Source: Tubulanus polymorphus (lineage: Eukaryota > Nemertea > Palaeonemertea > Tubulaniformes > Tubulanidae). Taken from it: a stretch of DNA of 64,000 bases. The notes below the pieces were generated by a model. It did no database searches and was not told the origin of the DNA. It worked only from the letters and a program-made list of their open reading frames with translations. Positions within the stretch are counted from its first letter, which is position 1, and every line of letters begins with the position of its first letter. A program made the position numbers and the translations under genes. The stretch is from assembly GCF_964204645.1 (NCBI RefSeq), contig NC_134026.1, positions 26,988,650 to 27,052,649 on the forward strand, given 5' to 3'. Below, one piece after another: positions 1-64,000 of the stretch.

Positions 1-93
1 TTTCCACCGTTGAAAATCGATTTTGGTTTTAGAAGTTAGCTAAATAATCTCTCACTGAATATTTTGAATCTGAGAATTAAAATGATGTTTCAG

Positions 94-698
94 AAACTCT
101 CGTTCTGGAATATGACAATTCCATAGAACTATTTGACAGCCATCTGATCGAATTATTAAAGAAATGTCGCAAATTGGTGCAAGCTGATCTCACTATGACT
201 ATGTGCATCCCGACAGTGGAAAGAATTTGCAATATGTTGGAAAACGGCGAGTTTCCCTGTACGTGTGAATTGTTATTGGGCGATACAAATGTAAATCGAT
301 TGAGTTAAGAGTCCACACCAGGCCATCAAAACTTTTTTATGTGTATTTTATGAGTTATTGGTTTTTTAATAACCTAATAACAAGGTTTTACAATTAATTT
401 TTCTCTCGAGTTATGCGGGTTTTATCGAGGTCGAACTCAACTAGGGACGAAGTTAATAAAAATCCAATGACGTGAAATGTCAGAAATGAGATTGTACGAT
501 GGAATTGATACAGCGACGTTTGTACACGAACTGTTTCCATTTTCAGCCCTAAAGAAACTTTACATTACATGCTGCGGCGTGTCTCAACGAGAATGGCAAA
601 TCCTCAGTGAAATTGATGACAGATACGAACACCTAGCACAGAGAGGCATAGACCTGGATCTCGATACTGATATATTTTTTGAAGAAGACGAGGATTGA
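94..698 (+). CDS. 3' end of an unidentified protein-coding gene (partial)
   Basis: Two exons are seen, about 94-262 and 491-698, ending at a TGA. The first follows a TTTCAG acceptor and reads a leucine-rich stretch (TLVLEYDNSIELFDSHLIEL and onward). A GTGTGA donor after 262 and an AG at 489-490 join the exons in phase. The last exon holds HELFPFSALKKLYITCCGVS and an acidic tail (DIFFEEDED). The leucine spacing recalls the LRR-like C-terminal part of F-box proteins, but I do not recognise the family and claim no function. The 5' part lies outside the window. An alternative donor after 290 gives a frame that does not join the last exon. AATAAA at 743-748 is a good 3' end. Confidence 0.55.
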
Positions 699-742
699 AC
701 TTGTATTGTAATAAGGCAGCTTTTCATTGCATAAAAGTATGA

Positions 743-748
743 AATAAA
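743..748 (+). terminator. Putative polyadenylation signal of the partial gene
   Basis: AATAAA lies 45 nt after the stop codon at 698, on the coding strand. Confidence 0.5.
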
Positions 749-882
749 TTCAGGATTTTATAATTTCGTAAAATCGTTCTTTTAAAAAATCATCCTCATA
801 GAGATGCGGGTATCAATTTGCAGACCCTAAATTAGATTCCATAACAAGGATTTTATCGATTGAATTCAAATAAAATATTAAT

Positions 883-888
883 TTTATT
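883..888 (-). terminator. Putative polyadenylation signal of the coiled-coil gene
   Basis: TTTATT on the plus strand reads AATAAA on the minus strand, about 190 nt after the stop codon at 1080. The interval 699-1079 holds only the converging 3' UTRs of the two flanking genes. Confidence 0.4.
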
Positions 889-1079
889 ATATACACAATA
901 TATGGATAAACCATGATACAATCAACCTGTAAACTCTAACATAGGCATTATCATATAAAAAGACAAAAATGCTAATTTATAAGAAGATTGATGATTTACA
1001 TGAATAAATGAAGTAGGGCCAACCCTTATATACTGTCAAAATCACTGATGTTGGTGGTATATCAGGGGTTGACTGTACA

Positions 1080-1949
1080 CTATGTTTCTGTATCAGAGGA
1101 TATTTTTTGTAAATCTGATACAAAATTTGCTTCTGCTTTATCTATCGATGTAGATTTGTTGTTAATCCCCAACATCTCTTCCAATTTGACTAATTCTTCA
1201 GGTACTTCGTTTTTCTGTATAGGAATTAAAAAATAAATCTTAAGAGATTAAATGAATTTACAAAATGTTACAAATTAAATAATGTACCATACTTACCTCC
1301 TCCTGTAACTGTAATTTCATTAGAGCAGTGCATGCTAGACTTATGTGACTTTTGAAAAATTCTGCAGCTTCCTGAAATGTTTCAAAGTACCTTACAAAGT
1401 AGTCAGTAACCTGACTGTGGTTTAGTTTCAAGATCGGATAATTATAAGCCCATCCAATTATCAAAAGCTTACCACCAACGATTAGGTAACTAACTACTTA
1501 CTAAGTAGCTTAGTCCTGCAACAAGCAACTTTTTGAACTAACTCAGATCCTTACTTTTTGAGCTTCTTTTATTGCTTCACTCTCCTTCACAATTGCTGCA
1601 TAATCAGCTTTGACATCAGCCAATTTCTTCAAAATAATTTCATTATTGTGGGTCCCATTCTGCATAGATGTAAAATATAACATTGACATCAATATTCAAT
1701 GCGTCATTACCAAGTACAATATTAAAGAAAGCCCACCTCAGATTGACTTTTACATTTCTCTTCAATTTTTGATATATTTTCTTGTAGTTGCTTCGACCCT
1801 CTGAACGCATCATCATCATCTACCTTTTTTTTATCCTCCTGAAAAATATTAAATTTCAATATCACGAATATAGCTCTTTAACAGCTGATTGTTAATAACA
1901 AAGTACATCAGAGAATGGAGAGCCCAAAATAGAACCTATAACTTACCAT
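1080..1949 (-). CDS. Small acidic coiled-coil protein, family not recognised (139 aa)
   Basis: Five exons read 1947-1949, 1737-1838, 1555-1659, 1297-1371 and 1080-1214 on the minus strand, all joined in phase 0. The first coding exon contributes only the ATG, directly followed by GTAAGT. The protein has an acidic N-terminus (EDKKKVDDDDAF), then a nearly continuous heptad-like helical region (SKQLQENISKIEEKCKSQSE, then LKKLADVKADYAAIVKESEA), and ends KISSDTET. It has no signal peptide or membrane segment. Size and helical content would suit a subunit of a small coiled-coil complex (BLOC, kinetochore or augmin type), but I see no family signature. It is divergent from the hydrolase gene at 2482. 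A dispersed repeat lies in the intron just before the fourth exon. Confidence 0.7.
1402..1502 (-). repeat. Dispersed repeat, copy A
   Basis: The minus strand here matches plus-strand 4644-4743 at roughly 80% by eye over about 100 bp. Shared blocks include TTACCTAATCGTTG, GGTAAGCTTT, GGATGGGCTTAT and AGGTTACTGACTA. It lies inside an intron of the coiled-coil gene. No terminal inverted repeats or coding potential are evident. Confidence 0.65.
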
Positions 1950-2481
1950 CGCACCCTTTATACACTTAGGACTATATTTTCAAGCGCTATACTTCTTTCT
2001 TTCTTAGTTCTAATCTAATCAACCTAGCGCAATAAAATTTCATTTATTTCCAGGTCCCCGTGACCATGACCTAAGAGCAACACAATCCACAAATATAATA
2101 CAAATGAAACTTTATTGATACAGTGAAGTGACTTAAATTCACCAAACCAAACTGCATTGGGTCAGTGTGTGTGGTGTAGGGTATGGTACCTAATCTCTCA
2201 GTCAATTATGTTGTATTTGCCTAATGGTCTTGTAGGCTACACTACTTACTACACAGTTTAAGCTATAAAAGTGCACTATCTATCAACAAACCGTGTCAGT
2301 GTGACAATGGTGTGAATGATTAAAAAGAGGACACTTATCAATGACAAGGTCGAGGAGAGATAATAAATGAGCTTTTTGTATCACGCGGATTCTTTAATCA
2401 TTCGATTCAAGCAGGTCTACATTCAGAAGGGAAATTGACCCCCCTATCACAGGGCCAGTATCACACATATTCACACATGAT
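1950..2481. promoter_or_regulatory. Divergent upstream region between coiled-coil gene and hydrolase
   Basis: About 530 bp separate the two divergent start codons. No coding exon is visible. It probably holds both 5' UTRs and a shared promoter. I see no clear TATA box in a decisive position. Confidence 0.4.
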
Positions 2482-4276
2482 ATGTCTTGTCGGCAGAGGA
2501 TGGGAATTCAATCATGCAGCACTCCGAAGGTAAAATCTATTTCATGACATAATGCTTCCAGCCGGTTTAGTAATTTTTCAAAATCTATTCAACACAAGTC
2601 TTTTTCAATTCCAGGGTACAACAAGGTGCAGCAGCTATAGAGTCATGAAGGATTTGAATTATCAAACCAGATTAAAAACGCCTGATTGCGATGCGTTAGA
2701 TAAATCTTCACTAGATCTATTTCTTCCGAGTTATGAAGAATCCGAGTTATCGGCCATGAAACTAAAAACCCCAGTCGTCGTATTTGTACACGGAGGCGGA
2801 TGGAGAAGAGGGGATAGGGTCCTCTGGAGACATTTTCTTTCGCGATATGACACAAATCTGTTTGTTTCACTTCTACAATGGATTTACAATACGTATAGTA
2901 ACGTCGGAGTGGAACTGGCAAAAAACGGCATTGCATGTGCAGTTATTTCATATCCACTATCTCGATTAACTAATCCAGGATTGATCATTTTAGAAATGTT
3001 TACATCATTTGTGGCATCCTTCATTGTATGGCTTATGACAGCTATTCCTTGGATTTTAATAACAGTGATGTGCTTCTACATAAAAGGGTGTTTATGCCAA
3101 ACAAACATCTTATCATGGTTGCAAGTGATTCTCATTTATAGCCAATTAGGTACATGGATGTGCATGTTCATATTCAGAAAACATTACAAGATACCGGCTT
3201 ACTTCTTACCATTACCAGTTATATGTGCAGTAATTATTCTATCTCTAGAAATGATAAGTCTAGCTTTAAGACTTAGCTATCTAGCAATAACTTTTATTTT
3301 CATAGTACAAGGGATGATTTTCATACTTCAATTTAAGGACGGAAAAAACTGTTCAGTGAACTACAAGACACAAATGAAGGAGATTTGCAAAGCAATAGTA
3401 TGGGTTAAAGACTTTGGCAATCAAGAAGATATTCCATACAATCCTCAGAAACTATTTGTAATGGGCCATTCAGCTGGAGGCCACTTGATAACATGTGCAT
3501 CATTGATTGAATTTCACTTCAAAGATATTCAGTTATCTCCCAGAGATATCAAGGTACTGTGTACTGTTTACGAGTAGAACCCACTTAATTCAGATCATTT
3601 GGGACTGATGAGATTTATCCGGTTTATGAGAAATCCGAATAAATAATTCTAATATTTTACGTATGTTTAATAGGTGGACTGTAAATAATACCTGGATTAA
3701 GCGAGTTTGAGTACTAAATATTTGCAATCATTGGAGACGCTAAATTTGATCAGTTTTAAGAAGAGTTTACTAATTGTTACACAATTTCCATAAAAGGTTT
3801 GTAAATCCTAATACTTCTATCCTTCATTCCAGGGAATAATATCAATTAGTGGTGTGATGGACATAAACTCGATGTCAGAAAGTCCAATTCTTAGATTGAT
3901 ATATACGACACAAGCATTTGGATGTAGAGCAGACGAATGGAAAATTGCATCACCAATATGCTTTATAAACAAACTTATCAAAGATAATGTCGAATTCCAT
4001 GAGAATGATCATGAACAACTTCCCCTGGCTAAAGGTGTACAGATTCCTACTAAAGTCAAGGACATTCCACCATTCCTCCTACTCGGTGCTGAGAACGATT
4101 TTAAATTTTTAAAAAGGCAACTTCAAAGTTGCTATCAGGCATTCGTTCAAGCAGGTATTGACGTTACATGCCATGAAATACCTCGATGCAATCATTTTTC
4201 TATCATTGCAGCTTTTGGCAAGAATATAAATCAAACTGAAGCTTTATGTATTAGATTTATAATGGATAGATGTTGA
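2482..4276 (+). CDS. Alpha/beta hydrolase with a multi-pass membrane insertion, isoprenylcysteine methylesterase-like
   Basis: Exons 2482-2529, 2615-3553 and 3833-4276 give 476 residues. The oxyanion motif HGGGW is at about residues 75-79 and the nucleophile elbow GHSAGG at 300-305 (Ser302). The likely acid is Asp418 in GAENDF and the likely base His450 in RCNHFS. The arrangement resembles esterases of the isoprenylcysteine methylesterase and kynurenine formamidase type. Between the strand ending IACAVISYPLS and the helix before the nucleophile there are about 120 extra residues (138-256) with four or five hydrophobic spans, so the enzyme is probably anchored in a membrane, perhaps the ER. 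Substrate is unknown. The first exon is inferred from an ATG and an in-phase GTAAAA donor. ATG 2645 is an alternative start. All three catalytic residues are present, so it should be active. Confidence 0.8.
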
Positions 4277-4643
4277 TTAAGCAAACTTATTTCCTAATAT
4301 CTACTGACCATATATGTACAAAGTTCATTGATATTTTATTTACGTGGTTTGTTCTGTATAATCTGTAATAGGCTTACCCGTATTAGTTGACTATGCTTAT
4401 ATTTGCCATGAGTTTTATTTGGAACAAATAGAATATACATTCAACCTCGCATAAGTTGCCTCGCTGAAACTTGGACACTCGTCAAATACGCACAAATTTT
4501 AAAATCACCCTTTCATTTTTCACCGAATTCCATAAAAAATCTGCCTATAAGTCGTACATCATGTAAGTCGAATAAATTTGATTGGGTCCAACTTGTGAGG
4601 TTGATAGTACTACGTTTCTACAAATGATATAAGCATACTCGAC

Positions 4644-4743
4644 TGTAGTTAATTACCTAATCGTTGATGGTAAGCTTTGATAATCGGATGGGCTTATGTA
4701 AATATCCAATTGTGGAATTAAACCACAGACAGGTTACTGACTA
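4644..4743 (+). repeat. Dispersed repeat, copy B
   Basis: This is the direct counterpart of copy A (reverse complement of 1402-1502). It carries the same blocks TTACCTAATCGTTG, GGTAAGCTTT, GGATGGGCTTAT and CAGGTTACTGACTA with scattered substitutions and small indels. Two copies 3.2 kb apart in opposite orientation suggest a short interspersed or MITE-like family. Confidence 0.65.
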
Positions 4744-4825
4744 GCTCGACTGAAGTTTCACATCTCAAATGTAATTTCGACTACAAAGACTTTAAATTTC
4801 AAAGTACTGTACATGTAAAGATTTT

Positions 4826-4831
4826 TTTATT
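4826..4831 (-). terminator. Putative polyadenylation signal of TIMM10
   Basis: TTTATT on the plus strand reads AATAAA on the minus strand, about 190 nt after the TIMM10 stop. Confidence 0.45.
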
Positions 4832-4837
4832 CATTCA

Positions 4838-4843
4838 ATAAAA
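4838..4843 (+). terminator. Putative polyadenylation signal of the hydrolase
   Basis: AATAAA lies about 560 nt after the hydrolase stop. It nearly overlaps the opposing TIMM10 signal, so the two 3' UTRs would meet here. Confidence 0.35.
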
Positions 4844-5017
4844 GATTAAATGTACAAAACAGAGAACCGTCTCAGTATGCTATCATCCATCCACAAAACC
4901 TGTACATCATGGAAAACAAATAACATGAAAGAAATGCCTTTGATTTGAGTTCATTTCTTCACACAAACTAATAAAATACTATTACTAACATTCACACAGT
5001 CCGACTAATACATGTAT

Positions 5018-5528
5018 CTATTTCTGTCCTTGTAATTTCTTAAGAGCTTGTTCGTCCTGAGCCGATATAGACGTTAGTTTCTTTCCTATTCGATCGTGGA
5101 TATCAAGATACTTTGCGACACATCTGTCTATGCACACACACTCTCCTTTTGTTAATTCAGAATCTTTATATTTTGGTGGAACACATTTCTTATGGCATGA
5201 GGTAGTCATCCTGAAAAAAGACATTCCAGTTAAATACTGCTTAAAATTATCAAGAACATGTGGATTTATCAATAAAATAAACCTTCAGACACACCCAGTT
5301 CTGCGCAAAATGGTTGACCACGTACGTACAGGAAATTTTGGCAGGAAAATTTGATCAAATGCCGGCTGTCAAATAAACTTCATTTAAATTTGAGTTGAAT
5401 TCTCAATCGTACCGGCTGATGTTTCCTGAAATTTCTAATTACCTGTTATACATATCGGCCATCATTTCAATCTCTAATTCTCCTACGATTTTTAATTGCT
5501 CTTCGTTAAGATTAACGTTTGCTGCCAT
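5018..5528 (-). CDS. TIMM10: Mitochondrial intermembrane-space chaperone Tim10 (TIMM10)
   Basis: Exons 5443-5528 and 5018-5210 encode 92 residues. The twin CX3C motif of small Tim proteins is complete: CHKKC and CIDRC, separated by [11 protein letters not shown]. The segment [11 protein letters not shown] just before it and [15 protein letters not shown] after it match vertebrate TIMM10 almost residue for residue. Small Tims form a Tim9-Tim10 hexamer that escorts hydrophobic precursors across the intermembrane space to the TIM22 and SAM machineries. The four cysteines form two disulfides through the MIA40 pathway, so no cleavable presequence is expected and none is seen. It is divergent from TRAFD1, with 700 bp between the start codons. 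Confidence 0.95.
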
Positions 5529-6228
5529 TTTAAATGGGATATTCTAAGATATTTAAGTTTTAGAAAACACCACGCGAGAAACACGGAAGTAGACCGGAAA
5601 TTCTTCGGTAGACTCCACAAAATTAAAACGCGGAACTGCCTGGTTGCGCGAGCATATACAGTTAAGTCCTATTCCGTATTTTACTCTATACTGACTGCTA
5701 CTTCCGGAACATTTTGAAGTTGCTCTGTTTGGTAAGTTAATTAATTAATTTTAGTGTCAAATTACATCAACCTCAAAGAACCATAACACGAGCAGAGATA
5801 GCTATTCAGTTCCATTTTTCGTCCAACAATTCTCCACTTTGAGGGGACATCACGGATGCCGAGCCGAGGGGGCTTTTGTTTTAGGACTTGTCTTCGAGAA
5901 TCGAGCGAGAGGACGAGCGGCCACCACACTTTCAGTTTCGTTTTGAAATTCAAGTCATTTACAAACAATGGTGTTTGGGTGGAGCCTGGTGGAGCCATTT
6001 GTGCTGCATTGTAGTTGTCCCTTGACCTCTGCTTGACTACTGCTCATATCAAACAACCAGTAAAAATGCTGACTACCCCCCCCCCCCATACTGATTCATT
6101 GATCCGTACGTACATATAAAAGAGACATAAGATAGTCTGAGTTGTTTGTTTTTTAGAAATGATCTAAAACTTTGTTTCACCGATGACGGGATTATTGTCA
6201 TTTTAGTTTGAAGCAAAAAGGCAACATA
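5529..6228. promoter_or_regulatory. Divergent upstream region between TIMM10 and TRAFD1
   Basis: About 700 bp between divergent start codons contain no coding exon that I can support. It includes a homopolymeric C run at about 6077-6087 and a moderately GC-rich patch at about 5850-5960, which may be the promoter. Confidence 0.4.
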
Positions 6229-9048
6229 ATGGCTGAAAATGACATTGATACAAAATTCTGTGTTAACTGGTAAGTATGGTAACTCTAGAGAATACTTTTT
6301 TGTCACCAAGAGAAAATGCAGTATTGAAAAACTCATAAACATATTTTCATAATGCTTCCTAATATTGCAGTAAGAGAGAAATTGCTGCAAGTAATTTTAT
6401 CATGCATGAGGTTCATTGTAAAAGGAATATTGTGTTATGTCCTCACTGCGATGAACCATATCCAAGGATTGAACTCGATGCTCATATAGACGATGAACAT
6501 ACTGATGTTCAATGCACAAAATGTCGCAAAGTGATGGAAAAAAATATGGTTGAAAATCACGAGGTAATGACTATCATCAGCATGTTCAAATTGCCATCAA
6601 AGTAGGACAAGAGTGAAACTTATGAAAATTTTTTTGCAGGAAAATGAATGTCCACAACGTATTGTACAATGTGAATATTGTGAAATCGATATCGCTTATG
6701 CGGATTTGAAAGATCATCTAGGTTATTGTGGCACGAGAACAGAACAGTGTCCTACATGTGATAGATATATCATGGTTAAAGATCAGCGTATACACGAAGA
6801 TTCAAATTGTAACTATCCAGCTCAGAAAACTCAAAATAACGCAAATTCTGATGGTCATTTTAATTCTTTCGTATTTGACGAGTTGAGTCGAGTTATGGAA
6901 ACGGACGTTACAAATATTCGACGCAACGATGTTTCGTTTCCTCCTGAACGTAATTACAGAATCACACATCAACACGGGTCACGAACTGGAACTAGTAATA
7001 ACAGTAATAGAGTGATTATAAACGATACTCCTTCGAGGAGAATAAAGAACACAAACCAAAAGAATGATGTAACGACTGCTCGTAAAAGAGAAATGCGTAA
7101 TTATAATTTTGAAACAAATGGAAGTGACCGTTCACTGGATGCTGATAATCTCCCAGGAGGTAAAACTTAAAGTTTATTAGAAAGAGTGAATGATACAAGT
7201 TCTTCATTACAAAAAATGTTAACTGTTTTTTGTTAGGGATTTTGCCGATGGTTCCTTGTGAAATCTGTTCGAAAACATTTCCTATCGATTTCATCAGCCA
7301 GCATGAAGTGAGTGTTTTTAAGTGAATTTGTTTTCTTTCACCAGAAATAGAGAAAGTTTGAAGTTATGAGTTTGTTTGATTTTAGCGAGAATGCCTTGAT
7401 AATTTGGCTGAACAGAATCAAAGAGTGCCATCACCTGTCTTGTCGAGCCAAACTGGTAAATATCATTACTTTTGGTTCTTTTACTTGTGAGCATCCTTTC
7501 TATCATATGATTCTTTGATCGTGCTTATTTCAGAAGGTACCGTGCTTCCCTGTGAATTCTGCGGTACTTTATTGCCCCCTGACGACCTTGTTATACATGA
7601 AGTAAGTTGAATATCGCAAGGAGAGAGCTATCTTGGCCAAGCATTCATTGCGTGTGTTCTAACTTACCTTGTATTCGTTTAAAACTTCTATTTTAAGAGC
7701 GGATGTGGACTGAATAATTTGCACAGAGCATCTGCATCTAGTGAGACTAGAAATGAGCCTGCTGTGATGGACAATCTTGCATATATGGCTGCAGAAACAT
7801 GGTGAGATATTTGAAATCCTTGACAACATGTTATATCAATGAAGATATTGATATATCTATTGTTGTATTATCACTATTTTCTTGCTACTTGTGTAGGCTG
7901 TCTCAACCAATAGCTGCTGATTTTACTACTGCTGATGATATTATGCTTCCTTGCGAGTTTTGTGACTGTCTCTTTCCAGAAGACTTTCTCATTCAACATC
8001 AGGTGAGCATCGCCGGGTCATTCAAGTATTATAGCACTATGAAATTCTTGTAACAGTGAAGCCATTTATTCGAATTTCAGGCAGTTTGTGATGCAAACAA
8101 TACTAAAACACCGCGTGTTACAACTCCTGCTGCATCTGGTATGAGTGCAGCTGCTTCTTCTAGAATTACTAATTCAAATACATTAGGTGCTCGACCGAAA
8201 AAGATGAATACTGAACGACCTTACAGACAGCAAAGTCTACCAGCAATGATGGATGACAGCGATTCAGCAATGACACACACAGTAATTACAAATCCAGTCA
8301 GTCCTTCAAATAAATCGATATCTAATGTTAGTAAACGTAACAATAAAGGGACGAATTTAACAAACTCTCGAAATATATCGCAAAATAATACCACGGGTGC
8401 TGGAAGGCAACGATCAACTGCTTTTAAACGACAGAATTCAGACAGTGCTTCAGCAGGCGATCAGAATTCAGCATCGGAATTAAGATCGCGTCGGGACAAT
8501 ACTGCAACTTCTTCACAGAGGAGAGACGGTTTCATGAGGAATCCAATAAGTGGTCCGGTTTCATCATCGAAGGCTGTTAATCGTGAAACTAAGTCATTTG
8601 GGGAACAGTTAGACAGACCATTCCCTCGTTCGAGTAATTCAAGTAAGTATAGTTTTAATATCGATAATGATCTGCATATTCTGCAATACAAGAACTGTTT
8701 TTTCATCTGATAGATCAATTGTTTTAGGTCAAATTACATCATCGAATCGACGAAATTCACAACCAGAAGATTTTCTAGCAGTTGGAGGATATGAAGCTAG
8801 TTTTGCTACGAATCCAACTGGGCAACGTCCGAATAAAACACGTACAGTTCCAATCACTCACGTTGGATCTGATATAAATGACGTCACTCAAACTAATAGC
8901 AGAAGTAACGGTGGTACCAGATCTCCACAGGCCAGAGTTAAGGTACAACACTTTCCAATTTTCAATGAGAGTTGAGTCGTGATGAATATTTTGAAAATAT
9001 TTCTTTTCTTTTCAGAAAACAAATAACAGTAGACTTCCAAGACATTAG
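6229..9048 (+). CDS. TRAFD1: TRAF-type zinc finger domain-containing protein 1 (FLN29-like)
   Basis: Eleven exons (6229-6269, 6371-6563, 6640-7159, 7237-7307, 7386-7455, 7534-7601, 7698-7801, 7897-8002, 8081-8642, 8728-8942, 9016-9048) give about 660 residues with every junction in phase. The N-terminal 150 residues are a TRAF-type zinc finger array (FCVNCKREI, HEVHCKRNIVLCPHC, ECPQRIVQCEYC, DHLGYCGTRTEQCPTC) that follows human TRAFD1 closely. Three short C2HC-like fingers come next: PCEICSKTFP, PCEFCGTLLPPDD and PCEFCDCLFPED. The rest is Ser/Asn-rich and disordered, ending NNSRLPRH. Vertebrate TRAFD1 is a cytosolic brake on TLR and TRAF6 signalling, and a similar innate-immune role is inferred here. 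Human TRAFD1 is about 580 residues; the extra length is mainly in the disordered part. Confidence 0.92.
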
Positions 9049-9149
9049 AAAAACTAGTAATTTAACATTAAATTTATGAGTCATACATGTATATGAATGG
9101 GACCTCCTCTGATTAATTCATACTCATAATCATAGGGCTTTCTCTGTGA

Positions 9150-9155
9150 AATAAA
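9150..9155 (+). terminator. Putative polyadenylation signal of TRAFD1
   Basis: AATAAA lies about 100 nt downstream of the TRAFD1 stop codon on the coding strand. Confidence 0.45.
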
Positions 9156-11630
9156 CAGATCGATGGTAGATCTATTTATCTAATGTCTAATTTCTTAAAT
9201 AAAAATGCATTTCAAAAGTGTGCATTAATGTAGGTTTTGAATATATATATAACCAGCGCATATATATTTCACCAATTATCGTAACAAAATGTTGAACACA
9301 TACATAGAATGATGGGGTTTAATGTTTAACCGTATAAAGTCAAACTTGCTTAAATCGGATCAGTTGAATATGGATTTTGATCTAATCCCGATATTATTCA
9401 TGGTCCATCTGTACGTGTATGTTGTTTAAATGATGTTTAAACCAGATTTCTCATAAATTGGATCAATATCATTGGTCATCCAAATTAAGTGAGTTTGACT
9501 AGAACTATGTTTTATGTATCAGTTGTATGAACATTTTGTATTTTTGACTATGAAATACGGATATATGCTGGTGATACAACTTTCTTCTGTCATTTCCGTC
9601 CGGTAAATGTCAACCATGAAATTATCTCTATAAGCTACTTATAGTACAAATTGCATTTATCAATGATGTCCTATTGATTTATTTGTAACTTGTTAATGAA
9701 GTATGTCTTGCACAACGCAACAGAATCTCTTATCAGAATTTTGTTGACAAGTTTACAAGAACGAATTGATGTACTTGTATTGCACTTTCTGAAGGCTTCT
9801 CTATGAAAGAATGAAGGTTACATATTTTATGACTGAGAATTGTAATGATACTATATTCTATATTTTATTCTTTAGTTTTTCAGTTTGGTTTTAAAGATTT
9901 TATATTGTTGTTGATTCATTGTATCGATTTAGACCTGGCTAAGAATCTAAAAATAGATCATTGTATGATAAATTTTAAGAGTTACCGGTACATCTTTAGT
10001 GACAATTAGTCAAAATGAGGCAAGACAAAAACAGGTAATTCTGTGTATTATAGCTGTTTCACTTTGATACTGGGCTACAGAGTGGATTTAATAATCGTTT
10101 GTGTTAACCTCACGATTCGAAGTTCATTTTAGTTTTGTCAGATAATCTGTTATTTGAATTGTCACTGAATCTTATTTTAAATATAAGTGCCGCTTAAAAA
10201 AATCTGTTTCTCTTTTGTCTTCATCATTGCTGGAATTGAGGAATTTAACAAACGTCTCCATGTCTCTAAGTCAGTAATATAATCTTATATAATCACGAGC
10301 TCAAGTCTCATGCAGATTCACAAACTACATCGATATTACCACCACGTAACTAACCAAAAGTTAAATGATAATTCCATGTACTTCGTTGCCGTTGGATTTT
10401 TGGTTACTGACTGAATAAAGAATTATCAGGCGTTTCAACGTAACACTGCGGCGTACGGTCCCGCGAGAACCGGGCTTCGGTTACATGGATCAATGCACCA
10501 CACATTACGTAGTTGTAATCACCGCTGTTTGAGCTTCTAGAAAGTACTTATGTAAGTTGTTTGCCTTATTTTGAATATTTCTGAATTTGTATTCAGTTTT
10601 ACCATGGATCTGGTGAATTAAGGAAATGCTTAAGAATTATATATGTTGATTTAGTGTCAGATAACAGCGTACTTTCGCTTCTAGTTTTACTTCTAATAGC
10701 GGTACTTTTTTCTAAGTATTCGGTGTTTACCAGTACATAATGTTGGGTTAATACTAGTACCCAGGCCCTTGACTCGCACCTGTGGTGTTTGTCGGGGAAT
10801 TAAAACGTCATAATCACTTTCATGCTACCATAGTCAATTTGTAACTATATCGAGAGGTAATACTTGGTAGGCTACTTGTCACCGAATTGAGGTGTAAGTC
10901 CGTTCGTAGTTAGTTGTAGGCCTTTCTACTATAATTCTTATTCATTTACGAAATGAAATAATATTTTTGTGTGAAAATTTTGGAAACTACATGAAATTTT
11001 TTGAAAAGTCTTGTCATCTGAAAATTTCTATTTATTTTTCCTTAGAGGATGAAGGACCCTTTATATTTTTATCTCTGGACTGCTTTAACCCTAGACAGTT
11101 CATAGTACTGTTCATGTACATGTTCATAGTCTTGTGTCAAGTCATTGAATTCTAGCATATAAACGAATTTAATTGAAAATGGTATATCCCTTTTGAAAAA
11201 ATATGTGAAAAATCTTGTTTTTTGGGGTAAAGATATGTGAAATATTGTTTTATAGTTTATTGAGCAAAAATGTGCTTGTGTTATTTCATTGTATAATTAT
11301 AGACCTGTCAAAAATGGCCAAAGATGAAAGTGACAGTTTTCACAATTCTTATTTAGTTATCTACCCTTTAATCAACAGATAATACAATTTACTCATTTCT
11401 TGATTTTAGTTCACATGTAAGATTTAAATCACAGGTATAGGCCTTTTATAATTAATCATTTAGTTGGGCGAGCTGAGTGAATGATAACATAATAAGATGA
11501 TCTGTCAGGGGCCAGCTCTCAAACATGAAATTAAAGTTTTGCTGTTCGAAATATAATTTTATATTTAAACGCTCTGGTATTATCGCGATGGCTATAATTG
11601 ACCTAAGCTGATGTTGATAGCTTAAAAACA

Positions 11631-11644
11631 GTTGCCATGGTTAC
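11631..11644. promoter_or_regulatory. RFX X-box-like palindrome upstream of the extended peroxiredoxin start
   Basis: GTTGCCATGGTTAC resembles the RFX X-box consensus (GTTGCC, 0-3 nt, RGYAAC) with one mismatch in the second half-site. It lies 103 bp before the ATG at 11747. X-boxes are typical of ciliary gene promoters. One site alone is weak evidence. Confidence 0.3.
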
Positions 11645-11746
11645 ATGATGCTGTTAGTAGAACGCGAGCACGGGGCTCGGTAATTGCACTGCAGAGATTT
11701 AAGAATCAGGGTTTGGAACGGGTGTGAGTAGTATAACAGGGAGATT

Positions 11747-13839
11747 ATGTCATCATCACAGGTTAGAAATTCAAAATCTGACTCGAGTGCAAGACCAACC
11801 AAACCCACAGTAGGAAGTAAAAAAACCGCTAGTGCTTCTGGAAAAGGTGCAAATAGCAGCCGCAGTGTTCAAAAAGGGAAACCTAGTAGTAAGAGTGATT
11901 TAAAAATAGATGAAAACAGTTTGAGAGATAATAATAGCGTTGTACATACGCAGTGTTGTGAACATTGTCCTGGCAAATCACAGAATACGATAAACGCGGT
12001 GAGGTTCTGTGTTATATGTTTAATGTTACTGTTCAGGATGAATTATATATGTTTAGAATTTAAAGATACAATAAATGCTTAAAATGTTCAGGCTGTTTAA
12101 TCAATTAATTTTGTTGGCTATTTCACATTGTACTTCAAATTGCATAATTTTATGATTGTAAAAATCCCTTAACCAAAAAATATCAATTCTCGAGTTGGAA
12201 ATGATATTGGTTTGAATGGCTTAAATCTTCGATGCACTTTCAGTACATCGAATATAATTGAATAGAATATTCTGGTAGATTGAACTACATAATGTAGTCT
12301 TCCGTACATGAAAACATATGATGTCTATTATAGTATTGTCATATGACATGGTCCTAGACTCTTTTCATGTGGAATCATAAAGCCTATTTTATATACCAGC
12401 ATATCAAGTTGATAACACGCTCAGTGGTCACCTCTGAACCAGTCATTTTATAACCAGCGGCGTTGTACTATCACGTGCTAGATAACGATATTGATTTATA
12501 TGCTGCGTGAATAGTGTTAGAATATCACTTGATTATTGCTTGTCACCGTCGAAACACCCAGTTGTGGTAATTTTTGTTCCTTTCTTCTCTTAGCAAATTG
12601 ATAACATGTCTGAGGCACGTGTACAGAAGCCTGCTCCTGTCTTCGAAGCAACTGCAGTATCTGAAAATGGAGAATTTGTCACTGTGAAATTGAGCGACTA
12701 CAAGGGAAAATATCTAGTTTTATTTTTTTACCCACTAGATTTGTAAGTAAAAATGTTTGAATTTTTTACTAAGTCAGTAAATGAATTGACAATGTTGATT
12801 AAAGAGCTGTCTTTTGGATTATTTTAGCACGTTTGTGTGTCCGACTGAGATAACTGCATTTAGTGATCGTGTCGAGGAATTCCGAAGTATTAATTGTGAA
12901 GTCTTGGCATGCTCAGTTGATAGCGAATTCAGTCATTTAACATGGTAAGTCCATAGTCCATGGAATTGATATACAGATGTTGCTTATTTGGTAGTTCATG
13001 TTTAATATAATGAAATCATGGAAATATCCGTGATATCGCTGTTGCTGTTATATTTCTATTCAAATGTTTTAATTAATTCAATTACTGTTAATTTGCGTAG
13101 TATCTAATAATTATAGCTAATCTACTGAATAAATCTAGGATATTATAGACATTTAGGTTACCGACTATTAAGTAAACGGTAGGGCCTATATTTTTTTTTC
13201 ATGTGTAACAGATCGTAATTATAATTGTATCGATTTGATGAATAATATCATGATTTTGTCTAGGATAAATACCCCAAGAAAGAAGGGAGGTTTGGGAACG
13301 ATGAAGATGCCTGTTTTGTCCGATTTAACTAAAGATATTTCCCGAAGATATGGTGTACTTCTCGAAGAACAGGGTGTTGCCCTACGGTAAGTGATGTTTC
13401 CTTTACTAATGAATCTCTCAAAACTGCTATCAATGATTACTTTACCGTAAAACTACCCTTTAGACCTACTCTATTTTTGTACATTCGTTATTGAATTGAT
13501 GTGTAATTCTAAAATTCTTATTTCAGTGGTTTGTTCATCATCGATGATAAAGGTATTTTAAGACAGATGACTGTTAATGATTTACCAGTCGGTCGCTCTG
13601 TCGATGAGACTTTACGCCTTGTACAAGCATTCCAGTTCACTGACAAACATGGAGAAGGTAGATACATAATTATCTCATTGATTTATCACTACTGTACATA
13701 TCTGATCAATAGTATTGAAGCAGTGATTACGGAAATACGTTATCTTTCTCTTTCAGTTTGTCCTGCTGGATGGAAACCCGGCGCAGATACTATCAATCCT
13801 AGCCCTAAAGAAAGTCAAGCTTTCTTTTCCAAGCAGTAA
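11747..13839 (+). CDS. Typical 2-Cys peroxiredoxin (PRDX1/2/4 class), possible N-terminally extended isoform
   Basis: Exons are 11747-11998, 12594-12742, 12828-12944, 13264-13386, 13527-13657 and 13757-13839. The conserved enzyme starts at ATG 12606 and is 196 residues long. Peroxidatic Cys50 is in FVCPTE, the resolving Cys near 171 in EVCPAGW, and the GGLG motif is present. It reduces hydrogen peroxide as a dimer that thioredoxin regenerates. The upstream exon is in phase and would add 88 residues: a Ser/Lys-rich disordered stretch and a cysteine cluster ([10 protein letters not shown]). This is not a signal peptide, unlike the PRDX4 extension. In the usual C-terminal YF motif the tyrosine is replaced (AFFSKQ). 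An upstream untranslated exon may give the short form. The core call is secure. The extension is inferred from frame and splice sites. Confidence 0.92.
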
Positions 13840-14069
13840 ATCAGATTTGAAGCCTACGATCAAAATAATTTAAACATAAATGTTGTTTCACATGTCATAA
13901 TTTTATGTTTGATGTTTTATAAGGTCAATTGTAATTACTGAATAAGACTAATCATGTACCCGGTTATATCAATTATTCAATGATTCCATTAAGCTCACAG
14001 TAGCTATGTACTTTTTTGATACAAGCCTGTATTCTGTCCCTTTTCTTTATGTGTTGAATGTGCTACTAG

Positions 14070-14075
14070 AATAAA
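14070..14075 (+). terminator. Putative polyadenylation signal of the peroxiredoxin gene
   Basis: AATAAA lies about 230 nt after the stop codon at 13839. Confidence 0.5.
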
Positions 14076-16056
14076 GGATAAAAAATACTAATTTACGCGT
14101 TTATGATTACTTATTGATTCGATAGCATAGTTGCCAAATATCTCCTCAATAGCTTTAGTTGATGAGAATTCTCACATATCTGAATGGACTCATAAAGGAT
14201 CTGCTGGATGTTTATCATATGGCCCGATATCATATACACCGGAACAAACCATTGAAATTCTGCTACTCTTTCTGCTAGAAATGTATTAACCCGATTCGGG
14301 TAAAGCGTCCACATACTGTGCAGTGTACTGAGCCTAACCCTGATGAGGAGGAGATATCCTTATCTGAATACATTCGAGTCAAGTTTTTTTAGTTGACATT
14401 CAATATTTCTTTTAAGCTTGAGGAATAAGCCTAATAGGATTACGTTACTAAATTCTGAATGTGTAGGTATTCATATTTTGTGTAAGGCAGACTTGGCAGC
14501 TGCAACGTTCAATAATAAGTGATAGATATGAAATGAGACAACAGCAGGTGCAACATATTCGAAAATAGCCTTTTCATGTTAGGGTAGACAAGACTTAGGA
14601 TACATAAATCATAACCTAATTTTCATTATGGAACATGTGGTTACCTTTCAGTACAATCTGTCACTCATTTCCAACTACTGATAGGACTATTATTGAAGTA
14701 CCAGTATAAAACAATCCATGTACACGTATGGTTTACATTTGAAGGAACAATACTTTCTTTTTCCAGTTCCTAGAGGCAGACCAAAGAATTCTGCAGATTT
14801 TGAACTCTGGATTGTTGTTTAAAGGCCACAGCTGTTGCACCACTTATGAACGCTATCTTGCATGGGTTTAGCCTTAGTCCATCATAAGAAATAACCTTTT
14901 GAAAATCCCCTCAAAGAAACAAGTCGCACAAGATTTTCAAAGTTTTCTGCCATTTATTTTCAACTGAGTATTTACAATTTTTTGGAATGTTTCATCACTG
15001 ATGGATGTACAATTGTTGCATAATATTTACAATATCATGTTAGAAAATTAATTCCCTGGCAACCATATTTAATAGCACATCTCTTAATAATTCTCAGACA
15101 TAAGAAAAGTACCTGGGAAAAGTTACTTTCAATGTATGTTTGATTTGTTGATGGACGACCTGTAGAACTATAGCACATTTAATAATAAAAGAATATCAAA
15201 CTTCAATTCCAATAGGTACAAATTTCTTAGTTGCTATACTGGCATTCATTCGAACTTCAAAAGATGGCGTAGAACACAGTGGTGGCCATATCACAGGACG
15301 GAGTGATCGAAACAATAGTAGCATAGTTCCAAAACAACTTTTCACCTAAGCAGGTTTGTGTAACAAGAAATTAAGTGAAGTGTGTAACAAACGAAATCAT
15401 TAACAAATGGACATACTATTCCTTTTTTGAAGTTGCAATTTCTAACTAACAAATGATAAACAGACGAACTAAGTATTCACTTTATGCATTTTACTTCGAT
15501 CAATGCCATTTCATCGAAAGTACAAAGTTTTCATTCTATGTGAATAGTATACGGTGGATCAGCAGTTTAGTTTTCTGATGATCTGTCGATGGCTTGGACG
15601 GATCAGATCTGTATCTGCCACCACTAATCTCATGGTACTTAGCTGTCTAGCATTGAAAGACCCGATACTATTTTGAAGGGGATAGAAAGAGCAGAAAAAT
15701 AGTGTCACGTGAACACAAATTCTATTGTGCAATTGTACAGATAACAACCAACAACATTAACAAGACAATAAAACAAAACTAAACGTGAATCTGTACAGAT
15801 ATTTGACAGATATATTGGTCCCACTCAACCAGACCCAAATATTGTATGGATCTTCGCCTTGTTTATATCACATCAATCTACTGAACACCAAAAATAGAAT
15901 CTTACATATACACTTGGCTGTGTAAGATCCACAACTAAACACTTAATTTAAGTAGTATGACAAATGCATCAATGTTAAATTTTACAGAAAAATGACAAGA
16001 TTTTCACATTCATGGATGTTGCAAAAGTAGAAAAAATACCTTTAGTCTAAGCTATG

Positions 16057-16062
16057 TTTATT
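16057..16062 (-). terminator. Putative polyadenylation signal of MAP3K1
   Basis: TTTATT on the plus strand gives AATAAA on the minus strand, about 360 nt past the MAP3K1 stop. Confidence 0.35.
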
Positions 16063-16422
16063 CAAAATGATTTTTATCATCTCATTACAGAGAAGATATT
16101 CGAAAAATATTTGCTTAACCAGATCAATAAACTTTCATCGAAGATTATGAGCAGCTCCAGAAAGAACTCGTGTGATTACTTTCACCTAGCGAAAACTAAA
16201 GCAAAATAGGTGAAAGAAAACCTCACTAAATGTTCCATACATCGATATTACACAGTTCATTAAATGCAGCTCCTCTCCGAAAATTGAAAATGAGAGGAGA
16301 ACAAACCACTCATGAGTGTTTTATCAAATCAGCCTAATTCTAGAGTCGTGGAAGCCATTGCACAAACCCTATCAGGTTAAAATCGTTAAAAGACCCCTTA
16401 AAATTTGGCTCTATGAACATTT

Positions 16423-19400
16423 TTATACATGGCTATCTGATAATGCTGCCTTATAATTAGTGAACAGTGAATGTTGTAGTAGGTCCTTCGATGTAGGCCT
16501 CTCATCAGGATTCTTTTCAAAACAACGAAGAATGAGATCTCGAACCGGAGGTGAAACATAGTCAGGTACAGGAGGTGGCTTGGTAGCCGAGGCAATCTGA
16601 AAAATTGAACATAGAAATTTATGATGGTACATTCAACATTACTGTCAATTTATTTTCAGTCAACAAAATAAGACAAACCTTGAATATGAGAGCTAGATGA
16701 TTGGATAAATCACTGGCACCCCACGGTGGTTTAGCAGTTACCATTTCTATCATTACACAACCAATACTCCAAATATCACAACTTCTACCATAATCTTCTC
16801 CCCTCAAAACCTGAGATAGATATGTTTCACATGAATCAAATGTGATGATTGAATGATAGAGAGTGAACTGCATCTAGAAAATGAATTACTTACCTCGGGG
16901 GCCATGAATGCAATCGTCCCTAATAGCTGGCCTTTAAATTCACCAACCATTGTGGCTTGGGCAGATAATCTTCCAGCAGCTCCGAAATCAGCAATTTTCA
17001 CCGTTTGTCCAGTGCTGTCAACAAGCAGATTTGCTCCTAAAAGAAACAAGCGTTTTTAGAAATATCAATCTATTGAATAATGTGTCAATATAAAATTCTA
17101 GAATCTGTGTCATTGTACTAGTTTCAAGAAAGTCTGTCATTGACATCGAGGTCAATGTCATGTCAAGTTACAATGTCAAAGATTGGATGTACCTTTAAGA
17201 TCTCGATGAATCATTTGCTTATCATGTAGATAGGCTAACCCTAAGAGGACTTGTTGAGTGTAGTTGATAACTACTTGTTCAGAAAACGCACCGTACTTAG
17301 AGAGAAGATACGCCACAGAGCCACCTGTGAATGGAATATATTATAAACAATTTAATGCCATGTCTGTGCATTGCAAAGGACTCAAGCAAAAACAGTTGTA
17401 GACTTACCAGACATCCACTCAACAAACATGTTAAAGTGTACACCTTCTTGCGTTGCTCCAAGAATACGGACAACATTTCTATGATTCATTTTGGTCATCA
17501 AATCAATTTCAGCCTTGATGGCTTCAACGACCTTCTCTTGTTCGGAATCAGAGTTGCGACAAAAAGCAATCTGGAAGATCAGACAAATTTGTTCAACTTT
17601 TTATTTTCATTAGTCAATTAAATCAAAGGAGCCTACTATGTGTGATTATCAGTTATTTTACCTGTTTCACAGCAACAATAACTCCTGATGTTGTGTCCCT
17701 CGCTTGATAACATGAACTGAAAGCACCAGTACCAAGTAAAGCACCTTTCACCCAATGTTTGTTTTCTTGGTACAAACAATTTCCAGTAGTTTCTGAATCT
17801 GTAGTTATTTTACCATCAACGCATTCTTCATCTTCAGGCTAGAATGAACAGATTTATTGTGAAATAAAGGAGACCAGGTTGTTTCCTTTACTGACACAAG
17901 TCCTTCAGTCAAAAATGAGCCTAATACCTCTGGTTGAATCCTGATTGTGACAACATTCTCGTCCGGACCTCTAGAGAGACCATGGATGTAAGGCAGTTTA
18001 TCTAGTGGCTGTGCTGAAATCTCTAATGCTGAAACAATTGCCTCAGCTTCTTCTTTGTCAATTTCTTGTTTGCATAGTAACTTGCTTCTGTCATGAAATG
18101 CTAAAATATGAGAAATAAGAAAATGTTATGCACTAAACTTTTTACTATTACTACCACCAATTTAAAAATATTATTCATAACTAACCTTCTATTGCCTCCA
18201 ATGGTGGCTTTGTCAGATTACGCTTTGGAGAAGCAATTTCAGTTCTGAAACAAATCTGTTTGTCTTCAGGAGTTGTTGGTGAAAATGGATTATCCGACCA
18301 ATCCCCAGTTAGTTGGTTTCTGCTAGCAGGAAGGCTGATGGTTTGATGATTATAGCCGGATTGATACAATGCTCTATCTTGTAATTCAATATATTTCTCA
18401 TTCGTGATGTTAAGTTTTGGATTAGATGAATACTTTTTAATCGGAGAAAAGGCAACACGTTTAGATTTTGGAGTTTGAGAATTCTTTCTGACATTTTCTT
18501 TATTTTGCACGAGATCTTCTTTGCTGCATGATCCTTTGAGTGAACTCTGCTGTCTGGCCACTGGAATTTGTGACTTTTTGGCTGAATTCGTAGGCAGAGA
18601 ATTTCTCCGTTTCGTCAATGGTGAATTCGGAGGAGGTTTATTTCCTTTAACATGACAGTCGCGATCATAAGCTGGTTCCTTTTTAACAAGAAGAGTCACC
18701 TGTTGAGCAACGGTGAATTCGTTTGCAACAACAGCTAGACGTTTCTTCATTCTAAGATGTAAACCATGCTCCAAACGACTTAACATTTGCTCAACCTCTT
18801 GAAATACAGATTTCACGTGAGCAGTTAATCTGGAACCGATGATGAATACTCTCCGTGCCATTTTACCGATTCTTATATGCGAGTTGTCAACCTCTGCCAA
18901 TGCAAACCTTAATACAGACATCATGCGATGATAATTACTAGGAAGTTCACAACTGTCTGTAACACCGCTATCAGATGAAGACACTTGACGTTGTCTTCCA
19001 TGCTGCCTTAAAATAAACTGCGATGGAAAATTGTCTAATAGTTTATCTAACATCGACATTCGTCCAAGTAACCACTGCCACTGAACACTGTTATGAGGGT
19101 AATCCTGAACAATGCAACTTATAATGAAGTCAATTCCATCCAATCCTTTAGATTCTGAAAAAATAAATAATTCCATGATGCACAACAAGAACCAGATGGT
19201 TACACACACTGAGACTCAATTAGCGGTATCTATTTCCAAATTACCTGATTTTCCAACTTTCCTGCCAATGGCTAACTCGCCTTCCTGTGCTTTAGCAAGT
19301 TCGAGAATGGTAGACATGGACAACTGACTAGTTTTCCTGGAAATGGAGATCAAACTAATATATGTTATGGGACCTGGAATGGAGTGTCACCACTACTCTC

Positions 19401-22400
19401 TGGCAGAGGCAATGCATACCTGTTGCTATCAGTACACTTAATGAGGATGGTATCAATTATTGGACGCAAAAGACTTTGAATCCATTCTAGTTCCTCATAA
19501 CTGGAGCATATGATGTTACCAAGCAAACTTCTTAATGTTTTCTGAAATAGAAAATTTTGTTCATTGTCAACTACAGAATTTACATATTTCTCAATAGAAT
19601 CAAATTAAGAAAATTATATTTCTGCATATTTCATATTCTGTACTTACAAGGGCTGCCACAAAAACTTTATAGACAGGATCTGCACAAACCATTGACAACA
19701 TGTTACAGCAGCACTCAATCATTTGACCTCGCTGACTTTGTGGTTTGACTCTAGCATCTGCTGATAATTGGGAGTTCATACGCTGCATCAAATGTTTCAG
19801 AGCCGTCTCTCTTAAGTTCCAATCTCGTGAGAAAAGACAAGACACAAGATCTTCTCCAAAAACCTGAAAAAATTGACGCAATTGATTTAATTTTCAATCT
19901 AGAGGTATTCATTTAGAATCTGTCTATCAGGAAAATGAAATTTATATACATACAACAATCCAAGGTTTAGCGAGTTCTAGATGTTCTTGTGGAATGGATT
20001 CAGCACGTGGAAGCCGACAATCAAGTAAATCATCCACATCAGGAGTTTGAACTCGCGTTCCATCTAAACTATCAACGTCATCACTACAACTGTTATCCAT
20101 TGTTGTCAAACTCCATTCTGTACGACATAGTGGACAAATCAATGGATCACCTTGAAGTTTACACTCTTCAAACCCTAAAACATGATAAATAATGAATGAT
20201 GTATACCAAGGTATTAGGATTTTGATATGGATTCAAAGAATCAAACTTACAAATTGCGATACAATGATGGTGCAGTTTATTTTGGCAACCTTGGTCACAT
20301 TTCACTAAGCTTTCTCCATCTATCATTTCTAGAAGACAAATGGGACATATTTCTTCTTCATCATCTTTGCTTCTGAAAAATTAAGTTTCAACAATGATGT
20401 ATAGGCTATAACATGTAGAACACTGCTCGGATATTAAATGAAGGTGCCTGTTAACTAACCTATCACTGAGAAGGCTTTCTTGAGAAGCTCTCGTTTCAGC
20501 TAAGCGATCTACCTCAGTAACACGCTGTTTTGATTTTTTAACTTTCTTGTCACCGTTACATTGTTTTTTGCGTCGTTCATTGTAATTTATGAACAGGGTA
20601 TCAACTTCAAAGTTTTTCAAGGTCCTCCGCCAAAGTAATGGATCATGTTCCGACACTTGGAAGACGCGCAACATCACAAATAGTATATGAATACAGTGAG
20701 GCCCTCTTCCACAGCTACATGTCTGAAAGAAAACTTAACTTCATCAGTCTTCATTTTGTGATATTGCTAATATCGCAGAATCATCAGTTATTTCAGTTTG
20801 TCTACATAAGTAAAACCCTTTTGATTTACTCACTTGGGGACCAATGATGATTCTGAATTTGTGATCAGGTGAATCACCACCTATCAGTAAAGAATTGGGT
20901 CCGCTTTGTTGTAGGAGATATAATCTAGCGCGAAGAGCCTTTTCTACTCGTTTTGAAGCAGTATCAGCTGAAAGACCACTCTCATTTCCATTTGGTGAAG
21001 GTGTCCTACGCCCTGTGCTGTTACTTCGCGCCTGACAAAATATAAAACTTGATTATCAATCAATTATCAATACGTATATACAAACGAAGTGATAGTTGCC
21101 TAGAAAACAAGGAAATCAAAAGATACCAAAGGTGGCTTGAATCCATTAAATAACATACCGAACAATTGGATTTCCGGCGCTGACAAGGTGATACCGGTTG
21201 TCTATTCAGAACCTGTCTGGAGAAAGCATTCTCCGCACTAGGTGAAGGTGTTCTCACATGTTTCTTTGGACTGCTACTATAGTTCGATGAACTCTAAAGA
21301 CAGTTGAAAACAATCATCATTATAATTAACTTTATTTCCTGAAACAATTACGACAAAATGTACGAACATGAATTTATGAAGATTCAATAGTCTAGGTAAA
21401 TTATTACAGAGATAAATAATTAGATGTAGGCCCTCGTTATAATGAAACAGCAGGGAATTTCAATAAAGGAAATCCTTGTGCATTTATCACCCTACAAAAC
21501 TCAATTTCCATCTTCTTATATCTCAACATCATCAACCGCTATCATCCATGGATAGATTCAAAGATTGAAGGCAGTTTTTCAGCGTATTTCTATGGTTTCG
21601 TAATGACTGATAATCACAAAAGCGTGACTTCAATCAATTTACACAGAGAATTCATAGTTGTAGCTGTCAGGCTATTTCTGATTATCAGTTATTCATTTTT
21701 TAGTCGAGTCTGATATTATACTAACCGAACTGCTCGTTGATACCAGGTGTAAAGCATTTGGCTTCGCTATCTGCAATGAGAAAACACTTTTATTGATTGA
21801 TAGATATTTTACATTTTTTGGGAAAACAAATTATCAAAACTCTGATAACATTTATCAGTAGTACTGTATCTATTTTACATGCCATTGATTAACAAAATTT
21901 CAATTTGGATGTAAATTCTATCAATGGTGGATTAAACGCTACAATACTGAACAGATTACTGATGAATGAGTTGCTGATTTTCAAAGATGCATCATTGCGT
22001 GCATGATGCCGATCGTGCTGAACCAATAAGAACTATAGTCTCCATGGTTTCCTTGGTGAATTACGAGCTAGCAAAAATCAAAGACTACATTGAATACTAT
22101 ATGATTAATTATTGATAAAATTCAGTCATCACGTAGTAATGCTGTATTGTGCCATCTCCTTCCTTAGGTACCTATCTATGATTCGATAAGCACTTACACC
22201 CTTTTAAGAATGAAAAAGACTTAATACATCTAAGGAATATTCGAAAAGCTATAAGTACTGGTAATACATTTTCAGTTTTCAATCAAAATATCTGGGGCAT
22301 AGACCTTGTACCGGTATTGTTTATTCAATAAAATCAAACAGAACCAGATGTAGTAGCCAGCTCCACCCTTTATAATAGGGATACATTTGCTGTGACTCAC

Positions 22401-24320
22401 AAGACCAGGTGATACTTATAATACAGCCATATAACAGAAGATACGTTAAAATAGCGTTGTAGAACAAAGAACTGAGAACGTGCGATCTATGAAATTCAAA
22501 TGTTAGATTTGTAAAAGTTTGATTCATAGGTGGCTTGTTCTGTCATCTCTTCAGTAGCTGGAGCCGTGTAGTACGATATAGCTTCTGTAGCCACAAGTTG
22601 TAATGTTGCTATGGTGATTATATACACATTATGGGTGGGGTCGGTTTATCAGAACGGGTTCAGTATCGTTAATCACTGTAAGGAATTACTCTGATACGCG
22701 CGATAACAATGACAAATCATCTCTTCAAATTTTGGAGAAATCTAATGCCGAAACACTACTGTATTCAAAATAAAAACCTCTATGCTTCTTGTAAATGATA
22801 TTTGAAGTACAGAACTTTATTCAGTGGCTTTTGAAATGAACAAATTTCACCATTGCTTAAAATTTCCTAATTTTCAAAACCTTAATTCTTTTAAGTCAAT
22901 ATCCCTTATCCAGGCAATATTGCACAATACTTGAAATCTTTTCAACTATTCAACCCCTACACAAAGGTGCAGTTATTGCACTGCCCATAAACTATATGGT
23001 AGCTGGCCTATTCATTAAGGTGTATAAAGGTAATGCACATAAAACTCTATTCTATAGCTGCGCGTGACACGGCTGGAATTCTCAGAATGTATCGATTTTC
23101 AATAGTACGCCATAGTTTCCATATATGGTATGAAAGCCTGTTATAATAGTTATACTAATAATAATATAAATGCTTACCACTGGTCCTTTACTCTTTCGAT
23201 CAGTGCTGTCTTTTTTCCAAGCTGTCGTTTTCAACCTTTCTCTAATTTTGCTATCTTGTAGTCGATCATCTTTGCCCCATTTTTTCTCCTTCCCAAATCT
23301 ATAATGATCGAAATGTTGACAATATCGTAATACAAACCTCACATTAAAATTTCCATAGCGATTCTGTTTTCAAAAAAACCATCTGAACATATTATCACTA
23401 TACTAAATCAACTTTTTCCTTATACTAATTATAGAACATAATTCTGAAGCCATAAATTATAGATTATGAACAGGGCTCACTAAAATGATAGCCTATATCC
23501 ATTCTAGTAAAAGATAATACAGTAATACAAAGTCCTAATAAATGGGCTCATGGACTGATTCTAACTTGGGTGTGGCGGTAGTAGGCCTACCGTATTCCAT
23601 GTGATTTTGATTTGGGCACATATTGTCACCGGTATGGTCAAATCCTAATTTCTCTTTCAATGAACCAAATCTCAATCTTATCGAGAAGCTTAAAAGTAAG
23701 TGCGCAATAGCCATCTGAAAGCTAAATTTTTTTTTACATCACAGACGACAATATACCCAGTATAATACATGATCTATAGCTTACATATTGAAACAACGCC
23801 AACAGGAAAAATAAGCACAGCTGTGCACATTGTGGCTTCGAATATCATTATTATAACTCTCTATGCAGCAATAAAGAATTATTGTATTCAAACGCATATG
23901 CCTGCATTGAAAAATCTACCAACCAGAACAGTCTTTGTAACTTACAAAGTTTCTTACTCAAAAGATAAGCAAAATAAGAAAATGATTTATAGCCTAAATT
24001 ATAAGTTGATTATAACATCGAATCGCCAATCTCCTTCAATTAAAAGTATTTTTGCCATTTGGACAGGCTAGGCTGAAACTAAGTAGCATCGTCATATAAA
24101 ATAAACTGCAAGTTTTAGTAACAGTTAGTGAGTTACGGTACCTTTCAACAGGAGATTCGACCCGAGGCTCGGCATCACGTTCCGCTGGAGCAGAAGCCAA
24201 TGATCGGATGGAACCGTGACTGTGCCTTCGACATATTCTTGGAGTTGATGGAGAAGACTGATCCGAAATATTTAACAGACTTTCACGAGAACCGGATGGT
24301 GTTAGAACTTTTGTAGCCAT
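16423..24320 (-). CDS. MAP3K1: MAP kinase kinase kinase 1 (MEKK1) with SWIM and RING zinc fingers
   Basis: Nineteen coding exons from ATG 24320 to the stop at 16423 join in phase into 1258 residues: 24142-24320, 23178-23298, 21726-21770, 21159-21293, 20834-21031, 20460-20722, 20251-20372, 19954-20174, 19648-19863, 19420-19541, 19245-19336, 18186-19154, 17928-18100, 17662-17838, 17408-17570, 17193-17324, 16894-17036, 16679-16810 and 16423-16596. Domains in order: basic N-terminus ([14 protein letters not shown]), SWIM finger ([11 protein letters not shown], about 228-240), RING ([10 protein letters not shown] to ICPLCRTEW, about 318-385), an ARM-like helical region (500-700), a disordered Ser-rich linker, and a C-terminal kinase (981-1250). 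The kinase has GTGAFSS, VAVKQ, HRDLKGAN, ADFGAAG and MAPE, so it should be active. MEKK1 phosphorylates MKK4 and MKK7 to drive JNK signalling, and its RING acts as a ubiquitin ligase. Human MAP3K1 is about 1500 residues; here the N-terminus and linker are shorter. Confidence 0.96.
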
Positions 24321-24886
24321 TACAAGTGAAGAAGCGGATCATGTTCGCTTGCAACAAAGAAATACCGTAGCACTTTTTAGCACAGACTCCGAGTCCCGTT
24401 TTATGTAAATCCGCGCGAAATTCTAAGATGCTTTTAAAACAGTTTAAATACGAAATCAGACACCTTGTCAACTAAATGAACCCCTTCTAATACGTTCTCC
24501 TAACACTTAAAAAGCCGACCAGCAGCTTCATGCGAAAATATGAACTTTAAACTCGTGTTAGGGCGACTGGCTTCACCCACGGTATCTCAATGTGATGTAC
24601 ACACACACACATGTGCCACATGTTCGATCAATGGAATGACATTTCTAGCCTCGCTGTCGATCTCCAATGTATGACCTCATATCTATTTATAGTAACAAAA
24701 TATTTACCGAGTTGCGAATCAAAACTTCCATTTTAAATCTATATGATATGATATAGTATCTAAATTGTATAAATAGGTCGATTTCGTATGTTTTCAACGT
24801 AATAATCACTAACGGAAAGGATTTGAAGAGAGCTCCTCATTAACATAAATAAACAGCAGCTCGTCAAGCACGTTGTTTCCGGTGTT

Positions 24887-24929
24887 TGACAGACATGCGG
24901 AAGTATTTTGATAGACATGCGGAAGTTTC
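24887..24929. repeat. Tandem duplication, two copies of about 21 bp
   Basis: Two adjacent units share the core AGACATGCGGAAGT with a few differences on either side. No function is evident. Confidence 0.7.
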
Positions 24930-25194
24930 GAACGCGTTCCGCGGTTACGATATGTCCCCAGTTTGCGGCATTGTACATAAAATTCTACATTTTTCATGAT
25001 TTTGAGTAGTTCTCTTGCGTAGCATTTACGAACACGGGACACATCCACTGAAATGTTGATTCCCAATCGAAGATCATCGATCAGTCACACTTTCTTTATT
25101 AAAAAAATTCAATCAATATTTCATCATTTTATTCATTTGAGGAATACGTGTAACCAGCAGCAGCAACAACAGCACTGTTCCTTGTATGTATCTG

Positions 25195-25452
25195 CTAAGC
25201 TGATTTTATCATATATTTCTTTAAGTTGACGAAGTGTATAATTTTATTTATTGCGCCGCAGAGTGTAAAAATACCACCAACTTCAAGCTGGACAGCAGAA
25301 AATACACTTCTAACTATTTTACCAAGAGAGTTATAATAATGCAAAAAGACTGAACAGCTTTTTTCAATTTCATTTGGCAACGAAGAAACGAGTAGTAGAA
25401 ACGAAACACTTTTTGAATGAACCATTAATAGTGTGCGCTTCAGTGGTGCCAT
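25195..25452 (-). CDS. Possible small protein, 85 aa, unidentified
   Basis: The minus-strand frame from ATG 25452 to TAG 25195 is uninterrupted and has a protein-like composition, with amphipathic helices (LPNEIEKSCSVFLHYYNSLG, then VFSAVQLEVGGIFTLCGAI) and a basic C-terminus. TTTTAG directly precedes the ATG, so it could also be an internal exon. I do not recognise the family. At 85 codons in AT-rich DNA chance is possible. It lies between MAP3K1 and the divergent gene at 25776. Confidence 0.3.
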   Translation of the reverse strand: MAPLKRTLLMVHSKSVSFLLLVSSLPNEIEKSCSVFLHYYNSLGKIVRSVFSAVQLEVGGIFTLCGAINKIIHFVNLKKYMIKSA

Positions 25453-25775
25453 CTAAAATGAATATATTAAATCAGTGATGCATGTCAGCACGCTTTTATG
25501 GCCCTCAACTAATCCTTTTTAATTTCAGGTACCGATATTTACCGCAAAGTATCGGCAAATAATGGCAAGTTCATTTTAATATCATAAGTTGTAGACAACA
25601 TAGACTGATTCAAAAGGGATTTGTTAAGAAGGTAGGTTTGTATTGAAATAATTCAACGATTCTAGCTGTACCGGTATATCCAATCAAGGTCTATTGCTAG
25701 ATATGTAAAACTATTAGAATTACTTCTTGTATCATCAGTTTCACCCTGGATTACTTTTCAGTGGTTTATTCTAAG

Positions 25776-28700
25776 ATGGCTGCAGGAATGGTTGACTACA
25801 ATTCAATCATTGGTAGCTTAGACTGTGAATTACCTGCCAAAAAGTTATTCAAACAATCACTGAAGGTAGGCACTTTTCTGTTTGTTCTTTAATTCTAAAA
25901 CACTTCAATGTCTTGGGTGATATGTCATTGTAATAATCAAAATGACAATGATGAAAGAATAGGGGAATGCGTTGACTGAAAAAATAGAGTATCCCTTTTC
26001 AAAAGAAGTAAATTACTGGGTATATTTTACCTATATATAGGTAATTGTTATCATAAATTTAGCATTGAAATAATCATTTATATTTAGATACATTTCCTAT
26101 AGTTAAGTTTATTCCCTCAAAATATAATAACAAATGCATATAGTCGTATTGTCAATTTGTTTACTGATCTCTAAGGAATAAGACAATTTGACTCGCATTC
26201 ATAAGATCATTTTTTCAGGTCACAGATATAGAAATTTCATATTGCACACTTATTCATTATCTAGACATCGTTCTATAGATTTCATTCAACCAACATTTTG
26301 ATATGTAGTACTGTGTTGTATTTAAACGCATGACATATGAATAAAGGTGTTCGCTTTATAAATATATAGACTTGATTGAAATTTCAACGTGTGCAGTGGT
26401 AATTGGAATGTCTTTGTCAATGGTTGACAGAGACGTGTTCTGTTGTTTACATATTTTCATGACAACACCCGTACAAATGTACTGGTTCCGCTAGTTTAAG
26501 ATTATTTTTTTTACAATACTTAGCTATATTTAATGACTATTAACATGTTGTTAAGAATAAAAGTTTATCCCTTTAGAAAAGAAAATTACAAATCCTAGTA
26601 TGAATTAAAGATTGAAAAAGTGGTGTAAATAATGAAAATATATACGGGCTCACAAAAACAAGACCTAGATAATGTCTATTACTTATTATTTACTCCATTA
26701 AAGCATCAATTAATTCATTCAACTTAAAAGGCGTTTGCTTAATGAATCTGAAGGATTGATTGATTATTATGAAACATAAAGCAAACATTTATTCACTTTT
26801 TAATGTATATCAATTATCTAGTCGCCCCACAGCGCTGTTAGTCTACAGGTTTTCTTTTGATCGAAAGAAAGGCAAACAGGTGGATTTTTCAGAACAAGTG
26901 GTGAACACCAGTTATACAAATAGTCAACTGGTGGGATATATCTGTTGGTATATAAAATTCTGATCAGTTCCATTCTTGAAACCACCCTAAAAACTTTGAT
27001 TTGAAGTAAAGAGGTCCGTCCTCCTCTAAATCGTTTTGCATCTATTGCATACAGGGTATTCGGCGTATTTGAATATTTCCATTTTCATTATATCTTTGTA
27101 GAAACGATATCTCGGAGATGTTGACTCACGGCAGCATCGTATAAATATCGGACATGCATTGAATATTCCGCTTTATCAGCCATTTGGATGTCCATCACCG
27201 CAGACAATTACCTACAGACAGAAGACATCAGGTGAAATACTACAAGAAGAACAGCAGAAATACCATAGTTATTGTATCACAGCCAAGTAAGTTAAGTTGG
27301 AATTTCATGACTTATGTTTCATGAAATTGTATTCCATTTAATGCAATACTCATTGACCTTCATAAAGGCTAATCTGTGATTTAATGACTTCTTCATGAAT
27401 TTTCATTATGCTATATCATCAGTCACACCACTGCTTTAGTACAGTATAATTGATTAATGAGCTGTGGGAGAGAGAGTTTGACATTGCACTAGTTGATTGG
27501 TTTCACTGTTGTTTCTCTGATTTTTGGATTTTATCAAAGAAATATAATAATTTTTTCAGTACACCAAATACTTCACCCAGGAGAAGTCAAACAGCATTTC
27601 TGAACAAACGAAGAACAGCTCAGCCTCTGATTTCAGGTGAGTATATCTAATCATGAATCGACTGCTGGGACTGTCTCAGCGTGGGATTATTCTCATTTTA
27701 AACCGCTTATACTGCTGCGGTTCAGAATTCAAATATTCGTATCATTTCCATAGAAACTGATTAAAAACACCATCGTTAGTGATAATGGATGATTCTATTT
27801 ATGGTGGAATTAATTCAGTTAATGCACGTTCGCATTCATCTGAATACAATCTGTCCTTTTTATTCAAACCATCATTCACGCAGTTGATTGAATGTGAATG
27901 AAGCCATTTCTTGCTTTCGTGACTTTGTTGATTTTGGATAAAACATGTGAGTGATCACCACTGGATAAACCTTGACAGTATTGCACGATATTGAAAGGCA
28001 GACTGAATAACATCAGAACCTTTTGAATGAATTGACACAGAAAATGCCTATTACAACTGTAACAATTGAAATATTTGACAATGCTTTTGTGATTTAGTTA
28101 CGGGCGAAAATCAAAGTCGACCTCAAACCTCAGCAGCTCGGATTTCAACAAGTTTATCTCAGCGAAATGTAACACCGAGAACACAAGCTAGTTGGAACCC
28201 TAAATCTGCAGGTAAATCTGTTTCTTATTAAAAAAATCTATTCTAGCCTAGGTTTTGGGTTAATGAGAAGAAATGTGGTAACGAGTAACTGCTTAACTGG
28301 TATATAGACTAAAGGAGGAAGAAGTTAAAATTCATCCCTATTTGTTAACCATTCATATTTTTCTAATCTTTGTTCCACACAGCTATAGACAACAAAAGAG
28401 CTGTGCGTTCTCAATCAGCAAAGCAGATAAAATTTGACGCAGATTATATAGATAATAAAATTGCATATGAAAATGCAAAATCTGATATAATCCGACACCG
28501 CAGACCACAGAGCCATACCCTAAATATTGGTGCTTATAAACGAGGTGACAAGAATGAAAATGGCAGCGTAGATAGCGGTAATCAACAGTGGTTGACATTT
28601 GGAGGTGGTGTGAAAAACAGTGGAGGAATGATTGAAGCATTCACAGGTATCAAAACAACAAATTTTTCGTTTATATGGAACAGATATATTGGTTTTTCTA

Positions 28701-30541
28701 AAAAATATCCTGAACTTTCGTCCTGTTTTGATTTAGTCATGAAAAATCCGGAAGAATATTACAGTATTGATGGATCAACTGGTACAGTGATTGCCAAGCA
28801 GCTACGAAAACAGGATAAAATCTCAATCGGAATCAATGGAAAACCGGTAGTACGAAAAAACAAGTTTCAAGAACTTGGAATCAGTGATTTTGAGTGAGTT
28901 TTTTAATACAATGGAATACACATAGTTATTCTAATACCTTGAAAAAACTTGCTTTGAACCCGATTTTAATGGTTAGGTGTTACAGTTCAAACTAGTCAAT
29001 TGTTATACCAGTATTTACACAGCAAAATTTTTTGCCTAAAGCTAATCAATCATGCTGATGATTTTCTGTGAGAAATGGGTTTTGACTAGAAATTCAACTT
29101 TGAAAAGGCTATTGTATCTTGGAAGACACTTAAATCGATTTGCATTTGTTTACGTCCTTTAATTCAAATATATAGTCTCCTTATAACGCACTGCTTAGTA
29201 AATGAGCTTTGAGGAGGGGCTCGGAATACCAAGAGATTAAATTTTTCTTGCAGAGATTTTGACGATGATTTCCTTTTCCGTCCATCAGCATTGAAAATTC
29301 CTTTATGTTGGAACGATCAATTTGAGCACGATGAAGCTTCACCGGTTAAAGTTATAGAACCATCTACTCCAAGAGAACAGAAGAAAAAAGAGGTAATATT
29401 TTCCGTTTAAGCTCCGTATTTTGAGAAATGGTAGTAGGTCTTATCAACATGGCAATTAACATCAAGATTATAATTTTTCCAGAATCTTTGTGAAAGTCAT
29501 CCTGTTGTTTTCAATAAATTAGTGAATGACGGCACAAATACTCAAGTGAAAGCAGCGGTCCAGGCCAAACCACCTCCCGGTGGATTTTCAGTTAAACGTA
29601 GAAACCGGCGTCAGAAAGGTCTCAATGGAAATGATTCTTCTTTAACTGATATAAGTATCGATGATAACAATGAAGATCAGGAAAACGGAAATTTAGAGTA
29701 TGAGCAAATTTTAGAGTATGCAGTTGGACAAACACACAACAGGTCTGTAGGTTGGGAACAGAAATATAAAGATTTAAAAGACATGAAGGGTCACCATAAA
29801 ATGCCGAATTATAGGAAGGAGACTTCAAGTGCTAAGACCATGAAATCAGCAAACTCAGATAAATATGCGGCAGAACCAAAATTTATAGTGAAACCTACAC
29901 CCAGTAGCCCAGCATCGAGCGGAAAACATGAAGACCTACTTATAACTGTACCTGGATCTAGAACTTTTACATCTCCACCCTCGTCATCAAACAAATCAAA
30001 TTCAAAATCATTGAATGGAAAGTTGATTCGGGGACGATCAAACATGGGCAGTACACCACCGAGTATTCGCAATGATTACAATGTTGGAGAAACAAGTTTC
30101 ATTAAAATCAATCATAGTTATAACAAACCTTCCGACGAGGAGATTCACACATCGAGCATCACTGTATTATCTGTGTCTGGAGATGATTATCATGTCAATG
30201 AGAATTTGATTGAATCAGTTGAAGATGATCGCGAGTTCTCTCATTTACCGATTGCTAGGGCTAATAGTCCCGCATCCGTGGATAACGAGGACCTCGATGG
30301 TTCGGTTGCGGCACCTCCCAATACGTACCGTGCGCCGGCGAGTTCGGATGATGAGAAAAATTTCGCCACAAATGAAGAATTATCATCTTCAAAAGATAAT
30401 CGGAAAGAAGTCTCTTTCTCAGATGAAAATAAAGAAATCACCAAAAAGGACGTAACTGACAATGCAACAGAGGCTGATGATGATCAGCATGATTTTGCAA
30501 TTTCTGTTTCCATAAAAACTAAATCTGAACCAGATGAATGA
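25776..30541 (+). CDS. Unidentified largely disordered protein (724 aa)
   Basis: Seven exons (25776-25865, 27102-27286, 27560-27636, 28098-28211, 28383-28893, 29254-29392, 29483-30541) join in phase. The N-terminus (MVDYNSIIGSLDCELPAKKL) leads into a basic, Ser/Thr/Pro-rich stretch (NTPNTSPRRSQTAFLNKRR). One compact region around residues 270-325 (FIWNRYIGFSKKYPELSSCF, then MKNPEEYYSIDGSTG) looks folded. An acidic motif (EDFDDDFLFRPSALKIP) follows, and then a long Ser/Asp/Glu-rich tail ending KTKSEPDE. No signal peptide, membrane segment or catalytic motif is seen. I do not recognise the family. The organisation would suit a cytoskeletal or ciliary scaffold, but that is a guess. An acceptor just upstream of the ATG implies a 5' untranslated exon. 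Confidence 0.8.
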
Positions 30542-30999
30542 TGTCTTCCACTTTCATTATGTAAACTTGATGTATATTAATTATCAATCTACCTGTATAA
30601 GCTCAAGTCACCGCATTGATTAGTTCAGTAGATTAGGTACGTGTACATATCTCCATAGCAATTTGCACTAATAGGCTACTGTATAAAGATCAATCGATCT
30701 AACTTATTTTCATTTCTTTAATATCATGTAGATACAGCTAAATATAATTTTACATAAAAGCAGCATTTGTTTTTGAAACTTACTTTGAATGTAATCGCAT
30801 TGTTCGTTGGACTTGGATGCACATTTGGAATAGATACACTTCTTAAATCTAATAGACATCGCATGGAAACATATTTAATAAGATTAAGTGTAGTTCAATT
30901 GTAGAAAAGATAATTTATTTTCTATGATCTAGTTTATAGATGTAAATAATATATAGATTAATTCTGATATCACAATGTTTCTTCTTTAATTCTCTGATA
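30542..30999. other. Convergent 3' intergenic region
   Basis: About 460 bp between the stop of the disordered protein and the FBXL12 stop. It is AT-rich and contains the first copy of a 30-bp tandem duplication ending at the FBXL12 stop. No gene is seen. Confidence 0.5.
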
Positions 31000-31015
31000 T
31001 CACAATGTTTCTTCT
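30963..31015. repeat. Tandem duplication with 30-bp period spanning the FBXL12 stop codon
   Basis: TCTGATATCACAATGTTTCT occurs at 30963 and again at 30993. The second copy includes the last FBXL12 codons and its TGA (31000-31002). Confidence 0.85.
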
Positions 31016-32274
31016 ATATCAACATTAACATATGAATCTAGATATGAAAACAGTTTCTCTCGGATTTCTTTCGTTAGCGAATTCCCTTTTATATTCAAAT
31101 AATTAAGCACTTTAAAGTTTTTGAAATAAACGACAACATTTTCATTTAAACTGATAGAACATTTGGATATATTTAGGCTTTGTAAATGAGACAAACATTG
31201 TAGAATATTGGCTAAACCTAATTCAGTGACTTGTGTACAGTCGGACATATTAAAATGCCTCAATTTGAGATTAAAACGACATATATGATGAATGGATACA
31301 TCGGTAAGACAAGTGCTCGACAATTCAAGCACTTCTAAATTTGGAAAGAGCTCCCAAAGACTGTCATACAATGAACCAGTTAACCGATAGCAACCATTGA
31401 GTTTTAATGAGATTAATTTTGTACGAGTTCCGAGACCTTTTACAAATGCAGCAGTCACAGCTGGTGTGTAACTGAGATCTAAATGAGTAAGTTCAGGTAT
31501 GAAGTTCTCATCGAGCCATGCTTTGTTAAATGGCAAACACGATGATATGATAGTCAATTTTTTCAACTTGATTGGAAAACAAGAAGAATTCACGGACTCA
31601 AGATTAGCATGCGACATACATAGTTCCTGAAGATTAGGGCAACGTTCCTGAAGCTCCTTCAACATAGCATCGCTTAGTGTTGCTTTCTTCCACTTTTTGG
31701 CACCAACTGCAACAAAGTTGAAGGATGAAAATTGAAATGAAATATCTAACGCAAGTGTTGGTTACTTCATGCAACCTCCATATTTACCTTTACTATACAT
31801 AAAGCCTTTCATCTTCAATGACAAAAGACAATCTGAGAAATGAGAACGAACGAATGTCCACAGCTTTGTCAGGTTTAGTGGGTGGTCCATTAAATCGACA
31901 TGTTTCCATAGTTTTTTATCATGAACTATTCGTCTCCATTGGCGACAAACTCTACGATCGAAGCAAAAAGATATTTGAATTCATTGACGACACTACATAG
32001 AACGGACGATTTCAGGCAAGAAGGCACAGTCAAAATAAAGTCATTGACATTTATTTGATTTGAATTGAATAATTTGTGATACTCAAAATAGCAAAATAGT
32101 TTATAAAATCAATATCTGACGAGTATGAGCTGTGACAACTAAATTATCTATAAGGTAATCATTATCAGTTGAATACCTGCATATTCTACAGCGATCCTTA
32201 ATGGGTAAATGCTTAAATATGTCTAAAATAAGGTTTTCTGGCAGATTTTGTATGCAAGCCGGAGCAGCCGCCAT
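31000..32274 (-). CDS. FBXL12: F-box/LRR-repeat protein 12 homolog
   Basis: Exons 32177-32274, 31788-31951 and 31000-31706 give 322 residues, close to human FBXL12 (326). The F-box covers about residues 10-53 (NLPENLILDIFKHLPIKDR, CRVCRQWRRIVHDKKLWKHV) and aligns well with human FBXL12. It is followed by a leucine-rich repeat array (CPNLQELCMSHANL, LTHLDLSYTPAV, LISLKLNGCYRLTG, LEVLELSSTCLTD, LRHFNMSDCTQVTE, LQSLNISKCSI). FBXL proteins are substrate receptors of SCF ubiquitin ligases, the F-box binding SKP1 and the LRRs the substrate. The ATG at 32274 has a good context (AAAATGGCGG). An in-frame ATG 14 codons upstream is less likely. The gene is divergent from the membrane-ORF and C9orf72 unit. 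Confidence 0.9.
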
Positions 32275-32974
32275 TTTATGATCACATGACAATAAAATGT
32301 ATTCCTTCAAATTCATTCCATATTATTTTCACAAATAGTGGCTAACGTTATATGCAACTGAGCAACAGTCATTTTTAAGAGAATTATATTTCAATAGGCT
32401 GATATCCGAATAATAATAAACTTTTTATCACGGGGATATGTTTACTTAAGAAAGTCAATAAATAATTTAAATTGTATCGCTCTTAGGTTAATGTGGGATT
32501 CGAACCAAAAAATAACGAACACAGAACCAACATCAACCAGAATGTTGACAGTTGTTCATTTGGGTTTAATAAATAAATTTCACTTTAACCATCGTAATTC
32601 TTTCACCAAAAAAATTCTTTTGATTTGTGAATCTGAAGACATTTGCAGAGAGAACTGTGTTGTTTAATAAGTGCAGCGTCCACAGGTAAGATACATTGGC
32701 AGATACAGCAATCTGACCAGGTCACAAAAAAGGCAGCAACAAGAACAAATGAACGAACAGGCTGTCAAAAAGGCAACTGCTGTCAAAAAAAGTTGTCCAT
32801 TTTCTTCAGTGTGAGACTTTTTGTTAGTGAAGTACCAGTGGTAGCCTGCGATTACTGCGGCCTCAATGCAGTAAAACTTCACCTCAAGTAATCCTATGCA
32901 AATATAATTTGTTTCATTTCTAGGGTGATGATGGACGAAAAGGAATTGACGACGTGAGTATCTACGAATTTGAG
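32275..32974. promoter_or_regulatory. Divergent upstream region between FBXL12 and the C9orf72 unit
   Basis: 700 bp between divergent start codons. A likely acceptor (TTTCATTTCTAG) ends at 32923, and a donor-like CCACAGGTAAG near 32683 could be the exit of an untranslated first exon of the plus-strand transcript. No convincing coding exon is seen. Confidence 0.4.
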
Positions 32975-33238
32975 ATGCGAATGGATTGGACCGCTCAGGT
33001 GCTCAGTGATGACGCACTCGTCGTCTTATTCATAAACTATCTATTCTTTTCGATGATCATACTTTTATTCATCAGTTTCGTGATATTGTTAACGCAGACC
33101 AGCACGCACGTCGACACTCATTCCATCCTTTCGTTACTCGTCGTTTGTTTCATGTTGATGAACATTATCATAGCGAATTACCTCGTGTACGCGATGCAGA
33201 TTAGTCGTGATATGAAACGTCTTTACAACCGCCGTTAA
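32975..33238 (+). CDS. Two-helix membrane microprotein, possible upstream cistron of C9orf72
   Basis: From ATG 32975 the frame encodes 87 residues: MRMDWTAQVLSDDALVV, a hydrophobic span (NYLFFSMIILLFISFVILL), a short polar loop (TQTSTHVDTHS), a second span (ILSLLVVCFMLMNIIIANYL) and a basic C-terminus (DMKRLYNRR). The two spans make it a convincing hairpin membrane protein. Its TAA ends 27 nt before the C9orf72 ATG, and no splice acceptor or obvious promoter lies between, so both frames probably share one mRNA. The frame stays open upstream to a TAG at 32921-32923 that is also an acceptor AG, so a longer spliced N-terminus is possible. Its GC-rich codons resemble the first C9orf72 exon. Family unknown. 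Confidence 0.6.
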   Translation: MRMDWTAQVLSDDALVVLFINYLFFSMIILLFISFVILLTQTSTHVDTHSILSLLVVCFMLMNIIIANYLVYAMQISRDMKRLYNRR

Positions 33239-33265
33239 TGACTCTGCGCGATCACAACAACGAAC

Positions 33266-35670
33266 ATGGAGATCGAGACTTGTACGGGACAGATTTTTCC
33301 GCCCGCCAAACCGATGAAGCTGGAATTTCCGGCGATGAAAAATACCGTTCGCAAAATTACGCCGAATAAAAAGGTCGTCGTCGCCGGTAAAGATGATTCG
33401 AGCGACGTTTCAAAATCCGACGCCGAGATTTTGTCGCTGTTGAGTCCGAGTAGCGTTTTCGATACTTCGAAATTACCCGAATCGATCGAGCAATTGATTC
33501 ACGGAGTCGTCCTCAGTTGCTGGGATAATATCCTCGGGCCGAAAGTTCACCACGTGTGGACGAATGAAAAACTGCACACGTTCAGTCCGTCTGTTTTGTC
33601 GCAGATATCTAGTCATACGTTGAACGGAGAAATTTGCCGAGATTCCACTGATTCAGCGATTGATGCGAAATTCTATCGTATGTCCGATATAGAATTCATA
33701 GTCACCGCATTCATATTCACTGCTAAAATAAATACAGGACTAGCCATACATTCATTGGCTATCATTCTGCCCGAATCTGTAATGCAAAAATATATACCTT
33801 ATCATAATTTGTGCGTGGAGTACATGAAACGACATGTTGCCAAACTAAGGATACTCTTAGCTGTAGTAAGTAGGCCTAATAGATCAGAGATAGCTGTTTG
33901 GCATATTAGTCAAATTACTATAGACAGTACTGGTAATTTTATGTATTTTGTATGAATTTCTTGCAGGATTCTAAAGATGTCGTTTTAAATGATTTCTCAC
34001 TCTACATACATGACCTCGTCGAATTGCTCAATTCTTTACAAGTGGCTGGATTGCCAGTTAGTATAAGTGTAAGTAGTCTCTTGATACCTAATGTATGATA
34101 AATGAATAGAAAAATTCAAGCGTTCGGATTGCCGAGTTCAAACATTAAGTTACTAGAAACTCGATCGAAGATCAATGTTTTACCTAATGAAACCCAGCCA
34201 TGTTTGTTTCTTACAGTCTTCTGATACAGCATTTCATCCAGAACATAGCTTTGAGGACAATTTCTTGAAGAAAGCGATCGCATCTCATCTCATCACCTGT
34301 GGTCATTCAGTCGTCATAGGAAAAGTACCGAGCAGAATAAATCTAGTGAGTATCAGATCTTTTACGGATACTTTACACACATGTAAAGAAGCACTTTTAA
34401 AATTTGATTATTATGTTCTTCAGATGGTGTCAACTCTCGGTTTATTTTTATCTCCAAAAGAACGCCTGTTATCTCGATTTGTGCAAGAGGATCAAGGATG
34501 GAATTATTCCTCGCATCTTGCTGTACAAGGAATGATAATTGTAAATGATGTATACAATCATCCGTGCAACATTTTAAAATGTGAAGATTTGGATTTCTCA
34601 TTATTTTCCACTTGTATCTATAGGCCGACAGTAAGAAGAAAAAGTTATACGTCAGCGAAGTATTAAGTGGCACATATCCAACTACTGTAATTGACATGCC
34701 AAAGCGTGAAGTTTCTCTAATGCCTCCATGTCATGAACATAATGTACGCAGGTACGAGATGTTGAGAAATGAACTCACTTGTTTATGGTTGCAACAGAAA
34801 GAGCCCGCTAGTGGAATCTATCCTACCAGGTAATTACAACTCGAGATCGATTATTTCTGTTTTGATCCATTTGATCGAAAATTCATTCTAATTGGCATAT
34901 TGAACGCTGCAGACTTTTCTCGCAAAGGATTGTTATGAAAGGGTAATTATTGATACATCGCTGTGCATTTTTTACCCAGAAATATTTGTTGTGACATTTT
35001 GATTTTATCATGGCACCGCATGCAGATGTAATAGAAATTATGTACTTGAAGTTTTTATAAGCTTTAGATTTTATTAATCTAGATGAATTTTTAAACAGCT
35101 GATGTTGTTGGCTTTCCATGTGTTTGCTCAGATTTAAAGTTCAAACTATGAATTCTGATGTTATTTTCAGTACAATATTTCAACCTGCAGATTTCAAAGA
35201 AACGCTAGTCAGTAACTTTTATGATGAAGTAAGTGAGGAGCTGTTTTCACTGAAGCTCATATATTTCAATTGAATTACATTTGCATAACATTTTTCTCAT
35301 GTTTCATCTTTAGTTGCAGCCCCTTCAACCATGCTGTGGTATGATAGAAGAGTATGTGGAACAATTTACTAAACAGTTGGATAGGAAAGCATTGGCCCTG
35401 ATAAAATTTGCTGAATCAGAAACGTAACTGTTTTATGCGATTTAATGATATTGATTTGTGCAGTTATCTCAAAGCAATGATATTGACTATGATTTCTCGT
35501 TTTGCAGCCAAGAAGGCCGATATCCCTTCAAAACCAACACCAAGAAATTGCGTCAGTATCTGTGTTTACCTGAAGAGGGAGATTTCCGAATTGTTTTGGC
35601 AACAGCAGAAAAACTAAAACCTGGCATGCATTCTGTGATATTTGGAGATCCAAGTGCCAACTGGACATAG
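33266..35670 (+). CDS. C9orf72: C9orf72 homolog, DENN-domain Rab regulator
   Basis: Eight coding exons (33266-33865, 33967-34068, 34217-34345, 34424-34540, 34624-34829, 35171-35228, 35314-35423, 35508-35670) give 494 residues. The human protein is 481. Diagnostic stretches are CWDNILGPKVHHVW, HTLNGEICRDSTDSAID, SHLITCGHSVVIG, GLFLSPKERLLSR, YPTTVID, MPPCHEH and AEKLKPGMHSVIFGDPS, in the same order as in human C9orf72. The protein carries a divergent DENN module and, in vertebrates, works with SMCR8 and WDR41 as a GTPase-activating complex in autophagy and lysosome regulation. The N-terminus before the first DENN strand is about 50 residues longer than in human. Two introns are very short (78 and 83 bp). 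The start ATG has a strong context (GAACATGG). Confidence 0.95.
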
Positions 35671-38600
35671 GAATTCCTTGTTTTAAGTTAATTTGATTTA
35701 ATCTCTGTCTGAATTATCCTGGTTATTACGGTATTCATTAAATATGTAGAGGATTGGAATACAACCAGATGTCTCGCATATGTAAATTATAACGTCTTGA
35801 TTGTGGTAGTGTAATCTGGTTAGTTTTTCCTGAATTTCTTAGATTTCGTCAAATAACTTCGTTCTCACTGACAAATAACAAATATTAAGGAAAATCATGA
35901 ATATTGGATATCATTTTCACAAGGAAAACTTAGTGGTCTTGATTTTCTATGATGTACACTTGTATAGACATTTAAAGCATGTTGTTTATGATGGTACGTA
36001 TGAGATACTTTATTACGTATGTTGTTGAATTGTACTGGTATTATTGCATACAGTCTTGCCACCAAATGAACATCAACTAGTAGCAAATTTATTTGTCATT
36101 TTGATGTTGAATGTTTTTGGATGGATTACTCCTAAACGTTTGTAAAACAAAATGCATGTATGAACAATTTGTTGATATGAATAATACCAGATATCTTTTC
36201 CTGAGATACTCTCGAATAAATTACGATTTTTTCTAAATAACATTGTTAGTCTTTGTGATTTTTGCTTAACTCTTTTGTTAATGAAGGTAATGCGATAATG
36301 CATCTCCCTATCTACAAGCATGAATCTATATAGTTTCTGAACCTATATATGGTAGTTTCTGCATGGTCTGCTGTGATGGTAGTTCTATGGTTGGAGTGTG
36401 GTTAATAATGTGTGGATAATCTTGACATAGATACAAGTCCGAGTTCTGAAAGAACAAGATTACCATCCATCTTTACTTTTTATTCCAACTGAATTTTCAC
36501 AATGTTATTTCTTATAGATGGTGGTGCAACTCATTTTTCCAATTTCTGTGAAATAATTTCTCCGATTCCTTTGGCCAAAAAATGGATACACAAAGACACT
36601 TGATATGGTGATTTATTAATGTTTTTATTCTGTCCAATAATGGCAGGAACTAGACTGGCTTCTACATTTTTACAGTGCTGTACAATAAATTCGAAATTAT
36701 ATATTGCTGCTGAACACATCAAAGAATGCAATGTAACAAATAACAGGATACATAAACATCAAAATAAGCCAGACTTTTATCATCAAAGTCACAAAAAATA
36801 TTAAGTTACTACTGATATTGTGAAAAAGTGTATGAAATATCTTATTTGTTTTACAAATAATAATCAATGGCAAAGACACACTTCTGGTGCACCTGATACT
36901 CAAGTCAGACATAATCAAATGAAAAGTTTGACTAATGAAATTACATGCATGCTGTTTTCCTCCAATTCAACAATCAACTTAATAGCCAGCAATGTGAAAT
37001 TAAATGCAGAAAATGGTGCATTATTGCATAGGATCTGCCAGTCACATTTAATGTATACAAGTATAAATAAGAGAATATTCAATTTATTTATTGCGTATTG
37101 AAATGATACATACTTCAAAGTGCTAAATATTCACTTGATTATTTACAATCAATACATGCAGATTATCTAATAAAAATGTCAGCATATCAGCATATCATAC
37201 ATCCCTTTTTGGGTTTTTAAATATTGCTCTTCAATATATTTCTATGCAAATATGCATGTTTTCATTAGAATCGTTCATCAATAAATAAAATCTATTCAGC
37301 TCAGTATCTTAAAGTCACCACCACAATTTCAGTCTTTAGAAACATTTGTTGCATGTAGATTTGAAATCTATGAAGAATATTGATGCCTGATACTTCAAAT
37401 GCCCCCTTCATCTCTCTTCTAAGCACCAAAAAAGATAATCCAATTGATAAAAAACTGCTACTTCTGAACTGATAAGGACATATATCAACAATTTCCTTAG
37501 TTTTATACATAAGACATACATATACAATATATACATAAGCAGCACTTCGAACTCATCTGAGGTCTTGAGTAATTTCATCGATTTTCAATATCTCAACACC
37601 ACCAGAAATTCTGATTCTTCTACAAAGGTTTTGAAAACAGTTAGAATCTTCATTTTTCTAAATATTTAAATGAGATTTGGCACTTTTCATTCATAATGGC
37701 CATTGCAATTCAAATTACACCAAATAAGGACAATTAATGTATGAATGTGCAAATGAGAACAATAACTTGACTTTTCATCCTATTAGCAATTTAATAAATT
37801 ACAAATGGAAGACCATAATTATCAACTCCTTTCTCAAATACTGAAATATTCACATATACAGCAGTAGAATATCTCAAAAGAAATAAACTGACAAAGATAA
37901 TTCATATAAATGTAAATCAGCAAAATTCTATCAAAGCCAGTCCTTCTAAAAGCTTGTCATAAGATGTATTATTTTAGTATGAAAATGACAAAAATTGTTA
38001 CAAATATAATATAACACTTCAGAAAAACACCTAAATTTACCTGTGATTTTCAAACTAAAGCAAATTATCAAAAAACTGGTGATAATAGGACATAAGCTGA
38101 ACAAACTGAAAAGATACATCAGTGTCCTTTAAAGCTTATATCTAGCACATATAAACCAATCCCCAGCTTTTTACATGGACACTACTGAAAGCTTTATATA
38201 GCCATATAGTTACTTGTTATATTTCATCTTTGAAATAGTGAATTAGAAATTAATAAGTCAAATTTGGGATATTATGTACATTTACCATAGATACAGCCTT
38301 ATTCTATTCAAGCTACAGTGATTGTCATTTGAGAAGGATTGTCTAATAGATGTACTGCAATAGGTGTATTCTAATCATATTGAATGAATAACTTTTTAAT
38401 GGATATACAAATACAAACTCTAGTTCACATGTCCATGATTATTATAAGCATCATGTAGGCTAACTACGATTCAAACTGATGTCTGTTTATTAATGTGTAC
38501 ATGTAGCCATGATTCTAATGAAAAATGAAGTATTCTTTGAGATGCATCAGCCGTATTAGGAAATGAAAGTGTCTATACAACCGTATATTCATATACTATT

Positions 38601-39158
38601 TAGTCTATGATGTAGGCTTACCTTTGCATAGACATTAAATTAGACAAGTACTAATGATATAATGTACAAATCGAAATAAAGAAAAAATACATGTAAGCCT
38701 GATTATAATGCTTGTGCCTCTAATTGAAGGTGGGTCACTATCGCACATCAAATTCAGCGCCAATTAAAAAGCAAAATTATTCTAATACATAACATATATG
38801 TTTATAAATTAAGAGATACATATCTTTTTACCAATATTTTCTTTATTTGCATAATAATTATTTGTTAAATATCTGCTAATATCACAAATATTCATCCTAT
38901 AGAAAACAAAGAACATTTCGATGATTATTACTATGAATGTAACTAATCAACATTTTGAATTCTTTTATCAGGCATTGCTCTAGCTCAAGAGTTCATGTAC
39001 TTTTGTCAGCAGAAAACTGATATACTTGTTTTTCCGATAGTGTTAACATTGAGTTGGATCAATCAGTATTTCAGTCCTGAGTTAGGGCATGCATCTGAAC
39101 CTTGTCCATATTTCTATCAACAGTATTAGAACACACTTTTGAGATTCAATCATTCATC
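35671..39158. other. Convergent 3' region between C9orf72 and ROR
   Basis: 3.5 kb of very AT-rich DNA between two convergent stop codons, with many scattered AATAAA and TTTATT words, for example AATAAA at 36215-36220. ORFs here are short and of low complexity. It probably holds the long 3' UTRs of both genes. I see no further gene. Confidence 0.5.
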
Positions 39159-48383
<9,225 letters not shown>

Positions 48384-51300
48384 GATATTCTCACTCCCTA
48401 TTTCAGTAACTGACTGAGAGAGAGAGGGATTTTGGAAGATGGTTTTATACGGAGAAGTTCAAAGTAAGCGCCCAGTGGTATAATTATTACTATTACGCTA
48501 AAAGTACCCTAAAATAACCTCCTCGGCGAAGCAATGAATAATATTTTAAAAGTATCTGTCAGACACTGATCATCGTGGAAGGTAAAAAGTCCATAAAGAT
48601 ACATTTTTTATTACAAGACTAAGAAGTCCGGTTAAAATCACTAACAAGGTTTGGAAAAGTGAGATGAAGCACAGATGTATGAAGAGGGAGGTAGTAAAAA
48701 GGGGTAACAACTGCTTTAAAAATTGGCTGGAAGTTAAGTAGACATAGATTGAATAGGTTGTTTCTCACTTTCTCCACTCATTAATCAAGTGATAATAGCT
48801 ACAATTTACCAACCAATATGACAAGCTATGTTTAGTTTCGACCAGACTGAAGTAAGTGCGGAGGAGGGAGGAACCAGTAGATGATGTAACATGTCTTAAA
48901 AACACTTGTTCATTCATGTTCAATATGGAAACAGCTGGATTTCTGAGAGTGATAGATGAGGCTTTTAATACAGGCTAATTCTGTACCTTTCAAAACTGAA
49001 ATGTTATCAAGCATCACCAAATATACCAAATTTCCAAAATGTTCCTTGTGCAACATGTGGTATACAATTGCCGTGATATTAGTAGATGACATCAGAGGAC
49101 ACTCGATCACGAATGTCATTTGATATGAATCTATACCAGATAGCTATAATCAGCTTGAATTTGAGCACCAAAATTACACTAGGAGCTCAGTAAATACAGG
49201 GTCAAATGATGTCGTTTCTTGATGGTAATAATGTGCTAAGAGTATAGAACAATAATTATCATGAAAGTGATTGCATAGTATTTCCCCTTGGTGCATATTG
49301 ACAGGGCCCTGTAGACATTAATACTACTGAAGAGGCTGTTGAATATTCTCGATGACACAAAAAATCTGTACTGACACTTTTGGCAACATGAGGAACCATA
49401 ATATATATCAGCATATAAGTGAGTGACCGCTCTGCGATCTTGCACTTGCACTATATGATAAATATATATCAAGAGATCCAGTAGGTGCAATAACACCCAC
49501 AAAACTGTATGAGGAAATCTTCGATATGCATATTTTTGGCTGGGTATAGATCTTAGTTTGTGAGATAGAGGGATGAGGCAGCTGAACGAATAGATGATCC
49601 ACAGGTGAAAGCTGATTTAGATAGATGATGGGTGTGTGTTGTAAGACAAATACAATAAGATACCAACGCATCAGCGCAAAAGATTAATTTTATTGGGGAG
49701 TTTAAGTGGTCAATATAGCTACACAGAACTATGTGTGCGGTTGTTTCTAACTATCAAATATTGCTACATCTCTATATCATCGATAAGCTATTTATGATCC
49801 AGTGAGAGTTCTGTTCGGAAAGGAAAAATATTCTTAATGTACATATTGTTATTTGTAAGTGATATACCAAAACAACTGGACTATAGTTTATGGTTTTCAG
49901 TACATAGCTGACTCATAGAAGCAGTTTATTTGAAGTTTCAAGACGCCAGCTCTTCCCAAAAATGTTTTACGGAGACAGGTGGTATTAGAAATGCTCAGGC
50001 TTCCAAAAGGTGAGCCTCAATAAAGTATTCGGCTCGGGCTCTTGTCTAGAGAAGCGTATCAAGAGGCCAGAACTTCTAAGTTGAACTCGATTGCGATGCA
50101 ACTGCGAACGCTTGTGATGTGTGAAATCGAATGTGTTGCCATGTATCTTAAAACTCTTTAAAAGCCGACAATTGTCTCGATAAGTGTGATAAATAGGTTG
50201 CAAAACCGCTCAACTGTGTTTGCAACCTCTCCATGAGTCTGAACATTCAAATTATATGTTGTAAAAAATTCAAAAAGCACTCGCACTCTGCAGTTTAAGT
50301 ATTTTCACCATGTGAGTTAACAATAAGGGAAATCAACTAGAAGCATATTTATGAGTAAAGAGCAGACGGAATCGGAATAATGAAAGGTGCAAACATGTTA
50401 TATGGCATGAAGCACCATCGAAAAACACCTCAAATGTACCAAACTTGATAGAATCAGTCCGCGTTAAAAGCTTCCACGGCGTAAATAATATATACGTGGA
50501 CCACCAATAGAATGTGTGAAATTCTTCAACTAGTGGATGAAAAAATCTTTCTGTAGATGATGAATTCATATAAAACTTCTTTTATGCGAAGGAAAAAACC
50601 TTTTATCTTCCGAAAAAAGTTAATTCACCGAATGCACATATGAACGTTTAAATCATGATTTACAGAAGAAAATATCAATCAGATCAGAAGCGAATACGAA
50701 TACATGTATATTTTATATATGTAAGTAGATTGCTAATTACAGCAATGAACAAACATCATTAACGGGAAAATTCATAATGTAGTGATGTCAGTTTATTATG
50801 TCAAACACGAAACACTCAGGGGTTACTGCGTGCAAAATCAAACAATTTCTCGCGGACGTATTTCCCACTTTTCTGCGCAGAATCATCGCAAAAACTGACA
50901 CTCAGGGCCCTTAACAGTATGAAAAATAAACACGCATCTTTGATTTAGTGAAGACACGTTTCTTTGTTCATATATTTCCGGATATGTCACTTATCAAACA
51001 TTCATTGAGATTTAGATGATGATTCATTAAACATTATCTCCTTCCAGTCAGATGAAATATAGAGACACCTATTATTCATTTTACATTATTGATAGTTAAT
51101 GCTTAACGCTGTGAAATATGACAAAATTGTTTAAATGCTGAAATATTCTCATGCATTTTTCAATTTTCATTTTTTGTCTTAGCCACCCCAGTGGCTGTTC
51201 TAAGAACTATAAGTGCGTATGAACTGCAGTGACTCACGCGTATTACTGGTAGCAAAATTATTCCGATATTGAATCAAGAAAAAAATTAAGCATTTATCGG

Positions 51301-54300
51301 TAAATATTTTGCTCGACTATCAGCTGAGAGACCTCGGTATTGAACTGCGGGAGCAACAGGTGCATTTCCGACCGACATCTCAAAATATTAGATCGATGAT
51401 ATTTCCCAACGGTGATAAGATACGAATGATTTTTCAATTTAGATTCACAAAAATATTACGCATCCCTTTCAAATAGAATATTGTAGCTTTATTGATCAAT
51501 GCAATAGGATCTCATAAATAAGACTACGTTCTATCATATTATATGTAGTTCTTCTACACAGATTCGAAAACAGAGGTAAAATTATAATCTAAAATCTAAG
51601 AATGTCATTTCTAAACCCTTTGCACGTTGATAATGAGTTTAATTGGATAATATCAAATGGAGCATAAACACCTGTTACCAGGGTAACAACTTCCTTATTA
51701 ATGATATTTGATTATATTGAACTGGTATGGTCATTTTATCTGAGGATATAACGGCTTATTGTCGCGCGCAGTCGCTAATTAATAATTACCTTGTTCATTG
51801 CGTAAGAAACAATACAAGATTTACACAGTTGGTAGACCTCCCACAGGTTCCATCATCTTAGCATAGCATGTTTAAAAACTAACAATTTTGCGTGATAAAT
51901 TGAGAGATCAAAATCAAAGATAATCGCATATATGGTTATAATTGATTCGGTCAATATTGTGGTCGCTAGCATTAGTTGATAATTCAACAATTTCTATTTG
52001 ATTTAAGATGCATTAAGTGCAAGCAAACATTGAATGCGTAAAATTCTGTTACTCACAAATAAACAAACTCAATCACAAATCAATGCGACAAATGAAACTC
52101 AATGAATTACTCATTCTCAATATTAATCATCAAATCTATAACATTTGTAATACACAATCAAATCATATCTCTTCTTTCGTATCGAATCGCTGAGATATCT
52201 CAACATCTGAAAGAAGCATTGATTCAGTGCTGTAGCAGGTGGCACAAAAACATCAACTCGGCCTCTGAACATAAGAATATTTGTTAAGTGAAAGAAAATG
52301 TTGCTCGGCGAGGAAAGTAGATACCTCAGTACATCTAGTAACAGGGAATGAAAGTTGTGAAACGACTTGTCAATTAATTCAATCCTACATAAATCCGTCT
52401 GATCAGAGAATTAAAACTTGCCTGCAGACTGAACTTTTAGTTTGTAGCAGTTTTATGTTGAGTTTATGTCGATGTTGAAGGCATACATGATAAACCTTCC
52501 TCACCTAGAGATAACAGTGGCAGCAAACAGACAGAACTAGCCATTAACACAACTTACAACTAATAAGATCAAACTGTCAAAACTAAGCTAAGTTCAATGT
52601 TTCGAATAAATTTCCTGTTGCAAAGCTCAAAATACAAACAAGCTTTTTTTTGAGGAAAGTCCTAAAAAGGTCTCTATTTGCATTTGTCTCATCACCAGAC
52701 TTATTCCGGCAATAATGACTTCAGATTATGGACCGATCTGTCATGTCAACGTTTGACAATAAAGATACGAGGAAAGCTTTCCATCAAATCTCTTGTCCAT
52801 TGAAGACGTGATCACCCCATTCCATAAGTTCTATATCTCACAGGATATATACATATATATATATAAATAGAAGTTTTGATGGAGTGTTGGAATATTTCAT
52901 AATCTATTTAGCGCTTACTCTTAAATTCTTCAGGGAAACCACAGACATGATAGATTTGTCTCAGAATATTAAGAAAGTGACTCCAGGGATTCAATCATAT
53001 GTATAAAAAATGTGTTTAGTCTGAGTCGAACTTTCATACGCCGCCATTTAAAATTACGCAAAAATCCGTGTGGATTTAGCAGTTACCAAACTGCTATGTG
53101 GAACAAAGTAAAAACTAAATCATGAGCTGATTCATACGTGCCGTTGTCTTAATCCGGGAAGAGCCCCTCGTGAAAGGTTACCCAGTATGGGGGTAGACTG
53201 GCAGATTTCTCACCAAAGCTTATTATCCCCCTAAACAGCAGGCAACAGGCTAAGCGCGTTGGCAACATTCTAAATAAACAATGCACACAGCGAAATAAAC
53301 TCAAATGCATATTTTTACAGTTTTTTCTATGTTTAATATAATGTACATGGATGTGGATAGATGCCATATGATACACACAAAATCAAATATCTAACGATAT
53401 TAGATCAGTCAATTAACAAAGTATGATATGTAAAAATATATCTCATCAAGTATGAGTCAAAAGATTGGCTTTCTCTAAGGCAACAGGAGTCATAAGTTCA
53501 TATTTACATTTCAGGGGAAAATAATTTGATGGATGTACTTTCGTAAGTTACATTCAGGTAATTTCAGGTATCACATAACTTCTACAGCTTACATTAGCAT
53601 GCGTAGACCAATTAAGCTTATAATACTAGTATAGCACCCCATTCATAAATTTCAAGTAAAAATCAGCCTGTCTCTTTAACTGGGTTCTTTAGTGGTTAAC
53701 GTTAGCAGAAGAAGTGATAAATCACAAAGATAATCTGACCCTAGCTTACCATAATCCAAACCCAGTAAATGATGATTTCCCAGATGAAAGTGACCAGGGA
53801 TATCAGCAATGATAATCTGAAAATGACATCGCTCGCATTTCAGTAATCTATGATCTGATGTAACTTTGCGCAATTACTAATTTTCTTTTCATCAAGATAA
53901 TCACGACAGATAGTTCAATTACGAATGGACTTTATAATTGGCTACTGGTCTGCGATATAAGAATCTCGATTTTGGGGGTTTCATCTGATATTTCCAGGTC
54001 ATTAAACCATAATCAACATATGAGACATGACAGTCAACAATCTAATTCTTGGGTCCTGAATGTTACTCAGTGTCACATATATCAAATTGAAGAATAAAGT
54101 GGTGATGACGCAGCACTGTTTGAAAACATCGGAGACATTTACAATTAGCCTCAGATAGATATAACCAGTCCCAACAGGTTGCATTATCAAGCCTCAAAAC
54201 GCATTCGGGAGCATTCATAAGTTCAATATTCTTCTCAGCAAAAATGAGAAAAGATTTGATTATATTTTCTAGTCACAGAACTGTAGTAGTTCTGAACAGA

Positions 54301-57300
54301 AATTGGCTAGTCAAACGGTCAAATGCCTCCCAAGATGGAATATTACTAGAGCTAACAGCTCAATAGTGGCAATTAAGAGGTATATATACATCAAGGACTA
54401 TAAATCAATGTATTATAAAGCAATATTCAATAAAACTAACTGCACCAGCTAGCGTATAAATGTATCCCATTCCCAGTTCCCAGAATCAATCAATGCACAA
54501 CTCCTGTAAATAAAGCAATCCACCAATTTTCAAATTTGAGCCTCTTATGAATCGATAGTGCAGACCGCGTTGCGTTAATACAGCGATTTTCAACTCTATC
54601 AGTCTAGCATGAAATTAATATGCGGAAAATAGGTTCATGACGAACTAAGAAGGAAACAGAGGATAGATACCATCGAAGTTATATCAAAACGTAGAAATGG
54701 TTCGTCCAGTTTGCTTTTAGCTTTTTTGTCGTTCGTCGTAAACCGTGAATTATGTTTTCATCTTCCATAATAATAATAATGACCATAAAACCTAGTCCAA
54801 AAAGTTACTCAACAGTAAAATGATATGAAAATCATATATGAAAAATATTGGCGAGTGTGAAGTAGATAGATGGATTTATACACACATGTAGGCTAATGAG
54901 GGTAAAAACAAGTCAAGAGGCCCAGCCCCTCCTTGTATACTCGTTCGTAAATATAAGCATGTTTAACGTAGAAATCATAAAACACATAATCAATTTCTGA
55001 TGGTAACTGATTTCGATTGAAGAACCAAAGTGAATTTATCAAAATAGGTTACACCAAAAGTTTTTCTATGTGTTTGTAATCAGAACTATGATTATGAATG
55101 GAAATGAAGCGTGTCATCGAGATTGATACTAAAACAGTATACGATGTCGGCAAGATTGTCACCGCAATCACTGCTAATGAAAACCTAATCATACATTTGG
55201 TTTAGCACGATCACAATTTGATGAGTTTACATTGATATAGAAAGTCCCAGTGGGGTGATAGATCAACATGAATCCATCGCTCACTTCATATGATCCTCAT
55301 CATTAATTTTACTACAAGATGAAGTAACTTGTAGATAATATGGAAATTGCCACTTACGTGGCCCGGGAAATATGTAGTGGTAACTGAATAAAAAATGGTG
55401 AAAAAAAACACGATTCTAGATTCTGGATAAGAATAGTGCGAAGGATGGGGACCGTGACAGTCGATGTTCTAGCATGGATCATAGCGGGAAATGAAATAAA
55501 TTGCTGGGTCGACTGATAACAGAACGCTCAAAGGTTCTGCAAATGTCTCCAGGTGCTGATGGCAAATATATGTACGCCTGGCAGTGGAACAGCCATCGAA
55601 AAAGGAAATTGAAATATCATAACATTGTCCAACCGTCTTTTGCAAGAGTATTCGCAATGTCATATCTATTTGCTCATGATCAGCTATTATGGCTTGGAGA
55701 GGGAATGATATCTTATATTACGTTTGCAATTCACTGCTGAAAATGCTTCTTTTCATTGTTGATGTCGTATAACGTTACATGATATTTCGGCCGAGTGCCG
55801 AGTGCTGGTTGCCACGATGTGATGTCAAGGAACCGATGACAATATCACGTATTCCCTTAAATGATTCAATTAGAACATCGTTAACAAGTCAGTAAGGTGG
55901 TTTGTAGTTAACCATGAACTCTGCCTTTTCGCTCAAAACATCAGTAACCACCAGTATCCAATACCATTAATGCACTTGGCGTCGTCACGTATTTCGTGGA
56001 GACATCTGTGAATTTCATATTGACGGAACTTTTACTAAAAGCTAATGTCGCCGGTGATATTCAAAATCAAATTATTGTAATTTGAGGCAACGGGATTTTT
56101 GTGACAGTTTAGAACGGCACATCATGTGTAACTCATAGTTGCTATTTGGTATCGGCGTGTAATGGCACTCAAGATTCACTCTACAGATAAGCTGTCATTC
56201 TCGTAGCGAACCCTTTAAGGATAACTTCTTCTTCGTCGAGAACGACAGTTGAGAGACACGCCGAGCCGAGATGTGAGTACATTCCTTCACAGCAAAGTGG
56301 ATCATTTCAATCACATTCTCAAGGAAATGGATCAATGATTGGCCAACCTTCGAGCAACAGGGATCGCTTGCGATGAAATGAAACTTCAAATGCAGCAAAA
56401 TCAAGTTATGACTGTAGCGTGTGGATATCGCATCGGTTTCTTGCGCTGTACTAAGCATTCATTCATAAATCGAATGATTCAATTAGTTTCCTAATTACAA
56501 GATGAAGCCACCACATAAAGCAGTATTTTACATAATACTCAAACAGCTGATGCCTTATTGTAGCACAATTATCAGAAATTTAATACGGAACCATTTGTTC
56601 ATATTTTGGAAAATGCTCTTCAAAAATTCATGCGCAATATCATGTAATGAAGAAATGTCCCAAATCTGTTCATTGAAACTCTACATGCCATGTTTAATCT
56701 ACACGATCACATACCTTAATCTTAATCACTGAGTAAAAATTACTGTATCAAGGGCCGCTTCCAAAATCCCAAAGAAGTCAGTCCATCTCAAGTAATAGAA
56801 TGAAATGGACTAAGTAAATGTTTTAAGTGAAACCACTTTTAATTAGATATTTATACCTGTTGCAGAGCATTAGCTCGTTAAAACCAGGTGGGTTTTACTA
56901 AATTAGAACGGTATGTTTATGTATTCGGCTCCAGAGTTTCTTCAAGAATATCCTGCTGTGTTAATTGGCAGCTTTTACTCAAAATTCTACACACTTGTTA
57001 CTTGCCAATTACTATTTATTACAAAGGATGCCATTTCGATTTTGAGAGGTAAGCCCACAGACCTTACTCGCACTAACTTATACATTTCATATATCGAAGA
57101 TATTGATTGTCTATCATAGATTTGCCTTAGGTGAAAAGGAGTGAAACAGGTAGAAAATTTGATATCTAAAGATCTGCATCTGAAATGTAGTACATATACA
57201 TAAGTTGTTCTTAATAATGGTAAGAAGTATAAAAGTGATTTCACCGTTAAGCTTCATTTCCCTAATGAACTGATGAGTGCGTGTTCATTTTCTGTTAGTT

Positions 57301-60300
57301 CAATATGTCATCATTTCAGGGAATCTAAAGTTCTGGTCTCGAGAAGAAAGGACACAGCACGCCGTGATAGGTGAGGAGGCTTCAGCTCCACGTGGATGGA
57401 GGTAAGATTCCATTGTCTGCTTGACTGAAATAACACGGTTGGATGCCTTTTCATTCCCCCTAAAACGAATTTCTCCGGAACACGCTGAATATATGCCAGC
57501 TTATAGCAAGTGCAGAAAGTATGTTTGTGAAGAATTTTCTACTAATCCACGTCTTGAATACTGCTGAGACGCTCTGCTTAACAGGTAAGCCGTCTAGAGA
57601 ATATAAATGCTTTAATTGGCTAAATTTTCTCACAAAATCTTCTATCTTTGCTTTAACAAGTCCAGTGTCTGCAACTGCTCAAACTGTTAGCATATTTATT
57701 CTTTCTATTTCCATTTCAATTGAAACAGAATAATAGAAAATGATCCTTCCTCAGTTCAAGGTAGAGAATATCATAATCCTTAATCTTAGAATATTCATCA
57801 GGAAACAACAATGATTAGATGTACACCTGGAATTTAACGAGACTCTATAAATATTTTCTTCGCGTGAAACGCTTAAAGTTGTGTAGTTCCTTGTTGTTGT
57901 GATAAGTAAAAAAATTTGAATTGCTCGTGTGTTCAAACATTTGTGATACAGACTTGAAGCACGTGGCAAAACGCTGAGGTAAAATGAAATGATGTCATGA
58001 AACAAGCTACAGGTGCAATAGCTGAGACCACATGGATCATAGTCTTCTCAATCTCAGCAAGAAAATCACAGGAACTCAACATCGAAACGTTCTATACGTT
58101 CGTTCGGAATGTGAAAGCATTATTAGCCGAAAAATACCATCAACACATTTCATTTTTGTTGTAAAAATGGCGAAGTAAATGGCAATAAATTATGGGAGAA
58201 TGTTGCGTAAATTGTTTGTAGAGGCTAAGGTCATGAGATGACTGGCTCCAGAGGGCACGATGACTTAATAATTTAAAGGGGTCTAGGGATGATATAAGTC
58301 GGGCGATGAACTTAATATCGTTGACCGATTAACTTTTCTTCTGGATATGTGAATTTCTGTATGAGATGAGTAATGGGGGGCGATGAATAAATTATTACTC
58401 CATTAAAATCTGCAGTTCGTCGATATTTCAGGCTGAAAAATAGCTGCGATTGTTCGAATTCTCACTCGCAGTATAATCAGCAGCCACATGGATATCATAA
58501 ATAGTTGTACTAAGATCACCTGGATATGCCAGAAAATACGGCCAAGCATTCGTATTTATAGAATCAGGTGACTTCATTTACTATAATCCTTTGTAAAACA
58601 TGACAATAGCAGTAGCATAAAAATTGAAATAATAGCGAATCGGATTCATGTTTTCTCAGCGATTTTGTGTTATTTATAATGGCTAGGGTTACACTACATA
58701 TGCCATGCAGGAGTTGGAAGAATTACAACACAAAGCACAACTCATTCTCTGTACCCTTCGATATGTTATGGCTATTTTTTGAAAAAGTAACTCGTGACGA
58801 GATGAGTAATTACGGATCTTAATGAGAGCATTTTAGAGGAAATATGGCGTCACGTAAAATGATTGACAGTTGTGCAATCGGGCGTTCGATCCATCGGAAA
58901 AAAATCGTCTATCGCGAATGTCAAACCAAAGTTCAGAAAACAGTACCCAGATGGGGTAATTCACCAAACACTCATAGCAATGTGATATCTCATGTTTAAC
59001 ACGAACAATTATCATGCAATCTAGTCACGAAAGCACTTTCAGTGCAAACATGGCCCCAATTGTCTGTTCACTATTATTTAGGGCTAATTGCCGGGGCGGA
59101 GCGAACAAATAATTATAATATCTAGTGATGAGAACTTCAAAACAGATGTCATCGCAACTGTGTTTCAGTGCAAATTATAGAAACTCCCGATTAATTCTCA
59201 TAGAAAGAATTCATCATTATCGTCATTCAAACGAGACTAGCTAAGCCTAAATCAGTGGGTGAATTGTAGCAGGGAATTGTATGTTTTAATTACTCCTGCC
59301 TATATACGGGGAACATGTTTCGTGCCTGGCGTCTCTCTTCTGACATCGAACCAATGTTCGGATAAGGGAAAACTGAAACCGACTATTTGCTTTTTAAGAT
59401 CAAATTCCATACACTCAGTTGTAAAAATGATTCCGAAATTTGTTGAAGAGGGTATTGTCACCTAGAATTGTAACAAGTGCGCGGTAGTTCGCCACAAAGT
59501 GCCGCTATAAGTGTTAAGAGAATGCAATTAGGTTGACCGCCAGATCGAGAAAAGTTGTCTCGCATACAACATTCTGGAAGCTTCGGCTTTGATCGGCTAA
59601 TAACAAGAATGTCAAGAGTAGTGTATTGTTATTGCACTAATAACTTCGCGGGCAGCTGATATTTCTTCAAAATTTTGAAATTTCGGGCAATGCAACGTAC
59701 TTTGAGTGCACGTATCCACTCGTGGGTCTCCACTCAGGGGTCCCGGGATCTAGGCTTTTACTATTCCCTATATAAATGACTGATGAAGCGATGGGACCAC
59801 AATTATAAGAAGAGTTGGGATAATCTTTGATGAGTAAGACTGCAACTTGTTACAGTAATCCACCATCGCATCAGACGAATCCATTCACTTTCCGTCCACT
59901 TTGCCTGAGGATGCTATCAGTCATCAGGAAAGTGTTAAGCTATAATCTTGGCCAACTATGCCACCGATTAGAACTAAACCATTCACAAATTGGCCGCAAC
60001 AACCAGTCACTTTTCATCATCTGTTTATTCAACATGTCGACAATTACGTTAAAAAAAGTTACACCAAATGAGTCTATTACTTAGACATTATTGTTGCTTT
60101 TAGTAGTGGTATTACCCCTGAAAGGCAATTTTTTCCAGCCGTCTAATGGAAAATATGATGATAACTTTTGAGTTCAGGGTGGCACGAGACCTGTTGGTAT
60201 GGCCGTCGATTACCGAGCTAATTTCATGTGCCATTAGTGCATCAATTCTATTTATGTATAGAAATTTCAGGGGGATTGCGCACACTGAATGAAAAAGAAT

Positions 60301-63300
60301 AGATCGCTAGTCTATGATACAAGCCACATCGAGCATAGAAAATTGAAATGTGTTTCTTATTGGTATTCAAGAGCGTGGAACCCGTAAGAAAAGCTTTTTC
60401 GTTAGGGAAAACATTTTTTCCAAAGTTGACTTATTTGCAATTGATAGGTGGATTAACATGTCAAATATTTGTGAACAGGTCACATTTAGGCTAATCCTGA
60501 TTTGATATTGAATTCTCCCCTGTACGAGACGTGAATTAAGTTATTATGTTATATATGGGACCTGCTGGTTCCATGTCTAATCAGAGGTGGATTCACTTGT
60601 AGTCACTCTACTGGGGTTGAATATACCGTGGCGTGGTAACAAACAGTGCAAATGAAATATAAGGATATGTCTGTGACTAAAATTATCAATTTTCAATGAA
60701 TGTACGATATCTTAAAGACACAGTATGTCGCATTATGTCTTTGTCAACGGAAAAAATGATCGGAACGTTTGAGGCATGGTCTTCTTTTCTGTATGCCTCC
60801 CATAAACAAGGCTATTTAACCATCTGGGAACGCAGTGTGAAGCCCTCGCCCCGATAAGAATAAGACTTTTCTCAATTGTAAATGAGCCATAACAGCTATA
60901 GAACAACATGTATTCACCAATAATAGCAAAGGTGGGGTTAGAGATGAGCCATTCAATGTTACCCTTGTTCCCTATGATAGACAGCATTTTTTTGGTGAAA
61001 TGACCCTTGTAAAAACTTTCCATTCGGCTCGGGGACAAATAGTAAAATTGAGTGTCATTGGTGTTGAAGAGGGGCTTAGGAAAACTTTGTGGTTACAATC
61101 CTTCAGATATTCGATATAAAGAAATTTATAATTGTTTTGTTTTAGATGATGGACCTCACTTGTTTATATGTTACGTGCTGCGATTGAATCCCTTTATTAT
61201 TGGAATTATAGTACAATGATATAGAACTGGCCGCACAACTGTGACCACGCAAGCATTACTATCAACCCATCATTAATTGCTGACCGTACGCAAACAAACC
61301 AAAGTCAATAAATACATATGACTCATGTGCATCTTGTCCATCCACACAAAATCTACAAATTTCATCCAGAAAATTGTCTTGTCATCGGACAAAAGGCATA
61401 AGTGAACAGTACTATGAGGCTGGCTATACAGTGTATGCCCGAGAGGCAGGATTTGGGCCATTCCATCAGTCAGTGTAGCAATCATCTTTATTTTCATCTA
61501 ATCGATTGTCAACAGCATTAAGCTGATTAACTATACACGAAACATTGACCGCTCTCACTTCATCGCTATTATGGCCGTTTCTTCGGGGAGCGCTTGGAAC
61601 CATCAGCATTTTTCAGATCGACAGAATTTCAGGATTAGGATCGACATTATTGTTTAGTTTGGCCGAAACTGCGACAAGCTCTTCTCAACTGTCTGGCCTC
61701 ATCTATATATTCTAATCCGGCTGGACTGCCGTATCCTCAAAATTGACCGTCAAATATTAAAAGGTCGTCTAGACGTGGGCGCTGTCAGCGATCACACGTT
61801 TAAAAATTCATAGATTGCATGAATAATCGGGGCAGGTCTTACATACACATGTTGCACATCAAGCAAAGGTTATACGGTGCAGAAAGGAGATTGTCTTCAA
61901 TGGCAAAAGCGAGGATAGCAAATTATCTGAAACCACAAATCTGATCTATCGTTAAAAATAACAGCCGTCTACTCAACATTAATTGATTAATCTCATCATA
62001 CTGTTACTATCTACTGAGGTCATATATATAGCAGACGTTGTTGATAGAATGTCAGTGACGTTTGCATCAGTCCATGAAATTTTGAGTAGAATTTCTTGAA
62101 TGTGAAATAAATCTAGCTGCACTGATACCATCGAATGACAAAGTACAGTTGTAATGCCCGTTGTAATGCCTTTTCGAGATGCAGCAATGACACTACAAGT
62201 GTCATCCACACAGCAAGCGGGTAACACCCCAAATCTCAGCTGGGAAAAACAACAAGTCTTCACTGCACCCTACAGACTGAAGAAAACCACGATAGTGTTA
62301 TATCATGACCAAGATGAAGAAATAGACGGATCTTTGTCAATACTCAAGGCTCAACAAATATATCTTTAATAACTAATTCCATGAATTCCGGCTACTGGAA
62401 TTTATATCACAGCGTGCGGGCTGGTAATACACAATTTCAAATATTATTACAAATCATAATCATACAAACTAGATGCTTCTTTCCTACCCCCCAGGCACCA
62501 ACGATGATACCTCATTTCACCTATGTAAATAGCATTATGTTTATGAAATAAATTAAACATTCGTTTAAATGATTTTTGAGCACCTCGACTAGTTCTTCAC
62601 CACCTGGAATAGCTATCATAAATGACTGCAGTCTGGACCCTTTTGTTAGGATAAGATGAAACCAAAACAACAAATTAACTTCTTTAAAATCATAAACCTT
62701 CAATTATAGGCCTGAAAACCTTCGTTCGGAGGCCCATTTAAGAAATGAACCAACGCGCATACACGTTCAAAAAGAAAAACAATCTCGAGATGAACTAAGT
62801 TCAGTGCAATTCGGGCAATGATATAAAAAAAAGGCGATTGAAAGGATGGAAAAGATTATTATGACTGGCAATTTAAGTCAGTTTTAACATACAGTGGCCA
62901 AGTTTCGTTATATGGATGACTGATCAAGACATCCACAGTATGTTTTAAGTTGCGTTGCACGGATTAAGGTTCTACACTAATATTTTCCGGCTCTGTGTGG
63001 GGTTTTGAGTCAGGTATAACTAGAATCATGTCACGGTAGGTGTTACCACACCTTGGCTGTCACTCAACCCAACATGCGTTATATTCCCCCAAACTTGAAA
63101 ATAAGAAGCATATCTTTCAGATTTAAGCACAACGCAGCAGGAATATATAAATGTCGACAATTTTTACATATAATGAGTTGAATTCTGTCAGATTATTAGG
63201 ATTGCTTGAATGTTGAATATAAGTAAATTCAGGCTAGTTCGCGATGGTGTTTAACAAACGATCAATAAAAAAAGTTATCGACCTTTTAGTTAAAGATTGT

Positions 63301-64000
63301 ATTTCGTCAGTTGATAAACTGGAACTAGGGAAACCGGGATCTCTCTGGGAATCTCTGACCTCATGATGACCATGAACTGAGAACAGATGGCTCCCCGCGC
63401 AGAGCATAAGAAAATTATGAGTGGAAGTTTCCTCGGGTTTTCTCAGTAGAATCCTCTGCACGCCGACTGTCTCCGGCAATTCTCAGTCTCCAAGGAATAA
63501 TCATAAATCGAGGAACATATACACTAAATAGGATCTGCTGGATTTCTGATCATTTTCACGTCGTCTTTGTTAACCATCAACTAGTCATGATGCCAGGATA
63601 TGGCGTGTAATTATAGCTATTGTGATTCCTCCAGGATCCATCATTATCAAGTCGACAATAGACATCTATTATAGGTGTAAACGATGGGGTGGAGCTATCT
63701 GTGTTGAAGTTTTCGAGAGCGGAATTTAACTTCATTTCGATACATAGAGCGCTCTAAACGCACAACACTAATTCACAAAAGAATAGTCAGGATTGGCAGA
63801 AACCCGACCCTTAACTAAACAGGGTACAGAGATTATATACACAGATATGAAGATGTAACTCTTAAATAGATCGTTTACTTAGCACCTTTGCCCACACAAA
63901 CCAAAGTAAGCAGAAATCGAAGCGAAATCTCTAACCACAATACGTTTAATCTTCAGGCAACAATGAAAAGTCCAAATAGAAACAGGAATATTAAACCGCT
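48384..64000. other. ROR upstream region or long first intron, no gene seen
   Basis: 15.6 kb with only short scattered ORFs, none with recognisable domains or paired splice signals on either strand. It has a (GA)n run just upstream of the first modelled ROR exon (about 48416-48431), AT dinucleotide runs near 52846-52866, and an imperfect inverted repeat at about 62886-62947. The real 5' exon of ROR may lie here or beyond the window. Confidence 0.45.
62886..62947. repeat. Imperfect inverted repeat
   Basis: TTAACATACAGTGG at the left is nearly the reverse complement of CCACAGTATGTTTT at the right, enclosing about 35 bp. It may be a small hairpin or a decayed short transposable element. Confidence 0.4.

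Follow-up and report, generated by a model that had tools for sequence, protein, structure and literature searches.

A putative two-pass membrane microprotein encoded directly upstream of C9orf72 in the nemertean Tubulanus polymorphus

The window analysed here, a 64,000-nucleotide stretch of contig C2 in the 268 Mb genome of Tubulanus polymorphus that was searched, carries a C9orf72 gene on its plus strand. The first segment matches the PF15019 profile with an E-value of 4.7e-13, and the matches run in order over consecutive exons, reaching 88.7 bits together. When spliced conceptually, the segments 33266-33865, 33967-34068, 34217-34345 and 34424-34540 stay in frame. C9orf72 is a single-copy gene in this genome; a receptor-type tyrosine kinase gene with a Frizzled domain lies near the locus. 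Directly ahead of C9orf72 is an 87-codon open reading frame (ORF), translated as MRMDWTAQVLSDDALVVLFINYLFFSMIILLFISFVILLTQTSTHVDTHSILSLLVVCFMLMNIIIANYLVYAMQISRDMKRLYNRR and hereafter called the microprotein. Its coordinates in an earlier note on this DNA proved correct: the frame is followed by 27 nt and then by the ATG of C9orf72. The plus-strand features are:

32316..32685, plus strand: probably the promoter region plus a non-coding exon 1, both belonging to the microprotein/C9orf72 unit; only the 3′ boundary (donor at 32685/32686) is placed, the start of exon 1 being presumed.
32686..32923, plus strand: probable intron 1, a 5′ UTR intron, with the acceptor aatttgtttcatttctag/G at 32923/32924 (score 8.6).
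32928..32957, plus strand: uORF of 9 codons (MMDEKELTT), 5′ of the microprotein; its second ATG (32931) is in a strong context.
32975..33238, plus strand: microprotein ORF of 87 codons, with two predicted transmembrane helices and the basic C-tail SRDMKRLYNRR.
33236..33241, plus strand: tandem in-frame stops TAA TGA, the TAA overlapping the ATG at 33238 (TAATG).
33238..33369, plus strand: 43-codon frame in another phase, with a weak ATG context, overlapping the C9orf72 start.
33239..33265, plus strand: intercistronic gap of 27 nt, with neither AG nor poly(A) signal.
33266..33865, plus strand: first coding segment of C9orf72 (PF15019), with its ATG in a strong context and an N-terminal extension ahead of the conserved WDNILGP region.
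33365..33370, plus strand: AATAAA within the C9orf72 coding sequence, 127 nt past the microprotein stop codon.

The gap reads TGACTCTGCGCGATCACAACAACGAAC. It contains no AATAAA and no AG, in agreement with the earlier note, and thus offers no splice acceptor between the microprotein and C9orf72. The acceptor between cistrons that marks a spliced-leader trans-spliced operon is accordingly absent from 33239-33265. A Ciona-type spliced leader was not commoner than its control, and COX1 was looked for without a match. Two more claims of that note hold: the TAATG opens its 43-codon frame out of phase with C9orf72, and the C9orf72 ATG stands in the strong context aacATGG. The 43-codon frame is probably not a gene. 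Four features go beyond that note: the common phase of the two frames with the tandem stops that divide them, the 9-codon uORF, the acceptor at 32923/32924 and the AATAAA at 33365.

The two frames are only 27 nt apart and share a phase, which chance alone would give in one case out of three. This might mean that C9orf72 has, or once had, the upstream frame as its N-terminal membrane anchor, either connected through readthrough of the stop codons or severed by the tandem stops. We find this hardly credible: TAA TGA disfavours readthrough, the region 32999-33387 has no donor over the cut-off with which to splice around the stops, and C9orf72 has its own well-placed ATG.

Upstream of the pair, a donor CAG/GTAAGA at 32685/32686 has the top score of the region (11.2 in a simple splice-site score). 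Together with the acceptor at 32923/32924, it suggests that a non-coding exon 1 is spliced to an exon 2 beginning at 32924. The putative intron has no codon periodicity (GC by codon position 0.38/0.38/0.42). In this splice model exon 2 carries, in order, the 9-codon uORF, the microprotein and C9orf72. The human C9orf72 gene likewise begins with a non-coding exon 1 followed by the start-codon exon, exon 1 being a prediction in T. polymorphus; we know of no membrane-protein ORF directly ahead of its start codon. The microprotein frame is open back to 32924, right at the acceptor. As the spliced model has an in-frame TAA in exon 1 and no ATG in between, 32975 (or 32981) is the likely microprotein start, and GC by codon position ahead of 32975 (0.65/0.29/0.35) is unlike that of the microprotein.

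Upstream of the unit lies a neighbour on the minus strand, an F-box/LRR gene (the F-box part recognised by eye) whose ORFs end at 32316. The gene begins near there and has an intergenic region in common with the microprotein/C9orf72 unit, so that the plus-strand transcript probably starts between it and 32685. The start sequence of the F-box/LRR gene, AAAATGGCGGC (minus strand, within 32240-32330), looks like a start-site motif of the YY1 type and is adjoined by an E-box-like GTCATGTGATC.

We then consider whether the microprotein frame is coding. Its GC content by codon position is 0.40/0.26/0.61, with a chi2 of 21.4. No dinucleotide shuffle out of 5000 attained this value; 644 non-coding windows got no higher than 12.8, and 400 shuffled ORFs of at least 75 codons no higher than 16.9. 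The frame ranks second among the 85 ATG ORFs of the 64 kb window, where the other top-ranked ORFs are mostly recognised or likely exons. Real exon segments of equal length in the window have a median chi2 of only 4.4, so that the microprotein signal stands out even among coding sequences. Both halves of the frame are periodic, for which reason an internal splice from 32954 to 33076, with loss of most of the first helix, is unlikely. The two hydrophobic spans announced by the earlier note are real (19-residue Kyte-Doolittle peaks of 2.67 and 2.33), and two such windows occur in only 2 of the 400 shuffled ORFs.

The length of the frame is weaker evidence. An ATG ORF of at least 87 codons arose in 43 of 5000 shuffles of 32924-33265 and in 186 of 5000 shuffles of 32686-33265: length alone is moderately unusual, and it is the codon-phase signal that exceeds chance. 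The local background is GC-rich, with 64% GC at fourfold sites of the microprotein, 76% at those of the 5′ part of C9orf72, and 52% in the spacer. The second positions of the microprotein, at 26% GC, differ from fourfold sites plus spacer (Fisher p 0.0003). Such low-GC second positions, as hydrophobic residues require, argue for selection on the peptide, by a codon-position argument that is distinct from a conservation test. They bear on the idea of a purely regulatory uORF, in which the act of translation tunes C9orf72 and the peptide itself is functionless. uORFs ahead of main frames are common, this length appears by chance in about 1-4% of shuffles and no relative of the peptide was found; however, periodicity and low GC2 in a GC-rich background are unexpected without selection on the peptide, and we regard this idea as improbable.

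The earlier note had also pointed to GC-rich codons common to both frames. Synonymous GC3 is indeed 0.57 both in the microprotein and in C9orf72 33266-33490, versus 0.29 in the other exons of the window. A codon log-likelihood trained on those other exons fails to favour the microprotein frame (−0.117 per codon; −0.012 for the first C9orf72 exon), in our view because of its GC3-rich codons and hydrophobic residues. An actin-type codon preference was rejected: the shift is one of general GC3, not of the actin set, and beyond it the microprotein codons are unlike those of actin genes, with frequent ATA and TTA, in a rough count for which one locus (L024) had been taken from the wrong strand. Three actin coding segments lie within 8 kb at G000:C2:1348518-1356311, two on the plus and one on the minus strand, with others on C4; the plus-strand segments that were read continue upstream as GVMVGMG beyond a probable intron. 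Altogether, composition makes it very probable that the microprotein is a real protein-coding frame.

The predicted product is an orphan two-pass membrane protein of 87 residues, with no recognised family. Its AlphaFold2 model, built from the single sequence, has two helices (residues 5-41 and 48-86) that form a hairpin (pLDDT 78, pTM 0.51); the best Foldseek match of the model in the PDB (E 4.4) is meaningless. The basic C-tail suggests, by the positive-inside rule, that the C-terminus faces the cytosol. Profile searches of Pfam and NCBIfam gave only sub-threshold matches to unrelated membrane families, a PDB sequence search gave nothing of note, Rfam gave no match, and scans of viral and prokaryote contigs found none either. 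The genome search returned no paralogue, only the microprotein itself plus two weak matches. Both candidate paralogues were judged to be chance: one at C2:31664694 (45% over 31 aa, E 4.2) appears intronic, in what is presumably an EDRF1-like gene, and one at C8:13442203 (E 0.1) has a frame interrupted by a stop and no codon periodicity. In size and two-helix hairpin the microprotein resembles the small two-pass ER proteins VMA21, PIG-Y and DPM2. Unlike them, it has no match to their Pfam models up to E 10, and each of the three matched elsewhere in the genome.

The PIG-Y match is itself next to another gene. At locus L014 (G000:C2:24684275-24687400), about 821-1640, a short frame matches the PIG-Y C-terminus (PF15159, over the cut-off) and starts 47 nt past the stop of an intact frame that we take to be RPC9/CRCP-like. 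Immediately ahead of the RPC9 frame there is an N-terminal segment that is PIG-Y-like and finishes in a donor-like sequence; RPC9 may therefore be nested in a same-strand intron of PIG-Y, or transcripts may be common to both.

A CpG- and GC-rich block extends from the putative exon-2 acceptor, at 32924, across both frames to about 33700. Nowhere else in the 64 kb window are the CpG count and the CpG observed/expected ratio (about 2 in the block) as high. The maximum of CpG density falls in 33201-33500, near 33300, and the putative intron 1 is CpG-poor. A second CpG cluster, at 47701-48100, lies upstream of a minus-strand ROR-like kinase gene. The peak near 33300 could mark an internal start site, in which case the locus would consist of two abutting genes, one with microprotein mRNAs that begin near exon 1 and may end at the AATAAA at 33365, the other with C9orf72 mRNAs from a CpG-rich promoter inside exon 2, past the microprotein frame. 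Such an arrangement would also spare C9orf72 the 11 ATGs that precede its own in exon 2, the one at 32931 being strong, and that would hinder its translation from a long mRNA. Yet codon composition may account for the block, since it starts at the exon-2 acceptor and extends over coding sequence; moreover, no T-rich or GT-rich element is obvious 3′ of the AATAAA (AAAGGTCGTCGTCGCCGG). We hold separate start sites to be rather unlikely.

On balance, we lean slightly towards a genuine small two-pass membrane protein that has an exon, and at least part of its transcripts, in common with C9orf72. The earlier note had read the locus as a possible dicistronic mRNA, and its interpretation is borne out in part: composition gives good support to a real membrane-microprotein gene, and the acceptor-free gap within one compositional block supports a putative shared exon; a single dicistronic mRNA for both frames is plausible. 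Transcription would start upstream of 32685, a non-coding exon 1 would be spliced to exon 2 at 32924, and ribosomes would translate the microprotein from exon 2. The same transcription unit would also yield C9orf72, through reinitiation or leaky scanning, or else shorter transcripts starting within exon 2 would supply it. Since the gap lacks an acceptor, an mRNA that holds all of the microprotein frame must continue into C9orf72 unless it ends early, for example at the AATAAA. The 11 upstream ATGs make reinitiation a demanding route; they imply that C9orf72 needs it or leaky scanning, or else that shorter 5′ ends exist. What the sequence itself shows is the intact frame with its coding-type periodicity, the two hydrophobic helices, the acceptor-free gap and the common composition; exon 1 and its splicing, a shared mRNA, translation of either frame and selection on the microprotein peptide are inferred from it.

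In the human PYURF-PIGY pair the membrane protein is the downstream one, unlike the order of microprotein and C9orf72. Human transcripts with a conserved small protein ahead of the main protein are known, among them SLC35A4/STREMI, PYURF-PIGY, MIURF-MIEF1 and ASDURF-ASNSD1 (PMC13303939); the main text of that paper makes no mention of C9orf72. The upstream ORF described here carries a coding signature, one of the marks of uORF-microprotein bicistronic genes. In form it resembles human SLC35A4/STREMI (SLC35A4-MP), where the 5′ UTR of a conserved main gene encodes a small protein of about 100 residues with two transmembrane spans. However, STREMI is a partner of MIC10 and needs its GxxxG motifs (PMC13303939), whereas the T. 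polymorphus microprotein has not a single glycine, hence no GxxxG in its helices as in MIC10/STREMI-type hairpins, and is followed by C9orf72. PYURF-PIGY is similar in yielding two short proteins, one of them two-pass, from one transcript (PMC13303939), the single transcript at the C9orf72 locus being putative. It differs in that the microprotein has no match to the PIG-Y model and the genome's PIG-Y match is elsewhere, beside the RPC9-like frame. A literature search in a partial library showed, among the titles listed, no dicistronic or uORF-bearing C9orf72 of this kind. A uORF microprotein with a main protein is thus a known kind of gene; with C9orf72 as the main protein it appears to be new.

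Should the pairing be confined to one lineage or merely positional, the locus is just another bicistronic gene. The action of the C9orf72 complex at the membrane that it is recruited to is discussed as open (PMC8213707). The microprotein could also serve C9orf72 specifically, as a membrane partner or anchor expressed with it from one mRNA, but we consider this very unlikely; were it so, C9orf72 would be brought to membranes by a genetically linked recruiter, in a way that differs from the WDR41-PQLC2 route.
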